Shown: positions 1-64,000 of the stretch, one piece after another
Layout of the letters: every line of letters begins with the position of its first letter
Position numbering within the stretch: the first letter of the stretch is position 1
Source of the DNA: Candidatus Jettenia sp. AMX2
Lineage (GTDB): Bacteria; Planctomycetota; Brocadiia; Brocadiales; Brocadiaceae
Direction: 5' to 3'
DNA length: 64,000 nucleotides
Assembly (NCBI GenBank): GCA_030583665.1
Contig: CP129469.1
Coordinates: 930,001-994,000, forward strand
The notes under the pieces: model-generated
What the model was told of the DNA's origin: nothing
Database searches by the model: none
Seen by the model: the letters and a program-made list of their open reading frames with translations, nothing else
Position numbers and translations under genes: made by a program

Positions 1-1666
1 TAACACGGCCTCCTCCGGAACCTCTTCCTGCACGGCCGGCAACTTGTGAGATTAGCTGGAATGTCCTCTCGCTTGCCCGGAAATCAGGAAAATTCAGCAT
101 TGTATCTGCAGAGATGATGCCAACAAGGGTAACATTCGGGAAGTCCAACCCTTTTGCAATCATCTGTGTGCCGAGCAATATTTGAACTTCACCACGCTCA
201 AATGCCTTAAGGGTTTTTTCATGTGCGTCACGTATGCGCATGGAATCACTGTCCATTCTTGCAATCCTGTGATTAGGGAACCTGGCGGCAATTTCATCTT
301 CAATTTTTTCTGTTCCAAAACCATGATAGTTAATCCGGCTTGCCAGGCAATCGGGACATGCCTGCGGTGGCGGAGACTCCGTATGGCAATAATGGCAAAG
401 GGTTATGTTCCGCTTTTTATGAAAGGTCATGGGGATATCGCATCGCCGGCATTTCAGTACGAATCCGCAGCGTTTACAATGGATGTATGGGGCGAATCCC
501 CTGCGGTTTAAGAACAGGATTATCTGTTCGTTCTTTGCTAAAGCCTGGCCCATGGAATATTCCAGCTTTTGGGAAATAATATGATGCCTTTTGCGTTTCC
601 GCATCTCTTCCCGCATATCAATAACCTCGACAGACGGAAGCCGTAGTTCACCAATTCTCCGGGAGAGAACAAGCCTTTCATAGTCTCCGGATAAAGTATG
701 GTAATAACTTTCCAGGGAAGGAGTCGCAGACCCCAGGAGCACCAGGGCATTTTCATACGTTGCCCTTTTCAAGGCCACATCCCGCGCATGGTACCTTGGG
801 CTATTTTCCTGTTTATAGGTGTTTTCATGTTCTTCGTCAATGACGATAAGTCCGATATTTTTCAAGGGGCAAAAGACCGAAGATCGTGTGCCAACTACAA
901 TATCTGCCTTGTCCTCCCTAATAGTATGCCACTGTGCATGATAAAAACTCCCCAAAAGGTTGCTGTGTAATACAGCCACACGGTTAAACCGTGACCTTAT
1001 CCTTTGAATGGTTTGAGAAGTGAGGGATATTTCAGGAACAAGAAATATAGCCTTGCGGCCTTGCTCAAGCACTTTGTCAATAGCCTGGAGATAAATTTCT
1101 GTCTTCCCGCTGCCTGTAATACCATGAAGCAGGATGACACCCGGTTCCTTTCTGCTCAATTTTTCATGAATGCTATTGAAAGCATTCTGCTGTTCCCGGG
1201 TAAAGGTTAAATGTTGTTGCAACGTATTTTGGTTATCGGAAATATTTTTACAGTCCGGTAGCTTGTTTTTTTCCGCTAATTGAAGTTTTGCCCTGCAGCG
1301 TATAACCGGTGGCACAACGGCATGCATTGCCTCTCCCCATCCGCAGTGATAATGAGAAGACAGCCATCTGGTGAGTCTAAGCATGATTTCATTTGTTAAA
1401 GGTGTCTTGTCAAGTATACTAATAATATCTTTCAACGGATAGGGAGACGGTGTAGTGGTAAGCCCGACACAGAATCCAGTCGCTGTTTTATTGCCAAACG
1501 GTATCTTTACCCGCATGCCGGCACGCAGATGCTTTCTTAAACCGGAAGGAATAGCATAATGAAATACCTTTGATAAAGGAATATTCAGAACGATTTCTGC
1601 ATGGAGTTCTTCACGTTCTTCCAATTGTTGATTTGTTAATGCGACATGATTATCTGGCGTTATCAA
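1..1666 (-). CDS. priA: Primosomal replication protein N' (PriA helicase), C-terminus cut by window edge
   Basis: PriA is a superfamily 2 3'-5' helicase that restarts collapsed replication forks. Reading the minus strand gives one open frame running off position 1. It shows Walker A GITGSGKTE (near 1110), the DEEH box (near 835), GSATPS (near 740), and the eight-cysteine zinc region with CxxC pairs CKRC, CRRC, CHYC and CPDC (roughly 350-470). It ends in the motif VI region QVAGRAGRG at 1-40. About 555 residues are visible of a usual 700-800. The N-terminal DNA-binding domain reads EIVLNIPLSKVFHYAIP. The start is uncertain: no in-frame ATG exists before an upstream stop near 1772, so TTG at 1666 is the best guess. 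It is divergent from purA. The family call is secure; the start is not. Confidence 0.93.
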   Translation of the reverse strand, partial: MITPDNHVALTNQQLEEREELHAEIVLNIPLSKVFHYAIPSGLRKHLRAGMRVKIPFGNKTATGFCVGLTTTPSPYPLKDIISILDKTPLTNEIMLRLTRWLSSHYHCGWGEAMHAVVPPVIRCRAKLQLAEKNKLPDCKNISDNQNTLQQHLTFTREQQNAFNSIHEKLSRKEPGVILLHGITGSGKTEIYLQAIDKVLEQGRKAIFLVPEISLTSQTIQRIRSRFNRVAVLHSNLLGSFYHAQWHTIREDKADIVVGTRSSVFCPLKNIGLIVIDEEHENTYKQENSPRYHARDVALKRATYENALVLLGSATPSLESYYHTLSGDYERLVLSRRIGELRLPSVEVIDMREEMRKRKRHHIISQKLEYSMGQALAKNEQIILFLNRRGFAPYIHCKRCGFVLKCRRCDIPMTFHKKRNITLCHYCHTESPPPQACPDCLASRINYHGFGTEKIEDEIAARFPNHRIARMDSDSMRIRDAHEKTLKAFERGEVQILLGTQMIAKGLDFPNVTLVGIISADTMLNFPDFRASERTFQLISQVAGRAGRGSGGGRV

Positions 1667-1816
1667 TGGGATATTGAGAGGATATTTTTGATTTTTTTGG
1701 TATAGGGTTTTATGGAAAATGTAACAGAATATAACAGGTGGGATATTACCATAAACGGCAGAAGGATGTCAAGGCAATCGCTGAACCGGCTAATGATTTT
1801 TATACAGATAGCGTAA

Positions 1817-3917
<2,101 letters not shown>

Positions 3918-3921
<4 letters not shown>

Positions 3922-4763
3922 ACACACTGAAAGCAAGGTTTCTCTTTGGCACCGCGATGTTTGCTGTGTTCTTTGGCATCATATCCTTTGATTGGGTTTT
4001 TCAGACCGATTTAGGATTCGGATGCCTGGCTGTCATTGCCGGAGGAATTGGTTTATACGAGTTTTATACCATTGCAGGTAAAAACGGTTTCTTGCCATTC
4101 CGGATATCCGGAATCGCTATTGGTAGCGGGTTATTTATTGCATATTGGTTGGCTATCCGTAATAATTCAGGAGCAGATTACCATTTTTTAAGACAAGAGG
4201 TTATCCTTGCATCTCTTTTCTGGCTGTTGATACTTCAGGTTTTTACACACGGCGCAAAAGATGCCATCAAAAATATTTCTGTTACGATATTTGGTATTCT
4301 TTATGTGTTTTTTCTTTTAAGTTTTGCCATTACGCTACGGTACCTTCCCCATGGTATTTGCATATTGGTCATGGTTTTGTTAATATCTAAAGGTGGCGAT
4401 ATCGGGGGGTTCCTGTTAGGCCGAAAATACGGCAAGCGCAAGCTGGCCAGATTTATAAGCCCAAACAAAACGGTAGAGGGTGCCTGTTTTGCCTTTTTAT
4501 TCAGTATTTTCATTGCGGTAATTTTCAACTTAATTCCGCAGATTAAGGTGATAAACCTGCCGTTATCAATCTTGTTTGGTGCAGTTGTAGGCTTTTCAGC
4601 CATGATGGGTGATTTAACGGAATCACTTCTCAAGAGAGATGTAAATGTAAAGGATTCAAGCCATTTAGTACCCGCCTTTGGTGGCATCCTCGATATTATT
4701 GATTGCTTGTTAGTGAGCATGCCTGTTGCTTATTATTTCCTGATAGTTTTTCAATTTGGTTAA
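3918..4763 (+). CDS. cdsA: Phosphatidate cytidylyltransferase
   Basis: CdsA makes CDP-diacylglycerol from phosphatidate and CTP, the branch point of phospholipid synthesis, in the inner membrane. The 281-residue protein has about seven to eight hydrophobic segments. It carries the KGGDIGGFLLGRKYGKRKL region and the C-terminal family signature SLLKRDVNVKDSSHLVPAFGGILDIID. In that signature the usual PxHGG histidine is phenylalanine (PAFGG) and the usual DR is DI, so it departs from the PROSITE-type pattern at two places while keeping K-R...K-D and the Asp pair. The start is GTG, overlapping the uppS stop. Position directly after uppS is the common bacterial uppS-cdsA arrangement, which supports the call. 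Confidence 0.92.
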
Positions 4764-4765
4764 AT

Positions 4766-5758
4766 ATGAATCAAAAGCTTAAAACTCCAAAAAATTTTGT
4801 GAAAAAAGAATATTTTCAAGAACCTTTAGTATATAAAAATACAGTCGTCATTGACAACGACGAAGAAGCATCAATCCTGTACGGGAGTCAGGACAGGCAT
4901 TTGCGCCTTGTCAGGGATGCCTTTCATATACAATTAGTTGCACGGCATGGTTTACTCAAACTTGAGGGAGAAAAGGAACGGGTAGATTCGGGTAAAGAGG
5001 TGTTGAACAGAATGCTAGAAATCATTCGTACTACCGGCAGGCTGGACCTGGAAGATGTAGAGCAGGTAATCATAGATGCAAAGGGCGGGGGAGGTGAAGC
5101 ATCTGTTCGCACCATTGATGTCTTTCAGAGGGGTACCTTTATAAAACCAAGAACTGAAGGTCAGGAGAAATACATTGAGGCGATCAGAAATCATGACCTC
5201 GTTTTCTGCATAGGTCCGGCGGGGACAGGAAAAACGTACCTGGCAGTAGCTATGGCCCTTTCTCTTCTCAAGAGTGGCCGTGTCAGGAGGATTGTCCTTG
5301 CCAGGCCGGCAGTCGAAGCAGGCGAAAAACTCGGATATTTACCGGGTGATATTAAAGCAAAAGTAAATCCGTATCTTCGCCCGCTTTATGACGCAATTGC
5401 CGACATGATGGATGTCGGACATGTTAAAAAATATCTTGAGAGCGATATTATAGAAATTCTGCCTTTGGCGTACATGCGCGGAAGGACCCTGAATGAGTCT
5501 TTCATCATCCTTGATGAAGCACAGAATTGTACGGTGAAGCAAATGAAGACTTTTTTAACACGGCTCGGTGCAAGATCGATGGTGGTGGTAACCGGAGATA
5601 TTACCCAAGTCGATTTGCCTTCAGGAGAACTGTCCGGGTTAATTGATGTTCAGGAACGATTGGTGAACATACAGAATATCTCTTTTGTTTACCTGACCAA
5701 GTCCGATATTATTCGTCACAAGTTAGTTCAGGATATCGTTGATGCGTATGAGGCATAA
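4766..5758 (+). CDS. phoH: PhoH-like ATPase (YbeZ)
   Basis: This is a P-loop ATPase of the PhoH/YbeZ family, thought to act with YbeY in RNA metabolism. From ATG 4766 it is 330 residues, typical of the family. It has an N-terminal KH-like/YbeZ region (LYGSQDRHLRLVRDAF), Walker A GPAGTGKTYLAVA, the family motif ARPAVEAGEKLGYLPGD and Walker B SFIILDEAQN. It ends with VVTGDITQVDLP and an FVYLTKSDIIRH segment that includes the conserved D(I/V)xRH. The frame is open further upstream into cdsA, but that extension encodes no PhoH residues. The next gene is ybeY, the usual partner. Confidence 0.94.
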   Translation: MNQKLKTPKNFVKKEYFQEPLVYKNTVVIDNDEEASILYGSQDRHLRLVRDAFHIQLVARHGLLKLEGEKERVDSGKEVLNRMLEIIRTTGRLDLEDVEQVIIDAKGGGGEASVRTIDVFQRGTFIKPRTEGQEKYIEAIRNHDLVFCIGPAGTGKTYLAVAMALSLLKSGRVRRIVLARPAVEAGEKLGYLPGDIKAKVNPYLRPLYDAIADMMDVGHVKKYLESDIIEILPLAYMRGRTLNESFIILDEAQNCTVKQMKTFLTRLGARSMVVVTGDITQVDLPSGELSGLIDVQERLVNIQNISFVYLTKSDIIRHKLVQDIVDAYEA

Positions 5759-5860
5759 AAGGCTATACATAAGATTTATTGTTTATCCTGAGGCAAAATT
5801 GGATGAAGGTTTTTTTAATCTCTTTATGCGTTGGTAAATTAAGCAAATAAATAAATTCGT

Positions 5861-6427
5861 GTGAATCTGGAAATTATAAACCTGCAGAAATTTTGTCCTG
5901 TCGATGAAAGCAAGATAAAAAAGGTTATAAAAACTGTTCTCAGAGATGAAAAAAAAGATGCGGAACTATGCGTCACCCTGATGGATAATAAAGGCATAAA
6001 GAAGGTAAATAAAAATTTCCTGAAGCATAATTATGCTACCGACGTGCTGAGTTTTGCTTATCATGAAGCTTCTCGTAAAAATAAGGTAGCACAGCAAAGT
6101 CAGCATAAAATATGCCGCTCTGTTCCTTTACAAAAAGAAGTGGAAAAGCCAGGTAAAACCTGCTTTCGCTCACATGATGATGAAAAAAAGTTTTTACAGG
6201 AGAAAACGATAACCGGAGAGATTGTTATATCAGCAGAAATGGCTGCAGAGGTAGCACAAGAGAATGGATATCCGGTCGAAGGAGAAATTGTCCTCTATGT
6301 AATTCACGGATTGCTGCATTTGCTTGGATATGATGATAAAAAGAAAAGTGCGGCCAAAAAAATGCATCTTAAGGAAAAAGAATTATTGGAGAGATTTGGT
6401 TACCATAATATTCCTGTACCTGATTAA
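5861..6427 (+). CDS. ybeY: Endoribonuclease / rRNA maturation factor YbeY, with an internal insertion
   Basis: YbeY is a metal-dependent single-strand endoribonuclease needed for 16S rRNA 3'-end maturation and ribosome quality control. The metal site is HGLLHLLGYDD: His149, His153 and, in place of the usual third His, Asp159. Asp at this position is also known in other YbeY groups, notably Bacteroidetes. The protein is 188 residues against the usual 150-160. The excess is a charged, low-complexity insertion at about residues 69-117, between the SFAY segment and GEIVIS. The start is GTG 5861, with no clear Shine-Dalgarno sequence. It follows phoH, matching the conserved phoH-ybeY pair. Confidence 0.9.
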   Translation: MNLEIINLQKFCPVDESKIKKVIKTVLRDEKKDAELCVTLMDNKGIKKVNKNFLKHNYATDVLSFAYHEASRKNKVAQQSQHKICRSVPLQKEVEKPGKTCFRSHDDEKKFLQEKTITGEIVISAEMAAEVAQENGYPVEGEIVLYVIHGLLHLLGYDDKKKSAAKKMHLKEKELLERFGYHNIPVPD

Positions 6428-6446
6428 GATTTATTGTATATAACTT

Positions 6447-7211
6447 ATGCCTGTTTTAAAAACAGAGGCGATTACCCTGAGGAGGACAGATTATAGTAAT
6501 TCCAGCCAAATAATTACTTTTTACACCCGTAATTACGGAAAAATTCGTACCCTTGCAAAAGGATTTAAGCGTTCATCCGGAAAGTTCAATTCGAAAGCGA
6601 TAGACCTTTTAACATACTGCCAGATTCTTTTTATCAAGAAAGAACATTCATCACTTTATACCCTTACCGATGCCGTCCTGCAAAATAATTATCCGTTGTT
6701 TCGAAATAATTTAGATGCCTATTACAAGGCTGCCTGTATTGCTGAACTTTTAAATGAATTTACAGAAGAAAGCGATCCCAGTGAACAGTTATTCGATATT
6801 TGCCTGGAAACATTATCCCGCATGGCTGCTAATACTGGCACAGCAGTATATTTTCTTGCCTATGAGATAAAAATGCTCAAGGTATTAGGTTATTTACCGG
6901 AATTAAGATATTGTGTAAATTGTACAGGCAGTATTCAACAAGTAGCAGAGGTGTATTTTAGTGCAAGAGCAGGGGGCGTTTTGTGCAGGCAATGCCAGGA
7001 AAAACTCAGAAATGGAATTATTGTTCCCGCCAGTGTGGTTTTCATTCTAAACCGTTTAGCTGATTTCAACATTCAAAGATTGAGCAGAATAAAAATACAA
7101 TCATCTATTTGTATTGAAATAGACAAGATGCTGAGATATTATATAACTTTTATCCTGAATAAGGAGTTGAATTCATGGAAATATCTGAAATTTGACGAGG
7201 TTTTGACATGA
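6447..7211 (+). CDS. recO: DNA repair protein RecO
   Basis: RecO works with RecF and RecR to load RecA on SSB-covered gaps. The 254-residue protein has the N-terminal OB fold (TEAITLRRTDYSNSSQIITFYT...GKIRTLAKGFKR) and a helical domain. A zinc module is formed by CVNC near residue 156 and CRQC near residue 178, as in most RecO proteins. It lies 19 bases after ybeY and its stop overlaps the following gene's ATG by four bases. A phoH-ybeY-recO order is common in bacteria. Confidence 0.92.
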   Translation: MPVLKTEAITLRRTDYSNSSQIITFYTRNYGKIRTLAKGFKRSSGKFNSKAIDLLTYCQILFIKKEHSSLYTLTDAVLQNNYPLFRNNLDAYYKAACIAELLNEFTEESDPSEQLFDICLETLSRMAANTGTAVYFLAYEIKMLKVLGYLPELRYCVNCTGSIQQVAEVYFSARAGGVLCRQCQEKLRNGIIVPASVVFILNRLADFNIQRLSRIKIQSSICIEIDKMLRYYITFILNKELNSWKYLKFDEVLT

Positions 7212-8140
7212 ACGTAGCAAGGAAACTAACGTATATTGTTCCTTTGTTAATCATTGTAGCCGGCATTCTGGTAACCCCATCATATGGAAAATGGGTATGG
7301 AATAAGGAGATGGGCTGGATAGAGCCACCGGCTGAGGAAATTACAACCCAGGAACAACGTTACCGATATGCAGTTTCCCTTCTTGTTGAACAAAAATATA
7401 TGACGGCGATAAAAGAATTTGAAGCGATTATTAAAAGCGATCCTGATTCCGAATATGCTGAGGTTTCCCAGATAAATATTGGAAGGGCTCACTTTCTGAA
7501 TGGTAATTATAAGCGTGCCCTGAAAGCTTATGACAAAGTATTGCAGAAGTATCCTGGCACAAGAAGGGTGCCAGAAATACTTGAAAGCAAATTTCAACTT
7601 GGTATTGCTCAGATGGAAAAAAACAAAAGGGCGGCCATAAATATTTTTGAAAAGATTATAGCAAAACATCCGTTAGGCCCCCTTGCTGCGGATGCCAATA
7701 TCAAGATTGCTGATTCTTACTTTGAACTTGGTCGCTATGAGGAAGCACTTGATACCTATGAAAGATTTTTAGAGAATTATCCCAGAAGCGAGTGGGTCCC
7801 GTATGTATTGTTCCGGATTCCTATTTCAAAGCTATCTCATGAAAGGCGGCAGGAAAGGAATACTGGTCTTCTTGCTTCTGCCCAGGAAGATCTCGAAGTA
7901 TATCTTGCCTCATACCCTTATGGTGTATATGCTGAGGATGCGAAGAGGATGATTGAGGAAATAAGAATTATGAAAGCAGAACGGGAATTTCGCATTGGAG
8001 AGTTCTATTTGAGGGTAAAAAAACCTATATCAGCAGCAATGTACTTTGAATTTGTTAAAAATGATTTTCCAGGTACCGTCTGGGAAGAAAAAGCTAGTGA
8101 CCGGTTAAGATTTTTAAGAATGATCGGGGCTATAAAGTAA
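7208..8140 (+). CDS. BamD/YfiO-like TPR outer-membrane assembly protein
   Basis: The protein is 310 residues, with a signal peptide of about 27 residues (hydrophobic core IVPLLIIVAGILV, likely cleavage after SYG). A KWVWNKEMGW segment typical of planctomycete BamD-like proteins follows, and then about five tetratricopeptide repeats (for example YRYAVSLLVEQKYMTAIKEF and ADSYFELGRYEEALDTYERF). BamD proteins are periplasmic TPR scaffolds of the complex that inserts beta-barrels into the outer membrane. Unlike proteobacterial BamD there is no lipobox cysteine, so it is probably not lipid-anchored. The LptE-like gene downstream fits an envelope role. A generic TPR periplasmic protein is the alternative. 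Confidence 0.72.
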   Translation: MNVARKLTYIVPLLIIVAGILVTPSYGKWVWNKEMGWIEPPAEEITTQEQRYRYAVSLLVEQKYMTAIKEFEAIIKSDPDSEYAEVSQINIGRAHFLNGNYKRALKAYDKVLQKYPGTRRVPEILESKFQLGIAQMEKNKRAAINIFEKIIAKHPLGPLAADANIKIADSYFELGRYEEALDTYERFLENYPRSEWVPYVLFRIPISKLSHERRQERNTGLLASAQEDLEVYLASYPYGVYAEDAKRMIEEIRIMKAEREFRIGEFYLRVKKPISAAMYFEFVKNDFPGTVWEEKASDRLRFLRMIGAIK

Positions 8141-8214
8141 AGATAGAATATTCAGGTTTTGGATTTATCATCTGAAATTGAAAAACCAAAGGAAAAGATG
8201 AGAAGGGATTTTGT

Positions 8215-8721
8215 GTGATTTGTCTGTTGAAACCTTATTTTTATGCTGTTTTAGTAGCGGCGCTTATTCTGCCTGTCGCAGGTTGTGGATATTCCTCTCA
8301 ATCGCTGCTTCGTTCAAACGTCAGGAGTGTCTATATTCCGGTATTTGATAACAACACGTTTCGCAGAGGGTATGAATTTGAACTTACAAAAGCCGTGCGT
8401 GATCAAATATTAATGAGGACCAATCTTAACATTGTGAAGAAAGATGAAGCGGATTCTGTTTTATTGGGAAATATTATTTCCGTGTATGAGAATGTGTTGA
8501 TTCATGATATTCGTGATAATATTGTCGAGAGCCTTGTTGAAATTGAGGTAGACATCCGATGGATGGACAGGAGGACCGGAAGAACTATTGTTGAGAAGAG
8601 AAATATTCAGGGGCCGGCAGAATTTATTGTTCTTAGAAACGAAACGCTTACCAGCGCAAGTAGTGAAGCTTTTGTAAATGTTGCCAGGCGTATTGTAGAA
8701 GCAATACAGGAAGACTGGTAA
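8215..8721 (+). CDS. lptE: LptE-like outer-membrane lipoprotein (LPS assembly)
   Basis: The 168-residue lipoprotein has a signal peptide ending in the lipobox LPVAGC, so the mature protein starts with Cys-Gly-Tyr. GCGYSSQSLLRSNVRSVYIPVFDNNTFRRGYEFELTKAVRDQI is diagnostic of the LptE/DUF-type lipoproteins that plug the LptD barrel in lipopolysaccharide export. The start is GTG 8215, with AGAAGGGA about seven bases upstream. It lies between the BamD-like gene and folP in the same direction. It suggests an asymmetric outer membrane, which has been debated for planctomycetes. LptD is not in the window, so the partner is inferred. Confidence 0.8.
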   Translation: MICLLKPYFYAVLVAALILPVAGCGYSSQSLLRSNVRSVYIPVFDNNTFRRGYEFELTKAVRDQILMRTNLNIVKKDEADSVLLGNIISVYENVLIHDIRDNIVESLVEIEVDIRWMDRRTGRTIVEKRNIQGPAEFIVLRNETLTSASSEAFVNVARRIVEAIQEDW

Positions 8722-8746
8722 TAAATTTGTAATCGGTGAGGTAACC

Positions 8747-9631
8747 TTGGGTGCTGTAGATGAGTATAAAAGGGAATTATTTGACGTGCCTTATCCTGGG
8801 GGTATATTACACCTGGGTAAGAAGACGCATGTCATGGGAATTTTAAATGTTACCCCAGACTCGTTTTACGACGGCGGCCGGTATACATTGGTAGAAAATG
8901 CCGTTAACTATGCACGGAAGATGGTTGAGGAGGGAGCCGATATAATTGATATCGGTGGTGAATCTACACGACCGGGTGCATATCCTGTTTCTGAAACAGA
9001 AGAAATAAAAAGAGTTATTCCTGTTATCAAAGAATTATCCGGACAGATTAAGAAACCAATTTCAATTGACACCTACAAGGCAAAAACGGCAGAAGAAGCG
9101 GTTCAGGCAGGGGCTTCTATGATTAATGATATCGGCGGGTTGTGTGCGGACAAGAAGATGGCAAGTGTTGTTGCCAGAATGAATGTTCCGGTTGTTATTA
9201 TGCACAAGAAGGGTACACCCAGGACAATGCAAAAGTATCCTGTACGGAAGAATTTATTAACTGAAATAATGTCATACCTCAGAAAAACTGTTTCCATTGC
9301 TCTTGATGCAGGTATTGATAGGAATAAGATTATCCTGGACCCGGGGATTGGTTTTGGTAAAACAACTCAACATAATCTGGAGATACTCAAAAAATTGAAA
9401 GAGTTTAAAGGTATGGGATATCCCATTCTGATTGGGACGTCACGAAAAAGATTTATCAGCGATATTTTAAACATTTCAGTACATGAAAATTTATACGGGA
9501 CACTTGCAACTTTAGCGGTTGCTGTAATGAATGGTGCTTCTGTTGTGCGGGTGCATGACGTTCGTGAATCTGTACAAACAGTAAAAATGTGTGATGCAAT
9601 AAAGGATACTTCATGGCTGGCTACTTATTAA
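8747..9631 (+). CDS. folP: Dihydropteroate synthase
   Basis: FolP condenses 4-aminobenzoate with hydroxymethyl-dihydropterin diphosphate in folate synthesis. The 294-residue TIM barrel has all the usual blocks: VMGILNVTPDSFYDGG, DIIDIGGESTRPGA, ISIDTYKAKTAEEA, INDIGG, VVIMHKKGTPRTMQ, ILDPGIGFGKT and IGTSRKRFI. The start is TTG 8747 with GAGG about six bases upstream. The 3' end overlaps cdaA by 19 bases. folE, another folate gene, closes the same run. Confidence 0.95.
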   Translation: MGAVDEYKRELFDVPYPGGILHLGKKTHVMGILNVTPDSFYDGGRYTLVENAVNYARKMVEEGADIIDIGGESTRPGAYPVSETEEIKRVIPVIKELSGQIKKPISIDTYKAKTAEEAVQAGASMINDIGGLCADKKMASVVARMNVPVVIMHKKGTPRTMQKYPVRKNLLTEIMSYLRKTVSIALDAGIDRNKIILDPGIGFGKTTQHNLEILKKLKEFKGMGYPILIGTSRKRFISDILNISVHENLYGTLATLAVAVMNGASVVRVHDVRESVQTVKMCDAIKDTSWLATY

Positions 9632-10539
9632 CAATATTCGGGAATGTGATTACCTGGCTTGTGTTTCGATCACTCGGGGAGAAATTCACTGCTCCCTTTG
9701 GAAAGATACCGGAGTTATTCAGGGAAAGTATTCCGGAAGCAATCGGGAATCTGAATATCTGGATGGTGGCTAAGTCAATTGGAGAAATATTACTTATCTA
9801 TGTTATCGTATATCTTGTGCTGAGAATTATGCAAGGAACCCGTGGAACAAGCATACTGCGGAGTTTGGCATTCATCATTGTTATGATTTCCGTTGGGATA
9901 TTGTTTTTTGTAAAAAGACTTCAACTCCATACAATAGACTGGCTGATAACGGAATTTGCGCCTATATTTATAATTCCCATAATTATTCTCTTTCAACCTG
10001 AATTCAGGCGTGCATTACTTAGGCTTGGCCAGAATCCTGTTTTTAAGGTATTTCTAAGGCATGGATATCAGATTACGAATGAAATTGTTAAAGCTGTTGA
10101 AACATTATCCAGAAAGAAGATTGGTGCATTAATTGCGATCGAACGGGAGGTTGGCTTAAATAGTTTTATCGAGACAGGAACAAAATTGAATGCGGATATA
10201 TCAAGTGAACTGCTTTACGCAATATTTTATCCTGGCTCTCCCTTGCATGATGGGGCAGTGATTGTTCAGGAACAGAAAATAAGCGCTGCCGGTTGTTTCC
10301 TGCCGCTTTCAGAAAATACAGAATTATCAAAGAATCTTGGGACACGCCATAGAGCGGGTATCGGGCTTTCAGAAGAAACGGATGCTATTGTTATTATTGT
10401 ATCAGAAGAAACAGGTACAATATCGACCGGATTTAAGGGGGTGTTGAACCGGGGAATTGATGCTAAAGAATTAAAGAAGATTCTCGATGAATTATTTACC
10501 GAGAAATTTAGCATTGTAAGGAGCAGTAATAATGATTAA
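9613..10539 (+). CDS. cdaA: Diadenylate cyclase CdaA (c-di-AMP synthase)
   Basis: CdaA makes the second messenger c-di-AMP from two ATP. The protein is 308 residues, with three membrane helices in the N-terminal third (for example LLIYVIVYLVL and SLAFIIVMISVGILFFV). The DAC domain follows, with the two defining motifs LHDGAVIV (DGA) and GTRHRAG (RHR). The N-terminus begins with an extra hydrophobic segment of about 45 residues before the canonical first helix. It overlaps folP (19 bases) and cdaR (8 bases). In Firmicutes, CdaA partners CdaR to control cell-wall and potassium homeostasis; the adjacency here suggests the same pairing. Confidence 0.95.
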   Translation: MAGYLLTIFGNVITWLVFRSLGEKFTAPFGKIPELFRESIPEAIGNLNIWMVAKSIGEILLIYVIVYLVLRIMQGTRGTSILRSLAFIIVMISVGILFFVKRLQLHTIDWLITEFAPIFIIPIIILFQPEFRRALLRLGQNPVFKVFLRHGYQITNEIVKAVETLSRKKIGALIAIEREVGLNSFIETGTKLNADISSELLYAIFYPGSPLHDGAVIVQEQKISAAGCFLPLSENTELSKNLGTRHRAGIGLSEETDAIVIIVSEETGTISTGFKGVLNRGIDAKELKKILDELFTEKFSIVRSSNND

Positions 10540-11512
10540 AGAGATATTTACCGATAATATTCTCACAAAATTCATGGCATTTGTCATGGCTATTGCTCTT
10601 TGGCTGTATGCAACCAACCGGCATACCGGTGATTTAACCGAGACCGTCAGGTTGAATATTTCTGTTCCCGATGGAATAACGGTGCTTGAACAGAGTACGG
10701 AACAGATAATGATACACCTGCGGGGGCCTCAAAATATTATTGAAAATCTCGGGAGTATGATAAAAGAACAAAAAATCCAGGCAACCTATGTTATACGCGA
10801 TTCTCCTGATAAAATCGGAGATCAGGAGAGACAAACCATTCTTATATCCCGTGAGCATCTGAATCTTCCCGGGGATGTCAAATTAGTATCCCTTTATCCG
10901 GACAGAGTCAATATAGTACTTGGTAAATTGCAAAAAAAGAGGGTGAGGGTAAATTTACAGAAAAAAGGTGAGCCAGCTACCGGCTATAGTATTGCAAACG
11001 AATTTATATTTCCGGGAGAAGTGGAGATAACAGGGCCTCTCAAGGTATTAAGAGACGTTGATTCCGTTAACACCGTACCGATCGATATTGATGGAATTAC
11101 TACGGAGCAAAACCGCACGTTTCCATGGAGAATCGGAATTGAACAAAAAGTAACGGTTACGCAAAATGAAAAAAGTATTTCAGTACCCATTCAAAGTGAT
11201 GAAGATGTAAGGGTGTGGTTGCAGATAACGGAACAACATGATATAAGATTATTTGAAAGGGTAAAGATTAAAATATTGAGGCCTGCAGATTATCCCTATG
11301 AAATAAAATTGCAGGATGAATTTGCCAGTGTAAAAGTACGGGGACCTAAACTTGCCCTGGACAGGCTTACTCCGGAAGATATTTTATTATATATTGATGT
11401 TACTTTATTGAAACCACCAGGACCATATAAACAACCACTAAAAGCTGTATTACCAAAAAACATAGAAGTCTTTGATAAATTATCTGAGGTTCGTTTGGAT
11501 ATTCGCGAATGA
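10532..11512 (+). CDS. cdaR: CdaR/YbbR-domain regulator of diadenylate cyclase
   Basis: The 326-residue protein has a short N-terminal membrane anchor (FMAFVMAIALWLYAT) and then repeated YbbR-like domains. Typical YbbR features are the WLYATNRHTGD start, LNISVPDGITVLEQ, IMIHLRGP, VNIVLGKLQKKRVRV and FPGEVEITGPLKVLRDV. YbbR proteins sit outside the membrane and modulate CdaA activity. It is translationally coupled to cdaA by an 8-base overlap. No glmM follows, unlike the Firmicute cdaA-cdaR-glmM operon; pdxJ follows instead. Confidence 0.88.
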   Translation: MIKEIFTDNILTKFMAFVMAIALWLYATNRHTGDLTETVRLNISVPDGITVLEQSTEQIMIHLRGPQNIIENLGSMIKEQKIQATYVIRDSPDKIGDQERQTILISREHLNLPGDVKLVSLYPDRVNIVLGKLQKKRVRVNLQKKGEPATGYSIANEFIFPGEVEITGPLKVLRDVDSVNTVPIDIDGITTEQNRTFPWRIGIEQKVTVTQNEKSISVPIQSDEDVRVWLQITEQHDIRLFERVKIKILRPADYPYEIKLQDEFASVKVRGPKLALDRLTPEDILLYIDVTLLKPPGPYKQPLKAVLPKNIEVFDKLSEVRLDIRE

Positions 11513-11521
11513 GAGGGGGAT

Positions 11522-12265
11522 ATGATAAAGCTGGGAGTGAATGTTGACCATATTGCCACCATCCGGCAGGCAAGAAGGACGTTCGAACCGGATCCTGTTG
11601 CAGCAGCGTTGCTTGCTACATTTGGAGGTGCAGATGTTATCACTGTTCATTTAAGAGAAGACCGGAGGCATATACAGGGCCGTGATGTAAGATTGCTGAA
11701 AGAAGTGGTGTTTACCAAGTTGAATCTCGAAATGTCTGTTGCACCTGATATAGTCGATAGCGCAATTGAAATAAAACCTGATCAGGTTACCCTTGTTCCC
11801 GAAAAAAGACTGGAAATTACAACCGAAGGGGGGTTGGATGTCGTCTCTCAGAAAAAAGTGATTACCGATGTTATAAAAAGACTCACGGAAGCCGGTATAT
11901 GCGTTAGTCTTTTTATCGATCCGGAAGAGAATCAGATATCTGTGTCAAAGGATACCGGTGCACAATTCATTGAGCTGCATACGGGAAATTATGCCCTTGC
12001 GAAGGACGATGTGAAGCGGGGTGAATTCGTTGAAAAACTCCGGGCAGGGTTAACTGCTGCACAAAAGTCAGGTTTGCGGGTAAACGCCGGACATGGATTG
12101 ACATATCATAATGTCGGGCTTATAGTGGAATCTTTGGATGTGGAAGAGTTGCACATCGGGCACAGTATTGTTTCGCGGGCAGTTTTTGTTGGTATTGAAA
12201 AGGCTGTTTCTGAAATGAAGGAATTAATAGTCAGACATAGTCTGCAAAAACAACCACGGAGTTGA
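11522..12265 (+). CDS. pdxJ: Pyridoxine 5'-phosphate synthase
   Basis: PdxJ closes the ring of vitamin B6 from 1-deoxyxylulose 5-phosphate and 3-amino-2-oxopropyl phosphate (DXP-dependent route). The 247-residue TIM barrel opens with the family signature [17 protein letters not shown] and contains [53 protein letters not shown] and [17 protein letters not shown]. The order and spacing match the family. It is nine bases downstream of cdaR with GAGAGGGG just before the ATG. Confidence 0.95.
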
Positions 12266-12269
12266 CGGT

Positions 12270-12434
12270 ATGGTGATCGTTTCGCTTGCAGAGTATGATG
12301 TAACCACAACCAAAACATTTTTGTTACGAAACACAGAGAAAAACCATACCCTTGAACGTTCTGCAAATTTAGAGTACAGAAAATGCCGGGATCGCAGAAA
12401 TTATAAGATTGGTGATTTTTACGCAGGAAAATAA
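12270..12434 (+). CDS. Possible 54-residue protein between pdxJ and dapA
   Basis: A short frame, ATG 12270 to TAA 12434, fits exactly in the gap between pdxJ and dapA. A CGGAG lies about seven bases before the ATG, and the stop falls just before the dapA ribosome-binding site (AAAGGAG). The predicted peptide starts MVIVSLAEYD, is hydrophilic and basic in its second half, and has a single Cys and no membrane segment. I recognise no family. It could be chance in a 181-base gap; conservation of the frame in relatives would decide. Confidence 0.3.
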   Translation: MVIVSLAEYDVTTTKTFLLRNTEKNHTLERSANLEYRKCRDRRNYKIGDFYAGK

Positions 12435-12446
12435 AAGGAGAATAAC

Positions 12447-13319
12447 ATGTTTAAGGGATCCTTTGTAGCATTAGTTACCCCCTTTAAAAACGGTCAGGTT
12501 GATTACGGAAAACTGAAAGAACTTGTTGAATTCCATATTGAGAACGGAACAAACGGGATTGTTCCGTGCGGTACAACAGGTGAATCTGCTACCCTTTCAT
12601 TTGATGAACATAAGCAAATAATAACAGAGGTGGTGAATACGGTAAACGGGAGGGTCTCCGTGCTGGCAGGAACAGGTTCAAATAATACGAGAGAAGCCCT
12701 GCATTTGACACAACATGCAAAAAACGTTGGAGCAAATGGATCACTGCTTATTACACCCTATTATAATAAACCTACTGCAGAGGGACTCTACCGTCATTAC
12801 AGAACGATTGCTGAAGAGGTTGATATTCCAATGGTAATCTATAATGTCCCGTCAAGAACCGGCATATCAATTTTGCCGGAAACAGTGGCGAAGCTCTCTG
12901 AAATTAAGAATATCGTTGGAATAAAGGAAGCAAGTGGGAGCATGGATCAGGTTACCCAGATATTACAGTTGTGCAACATAACCGTTCTTTCCGGAGACGA
13001 TTCTCTCACCTTGCCTGTTATGGCTGTAGGCGGGAAAGGGGTCATATCTGTAGTGGCCAATATTGTTCCGGCGGACGTGGTTTCGTTAACCCGTTTCTGT
13101 CTGGAAGGTAATCTTGATGCGGCCAGGAAATATCATCATAAACTTTTTCCGCTTTCAAAGAGTATGTTTATTGAGACAAATCCTATTCCGGTAAAAACTG
13201 CCATGAGATTGCTGTCCAGAATTAACGGAGAGATGCGTTTGCCGCTTTGCGAAATGACGAAAGAAAACGAGAACGCATTGCATTCGGTATTGAAGATCTA
13301 TGGCTTACTGTCTGAATAA
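12447..13319 (+). CDS. dapA: 4-Hydroxy-tetrahydrodipicolinate synthase
   Basis: DapA condenses pyruvate with aspartate semialdehyde, the entry to the lysine and meso-diaminopimelate pathway. The 290-residue barrel carries LVTPFKNGQVDY, the pyruvate-binding GTTGES, GTGSNNTREA, the proton-relay tyrosine in YNVPSRTG and the Schiff-base lysine in GIKEASG. GGKGVISVVANIVP follows. AAAGGAG lies seven bases before ATG 12447. The product feeds the meso-DAP that MurE of this window is predicted to use. Confidence 0.96.
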   Translation: MFKGSFVALVTPFKNGQVDYGKLKELVEFHIENGTNGIVPCGTTGESATLSFDEHKQIITEVVNTVNGRVSVLAGTGSNNTREALHLTQHAKNVGANGSLLITPYYNKPTAEGLYRHYRTIAEEVDIPMVIYNVPSRTGISILPETVAKLSEIKNIVGIKEASGSMDQVTQILQLCNITVLSGDDSLTLPVMAVGGKGVISVVANIVPADVVSLTRFCLEGNLDAARKYHHKLFPLSKSMFIETNPIPVKTAMRLLSRINGEMRLPLCEMTKENENALHSVLKIYGLLSE

Positions 13320-13337
13320 TGCAAAGGAGCGTTTTCT

Positions 13338-13907
13338 TTGGTAAACAAACAAAAGGTTATAGAATCTGTACGCCTTTTTTTAGAGGCTATTGGCGAGGAT
13401 CCCACCCGTGAAGGTCTTGTTAAAACACCGGAAAGGGTTGCCGAGATGTGCGGGGAAATATTTGCTGGTATTGGAAAGGATTCGCATTCGGAAATAAAAG
13501 TGCTGAAGTCAGAAAAGTATGACGAAATTGTCCTTTTAAAGGATATTCCCTTCTATTCAATGTGCGAACACCACCTTCTTCCCTTTAGCGGTGTTGCACA
13601 TGTCGCATACATTCCCCAGGGAAACAGGGTAACCGGCATTAGTAAACTTGCCAGGGTTGTTGAAATAGAGGCAAAGCGCCTTCAGGTTCAGGAAAGACTT
13701 ACGACCGATATTGCAGAGTCTGTCATGAAGGCATTACGTCCAAAAGGGGTACTTGTCATTATCGAGGCCGAACATCTTTGCATGACCATGAGGGGTATTA
13801 AAAAACCAGGCACAAGGGTGCAAACATCTGTGGTGCGTGGTATCTTTCGCAATAATCCGGCTACCCGGGCAGAGGCTATGGCACTGATTAAGGGTCATTC
13901 ATTTTGA
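13338..13907 (+). CDS. folE: GTP cyclohydrolase I
   Basis: FolE opens GTP to 7,8-dihydroneopterin triphosphate, the first step of folate synthesis. The 189-residue protein has [17 protein letters not shown], the zinc and active-site block [40 protein letters not shown] and the second zinc Cys in [16 protein letters not shown]. The start is TTG 13338 with AAAGGAG at a proper distance (13323-13329). It ends the long plus-strand run; a weak hairpin follows. Confidence 0.95.
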
Positions 13908-13908
13908 T

Positions 13909-13931
13909 AAATCAGGGTACACCCCAGATTT
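13909..13931 (+). terminator. Possible hairpin terminator after folE
   Basis: AAATC and GATTT flank GGGT-AC-ACCC, giving a stem with a small bulge two bases after the folE stop. There is no long T-run after it, so intrinsic termination is only a possibility. The position, at the end of a long run and before a repeat island, is what makes it plausible. Confidence 0.35.
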
Positions 13932-13989
13932 CTGTAACACGTTAGTTTTTTGAAAACAACCTTGTAAGGATGAAATGATTCCGGGTTTT

Positions 13990-14360
13990 CTATGTCACCC
14001 CCTTCGGGGTTCAAAAATTTTTTTTATGACTTTTGCTATAATCATGACATCCCTTCGGGATTAACCCATGAATAACTATAGGTCAATAACCCCGAAGGGG
14101 TTGAAGATTATAATAGCTAATGAATAACTACGAACAAATAATCCCGAAGGGATGTCATGATTATAGATCAATAGATAACAGGTTGTCCGAGAATGCAAAT
14201 TCGTGAAATTTCAGGTATTGATTTACAAGGACTTACGACTTGGGAAATCGCGAAAAAGTGAATTCTCGGACAACCTGATAACTACAGATCAACAACCCCG
14301 TAGGGGTGACATGATTATAGCCAATGAATAACCACTGATTAACAACCCCGAAGGGGTGAA
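13990..14360. repeat. Island of six GC palindromes phased at about 50 bp
   Basis: Six 11-bp palindromes lie at 13999-14009, 14050-14060, 14090-14100, 14142-14152, 14296-14306 and 14346-14356. They are of two types, CCCCGAAGGGG and TCCCGAAGGGA (one has CCCCGTAGGGG). The flank TG(T/A)CATGATTATAG recurs beside them, in both orientations. Start-to-start spacings are 51, 40, 52, 154 and 50 bp. Subtracting the 97-bp MITE and its 6-bp target duplication turns 154 into 51. The first two units (reverse orientation) form a block of about 73 bp that recurs near 34933-35003. The stretch holds no gene. REP/BIME-like elements are the likely class. Confidence 0.85.
14180..14276. mobile_element. 97-bp MITE with 15-bp terminal inverted repeats and 6-bp target duplication
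   Basis: The ends AGGTTGTCCGAGAAT (14180-14194) and ATTCTCGGACAACCT (14262-14276) are perfect inverted repeats. They are flanked by GATAAC direct repeats at 14174-14179 and 14277-14282. The interior encodes nothing. The element sits inside the palindrome island, and removing it restores the spacing of about 50 bp. Its transposase source is not in the window; a full-length IS with the same ends elsewhere in the genome would identify the family. Confidence 0.88.
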
Positions 14361-14392
14361 ATATCAATACTAAAGCGAAACATGAGAATAAA

Positions 14393-14420
14393 GTAGAGAC
14401 GTAATGCATTACGTCTCTAC
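14393..14420. repeat. Perfect 28-bp palindrome
   Basis: The half-site GTAGAGACGTAATG is followed immediately by its exact reverse complement, with no loop. It lies between the palindrome island and the TolC-like gene, about 170 bp before the start codon. There is no T-run, so it is not a typical terminator. It resembles a dispersed palindromic repeat more than an operator, but copy number is needed to tell. Confidence 0.75.
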
Positions 14421-14591
14421 AGGAACGATATATGTTTACTTACAATTGAAGTGTTAAAATGTCGGGAAGTGTAATAGCTGAAAAACACATCTTGGGAACT
14501 TAAGAATTGCAGGAACGGCAAGGAGATGTTTTTTTAATTTCCTGTTTTCCTGCCTTCCTTAGTCTTATGTAGAAAAGGAGCAAATAAAGAA

Positions 14592-16211
14592 GTGATAGGA
14601 AAAATGATAAAGGAGGGGGCTTCCCATAGGATAGTTATTTTCTCCATTACTTTTCTATTCATTATCGTATGTTATAGAGGCATCTCCTGGGGTAATGAAG
14701 ACGAGATTCAAATATCTTCCGCACCATTGCCGGAAAATCGTATAGAATTGAGTTCAGATATAACATTTCTCAGACTCGGTATCAAGGACAGCATTCTTCA
14801 CGCCTTGCGCAATAATTTTGACATTGAGATATCGAAACTCGACATAAAACGGAGTGACTATGATATCGGTATAGAAAGATCGGTGTACGATCCTATCCTT
14901 GGGCTGAGGGGTAATATTGATCGTAGCAAAACGCCCATTAATAGCCAATTGGTTGGCGGTTTCGATGTTCCGCCCCAGATTATTGTTTTTCAGCCTTTTA
15001 TTGACAGGGGAAGGACTGCAAATGCAGTTATTCAGTCATTAATACCTACGGGGGCAACCTTAGCTTTGGAATATAGCGTGTTCAGGAACTTTATAGACCC
15101 CAACCGCTTCCGGTTTTTAAATCCGTCCTATACAAATGTTCTTGAAGCAAGGGTTACGCAGCCTTTGCTGAAGGGTGGGGGTCTGTTTTATAACAGGAGT
15201 CTTATCTCCATTGCACGGAATAATAAAAGGATATCCCTTGCTCAGTTCAAGTCCCTCGCAATGGAGGTTTCTGACCTTGTTCAAATGGCATATTGGAATT
15301 TTGTGAAGGCAAAGGAAGATCTAAAGGTAGCAAGAAAATCCCTGGAACGTGCAGAGGATTTGTTAAGGAAAAACAGGATACAGGTAGAGGTTGGTGTACT
15401 TGCGCCGATTGAAATCATAGTTGCGGAAGCTGGCGTTGCAGCAAGGGTGGAAGCAGTAATTACCGCAGAAAATGCCATTAAGAACAGGGAGGATGAACTG
15501 AAAAGGATTATGAATCTGGAAAACGATGCGATTGTTTCCGATGCTGTAATTATTCCGGTAGACAAGCCGGTTTTTGAGCCGAAAACAGTTGAACTGGAAG
15601 ATGCCATGAGGGTGGCTATGGAAAGACGTCCTGAATTACATGGATTACAACTGGAAGTAGAAAATGCAGCGATGCGGTCAAAAAGACGAAGGAATGAATT
15701 GTATCCGCAATTTGATTTTACCGGAGGGTTTCGCTATACAGGTCTCGGAGACAGCATAGGAGATAGCAACGATCTTTTATGGGATTTTCGGGGGGAATTT
15801 TTTGGTCTCTCCTTGTCAATGCCTATAGGAAACAGGTCAGCAAGAAGTCAGTATAACAAATCAAAAATCGAGCAACGTCAGGCTGCCATGAATGTGAAAA
15901 AAAAGGAACTTGATATCGTGGTTGAGGTAAGGGGCGCTGTCCGGGATGCGATGACGAATATCGAAAGGGTTTATGCTACACGGAAGTCCAGGGAATTAGC
16001 CGAAAAAAGGCTGGAGGTAGAAGAGAGGAAACTGGAAGTAGGCAGATCAACAAGCCTGGAGATACTAAGGGCACAGGAAGACCTGGCTACGGCAGAAGGT
16101 AACGAAGTGAAGGCGATTGTTGATTATGAAATATCCCTGGGTAATTTAGAAAGGGCTAAAGGAACAATCTTTGATGCTTACGGTATTGAACTGGAAGAAG
16201 AGGTTGCTTAA
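14592..16211 (+). CDS. TolC-family outer-membrane efflux protein
   Basis: This 539-residue protein has an N-terminal signal segment (IVIFSITFLFIIVCY) and the two-fold repeated OEP architecture. Long amphipathic coiled helices appear in DLVQMAYWNFVKAKEDLKVARKSLERAEDLLRK and DAMTNIERVYATRKSRELAEKRLEVEERKLEVG, with beta-strand regions between. TolC-type proteins form trimeric outer-membrane channels for efflux pumps or type I secretion. The start is GTG 14592 (AAAGGAG upstream), with ATG 14604 as an in-frame alternative. No membrane-fusion protein or pump gene adjoins it, so the substrate is unknown. It is monocistronic in appearance. Confidence 0.85.
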   Translation: MIGKMIKEGASHRIVIFSITFLFIIVCYRGISWGNEDEIQISSAPLPENRIELSSDITFLRLGIKDSILHALRNNFDIEISKLDIKRSDYDIGIERSVYDPILGLRGNIDRSKTPINSQLVGGFDVPPQIIVFQPFIDRGRTANAVIQSLIPTGATLALEYSVFRNFIDPNRFRFLNPSYTNVLEARVTQPLLKGGGLFYNRSLISIARNNKRISLAQFKSLAMEVSDLVQMAYWNFVKAKEDLKVARKSLERAEDLLRKNRIQVEVGVLAPIEIIVAEAGVAARVEAVITAENAIKNREDELKRIMNLENDAIVSDAVIIPVDKPVFEPKTVELEDAMRVAMERRPELHGLQLEVENAAMRSKRRRNELYPQFDFTGGFRYTGLGDSIGDSNDLLWDFRGEFFGLSLSMPIGNRSARSQYNKSKIEQRQAAMNVKKKELDIVVEVRGAVRDAMTNIERVYATRKSRELAEKRLEVEERKLEVGRSTSLEILRAQEDLATAEGNEVKAIVDYEISLGNLERAKGTIFDAYGIELEEEVA

Positions 16212-16372
16212 ATGTGATGGCAGCGGGCTGAAATAAAAGCAGGGTGCTCCTGCACACCAATTAAAACACGAATCTGCTTGGAAGAGATTGCTTCGTTGGG
16301 GAGTTTACACTGAGATTTAGCCGGTATTTTTCAGAAAGCAGAAGCTTTTGGCTATAAAAAGGTAAAATCATT

Positions 16373-18031
16373 ATGTCAAAAACAATGTCGCCAATATCTC
16401 ACAATGATGAATGGGAAATTGTAAAACGGATTATAGGGTATTTTAAGAACGCTTCAAATGTTCTTGATTTTACCGACTGGACTTTGCGAAGAAATGCAGA
16501 ACGGTTTGCATCGCTTACTAAATTCGGGAATATGGCTGTCCATTCTACGGTAAAGAATCGCAGCGCAAAGGTGACTGTGTGTGCAGGGAGTGATGCCGTC
16601 CGGCTAAAGACACTCAATGTCAGGCAGGCAGAAATTATGAGCAATTTACCGGTAACATTATCATTGGTCGAAGATTATATCAAAAAGGCACCATTTGTGA
16701 GGGTCAGTAGGACAATAGGGCGGAATGATGAATTTTCACCCCATTGCACGATTTTCGTTTCTGTTCAGAGACCAGAGATGATACGGCTTGCCTATATGAC
16801 CTGGGCAACTCTTTTTCCTCCCAATGAAGGAGAACCAAAGCAGTATCTTCTTTACATTCCTGAATGGCAGGAGTCCGATCGCCAAATCATTGTTTTCCCT
16901 GAAATAAGTGTAACTTTCGTATTAGGTAGTGACTATTATGGGGAGTCCAAGAAAGGATTCCTGAGAATGGCTATGTGGAATGCCAAACAAAAGGGAATGT
17001 TAGGGCTCCATGCAGGTTCAAAGATCTTAAAAGCAAGGCAAAGTGACGGGCGGCTCCGGAAATACGGGTTCCTTATTTTTGGAATGAGCGGTACGGGAAA
17101 GACAACTCATACCTGTCATACACATGATTTACATGACAAGGATGAGGGAATAGAGATATTACAGGACGATGTGGTTTTTCTTAAAAAAGATGGTTCTGCA
17201 TATGGATCAGAGCGTGGTTTTTACCTGAAAACAGAAGGGCTTGATTCTGTTACCCAGCCCTTAATATACAAAGCAGCAACGTCACGCGATGCCGTTTTTG
17301 AAAATATTATGGTAGATTATGAAGGTAACCTCTATTTTGACGATGATATTTTAACAAGTAACGGGCGCGGGATTATGCAGCGTGAAGACCTTAAGCCTTA
17401 CATTTCTGAGACGATTAACCTGCCACCTGTAGATGAACTGGATGGGCTGATTGTTGCTTTCATTACCCGCCGGCACACCGTCGTGCCGCTTGCTGCAAAA
17501 CTTACCCCTGAACAGGCGGCCGCTGTATTCATGCTGGGTGAATCTATAGAAACATCCGCCGGAGATCCCAGGCGCGCAGGGGAATCTATCCGGGAAGTGG
17601 GAACTAACCCTTTTATTATCGGAGATAAAGCATACGAAGGAAACTGGTTCTATGATTTTGTTAAACAGCATGAGGGTAAGGTTCATTGTTATCAGTTAAA
17701 TACAGGGGGGCTCGGAGAGATCATCGAAAAGCATCCAGACGGTACAAGAGTATTAAAACGGAAAGTATTGCGGGTTGAGATTCCGGAGATGTCATCTATT
17801 ATCAGGGGCATTGTGCGTGGCACAAATAAATGGCATAAGGATAAATACTGGAATCTTGAAGTGCCGGTGTTTGTTGATGGTGTTGATTTATCTAAATATG
17901 ACGTTGAAAAGTTCTACAATGTTGATGAGATATTGAAACAGGTATCTGATTTACGTTGTGAGCGCATTGAATATATAGAAAAATTTAACACCCTAAATAA
18001 AGCCATAATAACGGCAGTGAAAACTATATAA
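16373..18031 (+). CDS. pckA: Phosphoenolpyruvate carboxykinase (ATP)
   Basis: PckA interconverts oxaloacetate plus ATP with PEP, CO2 and ADP, linking the TCA cycle to gluconeogenesis. The 552-residue protein has YYGESKKGFLRMAMW, the kinase P-loop GMSGTGKTTHT, the metal-binding LQDDVVFL and FYLKTEGL. The later substrate and nucleotide blocks are also seen (NLPPVDELDGLIVAFITRRH, LGESIETSAGDP and a C-terminal YQLNTGGLG). This is the ATP-type family rather than the GTP type. Length is normal. It stands alone, followed by the promoter of the Rrf2 gene only ten bases after its stop. Confidence 0.94.
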   Translation: MSKTMSPISHNDEWEIVKRIIGYFKNASNVLDFTDWTLRRNAERFASLTKFGNMAVHSTVKNRSAKVTVCAGSDAVRLKTLNVRQAEIMSNLPVTLSLVEDYIKKAPFVRVSRTIGRNDEFSPHCTIFVSVQRPEMIRLAYMTWATLFPPNEGEPKQYLLYIPEWQESDRQIIVFPEISVTFVLGSDYYGESKKGFLRMAMWNAKQKGMLGLHAGSKILKARQSDGRLRKYGFLIFGMSGTGKTTHTCHTHDLHDKDEGIEILQDDVVFLKKDGSAYGSERGFYLKTEGLDSVTQPLIYKAATSRDAVFENIMVDYEGNLYFDDDILTSNGRGIMQREDLKPYISETINLPPVDELDGLIVAFITRRHTVVPLAAKLTPEQAAAVFMLGESIETSAGDPRRAGESIREVGTNPFIIGDKAYEGNWFYDFVKQHEGKVHCYQLNTGGLGEIIEKHPDGTRVLKRKVLRVEIPEMSSIIRGIVRGTNKWHKDKYWNLEVPVFVDGVDLSKYDVEKFYNVDEILKQVSDLRCERIEYIEKFNTLNKAIITAVKTI

Positions 18032-18040
18032 AATTTTTTG

Positions 18041-18068
18041 TTGACATACAAGGTATTTGTATTAAAAT
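18041..18068 (+). promoter_or_regulatory. Promoter of the Rrf2 gene with a palindromic operator in its spacer
   Basis: TTGACA (18041-18046) and TAAAAT (18063-18068) are spaced by 16 bp. The spacer holds the inverted repeat TACAA-GGTAT-TTGTA at 18047-18061. A dyad exactly between -35 and -10 is where an autorepressor would bind, and Rrf2 regulators commonly control their own promoter. The promoter is directly visible; the regulation is inferred. Confidence 0.72.
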
Positions 18069-18110
18069 GTCTATTACTTTGGTATAGATTGTATTATAGG
18101 GACAAAATCA

Positions 18111-18572
18111 ATGAAACTCTCTAAAAAAAGTGATTATGCCCTTCGTGCGATGATTTATCTTGCGATGAACTACCAGAAGAGGACGTTGCAAATCAAGGAA
18201 ATTTCTGTTAAAGAAAATATACCGCAGAAATTTTTGGAGAATATCCTGCTTACGCTAAGAAAACTGGGGATACTCAATAGTAAAATGGGGCTTAAAGGTG
18301 GCTATGAACTTGCCAGATCACCTGATCTTATTACCCTGGGCGAAGTAATCAGGGCGCTGGACGGGGCAATTGCGCCGGTAGATTGTGTGAGCCAGATGTC
18401 TTACAAACCATGTCCTGAAGAGATAACGTGTGTGATTCGCAGTGTGATGATGGAGGTTCGGAATGCCATAACAGATGTACTGGATACCATGACCTTTGCA
18501 GATATGTGTAAGCGTGCGAAAGAATCATTAGAGAAAAAAGAGAACATGGATACTTTTTCTTACTCTATTTAA
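18111..18572 (+). CDS. Rrf2-family transcription regulator with three cysteines
   Basis: The 153-residue protein opens with the Rrf2 winged-helix signature KKSDYALRAMIYLA, then IKEISVKENIPQKFLENILLTLRKLGILNSKMGLKGGYELAR. Cys92, Cys101 and Cys107 (C-x8-C-x5-C) lie where IscR-type proteins hold an iron-sulfur cluster (C-x5-C-x5-C in IscR), so a redox or Fe-S sensing role is plausible. CymR-type Rrf2 proteins, which lack such a cluster, control sulfur uptake. The ABC transporter downstream is of the sulfonate/nitrate class, so regulation of sulfur or nitrogen import is possible. The target genes are inferred from position only. Confidence 0.88.
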   Translation: MKLSKKSDYALRAMIYLAMNYQKRTLQIKEISVKENIPQKFLENILLTLRKLGILNSKMGLKGGYELARSPDLITLGEVIRALDGAIAPVDCVSQMSYKPCPEEITCVIRSVMMEVRNAITDVLDTMTFADMCKRAKESLEKKENMDTFSYSI

Positions 18573-18893
18573 TAATATTTTATCTTAATGTCTACAAATA
18601 TGGTAGATTTTATGAGTATTTGTTGTGTTAAATGCTTGGGAGTTTTAAGCCTTTTGCTTTCCTTTAATCTGCCTCTCAGTGAGAGCAAATCTTATTCCCC
18701 ACTGGTGTAAGGAGTGGACAGATGTGGTGAAAAGGTGTTCTAAGTTCATGTATAGGATTTCAAACTGTTAGTTCCTCCCCCCTGTCTGCGTGCGGTGACG
18801 CACAGGCAGGCTCGATGGGGGAGGTTAGGTGGGGGTGAAAGGAGCAATCTGTGATTACCCTCCCTTAATCCCTCCCGTCAAGGGAGGGAAAAT
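18573..18893. repeat. Gene-free stretch with two GC-rich stem-loops
   Basis: No credible gene is seen. CCTCCCCC (18774-18781) pairs with GGGGGAGG (18817-18824) around an inner TGCGT/ACGCA stem. CCCTCCC (18870-18876) pairs with GGGAGGG (18882-18888) across a 5-base loop and is followed by a T-rich run (TGTTTTTT), so it could act as a terminator. The block looks like a dispersed repeat insertion; genome-wide copy number would confirm. Confidence 0.55.
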
Positions 18894-18939
18894 GTGTTTT
18901 TTAGTCGCCGAAGGCCTAATTTAATGTTCAAGAATTTCA

Positions 18940-19015
18940 AACAAATATTCTTCGTTTCAATCCCACAGAATGACAGTATTCGCAATTCTGAGCGGAGCGA
19001 AGAATCTCAATATGA
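18940..19015 (+). repeat. Dispersed repeat that reads as NSERSEES in the upstream extension of the binding-protein frame
   Basis: The sequence ATTCTGAGCGGAGCGAAGAAT and its flanks give the peptide NSERSEESQ when translated in frame with the next gene. This short motif is a familiar dispersed intergenic repeat in many bacterial genomes, not protein. It lies just before the real start of the binding-protein gene and explains why the open frame extends upstream to 18894. Confidence 0.6.
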
Positions 19016-19028
19016 TAGAAGGAAAAAA

Positions 19029-20069
19029 GTGAAGATTTTAAGATACGGGGGTATTTTATGTGTTTCGTTCTTTTTCATGGTAAGTGGTATTGCTTGTTCG
19101 AAAAAAGGTGATGATTCTACTGTCCGTGTAGGATATTTTCCCAATATGACCCATGCGCAGGCAGTTATTGGCCTGTCAGATGGTACTTTTGCATCCTATT
19201 TAGGACCTGATATTGAGATAAAGACAACTCTTTTTAATGCAGGGCCGTCACTCATTGAAGCAGTATTCTCCGGAGATATTGATATTGCATATGTGGGACC
19301 TGGTCCTGCAATAAATGGATATGTGCGTTCGAATGGTAAGGCCTTTAAAGTGATTTCAGGTGCAGTAAGTGGTGGTTCATTGTTTGTGGTAAGGCCGGAT
19401 TCTGATATAAAAAAGGCTGTCGATCTTTCAGGAAAAAGGATTGCATCGCCGCAGCTTGGAAATACCCAGGATATTGCCCTCCGGGGGTATCTGAGAAAGA
19501 ATGGCCTGAAACCTCGGGAAGAAGGAGGAACGGTTACTATCCTTCCTCTGCGTAATCCAGATATCTTAAGTCTATTTCTAAGAGGCCAGATTGATGGGGC
19601 ATGGGTACCGGAACCTTGGGGAACAAGACTTATTCGGGAGGCAGGCGGAGAAATCTTTCTTGATGAAAGTACCTTATGGAAGGATGGAGAGTTTTGTTTA
19701 ACCCTGATAATTGTGAGAACTGATTTTTTGGATAAACGTCCTGATCTGGTCAAACGATGGTTGGCAGCTCATGTACAAATAACCCGGCGGATTAACTGGC
19801 ATCCTAAAAAAGCAAAAAGGGATATAGGGAATCGCCTTAAGACCCTTACCGGAATATCCTTTCCAAGAGAAATCGTTGATGAAGCCTTTTCTCGGTTGAT
19901 GGTTACGTATGATCCTGTTATTTCTTCAGTTCTCTCCTATGCTGAAATGGCATATAATGCCGGTTTTTTTGGGGAACAAATGCCTGATTTGTCAGGAATG
20001 ATTGATTTGCGCTTACTCAATGAAGTACTTCAAAGGAGGTCGTTGCCACTTGTGGATGAAAAAAGATAA
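19029..20069 (+). CDS. ABC transporter substrate-binding lipoprotein (sulfonate/nitrate/taurine class)
   Basis: The 346-residue lipoprotein starts at GTG 19029, with AAGGA about six bases upstream. Its signal peptide ends in the lipobox SGIAC. The mature protein has the SsuA/NrtA/TauA fold signatures VRVGYFPNMTHAQAVIGL, FNAGPSLIEAVFSGDIDIAYVGPGPAINGY, KAVDLSGKRIASPQLGNTQD and IDGAWVPEPWG. Such proteins capture aliphatic sulfonates, taurine, nitrate, thiamine precursors or similar small anions for the adjacent ATPase and permease. The ligand cannot be told from sequence. The frame is open further upstream through a dispersed repeat, which I exclude. Confidence 0.88.
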   Translation: MKILRYGGILCVSFFFMVSGIACSKKGDDSTVRVGYFPNMTHAQAVIGLSDGTFASYLGPDIEIKTTLFNAGPSLIEAVFSGDIDIAYVGPGPAINGYVRSNGKAFKVISGAVSGGSLFVVRPDSDIKKAVDLSGKRIASPQLGNTQDIALRGYLRKNGLKPREEGGTVTILPLRNPDILSLFLRGQIDGAWVPEPWGTRLIREAGGEIFLDESTLWKDGEFCLTLIIVRTDFLDKRPDLVKRWLAAHVQITRRINWHPKKAKRDIGNRLKTLTGISFPREIVDEAFSRLMVTYDPVISSVLSYAEMAYNAGFFGEQMPDLSGMIDLRLLNEVLQRRSLPLVDEKR

Positions 20070-20096
20070 TTTTAAGATTATTTTGGAGGTGTAACA

Positions 20097-21020
20097 GTGT
20101 CAGAGAGTGTAGGAGTTGAGAATCTATTAGATATTGATTATCTGAATTTGAATACCGGTATACAAACGTCCACCAAATTACACATTCAGCATTTATCGAA
20201 ATCATTTCAGTCAAAGAACGGAAACGTTTGTGTTCTGGAAGATATAAATCTTGAGATAAACGAGGGAGAATTTGTCTGTGTTGTCGGACCTTCCGGGTGC
20301 GGCAAGACAACCCTTTTGAATATTATTGCTGGACTTGAAAAAGCAGATTCCGGTGAATTATGGATGAATAAACATAGAATTAATGGTGCGGGGATAGACC
20401 GGGTTGTTATATTCCAGGAAGCAGCCCTCTTTCCCTGGCTGAATGTGATAAAGAATGTTGAATTTGGTTTAAAAATAAAAGGTGTGAACGGTAGGGAAAG
20501 ACGGGCTATCGCACTTCAGTATCTCAAGATGGTACACCTGACAAAATTTCAGGATTCACACATACATGAGCTCTCCGGCGGAATGAAGCAGCGGGCTGCT
20601 ATTGCACGGGCGCTTGCAATGAATCCTGAGATGCTTCTTATGGATGAACCTTTTTCTGCGCTTGATGCCCAGACAAAATGGATACTTCATTTTGAACTGC
20701 AGAATATATGGTTAAAAACAAGAAAAACAATCCTGTTTATCACACACAACATTCAGGAAGCTGTATGTCTTGCAGACCGGGTTATAATCCTTTCCACTTC
20801 ACCAGGGAGAATTAAGAAAGAATTTTTTATTGATTTGCCAAGGCCTCGTGATGATAATGATGTTAGCGTTGCAGAATATTCTACCAGGATTATGAAAGAA
20901 TTGAAGGCTGAGATTGATAAGGTGGTGGCATGTGAGATGGATGCGGATTCCTGTACGGAGTGTGATATAAAATGTATTACGGATACGCCATCCAAAATGG
21001 ATATTGGAGGAGGAATTTAA
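20097..21020 (+). CDS. ABC transporter ATPase (SsuB/TauB/NrtD class) with C-terminal cysteine cluster
   Basis: The 307-residue ATPase has Walker A GPSGCGKTT, Q-loop FQEAALFPW, signature LSGGMKQR, Walker B MLLMDEPF, D-loop SALD and H-loop ITHN. An N-terminal extension of about 25 residues precedes the domain. After the usual end (LPRPRD) comes a tail with four cysteines in the pattern C-x6-C-x2-C-x3-C, which is unusual for SsuB-type ATPases and could bind metal. The start is GTG 20097 behind a strong GGAGGT. It sits between the binding protein and permease of the same transporter. Confidence 0.92.
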   Translation: MSESVGVENLLDIDYLNLNTGIQTSTKLHIQHLSKSFQSKNGNVCVLEDINLEINEGEFVCVVGPSGCGKTTLLNIIAGLEKADSGELWMNKHRINGAGIDRVVIFQEAALFPWLNVIKNVEFGLKIKGVNGRERRAIALQYLKMVHLTKFQDSHIHELSGGMKQRAAIARALAMNPEMLLMDEPFSALDAQTKWILHFELQNIWLKTRKTILFITHNIQEAVCLADRVIILSTSPGRIKKEFFIDLPRPRDDNDVSVAEYSTRIMKELKAEIDKVVACEMDADSCTECDIKCITDTPSKMDIGGGI

Positions 21021-21023
21021 AAG

Positions 21024-21779
21024 ATGGGTATCGTGAAAAAAGTGATATTTTTTGGTTTGCTCATAGGGCTTTGGAAACTTTTGTTTCTCATGGGAATATG
21101 GCCGGAGTATGTTCTTCCCTCTCCTTTTTCCGTATATAGAACATTAATCCATGGCTTCGGGAATAAAACCTTTCTTATTGGAATAGCAATCAGCATGGAA
21201 AGAATTGCCATTGGTTATGGAATTGCGATTATTATCGGTATTCTTTTAGGTCTGCTCATTGGGAGGATTCGAATTTTTGAAGAGACACTTGGCTCTTTGA
21301 TTGCAGGTTTACAGACGTTACCAACTATTTGCTGGCTGCCCCTTGCGTTGCTCTGGTTTGGCATAAATGACAGGGCTATTATATTTTTAGTTGCTATGGG
21401 TGCTGTGCTTTCTATTACCATTGCAACGGAATCAGGGGTTAAAAACGTTCCACCTCTTTATGTCCGTGCAGCGAAGACCATGGGAGCAAAGGGATGGAAG
21501 TTATATAAAGAAGTAATTTTTCCTGCTGCCCTTCCTCATATTATTACCGGGATGAAGCAAGGTTGGGCTTATGCCTGGCGCTCATTACTGGCGGCGGAAC
21601 TGTTGATTGTTAGTCTTGGATTAGGACATCTTTTGATGATCGGGCGCGAATTAAACGATATGAGCCGGGTTATTGCAGTGATGATTGTCCTCCTTGTTAT
21701 CGGTATTCTGGTTGACCGGTTATTCTTTATTAAAGTGGAAAAACTTATACGGGAACGCTGGGGCCTTGCGAAGGCTTAG
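21024..21779 (+). CDS. ABC transporter permease (SsuC/TauC/NrtB class)
   Basis: This 251-residue inner-membrane protein has about six hydrophobic helices. The BPD_transp_1 coupling region reads AAKTMGAKGWKLYKEVIFPAALPHIITGMKQG, matching the EAA loop (here MGA...G......PaaLP) that docks on the ATPase. It begins four bases after the ATPase stop, with GGAGGA in front. It completes the three-gene importer. The next gene is on the opposite strand, so the operon ends here. Confidence 0.93.
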   Translation: MGIVKKVIFFGLLIGLWKLLFLMGIWPEYVLPSPFSVYRTLIHGFGNKTFLIGIAISMERIAIGYGIAIIIGILLGLLIGRIRIFEETLGSLIAGLQTLPTICWLPLALLWFGINDRAIIFLVAMGAVLSITIATESGVKNVPPLYVRAAKTMGAKGWKLYKEVIFPAALPHIITGMKQGWAYAWRSLLAAELLIVSLGLGHLLMIGRELNDMSRVIAVMIVLLVIGILVDRLFFIKVEKLIRERWGLAKA

Positions 21780-21807
21780 AATCTGTCCTGCCTTGAAGAT
21801 AAGCGGA

Positions 21808-21999
21808 TCAGAGATCAATTTCTACCGGTAATTCCATATTTTGCATAGATGCCTGCACCAAGGCCTCTCGATCAATATCATCCTCTGGCTGTTTAATCCT
21901 GTCTGCATTTCTTTCAACAAAAGGTACATGTTCGAGAATATATTTCTTTTTTAAAGATTCACATTTTGGGCAATTTTCTGTCGTATAGATATATTTCAT
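21808..21999 (-). CDS. Small glutaredoxin-like protein
   Basis: The 63-residue protein starts MKYIYTTENCPKCESLKKKYILEH, a thioredoxin-fold beginning with the CPKC redox motif at residues 10-13. EHVPFVERNADRI is the usual second strand. It is shorter than standard glutaredoxins, with no clear cis-proline TVP segment, so it may be a minimal or partial fold. GGAGGT lies six bases before the ATG, which makes expression likely. Possible roles are disulfide or metal handling; the target is unknown. It converges on the permease gene. Confidence 0.72.
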   Translation of the reverse strand: MKYIYTTENCPKCESLKKKYILEHVPFVERNADRIKQPEDDIDREALVQASMQNMELPVEIDL

Positions 22000-22209
22000 G
22001 AGAGACCTCCCTGGATATCTTTATCTTAATAAACGGTTTCGTGAGAAGAAGTATACTATACAAAATGAAACAGCTCTTTCAAGAAGAATTTGTGACTGCA
22101 GGTGTTTATGTTTTCCCGATGCCCCGGGGAAGGCAATTCTTTGATAATTATTTGACTGGGTAAGTCTTCTATGTTATATTGCAGAAAAAACCAGAGGGGG
22201 TAGAGATTT

Positions 22210-22503
22210 ATGAGGCTTTTAGGATTGCTTATTGCGGCTGGTGTGGCTGTCTGGGTATACTCAGATGCCCAACGTAGGGGGTATAAGCCATTAGCGGCTG
22301 TCGGGTGGGCATTAGGTGTTTTTCTTCTGATGATTGTATTTTTACCTCTTTATTTAATACTCAGGACAAGGCAGGTAAAGAAGGTAGACATCCTGACACC
22401 GTGTAAATTTTGTGGTAAATATTATGAGGATGCTCCAATGTATTGTCCCAATTGCGGGCACAGGGTAGGTGGGTATTCATTTAAAAAAGAGGATGAACCA
22501 TGA
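22210..22503 (+). CDS. Membrane protein with C-terminal zinc ribbon, unknown role
   Basis: The 97-residue protein has two hydrophobic helices at residues 4-18 and 30-50 and a short loop SDAQRRGYKP between them. A zinc ribbon follows: CKFCGKYYEDAPMYCPNCG, with CxxC pairs near residues 65 and 79. The basic stretch RTRQVKKV puts the ribbon in the cytoplasm. AGAGGGGGTAG precedes the ATG. The stop overlaps the yqeY start (ATGA), so the two are probably co-translated. I do not know a function; similar small proteins are annotated only as zinc-ribbon domain proteins. Confidence 0.75.
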   Translation: MRLLGLLIAAGVAVWVYSDAQRRGYKPLAAVGWALGVFLLMIVFLPLYLILRTRQVKKVDILTPCKFCGKYYEDAPMYCPNCGHRVGGYSFKKEDEP

Positions 22504-22937
22504 ACATGAAAGAACAGGTGGCAGAAGATCTGAAAAAGGCTATGAAGGCACAGGATAAGCTGAGGACTTCAGTGCTGCGCATGATACTTGCCGATATTAA
22601 AATTGCAGATACATCTGGTAAACCTAAAGATCAGATTGACTACAATGATGTTGTACGTGGCTATTTGAAAAAACTCAAAAAGGCCCGAGATGAATACGAA
22701 AAACTGAATATACCTGAAAAAATCAAGGAACTGGACGGAGAAATTGCAATTGTTGAGGAATATCTGCCGAAACAATTATCAGATGATGAGATGAAAAGGA
22801 TTGTTGATGAGGTTGTTGAGATGAACAAATTTACTGCAAAAGAGATGGGCATGGCAATGAAACTTATCATGAATAAGTACGGCAGTGTAGTTGATGGGAA
22901 AAGGATACAGCTATTTCTCAAGGAAAAATTGGGTTAA
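22500..22937 (+). CDS. yqeY: GatB/YqeY domain protein
   Basis: The 145-residue protein matches the YqeY family: MKEQVAEDLKKAMKAQDKLRTSVLRMILADIK, a central KLKKARDEYEKL helix, EIAIVEEYLPKQLSDDEM and GMAMKLIMNKYGSVVDGKRI. The fold is shared with the C-terminal tRNA-binding domain of GatB, and a role in tRNA-linked processes is assumed but not proven. Length is normal (about 148). It overlaps the zinc-ribbon gene upstream by four bases and converges with queA. Confidence 0.92.
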   Translation: MNMKEQVAEDLKKAMKAQDKLRTSVLRMILADIKIADTSGKPKDQIDYNDVVRGYLKKLKKARDEYEKLNIPEKIKELDGEIAIVEEYLPKQLSDDEMKRIVDEVVEMNKFTAKEMGMAMKLIMNKYGSVVDGKRIQLFLKEKLG

Positions 22938-23002
22938 AAGATCGAGAAGGGATCGGGCTTTACAGGTTATCAGGGAATGAAAATCTGTGAAAATTCAGAT
23001 AT

Positions 23003-24079
23003 TTAAATGATCATCATACAATCACCGTAACTGAAAAAACGATAGCCCTCGTTTTTGGCTGTCTCATAAGCATGTAAGATAGCGTCCCTCCCTGCAAAGG
23101 CAGACACTAATAAAAGTAGCGTTGTCCTGGGAAGGTGAAAATTTGTTAGCAAGACATCCGTATATTTGAAATTGTATGGGGGGTGGATAAAGAGATTTGT
23201 CCAGCCTGAAAGTTTTGGCGCCTTATCGTTCAAAGCAATTGTCTCAAGGGTTCTGCAGGAAGTGCTGCCCGTTGCAATTATGCGGTTATTTCGTTCTCTA
23301 GTCTTTTTTATTTTACGGAAAACTTCTTCAGAACATTCGTAGTATTCTTTATGCATGAAATGATCCAGAACATTTTCTGCCTTTATTGGTAAAAAAGTAC
23401 CAGGACCAATATGAAGTGTAATAAATTCTACCTCTACCCCCTGTTTTTTTATACTCTCCAGGATTTCCTGGCTGAAGTGTAATCCCGCCGTAGGAGCTGC
23501 TATAGCCCCTTCTTTTTGTGCAAATACGGTTTGATATCTTTCTTTATCCAGAGGACAGAGCTGGTTTTTACTTTTGGAACGCTTTATATACGGAGGTAAA
23601 GGCATTTCTCCTATCCGGCCCAGCAGTTCTCTTATGTTGTTTTTCTGTTGAAACTCTATGTGCCAGGAACCATCCTGAAGTTTTTCTGTCAATCTTGCAA
23701 AGATTGTATTATTGTAGATGCCGATCTCATCCATTTTCCTGAGTTTTGCATTTGATTTCATTAATACCTTCCACCGGTTTCCCTCTAGTTCTTCAATGAA
23801 CAATATTTCAACGAACGCGCCGCTGGACTTGTTTCCCACGACCCGTGCCGGTGTTACCCGGGTATTGTTTAATATCAATAAGTCTCCGGGGAAAAGATAA
23901 TCCGGCATTTCGTAAAATTTACGATGTTCAATCCTGCCAGCACTCCTGTTGAGAATTAGCATTCGTGCGTCTTCCCGGTTTTTTAAAGGCTGTTGAGCTA
24001 TGAGTTCTCTGGGAAGCTCAAAATCAAAATCTGATAATTTGGTAAATATTTCAGTAGTTTTAAATGGATTGATATTCAT
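23003..24079 (-). CDS. queA: tRNA S-adenosylmethionine ribosyltransferase-isomerase
   Basis: QueA transfers the ribosyl group of SAM to preQ1 in tRNA, making epoxyqueuosine at the wobble position. From ATG 24079 it is 358 residues. It shows FDFELPRELIAQQPL, ILNNTRVTPARV, the catalytic region AAPTAGLHFSQEIL, EFITLHIGPGTFLPI, TGSTSCRTLE and LLTNFHLPRTTLLLLVSAFAG, all diagnostic. TTG 24112 is an alternative start adding 11 residues unlike the family. It diverges from the mraZ promoter region. Confidence 0.95.
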   Translation of the reverse strand: MNINPFKTTEIFTKLSDFDFELPRELIAQQPLKNREDARMLILNRSAGRIEHRKFYEMPDYLFPGDLLILNNTRVTPARVVGNKSSGAFVEILFIEELEGNRWKVLMKSNAKLRKMDEIGIYNNTIFARLTEKLQDGSWHIEFQQKNNIRELLGRIGEMPLPPYIKRSKSKNQLCPLDKERYQTVFAQKEGAIAAPTAGLHFSQEILESIKKQGVEVEFITLHIGPGTFLPIKAENVLDHFMHKEYYECSEEVFRKIKKTRERNNRIIATGSTSCRTLETIALNDKAPKLSGWTNLFIHPPYNFKYTDVLLTNFHLPRTTLLLLVSAFAGRDAILHAYETAKNEGYRFFSYGDCMMII

Positions 24080-24268
24080 ACAACGTAATAATACCCTATT
24101 TTGAAAACACAATCAATGCTGTAACTTGCACAAGTATATAAATAATGGGAAGAAAAATATTATTTGTTCATAACAATATATTGTGTTGATAATAAATGTA
24201 TTTACAACATATAGTATACAACAACAGCCTTGAACAAGAGAAATCTGAACTAAGGTAAAAAATATTTC

Positions 24269-24296
24269 TTGACAAAAATTTAAAAAAGTTTATTGT
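24269..24296 (+). promoter_or_regulatory. Promoter of the dcw (division/cell-wall) cluster
   Basis: TTGACA (24269-24274) and TATTGT (24291-24296) are 16 bp apart. Start of transcription would fall near 24303, directly on the MraZ boxes. A dyad ACAATATATTGT at 24173-24184 lies further upstream between the divergent queA and mraZ genes and could be a separate site. Confidence 0.6.
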
Positions 24297-24305
24297 CATA
24301 ACCGT

Positions 24306-24332
24306 AAGTGGTATGAAGTGGTGAAAAGTGGT
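24306..24332 (+). promoter_or_regulatory. Triple MraZ box in front of mraZ
   Basis: AAGTGGT occurs three times, at 24306-24312, 24316-24322 and 24326-24332, with an exact 10-bp period. MraZ is known to bind three or four short G-rich repeats at 10-bp spacing in front of its own gene (TGGGN-type in Escherichia coli, AAAGTG-type in Mycoplasma). The match in repeat, period and place is good. Autoregulation of the cluster by the mraZ product is therefore likely. Confidence 0.82.
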
Positions 24333-24375
24333 GGTTATTAGTTAAGGGGAAACCTAACGAAAAATACTATAATTT

Positions 24376-24843
24376 ATGTTCACCGGCGAGTACCATCACA
24401 CAATAGACGACAAGAACAGGTTGGCCATACCGGCCCCTCTTCGTGATGTGATTAATACAGAGACAGAAGGTAAGGGGTTTTATATAACTCGGGGATTGGA
24501 TGCATGTCTATTTTTGTATACACCAAAAATATGGCAAAATGTCGTTTCAAGAATAGAGCAATTCTCTTTTACCCATAAAAAGGCACGTCAATTCCAGCGC
24601 CTTTTTTTTTCTAAAGCACAGAAGATTTCAGATTGTGATTCACAAGGGCGCATATTAATTCCTCAATTTCTGAAAGATATTGCTAAAATCCAGAAGAATG
24701 TTGTGATCGTAGGAGTAAGTAGCCGTATTGAGGTCTGGGATGACAAGACCTGGAAAGATTTTGAACTGGAACATGAAAAGTCTTTTGAGGAAATTGCAGA
24801 GGATTTATTTAAATTAGATCGTCCCCTTACTGAAACAGAATGA
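24376..24843 (+). CDS. mraZ: Transcriptional regulator MraZ
   Basis: MraZ is an AbrB-like DNA-binding ring that represses the division and cell-wall cluster. The 155-residue protein has the two tandem SpoVT/AbrB units: FTGEYHHTIDDKNRLAIPAPLRD and, about 55 residues on, SKAQKISDCDSQGRILIPQFLKD. It ends with VGVSSRIEVWDDKTW. No good ribosome-binding site is seen close to the ATG. It overlaps rsmH by four bases. Its operator is visible just upstream. Confidence 0.94.
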   Translation: MFTGEYHHTIDDKNRLAIPAPLRDVINTETEGKGFYITRGLDACLFLYTPKIWQNVVSRIEQFSFTHKKARQFQRLFFSKAQKISDCDSQGRILIPQFLKDIAKIQKNVVIVGVSSRIEVWDDKTWKDFELEHEKSFEEIAEDLFKLDRPLTETE

Positions 24844-25769
24844 TATTACCTGCGCAAATATATACGATGAAAGATACTGGAAACCGTATTCCTCACATAC
24901 CGGTAATGATTGAAGAGGTAATGGAATATTTATGTCCGGAAGCGGGACAAATCATTCTGGACTGTACAGTAGGGAGTGGCGGGCATGCATGCAGAATACT
25001 TGAGAAAATAAAGCCAGACGGGCTTTTGATCGGCATTGACAGGGATCTGGAGATATTGCAGACAGCAAAACGGTATTTGTCAGAAACAGGTGGCGTCTTT
25101 AAGCTTTATCATGCGGATTATGCTGAGGTTGATGAAGTGTTGAAACAAGCGGCGGTTGAAAAGGTTCATGGAGTTCTTCTTGATCTGGGGGCTTCTTCAC
25201 TACAGTTTGACATGGCGGAGCGCGGTTTTAGTTTCTGCAGGGAAGGTCCGCTTGATATGAGGATGGACCGCTCACGTGGTGTTACCGCCTTTGATTTAAT
25301 TCAACGGCTTTCTGAAAGGGAACTTGAAGGATTATTCAGGAAATATGGAGAAGAACGATGGTCAGGAAGGATTGCAAGGGCTATTATCCATGCAAAAAAA
25401 AAGGGCATTACTTCAACAAGGGAACTGGCTGCATTGATTGAAAGAGTCGTTCCGTCCGGCAGAAGCAAAATCCATCCTGCAACACGGGTATTTCAGGCAT
25501 TACGGATTGCAGTAAACAGAGAATTGGAAAGTCTGGAGATATTCCTGGATAAAATTTTTTACCATATGGCTGTTGACTCCCGTATTGTTATTATAAGTTT
25601 TCACTCCCTGGAAGATCGCATAGTAAAGAATAAATTTAGAGAAAAGGCAAATCAAAAAATAGCTAAAATACTTACCAGAAGGCCTTTAAGTCCCAGTAAG
25701 GCAGAAATAGTTAAAAATATTCGCAGTAGAAGTGCAAAGCTGAGGGCAGCAGAAAGGAGTTTGTTATGA
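24840..25769 (+). CDS. rsmH: 16S rRNA m4C1402 methyltransferase
   Basis: RsmH (MraW) N4-methylates C1402 of 16S rRNA using SAM. The 309-residue protein has HIPVMIEEVMEYL, the SAM-binding ILDCTVGSGGHACRILEKI, GVLLDLGASSLQFDMAERGFSF, GPLDMRMD, HPATRVFQALRIAVNREL and IISFHSLEDRIVKN. All are standard. It overlaps mraZ and the following ftsL-like gene by four bases each. Confidence 0.96.
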   Translation: MILPAQIYTMKDTGNRIPHIPVMIEEVMEYLCPEAGQIILDCTVGSGGHACRILEKIKPDGLLIGIDRDLEILQTAKRYLSETGGVFKLYHADYAEVDEVLKQAAVEKVHGVLLDLGASSLQFDMAERGFSFCREGPLDMRMDRSRGVTAFDLIQRLSERELEGLFRKYGEERWSGRIARAIIHAKKKGITSTRELAALIERVVPSGRSKIHPATRVFQALRIAVNRELESLEIFLDKIFYHMAVDSRIVIISFHSLEDRIVKNKFREKANQKIAKILTRRPLSPSKAEIVKNIRSRSAKLRAAERSLL

Positions 25770-26131
25770 ATGTACTCAGGATAGTATTTTTGTTCTCTGT
25801 TATTATTGCCATGGCAACGCTTGTAGTATGGGAAAAGAACAAAAGTATAGAATTGGGATATCAGATTGCCTGTTTCCAGAAGACATATGCAGAATTAACA
25901 GAAAAAAACCGGAAGATAAATTATCATGTTCGCCGTCTGAAATCACCGGAAATCATTGCCTATAAAGTGTATGCATTAAGGTTACCGCTTATACTGGAAG
26001 ATGATCAGCCAGGGAGGCTGGTTGCAAGCAAAACAGAAGGAAGTCGAATCAAAGGGAAAAGAGCGGGTTTAATGAAGGATTTATACACCCAAAAAAGCTC
26101 ACTATTGAATTGCTGTTCTTTACATAATTAG
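25766..26131 (+). CDS. ftsL: FtsL-like cell division protein
   Basis: The 121-residue bitopic protein has one membrane helix (residues about 3-21, VLRIVFLFSVIIAMATLVVW). A short heptad-like segment follows (YQIACFQKTYAELTEKNRKINYHVRRLKSPEIIAYKVYALRLPL), as in FtsL/DivIC proteins that bridge FtsQ and FtsI-FtsW in the septum. Sequence identity in this family is always low. The position between rsmH and ftsI is the strongest evidence. The C-terminal 35 residues are basic and cysteine-containing, and have no obvious counterpart. Confidence 0.75.
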   Translation: MNVLRIVFLFSVIIAMATLVVWEKNKSIELGYQIACFQKTYAELTEKNRKINYHVRRLKSPEIIAYKVYALRLPLILEDDQPGRLVASKTEGSRIKGKRAGLMKDLYTQKSSLLNCCSLHN

Positions 26132-26155
26132 TGGAATTACTTTGGAATTATTACC

Positions 26156-27877
26156 GTGCTGCCTTTAATAAAACAAAAATTCTGGATAAATATTATCGGT
26201 TTTCTTTTCATAGCTGCTTTTATTTTCCTTGCAGTCCGTATCGGAAATATTCAACTGGCCGATTATGATAAATTTACACAATTAGCAAGATCACAGCAAT
26301 GTAAACGGATAATATTGCCAGCCAGGCGAGGTTCCATTCTTGACCGGAACGGAAAGGTTCTTGCGGAATCCCTGCTGGTAGGTTCTGTTTCTGCTGATCC
26401 TTCTGAAATAGAGGATGTTGCAACCACTGCATATCATCTCGGTAACATTTTAAAAATTGAACAGTCAAGACTCATCAGATTGCTGAACAGAAAAAGGCGG
26501 TTTGTCTGGATTAAAAGAAAGGTTAGTGATGAAGAACTCGACGCAATAACAAAATTATCATTGAAAGGCATTTACATAAATCATGAATTTCACCGGTTTT
26601 ACCCTAATCAGCAGCTAGGAAGTCATATTCTCGGTTTTACTGATATCGATGATAACGGGATTGAAGGGGTTGAATTGACTTTTAATGAGGTATTATCAGG
26701 AGAGCCAGGATATAAGTTTATCTACCGGGATGCATTGCAGCGGCATATTATTACGTCAAACTCAAAGATACAGTTACCAAGGCATGGGAATAACGTTGTT
26801 TTAACAATAGACGCGACTATTCAACGCATGACGGAAGAAGAATTGGGATTTGCTTATGAAAAATGGATGCCTGCCTCTGCAACGGCAATTGTGATGGATG
26901 TAATGACGGGGGAGGTGCTGGCAATGGCTAACTACCCTACCTATGATCCAAACCATTTCCAAAAATATAAGCCTGGTGATAGAAAAAATCTTGCGGTGAC
27001 CGATAGTTATGAGCCTGGTTCAATAATGAAACCTATTGTTCTTTCGGGGATAATCGAACATAGGGTTGCGAAGCCTGATGATAAGGTTTTTTGTCATAAT
27101 GGCGTTTATAAAATAGGACGGCGAACCCTGCGCGATACTCATGGAGGCCATGGTAATCTTACTGTTTCTGAAATCTTGACCTATTCGAGTAATATAGGAA
27201 TGGCTAAATTAAGCATGCTTATAGGGAAGCAAAAAATGTACCAGTATCTTAAGCAGTTTGAATTTGGAAAGAGAACAGGTATTGAATTACCAGGTGAAGC
27301 AAGTGGCATCTTTCGTCCAGGCAGGCTCTGGTCGGAAACGTATACCCTTGTTTCCGTTTCAATGGGATATGAGATTTCCGTTACACCCCTCCAGTTCATT
27401 ACGGCCTTTTGCAGCATTCCCAATGGCGGGGTATTAGTCAAACCGAAAATTGTAAAATCAAGAGTAAGCAATGACGATAAAATAGTAGAAGAATTTCAAT
27501 CTCAGCAGATCGTCAGGCGTGTTATGAGTGGAAATGTTGCACGCGATATAATGAATCCCATACTAACCATGGCTGTTACAAGAGGCACGGGGAAAAGAGC
27601 AAACCTGCTGGAATACGATGTTGCCGGGAAAACCGGTACATCACGGAAAACTTCCGGCAGTGGAAAGCAATATTCCCGAGAAAAATATCTTGGTTCTTTT
27701 ATTGCGTATGCTCCTGCTGACCGTCCCCGTATTTGTGTTTTGGTAATGATTAACGAACCGCAGGGCGACTCCTATTACGGCGGTACCGTTGCGGCTCCTG
27801 TGGTACGGGAAATTCTGAGGCGGTCACTTATTTATTTGGGGGTCGAGCCACAAAAGTTTAAAATGGCAATGCAGTAG
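26156..27877 (+). CDS. ftsI: Septal peptidoglycan transpeptidase FtsI (class B penicillin-binding protein)
   Basis: FtsI crosslinks septal peptidoglycan in the periplasm. The 573-residue protein has an N-terminal membrane helix (INIIGFLFIAAFIFLAVRI), then the pedestal domain starting ARRGSILDRNGKVLAESL. The transpeptidase domain has the three active-site motifs: S289-I-M-K292, S344-S-N346 and K492-T-G494. There are no PASTA domains. The start is GTG 26156. A complete active site argues for a genuine peptidoglycan wall, in line with what is known for anammox planctomycetes. The next gene is unrecognised, followed by murE. Confidence 0.95.
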   Translation: MLPLIKQKFWINIIGFLFIAAFIFLAVRIGNIQLADYDKFTQLARSQQCKRIILPARRGSILDRNGKVLAESLLVGSVSADPSEIEDVATTAYHLGNILKIEQSRLIRLLNRKRRFVWIKRKVSDEELDAITKLSLKGIYINHEFHRFYPNQQLGSHILGFTDIDDNGIEGVELTFNEVLSGEPGYKFIYRDALQRHIITSNSKIQLPRHGNNVVLTIDATIQRMTEEELGFAYEKWMPASATAIVMDVMTGEVLAMANYPTYDPNHFQKYKPGDRKNLAVTDSYEPGSIMKPIVLSGIIEHRVAKPDDKVFCHNGVYKIGRRTLRDTHGGHGNLTVSEILTYSSNIGMAKLSMLIGKQKMYQYLKQFEFGKRTGIELPGEASGIFRPGRLWSETYTLVSVSMGYEISVTPLQFITAFCSIPNGGVLVKPKIVKSRVSNDDKIVEEFQSQQIVRRVMSGNVARDIMNPILTMAVTRGTGKRANLLEYDVAGKTGTSRKTSGSGKQYSREKYLGSFIAYAPADRPRICVLVMINEPQGDSYYGGTVAAPVVREILRRSLIYLGVEPQKFKMAMQ

Positions 27878-27985
27878 TTGTAAACATAAATAACTATAAG
27901 TTACCTGATGCCCTGTTTTTCTGGGAAATTATCATATGCCATGAAGCGTTATAAATATTTTGTTAAAATATTTAGGAATAAAAAA

Positions 27986-28282
27986 ATGAATGAAAAAGAA
28001 ATTGAAAAACAAAATTTTATCCTATGGTATGGTTTTTATGCAACTACAAAAGAATTGGAAGCGGTCCGGACAAATAACAGGGAAACACTAAACAGGCTTT
28101 TAAAGGAATATGCAGAAGAAATAGACAAGGTTGAAAGAGTAAAGCGTTTCTATGACCGCGTTGTACAAGCCGGGAATAAACGGGCACAGGGTTTGGACGT
28201 AACGTTAAAAATAGATCTTTCTTCATCAAAAAAAAGTGGCATATTTGAAGAGGGTTTAGCAGGCAGATATGAAATTAAGTGA
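27986..28282 (+). CDS. Unrecognised 98-residue protein between ftsI and murE
   Basis: The frame from ATG 27986 (AGGA ten bases upstream) encodes 98 residues, mostly charged and helical: MNEKEIEKQNFILWYGFYA, then TKELEAVRTNNRETLNRLLKEYAEEIDKVERVKRFYDRVVQAG, likely a coiled coil. The tail is DVTLKIDLSSSKKSG. No membrane segment or known motif is seen. An earlier in-frame ATG at 27908 would add 26 basic residues. It overlaps the murE start by 14 bases, so it is almost surely translated within the dcw operon. Canonical dcw clusters have nothing here; a division-linked scaffold role is only a guess. Confidence 0.65.
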   Translation: MNEKEIEKQNFILWYGFYATTKELEAVRTNNRETLNRLLKEYAEEIDKVERVKRFYDRVVQAGNKRAQGLDVTLKIDLSSSKKSGIFEEGLAGRYEIK

Positions 28283-29750
28283 ACTTTGTCTCTGTTTGGG
28301 AAAACACAAGGGTTACGATTTTGTGGAAAAAGAAGTGTCAGGGATAACCTACGACTCCCGTAAGATCAAAAAAGGTAACGTGTTTGTTGCAATTAAAGGT
28401 AACAAGCTGGACGGGCATGATTTTATTGGTAATGCTGTAGAGAAGGGGGCTAGTGTCCTTGTTGTGGAAAAAAGGATTGAATCAACCTCATTACGGATAC
28501 CCCAAATTCTTGTGTCTGATACCCGCCAGGCACTTGCCAACATGAGTGACCATTTTTTTGGAAAGCCTTCTGCACGAATGACGGTAATTGGCATTACAGG
28601 AACAAATGGTAAAACAACCACTTCATATTTTATGAAGTCAATCATTAATGCTTCCTCAGAAGAGGCGGGTCTTATTGGTACCATACACTATAAAATCGGA
28701 GGGAGAATTATACCGGCACTGGAGACAACCCCTGAGTCCGCAGAAATACAGAATTATCTTTCACAAATGCTGAATGCCGGGATACGGTATGCGGTAATCG
28801 AAGCATCTTCTCACGCACTGTCACAGCACCGGCTCAGCGGCGTGCGTTTTAGTTCTGCAATTTTTACCAATCTGTCTGCTGATCATCTGGACTACCACAG
28901 GAATATGAAGAATTATCTGGCAGAAAAGCTAAAACTGGTAAAAGGATTAAGTCCCGGCGCGGTTACTATTTTAAATGCTGATCATACCATAAGCAAGCGC
29001 TTTGCGGAATATACAAGCTCCAGGACAATCTACTGGTACGGTATAAAGAGAAAGAATGCTGATGTAGTTGCGGAGTCAGTACAGGTGACCGGGACTTCAA
29101 CAAGCTTTCTGCTCAACTCTTCCTGGGGCAAGGCATTCATTAAATTAAAACTGGCTGGTAAGCATAATGTGTATAATGCACTGGCAGCAGCAGCCAGTGC
29201 TTTGGCACTGGGTTTTACTATGGATATAGTAAAAAAAGGTGTTGAATCCTTATCTGCAGTCCCGGGCAGATTGGAGAATATTGCCTGCGGGCAGGATTTT
29301 CGTGTTTTTGTTGATTTTGCCCATACACATAAAGCCCTGCAAGTTATTCTCAGTTCTCTCAGAGAAATGACAACAGGGCGTATTTTGCTGGTCTTTGGAT
29401 GCGGTGGGGACAGAGATAGGAAAAAAAGGCCAAAAATGGGGTATGTTGCAGAAAAATATTCGGATCTTTTCTGGGTAACAAGTGATAATCCCCGTTCAGA
29501 GGACCCTTACCGGATTATTCAGGATATTCAAAAAGGATTAAGCCAGTCAGCCCGTTTTCACATACAACCAGACAGAAGACTTGCTATAAAAGAAGTATTG
29601 ATGGAAGCAAAGAGTGGCGATTCAGTGATTATTGCGGGTAAAGGACACGAGCAGTACCAGATATCAAAGGATACAATAATTCCTTTTGATGATCGTGAAG
29701 TAGTAAGGGAGATGTTGTCTGCCTACACGTTACATACTCTGTGTGTGTAA
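28269..29750 (+). CDS. murE: UDP-MurNAc-tripeptide ligase MurE, meso-DAP type
   Basis: MurE adds the third amino acid to UDP-MurNAc-L-Ala-D-Glu in the cytoplasm. The 493-residue protein has the N-terminal UDP-binding domain (GITYDSRKIKKGNVFVAI), P-loop GTNGKTTT at 111-118, ETTPESAEIQ, SSHALSQHRL and GKHNVYNALAA. DNPR at 406-409 is the signature that selects meso-diaminopimelate over lysine. dapA elsewhere in the window belongs to the pathway that makes this substrate. Length is normal. A 145-base gap without a gene follows before murF. Confidence 0.96.
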   Translation: MKLSELCLCLGKHKGYDFVEKEVSGITYDSRKIKKGNVFVAIKGNKLDGHDFIGNAVEKGASVLVVEKRIESTSLRIPQILVSDTRQALANMSDHFFGKPSARMTVIGITGTNGKTTTSYFMKSIINASSEEAGLIGTIHYKIGGRIIPALETTPESAEIQNYLSQMLNAGIRYAVIEASSHALSQHRLSGVRFSSAIFTNLSADHLDYHRNMKNYLAEKLKLVKGLSPGAVTILNADHTISKRFAEYTSSRTIYWYGIKRKNADVVAESVQVTGTSTSFLLNSSWGKAFIKLKLAGKHNVYNALAAAASALALGFTMDIVKKGVESLSAVPGRLENIACGQDFRVFVDFAHTHKALQVILSSLREMTTGRILLVFGCGGDRDRKKRPKMGYVAEKYSDLFWVTSDNPRSEDPYRIIQDIQKGLSQSARFHIQPDRRLAIKEVLMEAKSGDSVIIAGKGHEQYQISKDTIIPFDDREVVREMLSAYTLHTLCV

Positions 29751-29913
29751 CAAATAATTCCGATGCAGATATTCTTATACCTGTCAAAGCAGGAACCAAA
29801 TGATTAACTGATGGTAAACATAAAGATCATTTCGGGATTTCATATTTTCAGAGGTTTGAGAGATTAATATTATTGGTGTTTATACGTGTTAAACCTTGAT
29901 TAATTTAATACCT

Positions 29914-31293
29914 ATGAAAACACTATCTCTTGAGGAAGTTGTTAAAGCGGTTAGTGGGAACCTTATATCCGCAAACGGAAGAATACCAGTAATAAACGGA
30001 ATATCCACCGACAGCCGGAATATGAAAACCGGAGACCTGTTTTTTGCGCTGAAAGGAAAACAATACAACGGCCACCAGTTCGTTCCGCAGGCAATACATG
30101 CCGGAGCTGCTGCGGTTGTTGTATCAGAAGAAAATAAATCAGAGCTGAAAAACAAGGATTGTCCGGTAATCCGTGTGTCTGATACCATAACGGCGTTAGG
30201 AGATCTGGCGAAATATTACCGTCAGAAGTTAGATACAAAAATTATTGGTATTACAGGCAGTACCGGCAAGACCACCACAAAAGAGATGGCATATCACCTG
30301 TTATCACATTTTGGCCATACGGTAAGATCACAGAAGAGCTTTAATAATTTTATCGGTGTACCTTTAACACTATTTGAAATAGAGAATAATCACCGGTATG
30401 GTATTCTTGAGATGGGTACGAATGCTCCCGGTGAATTGAAACGCTTATCCGGAATTGGTAACCCGGATGTGGCGGTAATCCTTACTATTTCAAAAGCACA
30501 TCTGGAAGGTTTGGGCGATATCGAAGGTGTCGCACGTGCAAAGGCGGAGATACTGGAAAATCTCAGAAGTAACGGAGTGTTTGTCTATAATGCCGACAAT
30601 TCGTGGTGTGTAAAAATTGCCGGTAGTTTTCGGGGAATGTCCGTTAGCTTCGGTTTTAGTCCTTCATCACTCATCAGATGCACAGAGGTAAAAAAAAGAG
30701 AGAATAGTTATAATCTGGTCATTAACCATTATTTGGAGGTATCTTTTCCCGTTACGGGATATCATAACATCCATAACTGCCTGGCGTCTTTTGCCATCTG
30801 CCATGCATTAGGTCAGGACCTTCGAAATCTGAAAGAGGCCTTTTCTTCTTTTGAACTACCTTCGATGAGAATGGAACAGCAAACTATCGGGGCGTTCACC
30901 ATCATAAACGATGCATATAACGCAAATCCTGAATCAGTAAGTGCTGCCCTGCAATACCTTAATGAGATCGATACGAAAGGCAGAAAGGTTTTCATTTGCG
31001 GAGACATGCTGGAATTGGGACAAGAATCTGCACTCCTGCACAAAGAAATCGGTGAGAAGGTTGCCAGGTTTACCATTGATCTTTTATGGACGGTAGGAGA
31101 CCATGCATATGAGATTGCAAAGGCTGCAAAATTATCAGGTATGCCTGAAGAAAGGATTATGAGTTTTAAAAATGTTGATGGTATTTCTGATTCTGAATTA
31201 CATCATTTACAAGAAAATGATGTAATAGTAATAAAAGGCTCCAGGAGTATGCATATGGAAAATATTATTAAAAAATTAAAGGGATATTTATAA
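29914..31293 (+). CDS. murF: UDP-MurNAc-pentapeptide ligase MurF
   Basis: MurF adds D-Ala-D-Ala to complete the UDP-MurNAc-pentapeptide. The 459-residue protein (ATG 29914; a TTG at 29896 is an in-frame alternative) has GISTDSRNMKTGDLFFALKG, the P-loop GITGSTGKTTTKEM and ILEMGTNAPGEL. ISKAHLEGLGDIEGVARAKAEI, YHNIHNCLASFAI and INDAYNANPESVSAAL follow, all typical. It follows murE and precedes mraY as in most dcw clusters. Confidence 0.95.
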   Translation: MKTLSLEEVVKAVSGNLISANGRIPVINGISTDSRNMKTGDLFFALKGKQYNGHQFVPQAIHAGAAAVVVSEENKSELKNKDCPVIRVSDTITALGDLAKYYRQKLDTKIIGITGSTGKTTTKEMAYHLLSHFGHTVRSQKSFNNFIGVPLTLFEIENNHRYGILEMGTNAPGELKRLSGIGNPDVAVILTISKAHLEGLGDIEGVARAKAEILENLRSNGVFVYNADNSWCVKIAGSFRGMSVSFGFSPSSLIRCTEVKKRENSYNLVINHYLEVSFPVTGYHNIHNCLASFAICHALGQDLRNLKEAFSSFELPSMRMEQQTIGAFTIINDAYNANPESVSAALQYLNEIDTKGRKVFICGDMLELGQESALLHKEIGEKVARFTIDLLWTVGDHAYEIAKAAKLSGMPEERIMSFKNVDGISDSELHHLQENDVIVIKGSRSMHMENIIKKLKGYL

Positions 31294-31308
31294 TGAGGTT
31301 ACAATACT

Positions 31309-32385
31309 TTGCTCTATAGTTGGTTTTCATCAATAGATTTTCTGGAAATAGGGAACTCTGTATCTTTTCGGTTGTGTTTCGCTGCACTTACAGCCTTTTT
31401 TATAAGTGTTTTTTTTGGGCAGTGGTTTGTGAAAAAACTTAGGGTACTCAGGGTCGTGGAAGATACAGCAAAAACGGATTCTGAAGAGCTCAGACAGATG
31501 CATTTTAATAAGAAAAGCACACCAACTATGGGAGGTATTGTCGTAATTGTTTCTGTTCTGGTTTCCGTGTTGCTTTGGTGCAACATGTATAATGGGCATA
31601 TCCTCTTGCTTATATTCACTCTGATATGGTTTGGCGTACTTGGCTTTCTTGATGATTATATCAAATTGACGCAAAAAGGTGCACAGGGCTTAAGCAGTAA
31701 ATCAAAATTCCTGTTTCAATCAGCGCTTGGACTTATATTGGGGCTGATTTTATATTTTCATTTTAATGCATTTACGTGGGGTACGCAGCTCATAATTCCT
31801 TTGATGAAAGATTTTAAACCCGATTTGGGTCCTTTTTATATTCTGGCGGTGGCTTTCTTTATTGTAGCGATGTCCAATGCGGTAAACCTTACGGACGGTT
31901 TGGACGGACTGGCTATCGGATGCAGTATTATAGCGGGAATTGCTTTTGCTGTGATTGCCTATGTTTCAGGGGTTGTGGATCTCTGTAAATATTTCAATAT
32001 TCCTCATTTGCCGGAAAGTGAGGAACTGAGCATTTTTTGTGCAGCGCTTGTTGGCGGAGGGCTGGGATTCCTGTGGTTTAACTGTTTCCCTGCACAAGTT
32101 TTTATGGGTGATACCGGTTCGCTGGCATTAGGCGGCGTACTGGGACTGATTGCTGTTCTTGTAAAACGAGAAGTGACCATGATTATTATCGGAGGGATTT
32201 TTATTGCCGAGGCTGTTTCTGTTATTGTGCAAGTAGCATTTTACAAAATGACAAAAAGGAGGGTTTTCCGTTGCGCGCCCCTGCATCATCATTTTCAATT
32301 TAAAGGGTTGCCTGAGACTAAAGTTACGTTCAGATTCTGGATTATTGCAATTTTGTTAGGTGGATTAGGTTTTATTGTATTATGA
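31309..32385 (+). CDS. mraY: Phospho-MurNAc-pentapeptide transferase MraY
   Basis: MraY links phospho-MurNAc-pentapeptide to undecaprenyl phosphate, giving lipid I, in the inner membrane. The 358-residue protein has about ten helices and the catalytic blocks KKSTPTMGGIVV, FGVLGFLDDYIK, SNAVNLTDGLDGLAIG, NCFPAQVFMGDTGSLALGG and APLHHHFQFKGLPETKV. The start is TTG 31309 with GAGG 11 bases upstream. The gene order mraY-ftsW lacks the murD that usually separates them. Confidence 0.95.
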   Translation: MLYSWFSSIDFLEIGNSVSFRLCFAALTAFFISVFFGQWFVKKLRVLRVVEDTAKTDSEELRQMHFNKKSTPTMGGIVVIVSVLVSVLLWCNMYNGHILLLIFTLIWFGVLGFLDDYIKLTQKGAQGLSSKSKFLFQSALGLILGLILYFHFNAFTWGTQLIIPLMKDFKPDLGPFYILAVAFFIVAMSNAVNLTDGLDGLAIGCSIIAGIAFAVIAYVSGVVDLCKYFNIPHLPESEELSIFCAALVGGGLGFLWFNCFPAQVFMGDTGSLALGGVLGLIAVLVKREVTMIIIGGIFIAEAVSVIVQVAFYKMTKRRVFRCAPLHHHFQFKGLPETKVTFRFWIIAILLGGLGFIVL

Positions 32386-32403
32386 AATAAAAGGAGTTTA
32401 CTG

Positions 32404-33606
32404 GTGAAGCCCTGGCACCTTATTGTATACAGCGTTGTTGCCCTGTTGGGTTTTAGTGTTGTTACGGTAATGAGTACGGACAAAATGACGTTCGGAACAA
32501 GTGGAAGCAGTTATCAGTTCACGAAACATCTTTTATGGATAGGGATAGGTGCTGTTGTATTGGCTATCATGACCAGGATAGATTATCATTATTTACAGAA
32601 ACTAAGCATACCGATTCTCATCATATCTTTCATTCTCCTTTTGCTTGTGCTTGTGCCGGGGATAGGCACCCTCGCCAATGGCGCACGCAGGTGGATCCGT
32701 TTTGGCAGTCTTCTGGGCATTCAACCATCTGAGTTTACGAAGCTCGCTCTTATAATATTTCTTGCGAATTACGTTTCAAAAAACTATAACCGCATGTCAG
32801 AATTCGTATATGGGTTTTTCATACCTTTTGCTGTTGTGATATTGTCAGCCGGATTGATAATTTTACAACCCGATTTCGGGACCGCAGCATTCATGTTCAT
32901 GATATCATTGATTATACTTATTGTTGCAGGAACAAGAATTATTTTTATCAGTTTTATTGCAATGGCTTCGGTTCCCTTTATTCATAAAATGCTGTTTGAG
33001 GTCTCATATAGAAAAGACAGGCTCTTATCTTTTATGGACCCCTGGAAAGACCCCTCTGGTACAGGCTATCAGATAATTCAATCATGGATTGCCCTTGGTT
33101 CCGGTGGCCTGACAGGATTAGGAATAGGAGGTAGCAGACAAAAATTGTTTTTCTTGCCAGAAAGCAGCAGTGATTTTATATTTACAATCATTGGTGAAGA
33201 ACTCGGATTTCTCGGTGTGGTTGGTGTAATCACGCTTTTTATACTATTGCTGTGGCAGGGATTAAGGATTGTCCATACGGCAAATGACATATTCGGTTTT
33301 TTTCTGGGACTTGGAATTACCATAATGTTTGGCTTGCAGGCCATCATTAATATTGCAGCCGTTTCTGGTATTATACCGACAAAGGGCATTCCTTTACCCT
33401 TTATTAGTTCCGGAGGGTCATCCCTCTTATTCTCTATGATAGGGGTTGGCATACTGGTCAATATAGCACAACAGTCTGTAAATGGGAAATATTCAAATAC
33501 ATCTGTTGATACTACAGAAATAGTGAAACCAGACACCATAAGCAGCCTGTTGCCGGTGAGAATTTGGCGTAAAATAGTGTCTGGAATAGCAAATTTTTCA
33601 TGGTAA
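32404..33606 (+). CDS. ftsW: Septal peptidoglycan polymerase FtsW
   Basis: This SEDS-family glycosyltransferase pairs with FtsI to polymerise septal peptidoglycan. The 400-residue membrane protein has about ten helices and SEDS signatures: NGARRWIRFGSLLGIQPSEFTKLALIIFLANYVSK, ILQPDFGTAAFMFMISLIIL and GYQIIQSWIALGSGGLTGLGIGGSRQKLFFLPESSSDFIF. It ends with GEELGFLGV and PTKGIPLPFISSGGSSL. The catalytic aspartate lies in LQPDFGT. AAAAGGAG precedes GTG 32404. Position between mraY and murG favours FtsW over RodA. Confidence 0.93.
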   Translation: MKPWHLIVYSVVALLGFSVVTVMSTDKMTFGTSGSSYQFTKHLLWIGIGAVVLAIMTRIDYHYLQKLSIPILIISFILLLLVLVPGIGTLANGARRWIRFGSLLGIQPSEFTKLALIIFLANYVSKNYNRMSEFVYGFFIPFAVVILSAGLIILQPDFGTAAFMFMISLIILIVAGTRIIFISFIAMASVPFIHKMLFEVSYRKDRLLSFMDPWKDPSGTGYQIIQSWIALGSGGLTGLGIGGSRQKLFFLPESSSDFIFTIIGEELGFLGVVGVITLFILLLWQGLRIVHTANDIFGFFLGLGITIMFGLQAIINIAAVSGIIPTKGIPLPFISSGGSSLLFSMIGVGILVNIAQQSVNGKYSNTSVDTTEIVKPDTISSLLPVRIWRKIVSGIANFSW

Positions 33607-33626
33607 TATTAGGAGGAGAAGAGAAA

Positions 33627-34748
33627 ATGAAAATAATTTTTGCCGGCGGTGGTACGGGAGGCCATTTAATGGTGGGATTGAGTACGGCAGAGGAGGTTCG
33701 CTCCCGGTTTCATGATGCGGAAATTATCTTTTTGGGAACGGGAAAGGAATTTGAGAAGCGCTGTGTAGAGCAGCAAGGATTCAGGTTCCGTCAGGTGAGT
33801 GCACGAAAATGGAATGCGTCATATAAACAAATTGGCGTTTTTATTTGCGTAGTACTTACCGGTATTGTCAAATCCATCGTAGAAATGAGAAAATTAAGGC
33901 CTGATATTGTAGTTGGTTTGGGTGGATATGGTTCTGTTGCTCCGATTATTGCTGCAAAATTATTGAATATTCCGTCTGTACTCCTTGAGCAAAACGTAAT
34001 TCCAGGAAAAGCAAACAGATTTTTAGCAAGATGGGTAGATGAGGTATATTGTCATTGGAGAGGCTCTGTCAAATGGTTTCACAAAGCAAAGGTTGTACGG
34101 GTAACAGGAACCCCTATCCGGAAGGATATCGCTTACAATCAGAAATCATGTTTTCATAAATTTGGACTGAACCCTTCCAAAAAGACCTTGTTGATTACTG
34201 GAGGAAGTCAGGGTGCCCAGGCTATCAATGAGGTTATAGTACGTTGCCTTCCCAAACTGGAAACATTAGCCCGCGAAATACAGATAATACATTGCACCGG
34301 AGAATACGGATATGACATGGTAAATGTAGCATATAAACAAACAGGATTAGATTCATTCGTATGCAGTTTCCTTGATGATATGGGTGCTGCATTGAAAATA
34401 GCCGATATCATAATTTGCAGGGCGGGCGCAACTACTATTGCAGAAATAACTGCATTAGGTATTCCTTCCCTATTGATACCCTATCCATATGCAGCAGATA
34501 ATCATCAATACTGGAATGCAATAGAAGTAGTAAGCAATGGTGCGGGTTATCTGTTACAGCAAATGGACCTTACTCCTGAAAAAATAATGGAGGTAGTTAC
34601 CGATCTTATCAACCATAAGGAAGTATACGACAGAATGAAAATGTTCAGTAAAGGGATGGGGATTCCCAATGCCGCCATGCATGTTGTTGATAATATTTGT
34701 AAAGTGATTGGGGTAAAAAGCGCAGAATTTGCATTAAGTGTTGGGTAG
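33627..34748 (+). CDS. murG: Lipid II synthase MurG
   Basis: MurG transfers GlcNAc to lipid I at the cytoplasmic face. From ATG 33627, behind AGGAGG at 33611-33616, it is 373 residues. It shows FAGGGTGGHLMVGL, GLGGYGSVAPIIAAKLLNIPSVLLEQNVIPGKANR, VTGTPIR, LLITGGSQGAQAINE and ICRAGATTIAEITALGIPSLLIPYPYAADNHQ. An in-frame ATG at 33600 overlaps ftsW but lies upstream of the ribosome-binding site, so I reject it. A repeat island follows the gene, separating it from murC. Confidence 0.95.
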   Translation: MKIIFAGGGTGGHLMVGLSTAEEVRSRFHDAEIIFLGTGKEFEKRCVEQQGFRFRQVSARKWNASYKQIGVFICVVLTGIVKSIVEMRKLRPDIVVGLGGYGSVAPIIAAKLLNIPSVLLEQNVIPGKANRFLARWVDEVYCHWRGSVKWFHKAKVVRVTGTPIRKDIAYNQKSCFHKFGLNPSKKTLLITGGSQGAQAINEVIVRCLPKLETLAREIQIIHCTGEYGYDMVNVAYKQTGLDSFVCSFLDDMGAALKIADIIICRAGATTIAEITALGIPSLLIPYPYAADNHQYWNAIEVVSNGAGYLLQQMDLTPEKIMEVVTDLINHKEVYDRMKMFSKGMGIPNAAMHVVDNICKVIGVKSAEFALSVG

Positions 34749-34817
34749 TTTTTTCTGTGTAATTGACGAATTCTGTAACGCTCTGTGAGAAATTTTATTT
34801 GGAAATAAGAAGACACA

Positions 34818-34880
34818 GCGCGGCCTTTGGCCGCAACCAAATTCGAATTTCGGATTGCGGATTTCGAAACAGTTTCAAAA
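34818..34880 (+). repeat. First copy of a direct repeat flanking the second palindrome island
   Basis: The segment with GGCCTTTGGCCGCAACCAAA followed by an AT-rich TTCGAAT...GATTTCGAAAC run recurs, slightly diverged, at about 35098-35151. The two copies bracket the palindrome island (34935-35094) in the same direction. TTCGGATT-type words similar to these also occur at 49100-49240. Confidence 0.6.
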
Positions 34881-34932
34881 TGCGTTCTTTGCACCTTTGC
34901 GATGAACTATTACGATTTATTTTTTGTTTTCT

Positions 34933-35095
34933 AATCCCGAAGGGATGTCATGATTATAGCAAAAGTCATACAAAAGATTTTTAACCCCGAAGGGGTGACA
35001 TAGGAAACCCATGATCATCTTACAATCATGCCACCCCTTCGGGGTTGTTGGTTTTTGCTTGTTCATTTACTATAATCATGTCAGCCCTTCGGGCT
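34933..35095. repeat. Second island: four GC palindromes phased at 49-50 bp
   Basis: Palindromes TCCCGAAGGGA (34935-34945), CCCCGAAGGGG (34985-34995), CCCCTTCGGGG (35034-35044) and GCCCTTCGGGC (35084-35094) start 50, 49 and 50 bp apart. The TGTCATGATTATAG flank recurs. Positions 34933-35003 match the reverse complement of 13990-14062 closely (only a few substitutions and a 2-base length difference). No gene is seen between murG and murC (34749-35346). Confidence 0.85.
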
Positions 35096-35097
35096 TG

Positions 35098-35151
35098 GCG
35101 CAGCCTTTGGCGCAACCAAATTTGAATTTCGAAATTCGAAACAATTTCAAA
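35098..35151 (+). repeat. Second copy of the direct repeat flanking the palindrome island
   Basis: It repeats the AGCCTTTGGCGCAACCAAAT... pattern of 34818-34880, including the GAATTTCG and GAAAC-ATTTCAAA parts. The copy is shorter and diverged. Two direct copies around an array suggest the island was duplicated or inserted as a block. Confidence 0.55.
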
Positions 35152-35346
35152 TGACAAAAACTCAAAGCTCCAAACTATACGTAAGCCTTATCTAATTAAC
35201 GTCTTATGGTTATGTATTTTGAAAAACACGCACAAAAAACAAGAAATTGATGGATAGTAGTATGAAGTAATTTATAGAAAAAAATAATTCAAGATTCGGA
35301 TCGGAATGGTTGACAACACAATATTTATTCAGAAAGGGTAGATAGA

Positions 35347-36765
35347 ATGCAGTCGTACAGCGCGTCATTGGAGAACCAGTTGAATTATCGCCCTTTGAGC
35401 GGGCACTGTGTGTATTTTATTGGTATCGGAGGTATCGGTATGAGTGCGATTGCACGGATTCTTATAAACGAAGGATGCGTTGTGACAGGTTCTGATCTCA
35501 AGACATCTTCATTAACAATAACATTAGAGAAAATGGGCGCCAGAATTAACACAAAGCAGGACGGAAGTTTTATGGATCCGGAAACGGATATGGTAATAAT
35601 TTCGTCAGCTATCGGTGAAGATAATCCGGATCTGAAAATTGCCCGTAAAATGGGTATAAAGGTAGTGAAATATTCTCAATTACTCGGTTCTCTCATGAAA
35701 GAGAAACGTGGTATTGCAATCAGCGGAACGCACGGAAAAACAACTACAAGCGCAATGATCTCTACTATTTTAAAAACAGCAGGATTGGATCCGACTTTTG
35801 TGATAGGCGGGGAAGTGCCCGATATTGGCGGGAATGCATATTTAGGGAAAGGGAACCTATTTGTAGCCGAGGCCTGTGAATATGACAGGTCATTTCTGAA
35901 TCTCAATCCACAAATAGGAGTGATTACTAATATAGAAGAAGATCACCTCGATTACTATGAGAATCTGGAAAAAATAATACATGCATTTGGTGATTTTGCA
36001 TCCCTGGTCTCAAAAGATGGCCTGCTGGTTGCAAATAATAACGATGCAAACATAGCCCTTGCAATAAAGAGGGCCTATTGTACCGTGGAGATGTATTCGT
36101 TGGACAAGAATACGGATTGGCGCGGTGAAATCATGTCCGCAGGTACCGGTGTTAACAGATTTATTATCTACAGGAAAGGTAAATTTTTTGGCGAATTCTT
36201 CCTGAAAATACCTGGCGCCCATAATGTATTAAATGCACTTGCTTCAACTGCGGTGTGTACCTATATTGGGGTAGACAAAAGTTCTCTAAGAGATGCTTTG
36301 GCATCTTTTACGGGAGCGAACAGGAGATTCCAGATTGTCGGTGCGAAGAACGATATAACAGTAATTGATGATTATGCTCACCATCCTACGGAGATACGGG
36401 TTACTTTAAAAGCTGCACGGGAGCTGTATCCTGGGAAACATATCTGGTGCGTTTTTCAGCCCCATCAATACAGCAGAACGCATCGTTTGTTAAAGGATTT
36501 TTCTCAATCCTTTAAAGATGCAGACAAGGTAATTTTTACCGATATCTATTCCGCACGTGATAACGAATATGAAAAAACCATAACAAATTCTATGAAATTA
36601 TGTGAAGAAACCAGAAGTACAGGCAAAGATACCCAATATATTCCACAATTATGCGATGCTGTTGATATGCTTGCCTTGCAGGCGAAACCAGGCGATATCG
36701 TTATAACGATGGGAGCCGGCGATATAGGTAAAGTTGCTTATGACCTGGTTTCACAATTAGGATAA
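35347..36765 (+). CDS. murC: UDP-N-acetylmuramate-L-alanine ligase MurC
   Basis: MurC attaches L-alanine to UDP-MurNAc, the first peptide step. The 472-residue protein has the N-terminal VYFIGIGGIGMSAIARIL, the P-loop GTHGKTTTSAM, FVAEACEYDRSFLNL, TNIEEDHLDYY, GAHNVLNALAS, DDYAHHPTEI and WCVFQPHQYSRT. All Mur ligase blocks are intact. AGAAAGGG lies about a dozen bases before the ATG. It is separated from murG by the repeat island, so it may have its own promoter; I could not define one with a good -10 (a TTGACA lies at 35310-35315). Confidence 0.96.
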   Translation: MQSYSASLENQLNYRPLSGHCVYFIGIGGIGMSAIARILINEGCVVTGSDLKTSSLTITLEKMGARINTKQDGSFMDPETDMVIISSAIGEDNPDLKIARKMGIKVVKYSQLLGSLMKEKRGIAISGTHGKTTTSAMISTILKTAGLDPTFVIGGEVPDIGGNAYLGKGNLFVAEACEYDRSFLNLNPQIGVITNIEEDHLDYYENLEKIIHAFGDFASLVSKDGLLVANNNDANIALAIKRAYCTVEMYSLDKNTDWRGEIMSAGTGVNRFIIYRKGKFFGEFFLKIPGAHNVLNALASTAVCTYIGVDKSSLRDALASFTGANRRFQIVGAKNDITVIDDYAHHPTEIRVTLKAARELYPGKHIWCVFQPHQYSRTHRLLKDFSQSFKDADKVIFTDIYSARDNEYEKTITNSMKLCEETRSTGKDTQYIPQLCDAVDMLALQAKPGDIVITMGAGDIGKVAYDLVSQLG

Positions 36766-36779
36766 AGGAAAAAGAAATA

Positions 36780-37739
36780 ATGCCGAAAAATATTGCTGTC
36801 TTAATGGGCGGTATTTCTCCTGAAAGGGAAATATCTTTACGTTCAGGCAATGCAGTGGCAAAAGCCCTGACGGATGCAGGATTGACGGTTTTTTGTATTG
36901 ATGTAAAAGATGAAAGAATCGAAGAACTTGATACAATGGAAATAGATGTTGCTTTTATAGCCTTACATGGATACTTTGGAGAAGACGGAGGCGTACAGCA
37001 GCTTTTGGAATCAAAAGGGATTCTCTATACAGGTTCTGGTGTATATGCAAGCAGGCTTGCCATGGATAAGCTTGCAACAAAAAAACGCTTCATTGAATCA
37101 GGACTGAAAACGCCGGATTCTATTGTAGTGACAAAGTTTCAATCATTAATTGAAATACAGAATGAAATACATAAATTTGATTTGCCTGTAATTTTAAAAC
37201 CACTGAGAGGAGGTTCCAGTATTGGTATCTCGGTAGTCAAAGATATTAGCAGTCTTTATACCAGGTTAGAAGAAGCATTTGAGCAAGGTCCAGAGGTTCT
37301 TATTGAGAGGTTCATAACAGGAAGGGAACTAACGGTTGGTATATTGGCAGATAAAGCTTTGCCTATTATTGAGATTAGGCCGGGAGCAGAATTTTTTAGT
37401 TATGATGCTAAATATCTGGATACTGCAACAGAATATCTGGTTGTAAAAATATGCCCCGATAAGGAACTGGTCCGCAGTGCAGGATACCTTTCCTCTTCTG
37501 TATATACTTCAGTACAAAAACTGGCATTGAGTGCGCATGAGGCGCTTGGTTGCAGAGGATTCTCAAGGGTCGATATGCTGTTAGATAATGATTACAATCT
37601 CTTTCTGTTAGAGGTAAATACAATTCCTGGTTTTACCGAAAAGAGTTTACTTCCCAAGGCTGCACAAGCAACAGATATGTCGTTTTCGTCTCTCTGTAAA
37701 AAGATTATTGATCTTGCTTTGCAAAATACCCTGATTTAG
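36780..37739 (+). CDS. ddl: D-alanine-D-alanine ligase
   Basis: Ddl makes the D-Ala-D-Ala dipeptide used by MurF. The 319-residue ATP-grasp enzyme has VLMGGISPEREISLRSG, AFIALHGYFGEDGGVQQLLE, YTGSGVYASRLAMDKLATK, LPVILKPLRGGSSIGISVV and VLIERFITGRELTVGIL. It ends in FLLEVNTIPGFTEKSLLPKAA with the Mg2+-binding residues. Fourteen bases separate it from murC, in which family fusions also occur. It is a normal-length, intact enzyme. Confidence 0.95.
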   Translation: MPKNIAVLMGGISPEREISLRSGNAVAKALTDAGLTVFCIDVKDERIEELDTMEIDVAFIALHGYFGEDGGVQQLLESKGILYTGSGVYASRLAMDKLATKKRFIESGLKTPDSIVVTKFQSLIEIQNEIHKFDLPVILKPLRGGSSIGISVVKDISSLYTRLEEAFEQGPEVLIERFITGRELTVGILADKALPIIEIRPGAEFFSYDAKYLDTATEYLVVKICPDKELVRSAGYLSSSVYTSVQKLALSAHEALGCRGFSRVDMLLDNDYNLFLLEVNTIPGFTEKSLLPKAAQATDMSFSSLCKKIIDLALQNTLI

Positions 37740-37741
37740 AG

Positions 37742-38677
37742 ATGGGCCAATACAAAACCAAGAATAGTGTGTCTGTGAATGAAAGAGTCAAAGGCTTTCT
37801 GGATTTTATTACAGCTAAAGGGGAAGAACTAAAAAGCAGGCTGTCTCCCTTCCTTTTACGCTATGTTATATTTGTATGTGTGACAATTCTGGTAATATGG
37901 GGACTAGTAAAGATATGGCACTCTTTAACAGATCTGAATATTTTCAGGGTGAGCCCCGCTACATCTTCATTTCAAACACTTCCATGGATAACTGACCGCT
38001 TCTCTAACGATATAAAACATTTGAGTGGTTTAAACAAATACTATAGCATTTATGAAAATGGTTTAACACAAAGGATAGCGGAAGTTTATGAAGGAATGGC
38101 GCCTGTCAGGAAGGTCGATTCAATTAAAAGGATATATCCGAATAAACTTGTAGTCAGACTGGTACTCCGTAAGCCGGCGGTCGTAGTCAAAAGTGGAAAA
38201 AATGCTTACCTTGTTGACGATGAGTATGTTTTGTTACCAAAACATTATTACATATTACCAGAAGAATTCGGCAGTCCTTATGTCCGGATCGATAATCTTC
38301 ATGATCTTCCCCCATATGGAGAAGCATGGGGTGATATGAGGGTTAAAACAGGCATAGAGTTAATGAAATTTCTGAATTTAAATAACATACCGAATCTCTT
38401 CAGGATTTTAGTAGTCGATGTATCAAATGTTTGCAGAAAAGATAATACTAGCAGAAGTGAAATTGTTTTATGGACCGAAAACAATACGCAAATACGCTGG
38501 GGATGTTCCTCGTTTTGTGACGTCCCGGACGAGCTTTCCGATGAGGAAAAACTGCAAAATCTTCTTAGTATTGCAAAGTCAGAAGGAACAAATTTGAAAC
38601 AAATGGAATACGTTGATGTTCGCTGGAAGAAACCGTTAGGGAAACGATGGATAACTGTTCGTGACACAAAAGAATAG
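37742..38677 (+). CDS. ftsQ: FtsQ/DivIB-like cell division protein
   Basis: The 311-residue protein has one membrane helix (about residues 40-58, RYVIFVCVTILVIWGLV) after a cytoplasmic tail. A POTRA-like region follows (LNKYYSIYENGLTQRIAEVYEGMAPVRKVDSIKRIYPNKLVVRLVLRKPAVVV), then YLVDDEYVLLP, the FtsQ pattern of a strand-rich domain with the KPxAVV...VDxxG-like block. FtsQ scaffolds FtsL and FtsI-FtsW in the periplasm. It starts two bases after ddl. In most clusters ftsA and ftsZ come next; here the strand changes and a prepilin gene follows. Confidence 0.8.
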   Translation: MGQYKTKNSVSVNERVKGFLDFITAKGEELKSRLSPFLLRYVIFVCVTILVIWGLVKIWHSLTDLNIFRVSPATSSFQTLPWITDRFSNDIKHLSGLNKYYSIYENGLTQRIAEVYEGMAPVRKVDSIKRIYPNKLVVRLVLRKPAVVVKSGKNAYLVDDEYVLLPKHYYILPEEFGSPYVRIDNLHDLPPYGEAWGDMRVKTGIELMKFLNLNNIPNLFRILVVDVSNVCRKDNTSRSEIVLWTENNTQIRWGCSSFCDVPDELSDEEKLQNLLSIAKSEGTNLKQMEYVDVRWKKPLGKRWITVRDTKE

Positions 38678-38710
38678 GCGGTGAATTTTTACAAGAATAA
38701 CTACAGGGAC

Positions 38711-39427
38711 TTATGGTAAATCAGGTTTATCAGGGTCCCAGATCAATTCTTGCCCCGCATGGGGGTCTGGCCAGCCATCGCCTGTTGTGCCGTCGGAATC
38801 GCCATTCCGTATGCACTCTACATGACCGTCAATAAAGAGAATATTTGCAGCCTTTGAGTGCCTCTGGGCAACACTTCCATAAGATCCCTCAAAATTGTTT
38901 GCTACCCCGGAGTTGTTAATACGGCCATCGAATAACAATACGGTTTTTGCCGGCTTTCCGATTGTTTCAATGGACCGTTGACATTCTGATTTTTGCGTAA
39001 GATTCATATTCATTTTTAGAGTACGGGTTTTGTGCTGTTCTGAAAGTGGTACAGTTCTGAAAACAGGGTCTTGCTTTACGGCTGTAAGCCGTTGTTCAAT
39101 TGAAATTTCATCCCTTTTGCCTGGAATTGCTGATGAAATTAAATAATGGTCAACTGCCTTGAACCAAACCTCAGCACCACAGTTTTTTAACTGATCCTTA
39201 CTTTTACCACTATTATTTGAAGGGGGAAGTAAACTATTATTATCATGAGCATATTGTGCAAGAGCAATGGACAATTGCCGTAAATTATTACAACAAGTGA
39301 TCTGGTGTACTTTTTGCCTGACCATAGATAATACAGGTAAGGTGACACTTGTTAAAATGGCGATAATGATAACGACAATCAATAACTCAATAATCGTAAA
39401 TCCCTGGTCTTTTCCTGGCGGAGGCAT
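38711..39427 (-). CDS. Prepilin-like protein with H-X9-DG motif (planctomycete DUF1559-like)
   Basis: The 238-residue protein has a type IV prepilin leader, GKDQGFTIIELLIVVIIIAILTSV. Cleavage by prepilin peptidase is expected after QG, leaving an N-methylated Phe. Near the C-terminus RHSKAANILFIDGHVE fits H-x9-DG, the motif named for prepilin-like proteins that are massively expanded in planctomycetes and related phyla. AGGAT lies just before the ATG. It faces the end of the dcw cluster and may use the type II machinery encoded nearby. Its role is unknown; surface pseudopilus or fibre subunit is a reasonable guess. Confidence 0.85.
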   Translation of the reverse strand: MPPPGKDQGFTIIELLIVVIIIAILTSVTLPVLSMVRQKVHQITCCNNLRQLSIALAQYAHDNNSLLPPSNNSGKSKDQLKNCGAEVWFKAVDHYLISSAIPGKRDEISIEQRLTAVKQDPVFRTVPLSEQHKTRTLKMNMNLTQKSECQRSIETIGKPAKTVLLFDGRINNSGVANNFEGSYGSVAQRHSKAANILFIDGHVECIRNGDSDGTTGDGWPDPHAGQELIWDPDKPDLP

Positions 39428-39764
39428 ATCCTAAATCATTGGTGACGAAATGATTTTTATGACGATAGAACAAAATCTACAGTAATTTGGCGTGTCGCAA
39501 TTATCGTGCCATGCGAATAATTGTTCCAGGTAAAATTATAAAATTGGTAATATTCAAGAGTTATGGTGCTGCAAGAATAAGACAAGATTACCGTGGAAGG
39601 CAAAAAGAAATAGAATATTACACAAATATATTTTTCGTGGTACAAAATTGTAACTAATGTAACTTATTCAATCCAAACGATAAAAGTGTTTGACATTTCA
39701 TCGTCTCATGTTAAAATTTGCACCATATTTATTATGGTAAACTTTTCACACATATCTATGCAAT
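39428..39764. other. Gene-poor AT-rich spacer before tRNA-Leu
   Basis: No convincing gene is seen. A 62-codon minus-strand frame at 39457-39645 has no family features. The right end holds the tRNA promoter and a short dyad ACCATA-TTTAT-TATGGT near 39722-39738 in the expected leader. Confidence 0.5.
39690..39717 (+). promoter_or_regulatory. Promoter for tRNA-Leu
   Basis: TTGACA (39690-39695) and TAAAAT (39712-39717) have a 16-bp spacer. The predicted transcription start is about 40 bases before the tRNA. Confidence 0.65.
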
Positions 39765-39853
39765 GCGGAAGTGGCGGAATCGGCAGACGCGCTAGTTTGA
39801 GGGGCTAGTCCCGCTAATACGGGGTGGGGGTTCGAGTCCCCCCTTCCGCACCA
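39765..39853 (+). tRNA. tRNA-Leu (anticodon GAG), CCA encoded
   Basis: The acceptor arm GCGGAAG pairs with CTTCCGC (39843-39849), followed by discriminator A and a genomic CCA. The D arm reads GGCGGAATCGGCAGACGC. The anticodon stem CTAGT/GCTAG encloses loop TTGAGGG, giving anticodon GAG (reads CUC and CUU). A long variable arm (TCCCGCTAATACGGGG) and a T arm with GGTTCGAGTCC make it a class II tRNA, which fits leucine. Length is 89 bases with CCA. Confidence 0.96.
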
Positions 39854-40238
39854 CTCTGAAGCTACCCTGGAAAGGTTTTAAATCCGGAAGAGATGGCACC
39901 AACCGTGTTTTGAAGTCATACCATCATGATTGCTGTGAATCATTTCGTTACTTCAGGGATTGCTGACCTCCGGTTATTCATGGGGTATAATTGTGGCAGT
40001 TTTTCAGGCTTTAATTAGAACTTTGGTGACCTGCCTGCTTAATACTCTCCGGAAAGAATAAAACTCTACCCATATCGCCAAGAATGCTAAAAGAGGAAGG
40101 AGATAATTTTGAAATATCTCTTCGTAAAAATTATTTGGTATTGAATTTGCGAACTTCCGGAATATACTATTAAATAATTGAAAATAATGGCAATGCTTCC
40201 TCCTGGTATAACGGTATTATGAGAAATGAGGCTATACA
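39854..40238. other. Gene-free spacer before the type II secretion cluster
   Basis: No gene or clear repeat is seen. A candidate promoter for gspD lies at 40141-40168. Confidence 0.5.
40141..40168 (+). promoter_or_regulatory. Candidate promoter of the type II secretion cluster
   Basis: TTGAAT (40141-40146) and TATACT (40163-40168) are spaced by 16 bp, about 70 bases before the first gsp start codon. Confidence 0.5.
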
Positions 40239-42323
40239 ATGAATAAGAATCATACCCCTTTCAGGGAGATTTTTGTGATTATGTTCAAAATATATAGTAT
40301 TGTAATTATCCTGTTTTTACTTGGTTGTAGCAGTAACAAATCCCAACTGAAAAGTTTGGAATTTACACCATTCAGAAGGCCTGTAACACTTTCCGTAGCA
40401 ACGGAAGAGTTGGAGAAAAAACCATGGGAATATGAGATTCCGGTGAAAGAAAGAGTTAAGGATGATGAAAAAAAGGATGTTCCTGATAAATTTGTATATC
40501 CGGAAGATCGTAAGAGACCCGAGCCAGCCCTGCTGAAACCGCAGTTTACCGGTGATAAAATCGACGTCGCGTTTAATTTTGATAATGCAGAAATAAGGAA
40601 TATCCTTAACGTTGTATTAGGAGAGATCCTTAATGTAAGCTATATCGTAGATAACAGAGTAGGCGGGAGATGTAATCTTCATATTACCGGAAGGGTTTAT
40701 AAAGAAGAGCTTCTCTCAATGCTTAATACAATCCTGAGTGTGTATAATTTTGCTATAATAAAGGAAGATAATATTTACAGGATACTCCCCAGGCCAGATG
40801 CGCGGCAGGAAACAGATATTGTTATTGTCGGGGATAAAATTCCTCCATGGAGCAAGGATATAATAATCCAGGTAGTTCCTCTTGAGTACGAGAGTGCAAG
40901 AAACTTACAGGCTACATTAAGACCCTTTTTATCAAATATCGGGAATATTGTTTTCCATGCCGATTCTCAATTTATAATACTTATTGAGTCTGCATCAAAC
41001 ATAGGAAAACTGCTTACGCTTATCAAAACATTTGACAGTCCCTTCTTTGCCGGTAAGGCGGTTAAGTTTTACGATTTTAAATATGTTGATGCAAGGAATA
41101 TGGCAAAGGACCTTTCTGTCTTTATCCAATCATTGGGAGGAAAAGTAGGTGCTGAAGGAGGTTTTAACTTTATACCATTTTCTGATACAAATAAAATGAT
41201 CGTTGTGACAAGGGTGCCTGATCTCTTGCCGAAAATCGATTATTGGATAAAAAATGTTGATATCCCTCCAACGGTGTTGGATGAGGAACCGAAAATTTAT
41301 GTGTATAAAGTACAACATCAAAAAGCTGAAGAGATTGTACCTGTTCTGACACAAATTTATTCTGAAAAGATGACAGCACAACCCAAAGTGCCGGGCAGAG
41401 AGCAACAGGAAGAGATGAGGATTGTCGCTGATCCAAAAACAAATTCGATCGTTGTCAAGGCCTTGCCCAGTGATTATCGGGGTATCAGAGCGATCATAGA
41501 AGCCATTGATTCGACTCCATTGCAGGTTTTTATCGAAGCTTTGGTTCTGGAGGTCGATCTCCGTGATGATCTGGACTACGGGGCGCAATGGGCGATAAAC
41601 AGCAGAAGTTTAAGTGGAAATGTAAGGTTGGGAGGGATGCAGGGAGGCAGTAATATACTACCTGCTGCAGGTATTCCTTTTTTTCAATATGCCAGAGGGA
41701 ATTTTGAACTTTTACTGGAGATTCTTGCAGTAAATTCCAATGCCAGGATATTATCGGCTCCCAATATATTGGTGAGGGCAGGGCAATCGGCAAATATACA
41801 AGTTGGCGAAGAGGTTCCTGTTCTTACCAGTACCGGACAGCAAACAGGAACTACCGTTACCTTTGAGCAAATACAGTATCGTCCAACCGGCATTATTCTT
41901 ACGGTTACTCCCCATATTGCTGAAAATGGTTTTATTACGCTGGATATAAAACAGGAAGTAAGCGATGCACAACAAGCATCAGGGACTATTAGGTCACCGA
42001 CATTTACCACCCGTCAGGCAGAAACTTCTTTAGTCATAAAAAGCGGGCATACCATAAGCCTTGGCGGTATAATCGAGCAGAAAAATGAAAAAAGTACACG
42101 CAAAATTCCAGTACTAGGCGATATTCCTTTCTTAGGGAATGCATTTAAGACTATCTCGGTTAGAAACCGAAGAACCGAATTAATTATGTTGATAACTCCT
42201 CATGTTGCTTCCACCGCTGAAGAAGCCGATACATTAACGGATGCCTTCATAAAAAAACTAAGGGAAATTGAGCCGATATTATCACGGAGGGATTACGGAG
42301 AGTTGGTGGACAGTATCCGGTAA
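40239..42323 (+). CDS. gspD: Type II secretion secretin GspD (lipoprotein)
   Basis: GspD forms the outer-membrane gate of the type II secretion system. The 694-residue protein has a lipobox (FLLGC) after a hydrophobic segment and the N0/STN domain (FNFDNAEIRNILNVVLGEILNVSYIVD). Three N-domains follow (for example VPLEYESARNLQATLRPFLS and YKVQHQKAEEIVPVLTQIY). The secretin core has VPVLTSTGQQTGTTVTFEQIQYRPTGIILTVTPHI, ending ELIMLITPHV. ATG 40239 (GAGG upstream) gives a long leader; GTG 40275 or ATG 40281 behind AGGGAG would give a more typical lipoprotein signal. It heads the gsp cluster. Confidence 0.93.
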   Translation: MNKNHTPFREIFVIMFKIYSIVIILFLLGCSSNKSQLKSLEFTPFRRPVTLSVATEELEKKPWEYEIPVKERVKDDEKKDVPDKFVYPEDRKRPEPALLKPQFTGDKIDVAFNFDNAEIRNILNVVLGEILNVSYIVDNRVGGRCNLHITGRVYKEELLSMLNTILSVYNFAIIKEDNIYRILPRPDARQETDIVIVGDKIPPWSKDIIIQVVPLEYESARNLQATLRPFLSNIGNIVFHADSQFIILIESASNIGKLLTLIKTFDSPFFAGKAVKFYDFKYVDARNMAKDLSVFIQSLGGKVGAEGGFNFIPFSDTNKMIVVTRVPDLLPKIDYWIKNVDIPPTVLDEEPKIYVYKVQHQKAEEIVPVLTQIYSEKMTAQPKVPGREQQEEMRIVADPKTNSIVVKALPSDYRGIRAIIEAIDSTPLQVFIEALVLEVDLRDDLDYGAQWAINSRSLSGNVRLGGMQGGSNILPAAGIPFFQYARGNFELLLEILAVNSNARILSAPNILVRAGQSANIQVGEEVPVLTSTGQQTGTTVTFEQIQYRPTGIILTVTPHIAENGFITLDIKQEVSDAQQASGTIRSPTFTTRQAETSLVIKSGHTISLGGIIEQKNEKSTRKIPVLGDIPFLGNAFKTISVRNRRTELIMLITPHVASTAEEADTLTDAFIKKLREIEPILSRRDYGELVDSIR

Positions 42324-42351
42324 TTCCTTTGCTGTAGTACGGGGACGAAGA

Positions 42352-42882
42352 ATGATGAAGTATATCTTGCTCTTATTCAAAAAAGTTTATTATACGGAAC
42401 AATGCAAGAGGGACAGAAAGCCTGGAAATCAGAGAGGATATCCTTTCCTTGCCTTCAAAGGTTTTACCATCCTTGAGATTATGGTTGCCCTGGTAATCAT
42501 GGGGATTTCGCTCAGTATTTTTTTTAGTTTGGTCGGGAATTCTTCAAGACTGAGAGGGAAAATTGATGAACATACCAGGCTACTGCTTCTTGCAAGGTCT
42601 AAAACAGAAGAGGTTTTTTTAGGTATCCTTGAAGGAATACCTATTGCTGCGGGGGAGAAAAATATCTTAGAAGGGAAAACGAAAGATAATATCCCATGGA
42701 AGATAACTGAAAGGAATAAAGGGAAAGAGAAAAAAAAGGCAGGTGCAGGTACAATACTCTCTGGAATAAAAAACCAGGATGATGACTATATCATATTGTA
42801 CCTGCCCGAAGGCGTTATGTCTGTTAACACGCAAATTGGGATGATAGATATTGATACGGTTCTTTTTTCCAGGTCGCAATGA
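42352..42882 (+). CDS. gspI: Minor pseudopilin, GspI-like
   Basis: The 176-residue protein (ATG 42352) carries the prepilin motif KGFTILEIMVALVIMGISLSIFF after a basic leader of about 36 residues, with cleavage expected after the Gly. The EIMVALVIMGIS helix and the position after gspD and before gspJ fit GspI, part of the pseudopilus tip. The frame opens earlier inside gspD, but that part is an out-of-frame read of gspD. The rest of the protein is too divergent to assign on sequence alone. Confidence 0.75.
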   Translation: MMKYILLLFKKVYYTEQCKRDRKPGNQRGYPFLAFKGFTILEIMVALVIMGISLSIFFSLVGNSSRLRGKIDEHTRLLLLARSKTEEVFLGILEGIPIAAGEKNILEGKTKDNIPWKITERNKGKEKKKAGAGTILSGIKNQDDDYIILYLPEGVMSVNTQIGMIDIDTVLFSRSQ

Positions 42883-43586
42883 AACGGAGCGAAGGCTTTA
42901 CCTTATTTGAGCTGCTTATAGCTGTTTTCATTAGTTCAATGTTAATTATGTCCGGTGCGTATGCCCTAAGGATGGGGTTGTTTTCACTGGAGCGGGAAGA
43001 ATCATGGTTTAATGACTCAATAAAAGAAAAGGCTGCCTTTGATTTCTTTTGGCTGCAGGCTTCCTCTTTATATAACTTAAAATCGCAGGAAAATAAGAAC
43101 TATGCATACCGGATCATTAACGATGCACGGCAAAAGGAAAATTTCTATTTTATAGGGGAAAAGGAATTTCTTTCTTTTGTATCGCCCCTCTCGCTGGAAA
43201 GACATTATGGTTTGGGTATGATTGTGGCTAACTATAAAATTGTAATGCGAGAGAATGGCAAGCGTGATCTGGTTTATTCTGAATGGAGATTGAACACTTC
43301 CTTACATAATATCAGAGACCAATTTAAAAACAGATTATTTACCGGCAAAGATATTACGGTATTTTTCAGCGACTGTGATATGATTTTGTTTGAATATCTT
43401 GAAAAACGTATGGCTGGCAGCGAAGAGAATATCGAAAACATAACCCATAATGTTCCTGGTGGAGAAGGTAAAGATTTAACATGGAACAAGGAAACAAAAG
43501 GCATGATTCCTCAAGCGATAAAATTAAGAGTATCAAAGCATGGGGATCAAAAAGAGATTATATCGCCAATCATGGTTATGTATTAA
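42879..43586 (+). CDS. gspJ: Minor pseudopilin, GspJ-like
   Basis: The 235-residue protein begins MKRSEGFTLFELLIAVFISSMLIMSGAYALRMG, a very short prepilin leader cut after EG. The globular part is divergent. GspJ joins GspI and GspK in the tip of the type II pseudopilus. It overlaps gspI by four bases, and its last 106 bases overlap the start of gspK in another frame, an unusually long overlap. Confidence 0.75.
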   Translation: MKRSEGFTLFELLIAVFISSMLIMSGAYALRMGLFSLEREESWFNDSIKEKAAFDFFWLQASSLYNLKSQENKNYAYRIINDARQKENFYFIGEKEFLSFVSPLSLERHYGLGMIVANYKIVMRENGKRDLVYSEWRLNTSLHNIRDQFKNRLFTGKDITVFFSDCDMILFEYLEKRMAGSEENIENITHNVPGGEGKDLTWNKETKGMIPQAIKLRVSKHGDQKEIISPIMVMY

Positions 43587-44566
43587 TTTTCAGTCTGTGG
43601 GTGATCGTAATCTTCGGGTTTGTTGCCTTACGCTTTACACGTAACACAGGTATTGCCGTAAGAACAGAAATTGCTTACACAGAACATGTTAAAAACCGGT
43701 ATGCAGCCCGGGGCGCATGTATTTATGCAATGAGAAGATTGTTGTCGTCGGCAGGTAGTGAAAATGAAAAGAAGACAGAGGATGAAAATACCGGGAGGCG
43801 GCGTACATTAGCAACAGATAAAGGAAGGGATTTGCTGGCAAAGAATGAGAAAGAAGCAAGGAGTTTGAGTCCCTGGGTACCGGACAGCAGGCCATATTCC
43901 ATTCAACTGGGGGAGAAAAATTGTGATGTGTTTATTTATGATGAAAGTGGAAAAATAAACATAAATAAAATAACGGATGAAAACAAGGCTGATTTTGTTC
44001 AATTTCTTATTTCTTACCGGGTAGACAGATTTACTGCTGAAACGATAACAGATTCCCTTTTAGATTGGGTAGACGCAGATAACCTTGTCCGTGTGAGAGG
44101 TGCTGAAAAGGAGTATTATGCCTCACTGCCAGAACCTTATGAACCAAGGAATGCGCCTTTCGAGTCTCTTGAAGAATTGACATTGGTGAGAGGTGTTACC
44201 CCTCAGATATTTGAAAATATACGTGATTACCTGACAATCTACGGATCAGGCAAGATAAACGTGAACTTTGCATCGCGGGAGGTACTGACCTATGTTCCTA
44301 TGATAACCCCGGATGCCGCTGACGAAATAGTCCGGTTGAGAAGTGAGCAGGATGGCATTGAGAGTCTGGACCATTTAAAGGATGTCTTAAGGCGGCATGG
44401 TATAGTCGGAAAGGATTATCAGAAAATTATCAATTATCTAACGGTATCTGGTTCAAATTATCTGTCAATTCTCGCAACCGCCTTTTCAGACAAAGGAAGA
44501 AGTTCTTACGAAGTTATTGTGCTGAAAAGTATCGATGACTGCAGGATTATTGCAGTATATCCCTAA
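43481..44566 (+). CDS. gspK: Pseudopilus tip protein GspK
   Basis: The 361-residue protein has a membrane/prepilin-like segment GYVLIFSLWVIVIFGFVALRF and a large periplasmic part with the GspK signatures YDESGKININ, SLLDWVDADN, APFESLEELTLVRGVTPQIFENIRDYLTIYGSGKINVNFAS and LTYVPMI. These contain helix-hairpin-like SAM repeats. No alternative start codon lies between ATG 43481 and the membrane segment, so the 106-base overlap with gspJ appears real. GspK caps the pseudopilus. Confidence 0.88.
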   Translation: MEQGNKRHDSSSDKIKSIKAWGSKRDYIANHGYVLIFSLWVIVIFGFVALRFTRNTGIAVRTEIAYTEHVKNRYAARGACIYAMRRLLSSAGSENEKKTEDENTGRRRTLATDKGRDLLAKNEKEARSLSPWVPDSRPYSIQLGEKNCDVFIYDESGKININKITDENKADFVQFLISYRVDRFTAETITDSLLDWVDADNLVRVRGAEKEYYASLPEPYEPRNAPFESLEELTLVRGVTPQIFENIRDYLTIYGSGKINVNFASREVLTYVPMITPDAADEIVRLRSEQDGIESLDHLKDVLRRHGIVGKDYQKIINYLTVSGSNYLSILATAFSDKGRSSYEVIVLKSIDDCRIIAVYP

Positions 44567-44594
44567 AATATTTTTTATATTTTGTGATACATTC

Positions 44595-45887
44595 ATGAAT
44601 AAAACACCGTTCGCCATCTTGTTTTCGCAAAAGGCAATGGGTTTATCCTTCAAAGGTAGCGACCTTATCGTGACGATTATTCATAGAAAGCTTTTCCGTT
44701 ATTCATGGGAGAGTTTTATCTGCAAGGATTTTACAGACAAGGAGTATTTCCAGCCGGATACTGTATTTCTCCAGTTAAAAAAATTTAGCGGGCCGGTTAT
44801 TCTTTCCTGGCCAAGAGAGCATACCATTATCAGAGAAATTCAGTACCCAAATGCCAATCTTAAAGAACTGAAAGAAGCGCTCAGGTATCAGCTCGATAGC
44901 TTTATTCCCTTTAGTAACGACGAGGTTTATTATGACATTCATTTTAATCCTCATTCATTGTCCCATGCGGAGGATAATACAAAGGTACTGATTGTTGCAG
45001 TAAAAAAGCAGGAATTAGACACGATTCAGATGAAATTGCAGACGCTTGGTATCATACCGTCACGGGTTATCATATCTTCCTTTTCTTTTCTTCCTGTTCT
45101 GAATGTTGAGGAAGGCCCTGCTGCGGTTATTCACAAAAATACCATAAGTTACAGCTATAATCTTTATGAAAATAACCGTTTGGTTTCATCATTGATTGTG
45201 AAAACGAAGAATGAACTGATGCAGAGATTGAGAAATGATTCTCCAGCAAAGGTGCTATTGGCTAATATTGATAGTACAGAATTCCTGTCTCACGAAGATA
45301 ACATTTCCCTGCAGTTATTGGATGATTATGCCGAATCACATGGTGCGGCACAGTATGGATTATTAGATAATCCCTGCACTCTGGACCTGGTGAAAACACA
45401 TAAAAGACAGCGGAATCCACAAATTGTAATGATGTGTTTCCTGGCCGGTTTTTTGATATTATTCGCTTTTCTCATACCTTACATCCAAAAAATAAATAAT
45501 AGTGCATCGATAAACGATATAAATGCCCGTATTCATTCCCTGAGAAAAGATGTCTCTGCCGTAGAGAAACTACACGAGCGTATAACCGTCCTTGATGAAC
45601 TTATTGGTAAGATTACCGGAATAGAGGAAAAATATGTGCCAAGGATTGATGTGATACTGGAGCTGGCAAAAATATTACCGGATGATGCCTGGGTAAGGGC
45701 CGTTTCGTTTGAAAGCAACAGTTTTGAAATAGAAGGGGATGCTGTGTCTTCGACAAACCTAATACCGATATTGGAAAATTCACCACTGTTTTCAGGTGTT
45801 GGTTTAACGTCACCTGTGACAAAAACCCAGGGTGGCCGTGAGAGATTCAGAATAAAAGGAACAATAGAAAAACATTTAATAAATTAA
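44595..45887 (+). CDS. gspL: GspL-like inner-membrane protein (PilM-like plus PilN-like halves)
   Basis: From ATG 44595 the protein is 430 residues. The N-terminal cytoplasmic half is actin-like (VILSWPREHTIIREIQYPNANLKELKEALRYQLDSFIPF), as in PilM and the cytoplasmic domain of GspL. A single helix (VMMCFLAGFLILFAFLIPYI) and a periplasmic coiled/ferredoxin-like PilN-type domain (AKILPDDAWVRAVSFESNSFEIEG) follow. GspL links the ATPase GspE to the membrane platform. No gspE is nearby. The frame opens 60 bases earlier in gspK, which I exclude. Confidence 0.82.
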   Translation: MNKTPFAILFSQKAMGLSFKGSDLIVTIIHRKLFRYSWESFICKDFTDKEYFQPDTVFLQLKKFSGPVILSWPREHTIIREIQYPNANLKELKEALRYQLDSFIPFSNDEVYYDIHFNPHSLSHAEDNTKVLIVAVKKQELDTIQMKLQTLGIIPSRVIISSFSFLPVLNVEEGPAAVIHKNTISYSYNLYENNRLVSSLIVKTKNELMQRLRNDSPAKVLLANIDSTEFLSHEDNISLQLLDDYAESHGAAQYGLLDNPCTLDLVKTHKRQRNPQIVMMCFLAGFLILFAFLIPYIQKINNSASINDINARIHSLRKDVSAVEKLHERITVLDELIGKITGIEEKYVPRIDVILELAKILPDDAWVRAVSFESNSFEIEGDAVSSTNLIPILENSPLFSGVGLTSPVTKTQGGRERFRIKGTIEKHLIN

Positions 45888-45932
45888 ACAGTTTGAACAG
45901 TTTAAATTGTTATATTCTTTAGTGTTTTATTT

Positions 45933-46535
45933 ATGGAAAAATTAGTAAAATTATTTGACAGATTCAAAACAAAAGAAAGGATACTGCTGATTATAGCTTT
46001 CATCATTCTCTTTACGTTGAGTATTGACAGGATTTTGGTTACCCCTTTTTTCCGATCGATTCGCGAGACAAAAGAACAATTAGAGATGCAAAAGAAATTG
46101 TTGGGAAGATATTATTCATTTATTTCCCTGAAGGATCATCATGAGCGCTTGCTCACGGAATTGGAATTATATTATGCAGATCTTCAGGAAAAATTTCTTG
46201 TAGAAGATACGGAGTCGCTTGCCTTTGCAAAACTACATGAAACAGTGAGCAACATTGCCAGAAAGAACGGGTTGACTGTATCGAGAAGCACTGCTTTAAA
46301 AAAAGAAGTAATTAACAACAGCCCGTATCTTGTGGCATTATCGGTAAATATTGAAGTATACGAAATAAACAGTGCCAGGGATTTACAGAATTTTTTATAC
46401 GACGTGGAATATAAAAATGACAAAATCCTTTTCATAGATAACCTGAGAATTAAGACATTAGGACACGATACTATAAGAGGGGCCACAATTTCTTCTACCT
46501 TAACAGCTATTGCCTGCATAGAAAAGAGGTTGTGA
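45933..46535 (+). CDS. gspM: GspM/PilO-like protein
   Basis: The 200-residue protein has one N-terminal helix (ILLIIAFIILFTLSIDRIL), a coiled-coil stretch (IRETKEQLEMQKKLLGRYY) and a ferredoxin-like periplasmic domain. In the latter, LHETVSNIARKNGLTVSRS and LQNFLYDVEYKNDKILFIDNLRI match the PilO/GspM pattern. GspM stabilises GspL in the type II platform. Assignment rests on layout and position; sequence similarity in this family is weak. Confidence 0.75.
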   Translation: MEKLVKLFDRFKTKERILLIIAFIILFTLSIDRILVTPFFRSIRETKEQLEMQKKLLGRYYSFISLKDHHERLLTELELYYADLQEKFLVEDTESLAFAKLHETVSNIARKNGLTVSRSTALKKEVINNSPYLVALSVNIEVYEINSARDLQNFLYDVEYKNDKILFIDNLRIKTLGHDTIRGATISSTLTAIACIEKRL

Positions 46536-46539
46536 TAGT

Positions 46540-47169
46540 ATGAAACGTGTGAATGTAAAATCGTTATTACACATCATAGAAATTCTGAAAAAGAAGGTGC
46601 GGCAATGGAAGTATTATCTGCCAGTGATAAATCTTATTTTTTTTACCAGTGTGATATGTCTTGCAATTATTTGCGTGATGCTGGCCTGTTACCCTTCCGG
46701 AAGTAAGATAAAGGTACCGGAATATTCTAAAGAGGTAAATTCCTTACGGAGAAATTCATTAACATCTTCCCTCAGGGGAATCAGGCTAATAGATTATTAT
46801 GAGCCAGTGCTTTCCCGTAATCCGTTTTCTCCAAACCGCACGGTATGGACTTCTTCCGGGGGAAAAGAACAGCTTCCTCATAAAGAAAACAAAAATGAGG
46901 ATGACAGAAAAGACAAGCCGGTAATAAGCCTGGGAAAACCCGCAACAAGGCCGGTCAAAATTGTCCTGCAGGGCATATTGGTTTTTGGCAACACGAGAAA
47001 AGCACTTATTGAAAACCCGGATAAGACCGGAAACAAGAAACCCTTTGTTTTTGTCGAAGAAGGTGAAGAGATTGCAGGTTACCGGGTAAAGCTCATAGAA
47101 CGGGACCACGTTAAATTTGACTGGTTTGGGGAAGAGCAGATTTTTGTTTTAAGACCACCTTTACAGTGA
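46540..47169 (+). CDS. gspC: GspC/PilP-like periplasmic coupling protein
   Basis: The 209-residue protein has one N-terminal helix (VINLIFFTSVICLAIICVML) and a short linker motif YEPVLSRNPFSPNR. This resembles the RNPF-type segment of GspC and PilP just before the HR domain. A charged linker follows, then a beta-rich domain (IVLQGILVFGNTRKALIENP...FVEEGEEIAGYRVKLIERDHVKFDW), which fits the HR region that contacts the secretin. No PDZ domain is seen. It precedes gspF. Confidence 0.78.
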   Translation: MKRVNVKSLLHIIEILKKKVRQWKYYLPVINLIFFTSVICLAIICVMLACYPSGSKIKVPEYSKEVNSLRRNSLTSSLRGIRLIDYYEPVLSRNPFSPNRTVWTSSGGKEQLPHKENKNEDDRKDKPVISLGKPATRPVKIVLQGILVFGNTRKALIENPDKTGNKKPFVFVEEGEEIAGYRVKLIERDHVKFDWFGEEQIFVLRPPLQ

Positions 47170-47178
47170 TTATTGTTT

Positions 47179-48384
47179 ATGAGTACCTTTAAATACAGAT
47201 TGTTAACCACATCAGGCGGCGGTATTGTTGAGGGTGAGAAGGAAGCCTTAAATAAGGTGGATCTCATCGCTGATTTACGCCGGTCAGGACATATTGTTTT
47301 AAGCGTTCATCAGGTTGATAAAAATAAGAGAACCGGATTTTTCCTCTACCGCTCGAACAGGAAAGCCATTTTACCGTTTACCCAGGAACTTGCCATATTG
47401 CTTGAGGCAGGAATACCTATTGACAAGAGTTTATCCATTCTCCTCTCATCCAGACACAATAATCCCATAAAGGATGTTATCGGGGATGTCTTAAACAGGA
47501 TTAAATCCGGAAAGTCTTTTGCTGAAGCCCTGGCAAACCATGTCAGATTATTTTCCGTCGTATATATAAATATGGTGCGTGCAGGGGAGGAGGGTGGGGT
47601 ATTACCCCAGGTGCTTAAAAGGTTGGGAGGATACCAGGAAAAGGTGCAAAAGATCAGGGGGGAAATTATTTCAGCAATGGTTTATCCGTTCTTACTCAGT
47701 TTTACCGGTATTATATCAATAAGCGCCCTTGTTGTTTATGTTATACCAAAATTCTCTCTTGTCTTTGAAGGTATGGGGATCGATCTTCCTCTTTCGACTC
47801 GATTCCTTATCAGTTTTAGCCATTATGCAATAAGATATGGCTGGGTTCTGGTTATTGTAGCAGCCGCAGCATTCTTTTTTTATAGAAACATTATGAAGGA
47901 CAAAAAAATGTCGGCGAAGGTAGATCAGAAAAAGTTAAAAATACCGGTAATTGGCGATCTCATTTGGGAGGTACAGATATCGAGGTTTGCCAGGACCCTT
48001 GGTACCTTGTTGGAAAATGGTGTATCATTATTGAAATCTATTGATATCGTTAAAGATGTTCTCTCGAACCGTTACCTTTCCGGCATTCTTGGTGATGTAA
48101 AAGGAAGTGTTAAGGAAGGTGCCGGTCTTACCGCTTCGCTTGCAAAAAGGGGTTTTTTACCGGAAATTGCTGTTCATCTATTGAAGGTTGGCGAAGAAAC
48201 AGGAAATTTGGATAAAATGCTGCTTAGGATCGCAGATAATTTCGACGCAGACATAGAGCAGCGCATGAAAAGACTTGTGACGGCCGTAGAACCTGCTCTT
48301 ATTTTATGTATGGGCATAATTGTTGGTACTATTGTAGTCTCTATGCTTACAGCAATATTGAGTATAAACAATGTACAGTTTTAA
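47179..48384 (+). CDS. gspF: Type II secretion inner-membrane protein GspF
   Basis: From ATG 47179 (TTG 47173 is also in frame) the protein is 401 residues. It has the two repeated T2SSF domains: LPFTQELAILLEAGIPIDKSLSIL...AGEEGGVLPQVLKRLGGYQE, then ISRFARTLGTLLENGVSLLKSIDIV...VGEETGNLDKMLLRIADNF. Membrane helices follow each domain. GspF is the platform core on which the pseudopilus is assembled. Its stop shares TTAA with the convergent tsaB stop. Confidence 0.94.
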   Translation: MSTFKYRLLTTSGGGIVEGEKEALNKVDLIADLRRSGHIVLSVHQVDKNKRTGFFLYRSNRKAILPFTQELAILLEAGIPIDKSLSILLSSRHNNPIKDVIGDVLNRIKSGKSFAEALANHVRLFSVVYINMVRAGEEGGVLPQVLKRLGGYQEKVQKIRGEIISAMVYPFLLSFTGIISISALVVYVIPKFSLVFEGMGIDLPLSTRFLISFSHYAIRYGWVLVIVAAAAFFFYRNIMKDKKMSAKVDQKKLKIPVIGDLIWEVQISRFARTLGTLLENGVSLLKSIDIVKDVLSNRYLSGILGDVKGSVKEGAGLTASLAKRGFLPEIAVHLLKVGEETGNLDKMLLRIADNFDADIEQRMKRLVTAVEPALILCMGIIVGTIVVSMLTAILSINNVQF

Positions 48385-49079
48385 ATTGTTTTTTCGAGAG
48401 CTGCAGCCTGCCGCAGGTAAAGAGGCAATAGTTTACTTACTTCACATCGCCTGCCTGATTTATATGCTGTTTCACCTGATAATGCTACAAACCTTGCTTT
48501 TGGTATTGCCTTTTCTTCTTTATCTATAAAGATATCTTTTTGTTGAAAGATATTTCTGTATGCAGAAACACCATCTCCAAAAACAACTACAGGTCGCGGG
48601 AGTATGCTTAAAAGCTTTTCAGGTTGGATTACCATAAATTCGGACCTTTTCTTCTTCTGTGTGTTCTCCGGTCTTTGATTGCTGTAATTGGGGCCTGGCT
48701 CATAGATACAGGCATAAACATGATTTCGTTTTGCGTCAAGAATGGGGCATACAGGCAGGAAACGTATCGTATAGTCTTCCATAATACTATCAAATACTGA
48801 AACATCAATGACTGGTTTTTTCAGCGCATATGCGATTGCCCTGGCGCATGTGACACCTATCCTCAAACCGGTATATGATCCGGGCCCTACATCAACCGCA
48901 ATGAGATCAATATGGCTGAATACCCAGCCAAGGTGTTTAATGGTATCTTTAATGACAGGTATCAGTTCTTTGCCATGCATCATGCCTGCTTCCAGATCTT
49001 TAGCGGCAATAATATTCCTATCTTTACAAACAGCGATTCCGCCAATATTCCCCGATGTTTCTATTCCAAGCACGTTCAT
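48381..49079 (-). CDS. tsaB: tRNA threonylcarbamoyladenosine synthesis protein TsaB
   Basis: TsaB supports TsaD in making t6A37 of ANN-decoding tRNAs. The 232-residue protein has the ASKHA start LGIETSGNIGGIAV, the diagnostic IDLIAVDVGPGSYTGLRIGVTCARAIAYAL, and PILDAKRNHVYACIYE. AAGGAT lies eight bases before the ATG. TsaD and TsaE are not in the window. It is convergent with gspF, the two stop codons overlapping in TTAA. Confidence 0.93.
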   Translation of the reverse strand: MNVLGIETSGNIGGIAVCKDRNIIAAKDLEAGMMHGKELIPVIKDTIKHLGWVFSHIDLIAVDVGPGSYTGLRIGVTCARAIAYALKKPVIDVSVFDSIMEDYTIRFLPVCPILDAKRNHVYACIYEPGPNYSNQRPENTQKKKRSEFMVIQPEKLLSILPRPVVVFGDGVSAYRNIFQQKDIFIDKEEKAIPKARFVALSGETAYKSGRRCEVSKLLPLYLRQAAALEKTI

Positions 49080-49110
49080 AGAATGAATCCTTATTGTTAC
49101 AATTTCTGAT

Positions 49111-49236
49111 TTCGGATTTCTGATCTCGGATTGTGGAATTCGGAATAAAAATACGAAATTTTAAAATCCAAATTACACAACTGGATTCCGGCTTCCCTGT
49201 AAAGGACATTTCGCAATACGAAATCAGAAATCCGAA
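49111..49236. repeat. Imperfect 23-bp inverted repeat in the tsaB-cyclophilin gap
   Basis: Positions 49111-49133 and 49214-49236 are inverted repeats matching at 21 of 23 positions around an 80-base interior. The arms are built of TTCGGATTTCTGAT words. The 181-base gap contains no gene. The arms resemble the TTCGGATT words at 34840-34870, so a dispersed palindromic or MITE-like element is possible. Confidence 0.6.
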
Positions 49237-49260
49237 TTTGAGTCAGGAGTGGCTTGTCTG

Positions 49261-49827
49261 CTATTCTTCCAATACCGCCCGTTCAATAATAATTGGTTGC
49301 GCCGGTACGTCTCTGTGTCCGTTTTTCACGGTGGTAGGGGAGTTTTCTATAGTATCTACAACATGCATTCCTTCTATAACTTTTCCAAATACACAGTAGC
49401 CCCAGCCACTGGAAGTCTTATCCCTGTGGTCGAGGAAGGTATTATCCACAGTGTTTATGAAGAATTGAGATGTGGCAGAGTGAGGGGCTGAAGTACGTGC
49501 CATTGCAATTGTACCCCGGTGGTTTTTAAGTCCGTTATCAGCTTCATTCATAATGGGGGCTTGTGTTAATTTCTGATGCATATCGGCGGTTAAACCTCCA
49601 CCCTGTATCATAAATCCCTTAATAACGCGGTGAAAGGTGGTATCGTTATAAAACCCGCTATCCACATAACGGAGAAAATTCTTCACCGTTTCCGGGGCTG
49701 ATTGAGGATCAAGCTCCAGGACAATAATTCCATGTCTGGTTTCCAACCGGACACGAGGGTTCGCAAAGGCAGGGTATGCAAGGCATACGGTCAGCACGGC
49801 TATGAGTAGAATAGCTAGATTTTTCAA
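49261..49827 (-). CDS. Exported peptidyl-prolyl isomerase (cyclophilin)
   Basis: I choose TTG 49827 as start. An AGGAG lies six bases before it, and it begins a textbook signal peptide, KNLAILLIAVLTVCLAYPAFA, with cleavage before NPRV. The mature part is a cyclophilin: GIIVLELDPQSAPETVKNFLRYVDSGFYNDTTFHRVIKGFMIQGG, GTIAMARTSAPHSATSQFFIN and GYCVFGKVIEGMHVVDTI. It keeps the catalytic Arg (FHRV) and the SQFF segment. It would assist folding of secreted proteins. An in-frame ATG at 49890 exists but adds a long charged leader without a ribosome site. Confidence 0.92.
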   Translation of the reverse strand: MKNLAILLIAVLTVCLAYPAFANPRVRLETRHGIIVLELDPQSAPETVKNFLRYVDSGFYNDTTFHRVIKGFMIQGGGLTADMHQKLTQAPIMNEADNGLKNHRGTIAMARTSAPHSATSQFFINTVDNTFLDHRDKTSSGWGYCVFGKVIEGMHVVDTIENSPTTVKNGHRDVPAQPIIIERAVLEE

Positions 49828-49979
49828 ATGTTTCTCCTGATAACCATAAAAAAACCGGACAATCGTGTTCATATTACGATAAGATTTCATATCATATAAT
49901 CATTTTTAAAAAAATTCAAGTTGTTTCGTTCCTCTTGTGCATTTTTATTTTTAACCCATTACGTAAAGTAAGTTATTTC

Positions 49980-50007
49980 TTGAATCCTGCTGCAAGCAGG
50001 ATACAAT
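49980..50007 (+). promoter_or_regulatory. Promoter of the UDP-glucose dehydrogenase gene with a spacer palindrome
   Basis: TTGAAT (49980-49985) and TACAAT (50002-50007) are spaced by 16 bp. ATCCTGC-TGCAA-GCAGGAT (49984-50002) forms a perfect dyad filling the spacer and touching both boxes, a good place for a repressor. The start codon is about 60 bases downstream. Confidence 0.6.
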
Positions 50008-50067
50008 ATCGTTACTATCATAATGTGCAAGGTATTTTAAAAACCTTTATCAGAGAGAATGCAAAGT

Positions 50068-51453
50068 ATGTCTGAAATCAATTTTAATAAGAAGATACTC
50101 TGTATTGGTGCTGGTTATGTTGGTGGGCCTACGATGGCAATGATTGCCGCAAAATGTCCGCACTATAAAGTAACGGTCACTGATATAAACGAAGAGAAGA
50201 TTAAGGCGTGGCAAACAGAACATCTTCCTATCTACGAGCCAGGCTTACTAGAGGTTGTCAGGAAAGCCCGTGGTAGGAATTTGTTTTTCTCTACGGATAT
50301 TGAAAAAAACATTAAAGAAGCGGATATTATATTTGTTTCTGTCAATACTCCCACAAAAATGTATGGCGGTGGGGCAGGTAAAACCGCTGATCTGCAATTT
50401 TGGGAAAAAACCGCAAGGAATATTTTCCGGGTTGCAGAATCCGATAAAATTATTGTTGAAAAAAGTACCTTGCCGGTAAGGACTGCGGAGGCTATGGAAC
50501 GAATACTGAGCGCGAACGGCAAAGGCCTTAACTTTGATGTTGTATCCAATCCTGAATTTCTGGCTGAAGGCACAGCTGTTTGTGACCTTGAGAATCCGGA
50601 CCGTGTACTTATTGGATCAAAAGAAACCGAAAGAGGGAGGAAGGCAAGGGATGCGATCGTTGATATCTATGCCAACTGGATTCCCAGAGAACGCATCATT
50701 ACCTGTGATGTCTGGAGTGCAGAACTATCAAAGCTTGTTGCAAATGCATTTCTGGCGCAGAGAATTTCTTCTGTTAACAGCATTTCTGCCCTATGTGAAA
50801 AAACAGAGGCTGATATAAAAATGGTGTCACATGCGATTGGGACCGATTCCCGGATTGGTTCGAAATTTCTTAATGCAAGCGTTGGTTTTGGTGGTTCCTG
50901 TTTTAAAAAGGATATACTTAATCTGGTTTATATTTGCGAACATTATGGTCTTCACGAAGTTGCACAATATTGGGAAAGTGTAGTGAAGATAAATGAATAC
51001 CAGGAAGAACGCTTTGTCCGTAAGATGATTTGTGCAATGTTCAATACAATAGCCCACAAACGTATCGCACTCTTTGGCTTTGCCTTCAAGGCAAATACCG
51101 GTGATACCCGTGAATCGCCCGCTATTTATGTCGTCCGGAAATTAGCAGAGGAGCAGGCTCGGATTGTTATAACAGATCCCCAGGCATTACACAATGCACG
51201 GAAGGATTTAATGGATGTTCAGGAGTATGTAGAATTCGAAACAGATCCTTACAAGGCAGCACAGGATACTCATGCTATTGCCATTATGACAGAATGGGAA
51301 TTATACAAAACACTGGATTACAAAAAAATTTACGAAAGAATGGAAAAACCTGCATTCCTTTTTGACGGACGCAATATCCTTGATCATCAGGCGATATTTG
51401 AGACCGGTTTTAATGTCTATCCAATAGGGAAACCTGCCCTTACTCATTTTTAG
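50068..51453 (+). CDS. UDP-glucose 6-dehydrogenase, eukaryote-like type
   Basis: This enzyme oxidises UDP-glucose to UDP-glucuronate with two NAD+, for surface polysaccharide. The 461-residue protein has ILCIGAGYVGGPTMAMIA, LPIYEPGL, IFVSVNTPTK, IIVEKSTLPVRTAE, SNPEFLAEGTAV, LSKLVANAFLAQRISSVNS, the catalytic Cys in GFGGSCFKKD and FAFKANTGDTRESPAI. The blocks follow animal UGDH (NAFLAQRISSINSISALCE, GFGGSCFQKD, GDTRESxxI) more closely than typical bacterial Ugd. Of two in-frame ATGs, 50068 has the better-spaced AGAGAG. It stands alone. Confidence 0.93.
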   Translation: MSEINFNKKILCIGAGYVGGPTMAMIAAKCPHYKVTVTDINEEKIKAWQTEHLPIYEPGLLEVVRKARGRNLFFSTDIEKNIKEADIIFVSVNTPTKMYGGGAGKTADLQFWEKTARNIFRVAESDKIIVEKSTLPVRTAEAMERILSANGKGLNFDVVSNPEFLAEGTAVCDLENPDRVLIGSKETERGRKARDAIVDIYANWIPRERIITCDVWSAELSKLVANAFLAQRISSVNSISALCEKTEADIKMVSHAIGTDSRIGSKFLNASVGFGGSCFKKDILNLVYICEHYGLHEVAQYWESVVKINEYQEERFVRKMICAMFNTIAHKRIALFGFAFKANTGDTRESPAIYVVRKLAEEQARIVITDPQALHNARKDLMDVQEYVEFETDPYKAAQDTHAIAIMTEWELYKTLDYKKIYERMEKPAFLFDGRNILDHQAIFETGFNVYPIGKPALTHF

Positions 51454-51490
51454 ATGAACAGCATGTGGGGGGGCAGGTCTTTGTTCTTGT

Positions 51491-51517
51491 GAGGTCAGAG
51501 GTCTGATCTCTGACCTC
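51491..51517. terminator. Hairpin between convergent ugd and recQ
   Basis: GAGGTCAGAG (51491-51500) and CTCTGACCTC (51508-51517) form a perfect 10-bp stem with a 7-base loop in the short gap between the two convergent genes. No T-run follows on either side, so it may be a bidirectional or factor-assisted terminator, or protect mRNA ends. Confidence 0.5.
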
Positions 51518-51528
51518 TGACTCTGATC

Positions 51529-53676
51529 TTACTCCTTTACCATCATCTTTGCCCTTACCAGCCGTATTTCTTCGTAAGTATATCCGTCTCCGAGTTTTTC
51601 TTTTACCGGATTCAGGAATTTTGTGCCTAATTCGTGTAAAGCTTGTTTAATGTGCGGCTGTTTTTCAGGGGCAACGTGGTTATCTATCGAAATATTTTCA
51701 CCATCCAGAATGAGTTTTTCCAGGTGGGAAGCAATGGTAGATACTGCCAGGTTACGTTTTTGTGCAATTTCCTGTATGGTAAGACGCTGTCGGTTAAGTT
51801 CCAAGGTCATTTGGATAGTAGGGGTCTTTGGTTGTATTACAGGTGATCCGGAGTGTTTGTTCTGAAATGGTTTTGATTCGATGTTGTTATGCCGGCAGTA
51901 ATTGACGATTTCCTCAAGAAAAATCCCTCCGTATTTGTTTATCTTCTGTTCACCTACACCGCTTATTTTTCGTAAACCGGATAAACTCTGAGGATAGCAG
52001 GTTGACATTTCCTTAAGACTGGTATCATGGAAAATGATATAAGGGGGGATAGACTCATTATCTGCAATTGTTTTTCTTAAAATTCTCAAACGTTCGAATA
52101 AGGTGTGGTCGTAATCATCCTTTTTGTTATCCTTTGCGACATGAACAGGCTCGTTTGGTTTTGTCAAAGATATCTTTTCATTTCGCAGTAGTATCGTATG
52201 ACTTTTTTCATTCAATTTCAAGACAGGATATCTATCCCCCTCAAGTTTTACGTATCCCAATTGGAGTAACTCACGGATAAATGCCTGCCATTGTGATTTT
52301 GAATATTCCTTCCCGACACCGTATGTTTTAATCTTGTCATGCCGGTTCTGGAGAATTTTCTGATTCTTTGAACCTTGCAAGACATCGATGATATAATTTG
52401 TTCCGAACCGCTCACCTACCCGGTAAATACATGATAATATCTTTTGTGCTGCTATTGTTCCGTCAAACCGTTCTTTTGGCTCCAGGCAAACATCACAGTT
52501 ACCACAGTTCGGTTCATCAAACTTTTCACCAAAATAGAGTAATAATAACCTTCTCCGGCAGGTGTTGCTTTCGCAGTAATTTGTTAGTTCTCTCAACTGT
52601 TTGTATGCAGCCTGTTTTTCATTTTCATCTTCCTTTTGATTGATAAAATGTTCTATCTTAAATGTGTCGGCATAACTAAAAAACAGGATACAATCACTTT
52701 CTAACCCATCCCTTCCGGCACGGCCTGTTTCCTGATAATATCCTTCAATACTCTTTGGTAGATCATAATGGATTACATACCGTACATCCGGTTTGTCGAT
52801 CCCCATGCCAAACGCAATTGTTGCTACGATAATCTCTGCATCGTCGCGAATGAACCGTTCCTGATTCTCAGTTCTGATTTCAGGGGTTAAACCTGCATGA
52901 TATGGGAGAGCACGGTACCCCTCTGCATGGAGATTTGCAGCAAGGTTTTCCACCGTTTTACGACTTTGACAATAGATAATGCCTGAGTCCTTCTTCCGGT
53001 TTTTCAGATAGTTGAGTATTTGATGATAAGGGTTATTCTTGGGCTTAATCTGATAATACAGATTTTTTCTGTTAAAGCTTGCCTTGAAGATTCCGCAGCC
53101 GGACAGCCGTAACTGTGAAATAATATCTTTCTGAACAATCGGCGTGGCGGTGGCTGTTAAGGCCATAACAGGTATTTCAGAAAACCTTTCTTTTACTATC
53201 TTTAGCTGGCGATATTCGGGTCTGAAATCGTGTCCCCATTCAGAGATACAATGTGACTCGTCAATAGCGAATAATGATATCGTTAATTCCTGTAAAAATT
53301 GCAAAAATTCCGGCATAACCAATCTTTCTGGTGCAAGATAAAGGATCTTTACTTTATTCTGCAGCAAGTCCTGTTTTCGTGCGTTGATTTCTCTATAACT
53401 CAGTGTGCTGTTGATACATGTTGCCGGGATGCCGTTAGCCAGCAATCCATCCACCTGGTCCTTCATCAGGGCTATTAAAGGAGAGACGACAACCGTTATG
53501 CCGTTAAAAAGCAGGGCAGGTAATTGATAACAGAGGGATTTACCGCCCCCGGTTGGCATAAGGACAAAGACGTCTTTCTGCTGCAATACATTTTGGATAA
53601 TGTCCTCCTGAAGGGGATAAAAGCTTGTAAAGCCAAAGTATTTTTGTAATGTTTTATAGATATTGTTTGGTTTCAT
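51529..53676 (-). CDS. recQ: ATP-dependent DNA helicase RecQ
   Basis: RecQ unwinds DNA 3'-5' in recombination repair. The 715-residue protein has motif 0 FGFTSFYPLQEDIIQ, Walker A MPTGGGKSLCYQLPAL, the DESH box in AIDESHCISEWGHDFRPEY, TATATP, motif V ATIAFGMGIDKPDVRYVIH and motif VI YYQETGRAGRDG. The zinc-binding helices CRRRLLLLYFGE...CGNCDVC, an RQC winged helix, an HRDC domain (LFERLRILRKTIADNESIPPYIIF) and a C-terminal HTH follow. AAGGG precedes the ATG. It lies 16 bases after the U32 gene, probably in one transcript. Confidence 0.95.
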   Translation of the reverse strand: MKPNNIYKTLQKYFGFTSFYPLQEDIIQNVLQQKDVFVLMPTGGGKSLCYQLPALLFNGITVVVSPLIALMKDQVDGLLANGIPATCINSTLSYREINARKQDLLQNKVKILYLAPERLVMPEFLQFLQELTISLFAIDESHCISEWGHDFRPEYRQLKIVKERFSEIPVMALTATATPIVQKDIISQLRLSGCGIFKASFNRKNLYYQIKPKNNPYHQILNYLKNRKKDSGIIYCQSRKTVENLAANLHAEGYRALPYHAGLTPEIRTENQERFIRDDAEIIVATIAFGMGIDKPDVRYVIHYDLPKSIEGYYQETGRAGRDGLESDCILFFSYADTFKIEHFINQKEDENEKQAAYKQLRELTNYCESNTCRRRLLLLYFGEKFDEPNCGNCDVCLEPKERFDGTIAAQKILSCIYRVGERFGTNYIIDVLQGSKNQKILQNRHDKIKTYGVGKEYSKSQWQAFIRELLQLGYVKLEGDRYPVLKLNEKSHTILLRNEKISLTKPNEPVHVAKDNKKDDYDHTLFERLRILRKTIADNESIPPYIIFHDTSLKEMSTCYPQSLSGLRKISGVGEQKINKYGGIFLEEIVNYCRHNNIESKPFQNKHSGSPVIQPKTPTIQMTLELNRQRLTIQEIAQKRNLAVSTIASHLEKLILDGENISIDNHVAPEKQPHIKQALHELGTKFLNPVKEKLGDGYTYEEIRLVRAKMMVKE

Positions 53677-53692
53677 CCCTTGAACACTCCCG

Positions 53693-56092
53693 CTACAGTA
53701 AACCTCTTTCGAAATTTCCGGTTAATGAATTTTTTATCTTATGCCTATTCTGAATCCTTGAGAATATGTCTTGTATCATTTCGGGTGTATAATCCCTATA
53801 ACACAGGTCTATTCTGAAACTCACCTGTCCTGCCCCACAAAGTTCCGGAATATAATGGATAAGAGAAAATGGTTTCTCGTGCATTACAATTGTTTTGCAG
53901 TCATTGTTCACGACTGAGAACCTGTCTCCGTATTCATTCTCTAAAGATATTTGTTTGAAATCACACCGGTCTTTTCCCGGGCACATCCCTTCCATATTTG
54001 CCCACACGCAGGTTTCTGAATTGAAAAGCGGCGTATCCTGATATATTATCATATCTGCATCCGGAGAAAACAGATTTCGTAAATTATCTTTATCGTCTTC
54101 TGGGGACAAGGTATAACGGTGAAAACCTGATTTTTTCAGCTTTACTGCTGAAAGCGGATTGAGACAATAGAGAGGATAGTCAGCGTATAGTAACACGTCT
54201 TTCTCTCCTTCGAAAAGAGGTATAGCCCCGGGATTTGAAATTTGAAATTGCCTGAACCCTTGTGATATTAGTTCTTTTACAATTTTTTGGAAGTAGATAT
54301 AAGTTTCCGGCCCATCTCCATCATCCCTCATAATAGGGGGTAAAGAGAGAACGATTTTATCATCTTTTTCCATATTTTTAATGTTTTCAAATGTTTCTGA
54401 TGTTAATACCATATAGATTTTATAAATCTTTTCTAATGGAACATGACGTAAGTAACTGAATTTATCGGTTTTTAAAGATAATCTGATATTATTCAAACTG
54501 ACAAGACCGGGAACCTTATTCTGTGCAATTTTATTTTTTATCCACTGCGTCACGTTTTTATTCTTCTCTTCCCTGACTTTCATCCATACTCCGGATAGAT
54601 CTTTGAAATAGTCTTTTCTTATAGTATTTAATATACTCAGCGGGATAAACAAACCTTCAGAAAGAGTAGTACGTATATCAGATAAAACAAAAGGTGTTTC
54701 ACCCAAACGCGAGAAGCATCCTTTTATCTGTTCCTCCCGAAGTAACTGATGCATGCCTTTTTGGGGGATTATAGGATAGTCCTTACCATATGAAATATCC
54801 AGTGCAATTCCTTCTATACGGATACCATCGGGTCTTATCCTTACGTGAAGGTCTACTGGTATTTTTGAAGGAGCGAGCTTTTTTGGAATTTTTGTGGCAA
54901 ACATCTCCTGTGTTTTCCGGGAAAAAATAAGATACAACTGCGTTCCCTCCCTGTACTGCTGCTCAGAAGTTATTACAGCAACATCCCCTGCTTTTATACC
55001 AAATACACGTTTTCCTTTAACCATAATATTTTTGACAGGGAGCAGGGATGGTTTTGTGAAATTATCTTCAAAGATCTGTAATAAATCCCTTACCCCGATT
55101 TCCGTATAGGCTTTTACGGTAATACGTCCCTTCTCAGATTTCAGCACCTTACCGGCACAGGTTCCTGTGTTTGCCGGATACGATGGATTAATCATATCTG
55201 CTGCCTTTGTGAACCGGTTATGGCAAATATTTTTCCCTATCAAATATGAATGGGTTGTTTCCCGGCTGAAGACGGTTTTTAAACGGTGAATAACAGCATC
55301 GTAGTTTTGAAGTTTGCCATCAATTGCCTGCCGGTAAGCATTGGTTACAACAGCCACGTATTCCGGTGATTTCATACGTCCTTCGATCTTCAATGAATGA
55401 ACACCTGCGTTTTTTAAATCATTTATACAAGGAAGCGTCAGCAGGTCTTTCATGGAAAACATATATCCGGACCTGCCATCCGGAGACCTGTAATGCATCC
55501 TGCATGGTTGTGCGCAATGCCCCCGGTTCCCGCTGCGCCCGCCTATCATGCTGCTAAAAAGGCATAAACCTGAATAGGAGTAGCAGAGTGCCCCATGGAC
55601 AAATATTTCGATTTCAGCGGAAGTCTTGCTGGAAATATGCTTAATTTCTTCAATTGACAATTCTCTGGCCAGGACAATACGTTTAAAACCCATCTTTTCC
55701 AGTTGTTTCACTCCGGCGGCATTATGAATAGCCATTTGCGTGCTTGCATGAAGGTTGAAGCCCGGGAATTGAGATTGTATCAGGGAAAGCAACCCAAGGT
55801 CCTGAATAATCAGGGCATCGGGCTGCATTTCTTCCAATACAATGAAATAATCCGCTGCTTTTTCAAACTCACGGGCCTTGAGTAAGGTATTTAAGGCAAT
55901 ATAAACCTTGACAGAATGCCTGTGCGCATAAGCAATCGCCTTGCTGGCATCATCCAGACTAAAATTCTGCGCAGATGCACGCGCGCTGAAATTATGGAGA
56001 CCAAAGTAGACAGCATCTGCCCCATGCTCTACAGCAGCAAAAAAGCACTCCATATTACCGGCCGGTGACAACAACTCTGGGCGTGGTCGCAT
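53693..56092 (-). CDS. U32 peptidase-family protein (RlhA-like)
   Basis: The 799-residue protein starts PELLSPAGNMECFFAAVEHGADAVYFGL, the hallmark of the U32 family. The Cys-containing block EIFVHGALCYSYSGLCLFSSMIGGRSGNRGHCAQPCRMHY and SLKIEGRMKSPEYVA follow. These cysteines hold an iron-sulfur cluster in characterised relatives. Members of this long form (with a DUF3656-like middle) include RlhA, which hydroxylates C2501 of 23S rRNA; others act in ubiquinone or tRNA hydroxylation. True peptidase activity is doubtful. It is followed by recQ. Confidence 0.88.
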   Translation of the reverse strand: MRPRPELLSPAGNMECFFAAVEHGADAVYFGLHNFSARASAQNFSLDDASKAIAYAHRHSVKVYIALNTLLKAREFEKAADYFIVLEEMQPDALIIQDLGLLSLIQSQFPGFNLHASTQMAIHNAAGVKQLEKMGFKRIVLARELSIEEIKHISSKTSAEIEIFVHGALCYSYSGLCLFSSMIGGRSGNRGHCAQPCRMHYRSPDGRSGYMFSMKDLLTLPCINDLKNAGVHSLKIEGRMKSPEYVAVVTNAYRQAIDGKLQNYDAVIHRLKTVFSRETTHSYLIGKNICHNRFTKAADMINPSYPANTGTCAGKVLKSEKGRITVKAYTEIGVRDLLQIFEDNFTKPSLLPVKNIMVKGKRVFGIKAGDVAVITSEQQYREGTQLYLIFSRKTQEMFATKIPKKLAPSKIPVDLHVRIRPDGIRIEGIALDISYGKDYPIIPQKGMHQLLREEQIKGCFSRLGETPFVLSDIRTTLSEGLFIPLSILNTIRKDYFKDLSGVWMKVREEKNKNVTQWIKNKIAQNKVPGLVSLNNIRLSLKTDKFSYLRHVPLEKIYKIYMVLTSETFENIKNMEKDDKIVLSLPPIMRDDGDGPETYIYFQKIVKELISQGFRQFQISNPGAIPLFEGEKDVLLYADYPLYCLNPLSAVKLKKSGFHRYTLSPEDDKDNLRNLFSPDADMIIYQDTPLFNSETCVWANMEGMCPGKDRCDFKQISLENEYGDRFSVVNNDCKTIVMHEKPFSLIHYIPELCGAGQVSFRIDLCYRDYTPEMIQDIFSRIQNRHKIKNSLTGNFERGLL

Positions 56093-56216
56093 TTTGAATC
56101 GTATACTTAAAACGAAAACGAAAACTAAAATATTAGTATGTTATTTCTTATTCTAATAATTTTTCAATGCTCTTTCACTCTTAATCTGAAGTAGCAGTTT
56201 TATCCTTATTATAGTA

Positions 56217-56244
56217 TTGCATGCAATTGATAATATTGTATAAT
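56217..56244 (+). promoter_or_regulatory. Candidate promoter of the MBL-fold gene
   Basis: TTGCAT (56217-56222) and TATAAT (56239-56244) are 16 bp apart, about 85 bases before the start codon. Confidence 0.5.
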
Positions 56245-56330
56245 AAGCAAAAATTTCCCTGTTTCTCAGGCTACAAGCTAAAATCTGCTTTTTTTACTTT
56301 TGTGGGCCTTTTATTGAAAACATATTCACA

Positions 56331-57176
56331 ATGAAATTTGGTAAATTTGAGATATATCCTGTTACTGATGGTAACTTTTATCTTGACGGGGGAAGCATGT
56401 TTGGTATAGCACCCCGTGCTTTATGGCAGAAGCTTTGCCAGTCTGATGAGAGAAACAGGATACAACTATCTCTTCATTGTCCCCTGGTTGTAACAAAAAA
56501 GTATAACATCCTTATTGATACCGGGATTGGCACAAAACATAATGAAAAATTTTTTCAGATTTATGGTAATGATAAGAAACCAAACCTTCTGGAATCGTTG
56601 TACCGGTTCGGATATCAACCAAAAAACATTGATCTTGTTATTAACACGCATCTTCACTTTGACCATTGTGGAGGTAATACAATCTATAACGACAAGGGTG
56701 AAATTACACCCACCTTCCAGAAAGCAAAGTATATCATTCAAAAGGGTGAGCTGGAGGCTGCCCTTAATACGAATGAAAGGACACGGGCTAGCTACAGATC
56801 AGAAGATTTTCTTCCTATAGGTGATTCAAAATATCTTTCTTTAATAGATGATGAGACAGCAGAGATTGATAAAGGGGTTTCCATTGTAAGAACCGGAGGG
56901 CATACAAGGCATCATCAATGTGTAAGGATAGAATCTGAAGGACAGATTGCCTTCTTTCTTGCCGATCTGATTCCCACAGTCGCCCATCTTCATTATTCTT
57001 ACATTACGGCCTTCGATTTATTTCCTCTGGATACCCTTCAGTATAAGAAGACAATACTAAAACAGGCATACGAAGAGCATTGGCTCCTGATTTTTCAGCA
57101 TGACCCTAAGGTTCGAATGGGTTATCTTAAAAAAGTGGATGAACGATTCGGGATCGAAGAGGTGAAAATATATTAA
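56331..57176 (+). CDS. MBL-fold metallo-hydrolase
   Basis: The 281-residue protein has the metallo-beta-lactamase fold metal site: INTHLHFDHCGG (HxHxDH, near residue 105-115), GGHTRHHQCVRI, a later FFLADLIPT Asp and FQHDP. It resembles the cytoplasmic hydrolases of the lactonase/AHL-hydrolase-like branch, but substrate cannot be told. No signal peptide is present. It precedes an MgtC-like gene by 65 bases, with no obvious functional link. Confidence 0.88.
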   Translation: MKFGKFEIYPVTDGNFYLDGGSMFGIAPRALWQKLCQSDERNRIQLSLHCPLVVTKKYNILIDTGIGTKHNEKFFQIYGNDKKPNLLESLYRFGYQPKNIDLVINTHLHFDHCGGNTIYNDKGEITPTFQKAKYIIQKGELEAALNTNERTRASYRSEDFLPIGDSKYLSLIDDETAEIDKGVSIVRTGGHTRHHQCVRIESEGQIAFFLADLIPTVAHLHYSYITAFDLFPLDTLQYKKTILKQAYEEHWLLIFQHDPKVRMGYLKKVDERFGIEEVKIY

Positions 57177-57241
57177 TGCAACTTTCAGGAAAATATCTAT
57201 ACAAAAATGTTATTGTTCAGTGTATTTGATAAGGAGCAGAT

Positions 57242-57946
57242 ATGTTTTATCTTTTAAGTATTGTTACAACAATCCTTGATAGCCCTGTCGGGAAACTCCT
57301 GATGGCATTGCTTATGGGCGGTATACTGGGATGGGAAAGGGAGCAGCGGGGACGTCCTGCCGGATTGAGAACACATATACTTGTATGCGTTGGCGTGACA
57401 CTAATGATGATTGTTTCTGAAAATATTTTTGAGAAATATAAAATGTATACGGATGATTCTATTATTAGGGTTGATCCTGCCAGGATTGCCGCTCAGGTAG
57501 TAACGGGCATCGGTTTTCTTGGAGCGGGTACTATTATACGACATGGGATATCAGTAAGGGGCCTGACGACGGCTGCGTCTTTATGGATCGTTGCAGGCAT
57601 TGGTCTGGCAGTGGGAAGTGGATGCTATCTGCCTGCTGTAATAACAACATTGCTGGCGCTTTTTGCATTGATTTTTTTACCACGTTTTGAACTCAATATC
57701 AAACGTGATAAGTATAAAACACTCAGATTGTCAATTGCCAGTTCAGAACCGCTTTTAAGGTCTATTTTAGAAATACTAAGAAAGAACTCTCTGCAATTAC
57801 AAAATTATGGATATGAAAGTGATCATACAAAGAATGAGATTACCTATAATTTCAATGTGCGGTATAAAGACGAGTTATCAATTACGAACGCTTCCGATGA
57901 AATTTCAAGGACCGTCAGCGAGATAAAAAAACTTGGATGGCATTAA
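57242..57946 (+). CDS. MgtC/SapB-family membrane protein
   Basis: The 234-residue protein has four to five helices in its first 145 residues and the MgtC signature: GGILGWEREQRGRPAGLRTHILVCVGVTLMM, RIAAQVVTGIGFLGAGTIIRHG and VRGLTTAASLWIVAGIGLAVG. A cytoplasmic ACT-like C-terminal domain follows (LRLSIASSEPLLRSILEILRKNSL). MgtC proteins are linked to Mg2+ limitation and inhibition of ATP synthase in pathogens. The role in a free-living bacterium is unknown. GGAG lies close to the ATG. Confidence 0.9.
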   Translation: MFYLLSIVTTILDSPVGKLLMALLMGGILGWEREQRGRPAGLRTHILVCVGVTLMMIVSENIFEKYKMYTDDSIIRVDPARIAAQVVTGIGFLGAGTIIRHGISVRGLTTAASLWIVAGIGLAVGSGCYLPAVITTLLALFALIFLPRFELNIKRDKYKTLRLSIASSEPLLRSILEILRKNSLQLQNYGYESDHTKNEITYNFNVRYKDELSITNASDEISRTVSEIKKLGWH

Positions 57947-58087
57947 TTTTAACAATCTAAATATTTGCCAAATAAACATTTGACAAAATATAATCTATTT
58001 TGATATATTTCCCTTACATTAGGGTAAACAGCATAAAAAACAAAATGTTTTTTCTCTGAGTAACATAACTTTATAGGAGACTCTGTG

Positions 58088-59344
58088 ATGATAAAGAATC
58101 TAGTATCGCCATTCAGGATACCGTTGCTAATGGCAGTATTAGTTTCTGGCTTGATATACGGATGTTCCAGGATCGATATGCCAGATGAAGTTATTCTTGC
58201 GTATAAAAAAGCCATTCAGCTTAACCCGGGCCTGGCAGAGGCTCATTTTAATCTGGGCATTGCATACAGCAACCGGACTATGGCGGACGAAGCTATCGCA
58301 GAATTAAAGAAAACAGTGGAGATTGATCCTGGTTTTAAGGATGCCTTTCTTCAATTAGCTTTGCTTTATATTGAAAAGGGTTTATGGGACGAGGCGGTTT
58401 CAGCACTTCTGTCAGTAATACAACTGGATCCTGATAATGGGTTTGCTTACACCAAGCTTGCGGATATTTATAAGACAAAAAGGATGTTCAATGAGGCCAT
58501 ACAAGCATATAGCAAGACATTAGAGATTAATTCTGATGACGCCGTTGTTAACTATAATCTCGGATTAGCTTATACAGGGGCGGGTGAAAAAGAAGAAGCG
58601 GTGAGCGCATTTCTGAGGGCAATTGAGATAAATCCTAACTATGCAGATGCACACCTTAGTCTGGGTCTGGTCTATTTTGATTTGGAATTACTGGACGATG
58701 CATTATATGAATTTAAGAAGGTTACTGAGATTAACCCTCATAATGCCCTGGCGTATTATCATCTGGGTCTGGCCTATTATTCAAAAGGTGACGCAGTGAA
58801 TGCAATGAATGCTTATAAAAGGTCAATAGAAATTGATCCCGGGGATGCTAAGGTGCATTATCATTTAGGAATTGTCTATAGTGATGAGAGGTTATTTGAT
58901 GATGCCATTGGAGAATTCAGTGCCGTTGTGAAGCTTGACCGGAGTAATGCCGAGGCTCATTACAGGCTTGGTAAGGCTTATGCCGATAAGCGTATACTTC
59001 TTAAGGCAATATCTTCGGTTCAAAAGGCAGCGGCAGCACATTATAATATACAGAATCCGTACTCGGACAAGAGGATACTTGATGAGGCAATCATTGCCTT
59101 ACAGAAGTCCATTGAAGTAAATCCCTATAATCCATCAACGCACTTTGATCTTGGCAGTGCGTATTCACAAAGCAAGATTTTAGATGAAGCTGCAAAAGCA
59201 CTTGAAGAAACGGTCAGAATAGATCCCAATTTTGCAAAAGCGCATTACGGCCTGGGGGTAATCTACCAGCGGAAGGGCATGAAAGAAGAGGCAGAAAGGG
59301 AATTTTTAATCTATAAAAAACTTTCGGGAGATTGTTTGAAGTAA
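58088..59344 (+). CDS. TPR-repeat lipoprotein
   Basis: The protein has a signal peptide ending in a lipobox (SGLIYGC) and about eleven consecutive 34-residue tetratricopeptide repeats. Each fits the pattern A.AHF.LG.AY.....DEAI.E......IDP; one near residue 310-320 is degenerate. GGAG at 58076-58079 suits ATG 58088 better than the adjacent GTG 58085. It is probably a lipid-anchored periplasmic scaffold; the partner is unknown. A TTGACA at 57980-57985 with TATATT 18 bp on may be its promoter. Confidence 0.85.
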   Translation: MIKNLVSPFRIPLLMAVLVSGLIYGCSRIDMPDEVILAYKKAIQLNPGLAEAHFNLGIAYSNRTMADEAIAELKKTVEIDPGFKDAFLQLALLYIEKGLWDEAVSALLSVIQLDPDNGFAYTKLADIYKTKRMFNEAIQAYSKTLEINSDDAVVNYNLGLAYTGAGEKEEAVSAFLRAIEINPNYADAHLSLGLVYFDLELLDDALYEFKKVTEINPHNALAYYHLGLAYYSKGDAVNAMNAYKRSIEIDPGDAKVHYHLGIVYSDERLFDDAIGEFSAVVKLDRSNAEAHYRLGKAYADKRILLKAISSVQKAAAAHYNIQNPYSDKRILDEAIIALQKSIEVNPYNPSTHFDLGSAYSQSKILDEAAKALEETVRIDPNFAKAHYGLGVIYQRKGMKEEAEREFLIYKKLSGDCLK

Positions 59345-59452
59345 AAGGTAATTATTTGAATAACGATCAAATATTCTGTAAGTTCATTTATTTCTGTATA
59401 TATTGTTGTATATGAAATGACGTAAATATACCTGTACTTCTCTGCCGTAACC

Positions 59453-60085
59453 ATGAGTATCGTAATAGAAATCGATTACCGTGAAAGGGAATCCGGGATT
59501 ATAGAGCTATTACAGGCCCAGGAGAATTTTTCTGTAGAAGTGAAAAGATTGCCGGCAGGCGATTATCTTGTTAATAACTATATCGCATTTGAACGAAAAA
59601 CAACAAAGGACTTTGTTCTATCCATCATTGATGGAAGGTTATTTTCTCAAGCTTCCCGGTTGAAGAGATATGCTGGGATGCATTGTATGATAATTGAGGG
59701 AACTGATTTATTTTATACCGGTTATAAGATCGATTCACAGGCGATTAAGGGAGCGCTTGTTTCGTTGTCAGTCTCATGGCAAATTCCTCTGATTTTCTCA
59801 AAATCTTCGTCCGGTACTGCAGAGATATTAATTATGGCAGGGGACCAGCATGCCAGGTATCATGATGAAATAATAAAACGAACAGGGAGAAGACCTAAAC
59901 GCATACAAACAAAGAGGCTGTATTTCCTGCAAGGGCTGCCTGGCATCGGGCCGGAAATGGCAAAAAGGATGCTGAATCATTTTGGGAGTATAGAACGGAT
60001 CATCAATGCTGATGTTCAGAAACTTACTTGCGTAGAAGGAATTGGTAAGAAAAAGGCATCCGTGATCCGTAAAATTATTGAGTGA
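59453..60085 (+). CDS. XPF/ERCC4-type nuclease with helix-hairpin-helix pair
   Basis: The 210-residue protein opens with an ERCC4 nuclease domain: IEIDYRERESG, AGDY at 35-38 and the catalytic FERKTTKDFVLSIIDGRLFSQ (ERK-x3-D at 47-53). After a linker comes a tandem HhH (LQGLPGIGPEMAKRMLNHFGSIERI...LTCVEGIGKKKASVIRKI). This nuclease plus (HhH)2 layout, with no helicase, is that of the short crenarchaeal XPF, a structure-specific flap/3'-overhang endonuclease used in repair. Such proteins are uncommon in bacteria. All key catalytic residues are present. It stands alone, with no clear ribosome-binding site. Confidence 0.9.
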   Translation: MSIVIEIDYRERESGIIELLQAQENFSVEVKRLPAGDYLVNNYIAFERKTTKDFVLSIIDGRLFSQASRLKRYAGMHCMIIEGTDLFYTGYKIDSQAIKGALVSLSVSWQIPLIFSKSSSGTAEILIMAGDQHARYHDEIIKRTGRRPKRIQTKRLYFLQGLPGIGPEMAKRMLNHFGSIERIINADVQKLTCVEGIGKKKASVIRKIIE

Positions 60086-60189
60086 AACAAGTAGGGAAAT
60101 AGTTTTCATTGTTATTTCATAATGTTTCGCCTTGTGAATGTTGATTTGTGCCGGATAATGCGGGAAAATGTTATACGTTACCTCTATAA

Positions 60190-61260
60190 TCAACTCCTTG
60201 CCTTCCCTTTTGTCTGGCGTCTTCTTGTGCTGATTCGCTGGAGCCATAACTTTTTAATGATTCCATCGTCATCTTCATCATAAATCTCCCCCACAACCTC
60301 TTCCAGGATATCTTCCAGTGTTATGATGCCTGTCGTTTTATCACCTTGACATACAATCCCCATGTGAATACGGTTTGCCTGAAGATCTTTAAGAATCTTT
60401 AATATAGATTCGTTGGCACTGATAAAATAAGGACTCCGAAGCAAACTGGTTAAAGAAAATTCTGTTTCAGTGTTCATCATGGCAATAAATTCTTTTGTAT
60501 GAAGAATACCGATGACCTGTGATTCCGGTTCATCGGATATGACCGGCAGTCTTGTATGCCCATAAATAATAATAGTTTTTAAAATTTCTTCCTTGCTCAT
60601 AGAACTGCGAACCGTAACTACCTTGGAAAAGGGAATCATAACGTCTGATGCCTTCTTAAATCGGAGTGCAAATAAATTCAGGAGATATTCCCGGTGAAAC
60701 GGGTGGAGTGATTTTAATGAAAGCTCTGCTACCCCTTCATCCGGAGGGTGGAATGGGCCAATACCTATTAGTGAGAGGAGTTTAACCGTCGGTTTTTCAA
60801 GGATATGGACTACTGGTGAAGCAATCTTCGTCATAATAACCAAAAAACGGCTGGAAGCAAGAGATACCTCTTCCGGATAGCGAATTGCAATAGCCTTGGG
60901 GATGAGTTCGCCGATAATAACAGAAAAGAAGGTAAACGGAATAACAAAGAGTGCAATTCCAAATATTTCCGCCGTTTTTCCGGTAATTCCCAAAAAAACA
61001 TCCAAATGAGGAAGGATGTGTTTTGATACTGCACTCCCGCCAATTGCGGCAGAAGAGGCTCCAATCAGGGTTGTACCTATCTGGATAACAGCAAAGGTTC
61101 TTTCCGGGCGCGCCCTGAGGTTGAGAAATAAAATAGCTGCCTTATTCCCTTTTGATGCCATGTCCCGTAATAAAGGGACATTAGTGGAGGCAAATGCCAT
61201 TTCAATGCATGAGAATACACCGTTAAAAAGGAGCAGTATGATTACTAATATCCATTCCAT
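60190..61260 (-). CDS. CNNM/CBS-domain membrane protein (HlyC/CorC-like, without C-terminal CorC domain)
   Basis: From ATG 61260 the protein is 356 residues. The DUF21/CNNM membrane domain has about four helices (WILVIILLLFNGVFSCIEMAFASTN, IGTTLIGASSAAIGGSA, FFSVIIGELIPKAIAIRYPEEV). A CBS pair follows (RLPVISDEPESQVIGILHTKEF, IHMGIVCQGDKTTGIITLEDILEEVVGEI). Family members move Mg2+ or act in ion homeostasis. The usual C-terminal CorC/HlyC transporter-associated domain is missing: it ends in a basic tail soon after EEVVGEI. The start overlaps the cytochrome gene by 16 bases, so translation is probably coupled. Confidence 0.86.
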   Translation of the reverse strand: MEWILVIILLLFNGVFSCIEMAFASTNVPLLRDMASKGNKAAILFLNLRARPERTFAVIQIGTTLIGASSAAIGGSAVSKHILPHLDVFLGITGKTAEIFGIALFVIPFTFFSVIIGELIPKAIAIRYPEEVSLASSRFLVIMTKIASPVVHILEKPTVKLLSLIGIGPFHPPDEGVAELSLKSLHPFHREYLLNLFALRFKKASDVMIPFSKVVTVRSSMSKEEILKTIIIYGHTRLPVISDEPESQVIGILHTKEFIAMMNTETEFSLTSLLRSPYFISANESILKILKDLQANRIHMGIVCQGDKTTGIITLEDILEEVVGEIYDEDDDGIIKKLWLQRISTRRRQTKGKARS

Positions 61261-64000
61261 ATAAAATCTTTCATTACCTCTGCCTGTTCTTCCGGTGTTC
61301 CGGGGATATATTCCTGAAATTCCCCTTCCTGGAAAAACTTTGGCATCTTTGTGCCTGGTTGGATAGACTGCGGATCGAGAAGCCATCTCTTTATCCACTT
61401 TGGTTTAAGCCTTTTCTTTGCCAGCGTAAGGTCAGGCGCCCAATCGACAGGTTCTCCCTCCGGCATTTTATCTCCCATGATGTGACATTTCAAACAATTG
61501 ACATCTTGAGATTCGAACAGTTTTTTTGCAGATTGCAGATAACCGGGGAATTGTTGCTCCTTTTCTTTGATATAATCCCTTTTTGTTTCTTCGAAAAACT
61601 CGAACGGGTATGGTTCTCCGTCTCTCACGGTGAAAAACTTTGCAAGCGCCGTTGCCTCTTCATCCGACATGTCAAATGATGGCATCTTCACATCCAGCCA
61701 CGGTCTCAGGTCAAAGGTTTTTTTCAGAAATTCAAAGACCCAGTTGCTCTGTACTTTTTTTCCTTCCCCATATAATAACGGCGGTGTAAAAACACTTGCT
61801 TCCTGAGGCATAATACCTTCCTCTTCCACATGATAATCCACAATCAATTTCGCTAATTCGGTTTCCGTGGTAATATCCTTTTTCTTAATTTGCTCTGTAT
61901 CTATAAAAACCGTTTCTCCTGCCTTATGCCTGGTGATTTTGTTATCTTCTAAGAGCTGAATGTATATCCCTGTTTCTTCTTCCAGCTTTACCATTCCAAT
62001 GAATTCAATTCCTTCATCAGTAATTAGCCGGTCTGAATCAAACTGATGGCAACCAGAGCAGTTATATTTTCCTGCTATTCGCTTTCCCTCTGCAATTGCC
62101 AGTTGTTTATCCGTTAATTCTGCATGATATTTCTTCGGCAATTCTTCTTCTTTTAAACCCTCAAGGAACGTTACCAATGCATCTGTTTCTTCATCGTTTA
62201 ATTTGAAATCCGGCATTTTTAACTGTTCGTCAGGTGTCCTGTACCTGCCTTTGTCAAATTGCCTCGGGTCTTTCAACTTTGCTCTTAGCCATGCCTTTCT
62301 TGCTAAACCAACATTTTCAGTCTGTTTATCCAGTCCCGCTTCATGCAGTATTTTTTTTTCCAGTAATCCAAAATCGAAGAGTTGTATGTATTTTGATCCG
62401 ATTGCCGATAATTCCGCACCGATCTCCCCGAGTCCTTCCATGCCCGGTATCCCGTGACAGCCGAAACAACCGTACTTTTTTATTAATGACCTGCCTTCTT
62501 CTGCCAGATCTTCATTTTCCAACCATCCGGTATCATATTCTTCCACAATATTTTCACTTGTCTTTTTCATCAGGTATCCGGCAATAAGATGTGCATTTTC
62601 TTCTTTTAATCTGAAATCAGGCATACGTGTCATGGGTTGTTTTTCTTTTGGATTCATAATCCAATCAACCATATATGCATAGTTTGTTTTTTCACCTATT
62701 CGTGAAAGACCGGGAGCGAATTCCCTTTTTGTGTTTTCTTTGTAAGGATGACATCCAATGCAACCTGTGTGTTCAAAAAGAAACATTCCTTTCTTTAATT
62801 GTTCTTCATTAAACGAGGGGGCTTTTTTATCGTGTGTTTTAATTTCATTTGCATTTTGCCAGAGGTATGCAGCAATTGCCTGTGATTCTTCCGTCGAAAG
62901 CCCAAAGTCTGGCATTGAAGTAGTCGGTCTGAATTCCTTAGGATCTTTCAACCACTGAGTTATCCACCATGGTTTTACTTTTTCCTTTATAGGATAGAGA
63001 TCGGGGCCTATCATTCTGTTTTTGTCCCTCCCCGTACCTTTTGTTTCATGGCAACCGTAACAACCGAGTTCTTCAAACAGCCTTTTGCCTTCCCAGAGAA
63101 TTTCTGCACCTTTCACTTCTCTGCCTTCGTAATGGCACCGAAGGCATGACGACTGAATACTTTTTCCCCGGTATAATGGAGTCAACCAGTATTCTACTTC
63201 TCCGTGTGCTTTTTTTACGCTGGTTGTGGCACTGGCTTGACCTCCGTGGCAAAGTACACAACCAAATTTCTCCGGAGGGTGATTGCCTAAATACACTTCA
63301 CGGTCAGGATGGCTTGTATATGGCTGTTTCTCCGACACTCCTTCCGGTTCGTTTATGCCAACGTGACATGACATACACCGGTCAACAATGTCTATATCTG
63401 TAAGGTATATCTGATATCTTTGTAAGTCAGGACGAAACTCTTCAAGATTTGCCAATTGTCTTTTATATTTTTCCAAACCAGCGGTAAATGCCTGTAATCT
63501 GTCTGTACAGGAATCTATTTCATTTCTTATTTCATTGATACGATTGTTTATATCTGTTAACTTTCTCTTTACATCTTGTATCTTTGCGTTGTACGTATTG
63601 TCCCTGTCTTCTAACTGTTCAATCTGTCTTTTCATATCTTCATTTTTTTCTTTCCCGTAGAGATACACCTTTTCCATACGCTCGTTTCGTACCGCAGTTG
63701 CTTCAAACCTTAACTTTTCAAGTTCATTATGGAAACGGTTCTTTTCTACCAATAGGTCTTTATATTCCTTCTGTACTGAAGGGTCTTCAAATTCCTTCCG
63801 TGCACGTTCCAATTCATTTTTGGTTTTTCTATATTCTTTCTGAATATCTTCTTGTTCAAAAAATGCCCGATCCTTTTCATAGGCTTCTTTTATTTTTTTA
63901 TACTTTACATTATTATATTGCTCCTGATATCTTTTCCATGGCCGTCTTTCTACCGTTTCGTTATAAATTGCCCATACGGTAACTATTACAAGGATAAAGC
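61245..64000 (-). CDS. Membrane-anchored octahaem c-type cytochrome with five MPxF modules, N-terminus beyond window
   Basis: The minus-strand frame stays open to the right edge, so the gene is truncated at its 5' end; at least 917 residues are visible. It begins with a membrane helix (FILVIVTVWAIY) near 63960-64000, then ERRPWKRYQEQY and a coiled coil of about 170 residues. Eight CxxCH haem sites follow: CMSCH, CVLCH, CLRCH, CYGCH, CIGCH, CFGCH, CSGCH and CLKCH. Five class-I-like modules place an MP(D/S/K)F Met ligand downstream of haems 4-8. It should be extracytoplasmic and carry electrons, perhaps beside a bc-type complex or oxidoreductase encoded upstream. The substrate is unknown. A TTG at 63812 is only an apparent start. 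Confidence 0.9.
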   Translation of the reverse strand, partial: FILVIVTVWAIYNETVERRPWKRYQEQYNNVKYKKIKEAYEKDRAFFEQEDIQKEYRKTKNELERARKEFEDPSVQKEYKDLLVEKNRFHNELEKLRFEATAVRNERMEKVYLYGKEKNEDMKRQIEQLEDRDNTYNAKIQDVKRKLTDINNRINEIRNEIDSCTDRLQAFTAGLEKYKRQLANLEEFRPDLQRYQIYLTDIDIVDRCMSCHVGINEPEGVSEKQPYTSHPDREVYLGNHPPEKFGCVLCHGGQASATTSVKKAHGEVEYWLTPLYRGKSIQSSCLRCHYEGREVKGAEILWEGKRLFEELGCYGCHETKGTGRDKNRMIGPDLYPIKEKVKPWWITQWLKDPKEFRPTTSMPDFGLSTEESQAIAAYLWQNANEIKTHDKKAPSFNEEQLKKGMFLFEHTGCIGCHPYKENTKREFAPGLSRIGEKTNYAYMVDWIMNPKEKQPMTRMPDFRLKEENAHLIAGYLMKKTSENIVEEYDTGWLENEDLAEEGRSLIKKYGCFGCHGIPGMEGLGEIGAELSAIGSKYIQLFDFGLLEKKILHEAGLDKQTENVGLARKAWLRAKLKDPRQFDKGRYRTPDEQLKMPDFKLNDEETDALVTFLEGLKEEELPKKYHAELTDKQLAIAEGKRIAGKYNCSGCHQFDSDRLITDEGIEFIGMVKLEEETGIYIQLLEDNKITRHKAGETVFIDTEQIKKKDITTETELAKLIVDYHVEEEGIMPQEASVFTPPLLYGEGKKVQSNWVFEFLKKTFDLRPWLDVKMPSFDMSDEEATALAKFFTVRDGEPYPFEFFEETKRDYIKEKEQQFPGYLQSAKKLFESQDVNCLKCHIMGDKMPEGEPVDWAPDLTLAKKRLKPKWIKRWLLDPQSIQPGTKMPKFFQEGEFQEYIPGTPEEQAEVMKDFIWNGY

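Follow-up and report, generated by a model that had tools for sequence, protein, structure and literature searches.

The stretch of DNA analysed here (the window) spans 64,000 nucleotides of the genome of Candidatus Jettenia sp. AMX2, which is a single contig of 3.46 Mb, and carries a short, intact XPF-family nuclease gene on its forward strand (59453..60085, ATG start, TGA stop) encoding a protein of 210 residues, P0001. An ERCC4 nuclease domain occupies residues 7-126 (59471..59830; Pfam PF02732, 93.1 bits against a cut-off of 24) and is followed by a tandem helix-hairpin-helix (HhH) region at residues 159-207 (59927..60073), recognised by Pfam HHH_5 and HHH_2 and by the Hef structure 1x2i. 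The HHH_5 match covers residues 159-203 with 50.3 bits, and both it and ERCC4 lie well above their cut-offs. The catalytic motif GDY-x8-ERK-x3-D, located by sequence and in an alignment of 46, falls at residues 36-53 (59558..59611), where the active site is complete (G36-D37-Y38 ... E47-R48-K49-TTK-D53); residues D8, R10, E11, D37, E47, R48, K49 and D53 are invariant across the 46 bacterial and archaeal sequences aligned. Only nine codons extend the open frame upstream of the start, so that no helicase is fused to P0001, and the chain stops three residues past the HhH region (residue 207), leaving no tail. The gene is real and not in doubt, since the copy in the congener G001 is 74% identical to P0001, dN/dS values of 0.079-0.182 were obtained in seven of the eight pairs of intact anammox copies tried (the eighth pair was saturated) and the AlphaFold model is confident. 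The gene is also present, at 74% identity, on SOER01000031.1 of Candidatus Loosdrechtia aerotolerans. The GC and GC3 content of the window gene resemble those of its neighbours.

An AlphaFold monomer model of P0001, built from 46 sequences, reached a pLDDT of 91.4 and a pTM of 0.65. Its best Foldseek matches were 2bhn (E 2.7e-18) and 2bgw (E 5.5e-18), both Aeropyrum pernix XPF, while a sequence search of the PDB with P0001 retrieved Aeropyrum pernix XPF at E ~3e-31 and the Pyrococcus furiosus Hef nuclease domain at 5e-20. Domain by domain, the Foldseek superpositions were close, with an rmsd of 1.6 A for the Hef nuclease domain 1j24 and of 0.9 A over 62 columns for the Hef HhH structure 1x2i. 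Over the whole chain Aeropyrum XPF superposed poorly (rmsd 12-15), which is taken to be a different placement of the domains in the monomer model. P0001 is like the crenarchaeal short XPFs (Aeropyrum pernix 2bgw/2bhn; Sulfolobus XPF) in length, in the order of ERCC4 and (HhH)2, in its motif and in lacking a helicase; it differs in having no PIP-bearing tail, and the two stand on opposite sides of the branch separating Bacteria and Archaea. The initial annotation had described an ERCC4 nuclease of 210 residues with this motif and tandem HhH, in the crenarchaeal XPF layout but in a bacterial host. The Pfam matches, the intact motif and the ranking of Aeropyrum XPF as best PDB match, by sequence and by fold, bear this description out.

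The archaeal Xpf equivalog model NF040956 scored P0001 at 110.5 bits, below its cut-off of 300. This failure is weak evidence, because a trimmed crenarchaeal piece (L095) likewise stayed below that cut-off with 166.9. Among the NCBIfam models the Hef one gave P0001 a higher raw score than the Xpf one did; a reading of P0001 as Hef-like rather than XPF-like on these scores was rejected, as the crenarchaeal control also scored higher with the Hef model. The nuclease and HhH domains of the Hef/FANCM-type nuclease half (Pyrococcus furiosus 1j22-1j25, 1x2i) do superpose on P0001, but P0001 has no helicase, either fused or separate, and reaches 191 bits where the Hef model has a cut-off of 610. When the whole window genome was searched with this model, the nuclease half was found at P0001 only; the 22 further matches, all far under the family cut-off, were short pieces of helicases and HhH proteins. 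A split Hef with its helicase encoded elsewhere was discarded, as the genome holds no Hef-type helicase over the cut-off, and the absence of a helicase domain, also claimed by the initial annotation, was confirmed.

XPF is an accessory gene in anammox bacteria, under purifying selection where intact and broken or absent in many relatives. Of 33 genomes from the family of the window, several of them incomplete assemblies, 12 have an intact full-length XPF, seven a broken or incomplete copy and 14 none. The seven broken or incomplete copies have in-frame stops (G008, G012, G016), have masked bases (G002), lack the N-terminal part (G017, G030) or are split over two contigs (G018). The window copy sits among ordinary chromosomal genes, its neighbours encoding a CNNM/CBS protein, a nitrilase, an ABC transporter, a hybrid histidine kinase and a TPR protein. 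The convergent CNNM/CBS gene adjoins XPF in G000, G001 and G002 and lies a few kb off in others; no Xpf remnants were detected at the CNNM locus of the relatives examined (L218-L222, L225). A dedicated partner gene was rejected as a candidate, the neighbours being unrelated, changing between genomes and in no case universal. So was a role of XPF as a substitute for RuvC, which is present in 29 of 32 genomes, the window's own included, irrespective of XPF. The XPF of G020 clusters with that of the window (100/91), whereas the copies of the other genomes sharing its genus code form a separate group (100/97); it lies at a different locus (L210 8636-9286, reverse strand), where a gene for a UvrD-type helicase follows just downstream. 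This grouping against the genus code, together with the change of locus, indicates that the G020 copy probably arose by transfer between anammox genera.

Outside anammox genomes, 162 of the 72,556 plasmid records matched P0001 at E <= 1e-3, 136 of them from Pseudomonas, the weakest matches being to the HhH of UvrC or LigA only. The bacterial megaplasmid proteins annotated as 'ERCC4 domain-containing proteins' (Pseudomonas and others) share the layout of P0001 and its bacterial side of the tree. They differ from it in forming a separate clade, in ending, in some cases, in beta-clamp-like C-terminal peptides, and in an active site that is degraded in some. The branch could thus be mainly an enzyme of mobile elements, with a part in maintaining megaplasmids, in recombination or in competition among elements, and the anammox chromosomal copy would be stranded and domesticated. 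The plasmid matches, a few of which reduce to UvrC or LigA HhH, the position of some plasmid copies beside a plasmid recA, and the G020 copy, which groups with the window's genus against the genus codes and at a different locus, are all in keeping with this. We nevertheless regard it as unlikely, as the window copy lies in ordinary chromosomal surroundings, with the CNNM gene also adjacent in G001 and G002, and the Brocadiales stand apart from a 17-row set, almost entirely plasmid-borne, that is supported at 100/100.

A phage or defence gene was also considered and rejected. Back-translated patterns, which reach close relatives only, found no relatives of P0001 in viral_contigs, the PADLOC anti-phage defence models returned no family at E <= 1, and 14 of the 50,697 phage records matched P0001. 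These 14 were mostly archaeal viruses, the Acinetobacter ones being UvrC HhH matches. The archaeal tailed viruses HCTV-1 and Drs3 carry short ERCC4-HhH proteins of their own on long branches (L198 2845-3534; L197 2926-3582). The phage ERCC4-only nuclease phrog_3490 has the ERCC4 domain of P0001 but is ~150 residues long and lacks HhH, and P0001 scores only 25 bits against it. A second, ERCC4-only protein of ~150 residues occurs in several Brocadiaceae genomes (L017, L018, L020, L024, L025, L026, L028, L029), and the four tested (L018, L020, L024, L025) match this phage family.

A C-terminal PIP box is a feature of PCNA-dependent XPF. When P0001 was scanned whole, neither a PIP box nor a pentameric beta-clamp motif was found, and the sole loose match to a hexameric clamp pattern, QIPLIF at residue 110, lies inside the conserved nuclease fold. 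The PIP box is given as QXXhXXaa in PMC4929162, and the beta-clamp-binding motif as Q-aliphatic-x-[L/M]-[F/L], tolerant at the second position, in the review PMC11139829. Brocadiales XPF proteins end ~5-12 residues beyond residue 205 with tails that average six residues, and none of the 12 distinct tails (14 rows) is long or has a PIP or clamp motif. The remark of the initial annotation that P0001 shows no obvious PIP box is borne out. The accompanying claim that archaeal versions need PCNA stands for Sulfolobus solfataricus XPF, for which the dependence is reported in the part of PMC7776575 consulted, but was not found to hold for all archaeal XPFs. PIP-like tails are present in several short Thermoproteota XPFs (e.g. 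QKTLHDV, QGTLDEY); among 65 distinct archaeal tails, five fit a minimal PIP pattern, where shuffling gave a mean of 0.78, and none fits the full published pattern.

Alternatively, the bacterial sliding clamp might recruit P0001 by way of a site that is cryptic or non-canonical, as it probably does with certain relatives carried on plasmids. The Pseudomonas megaplasmid XPFs end in QPTLF, QPSLF, QQSLF or QPTLL, and the pattern Q[AVILMP].[LM][FL], which allows proline at position 2, was matched by six of the 77 distinct bacterial tails from outside Brocadiales; shuffling gave a mean of 0.18, and 0 of 1000 shuffles reached six. However, the strict published consensus with an aliphatic position 2 matched none of the 77, and the six matching tails are not independent, being close kin in one plasmid branch. 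The looser tail patterns were in part settled on once the tails had been seen, and almost every match to them comes from that one clade; the Pseudomonas tails are therefore a lead and not proof. As none of the 12 distinct Brocadiales tails has the pattern and the protein ends at the HhH, we hold clamp recruitment of P0001 itself to be improbable.

Prevalence was counted with P0001 as the query at E <= 1e-12, each count including the centre genome. XPF was found in 33 of 392 Planctomycetota genomes (the search, run at 1e-5, returned 60 genomes, the remainder being partial or short, HhH-type matches with E values no better than 8e-9), in three of 297 genomes of the phylum of L044, titled Deltaproteobacteria, in six of 398 of the phylum of Pseudoalteromonas L047, in 15 of 194 of the phylum of Verrucomicrobia L062, and in 112 of 121 sampled genomes of Thermoproteota, the phylum of Desulfurococcaceae L095. 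XPF is thus sporadic in the four bacterial phyla sampled (1-8%, values that are overstated since the phyla were picked for having a match and the centre genome was counted) and near-universal in the sampled Thermoproteota; on the megaplasmids of Pseudomonas it is common.

A quick tree with 158 rows and a careful one with 149, both made without fragments and duplicate loci, were in agreement. The nine rows left out of the latter were two archaeal viruses (L197, L198), five long or odd branches (L109, L143, L147, L142, L050) and two archaeal-like contigs in bacterial MAGs (L002, L085). Of these, the quick tree placed L142, L143, L147 and L050 with the bacteria and L002 and L085 with the archaea. 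Both of the last are archaeal-type sequences, L002 on a 3.1-kb contig of G028 and L085, from the Clostridia MAG RGIG2552, inside Methanobrevibacter, and probably represent contamination. In the careful tree, which is unrooted, 83 bacterial rows (Planctomycetota, Pseudomonadota, Thermodesulfobacteriota, Verrucomicrobiota/Lentisphaerota and single MAG rows from others) are split from 66 archaeal ones by a single branch with moderate support (89/68), recovered in 87% of 200 bootstrap trees. The Brocadiales XPFs (14 rows) form a clade (100/99) nested in a bacterial group of 22 rows (99/90) that also holds Thermodesulfobacteriota, one Pseudomonadota, one Chlorobiota MAG and one other planctomycete. 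Forcing the Brocadiales together with all archaea cost 21 log units of likelihood; this grouping is disfavoured, although the AU p of 0.053 falls short of formal rejection at 0.05.

The XPF of the window is a member of a sparse, bacteria-wide branch and not a fresh acquisition from archaea. The initial annotation had suggested transfer from archaea. What the tree largely returned is a widespread bacterial clade, the outcome that the annotation itself had named as contrary to its reading, and the suggestion is not supported for entry into the anammox lineage, where the nearest relatives are bacterial; the part that survives is an old crossing, as the contrast in prevalence between Thermoproteota and the bacterial phyla makes it likely that the bacterial branch as a whole had its origin in archaea long ago. 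The best fit is an old crossing between domains, after which the gene spread horizontally and was lost time and again. An ancient prokaryotic XPF that was passed down to both domains and then disappeared from most bacteria would agree with a single branch between Bacteria and Archaea in an unrooted tree, but sits badly with the patchiness of XPF in every bacterial phylum sampled and with the mixing of phyla inside bacterial subclades of the quick tree, and we give it little credence. Recent transfer from an archaeon to an anammox ancestor draws on the prevalence contrast and on an AU test that does not quite reject it, and is very unlikely given the 22-row bacterial group that holds the Brocadiales and an identity of P0001 of 45-50% to Thermodesulfobacteriota relatives against at most ~41% to archaeal rows.

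We therefore favour, as the probable reading, a helicase-less and tail-less bacterial XPF that would act as a clamp-independent, homodimeric 3'-flap/fork endonuclease with a dispensable back-up role. What has been observed is the fold, the complete catalytic site, the action of purifying selection, the patchy distribution, the bacterial identity of the nearest relatives and the lack of a tail, whereas activity, dimeric state, substrate, independence of the clamp and cellular role are inferred. The (HhH)2 domains would dimerise P0001 and grip duplex DNA at a junction of single and double strands, where the metal-dependent ERCC4 site (D37, E47, R48, K49, D53) would nick one strand near the junction; a homodimeric structure-specific endonuclease is also to be expected from the part of PMC7776575 consulted. 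Likely substrates would be 3' flaps, splayed forks and other branched DNA of this kind. With no helicase, tail or partner, DNA structure is the most likely recruiter, and P0001, which has no detectable clamp peptide, would read it itself. The scattered presence of XPF and the general presence of RuvC point to a dispensable back-up nuclease that may act on stalled forks and on intermediates of recombination, alongside the usual bacterial set. Its gene is part of a branch that probably departed from archaea in the distant past, is exchanged among bacteria today and is frequently lost. More tentatively, and on balance doubtfully, a single ancient crossing of XPF from archaea to bacteria may have been coupled to a change of clamp tether: the PCNA peptide would have been lost, the Pseudomonas megaplasmid branch would have gained a beta-clamp peptide (QPTLF/QPSLF) at the same position, and the anammox branch would have been left tetherless, as a minimal clamp-free XPF.

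XPF is treated as an archaeal and eukaryotic enzyme in the reviews consulted in part (PMC7776575 among them), and the portions of the open-access literature consulted contained no study of bacterial XPF. An anammox bacterium is here found to have a small, intact member of a repair family that is familiar chiefly from archaea and eukaryotes. Its bacterial branch, spread over chromosomes and megaplasmids and with clamp-like peptides in some members, offers a natural experiment on how structure-specific nucleases are recruited without PCNA, a question directly approachable with purified proteins.

Two further types of protein were seen among the megaplasmid relatives. At three of the 23 plasmid loci read, L203 (pQBR57) 3983-4687, L204 (pKF715A) 3983-4690 and L233 1483-2190, the ERCC4 proteins lack the catalytic motif (ERK changed to LRL or LRM, GDY lost) and a clamp-like tail, and all three genes have a plasmid recA and a Crp/Fnr gene next to them; judged from their sequences, they are possible nuclease-dead, ERCC1-like members. 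The protein at L112 (pMPPla107) 5816-7657 has ERCC4-HhH fused behind a region that matches ATPase_2 weakly, under the cut-off, and may be a megaplasmid-borne fusion of ATPase and XPF.
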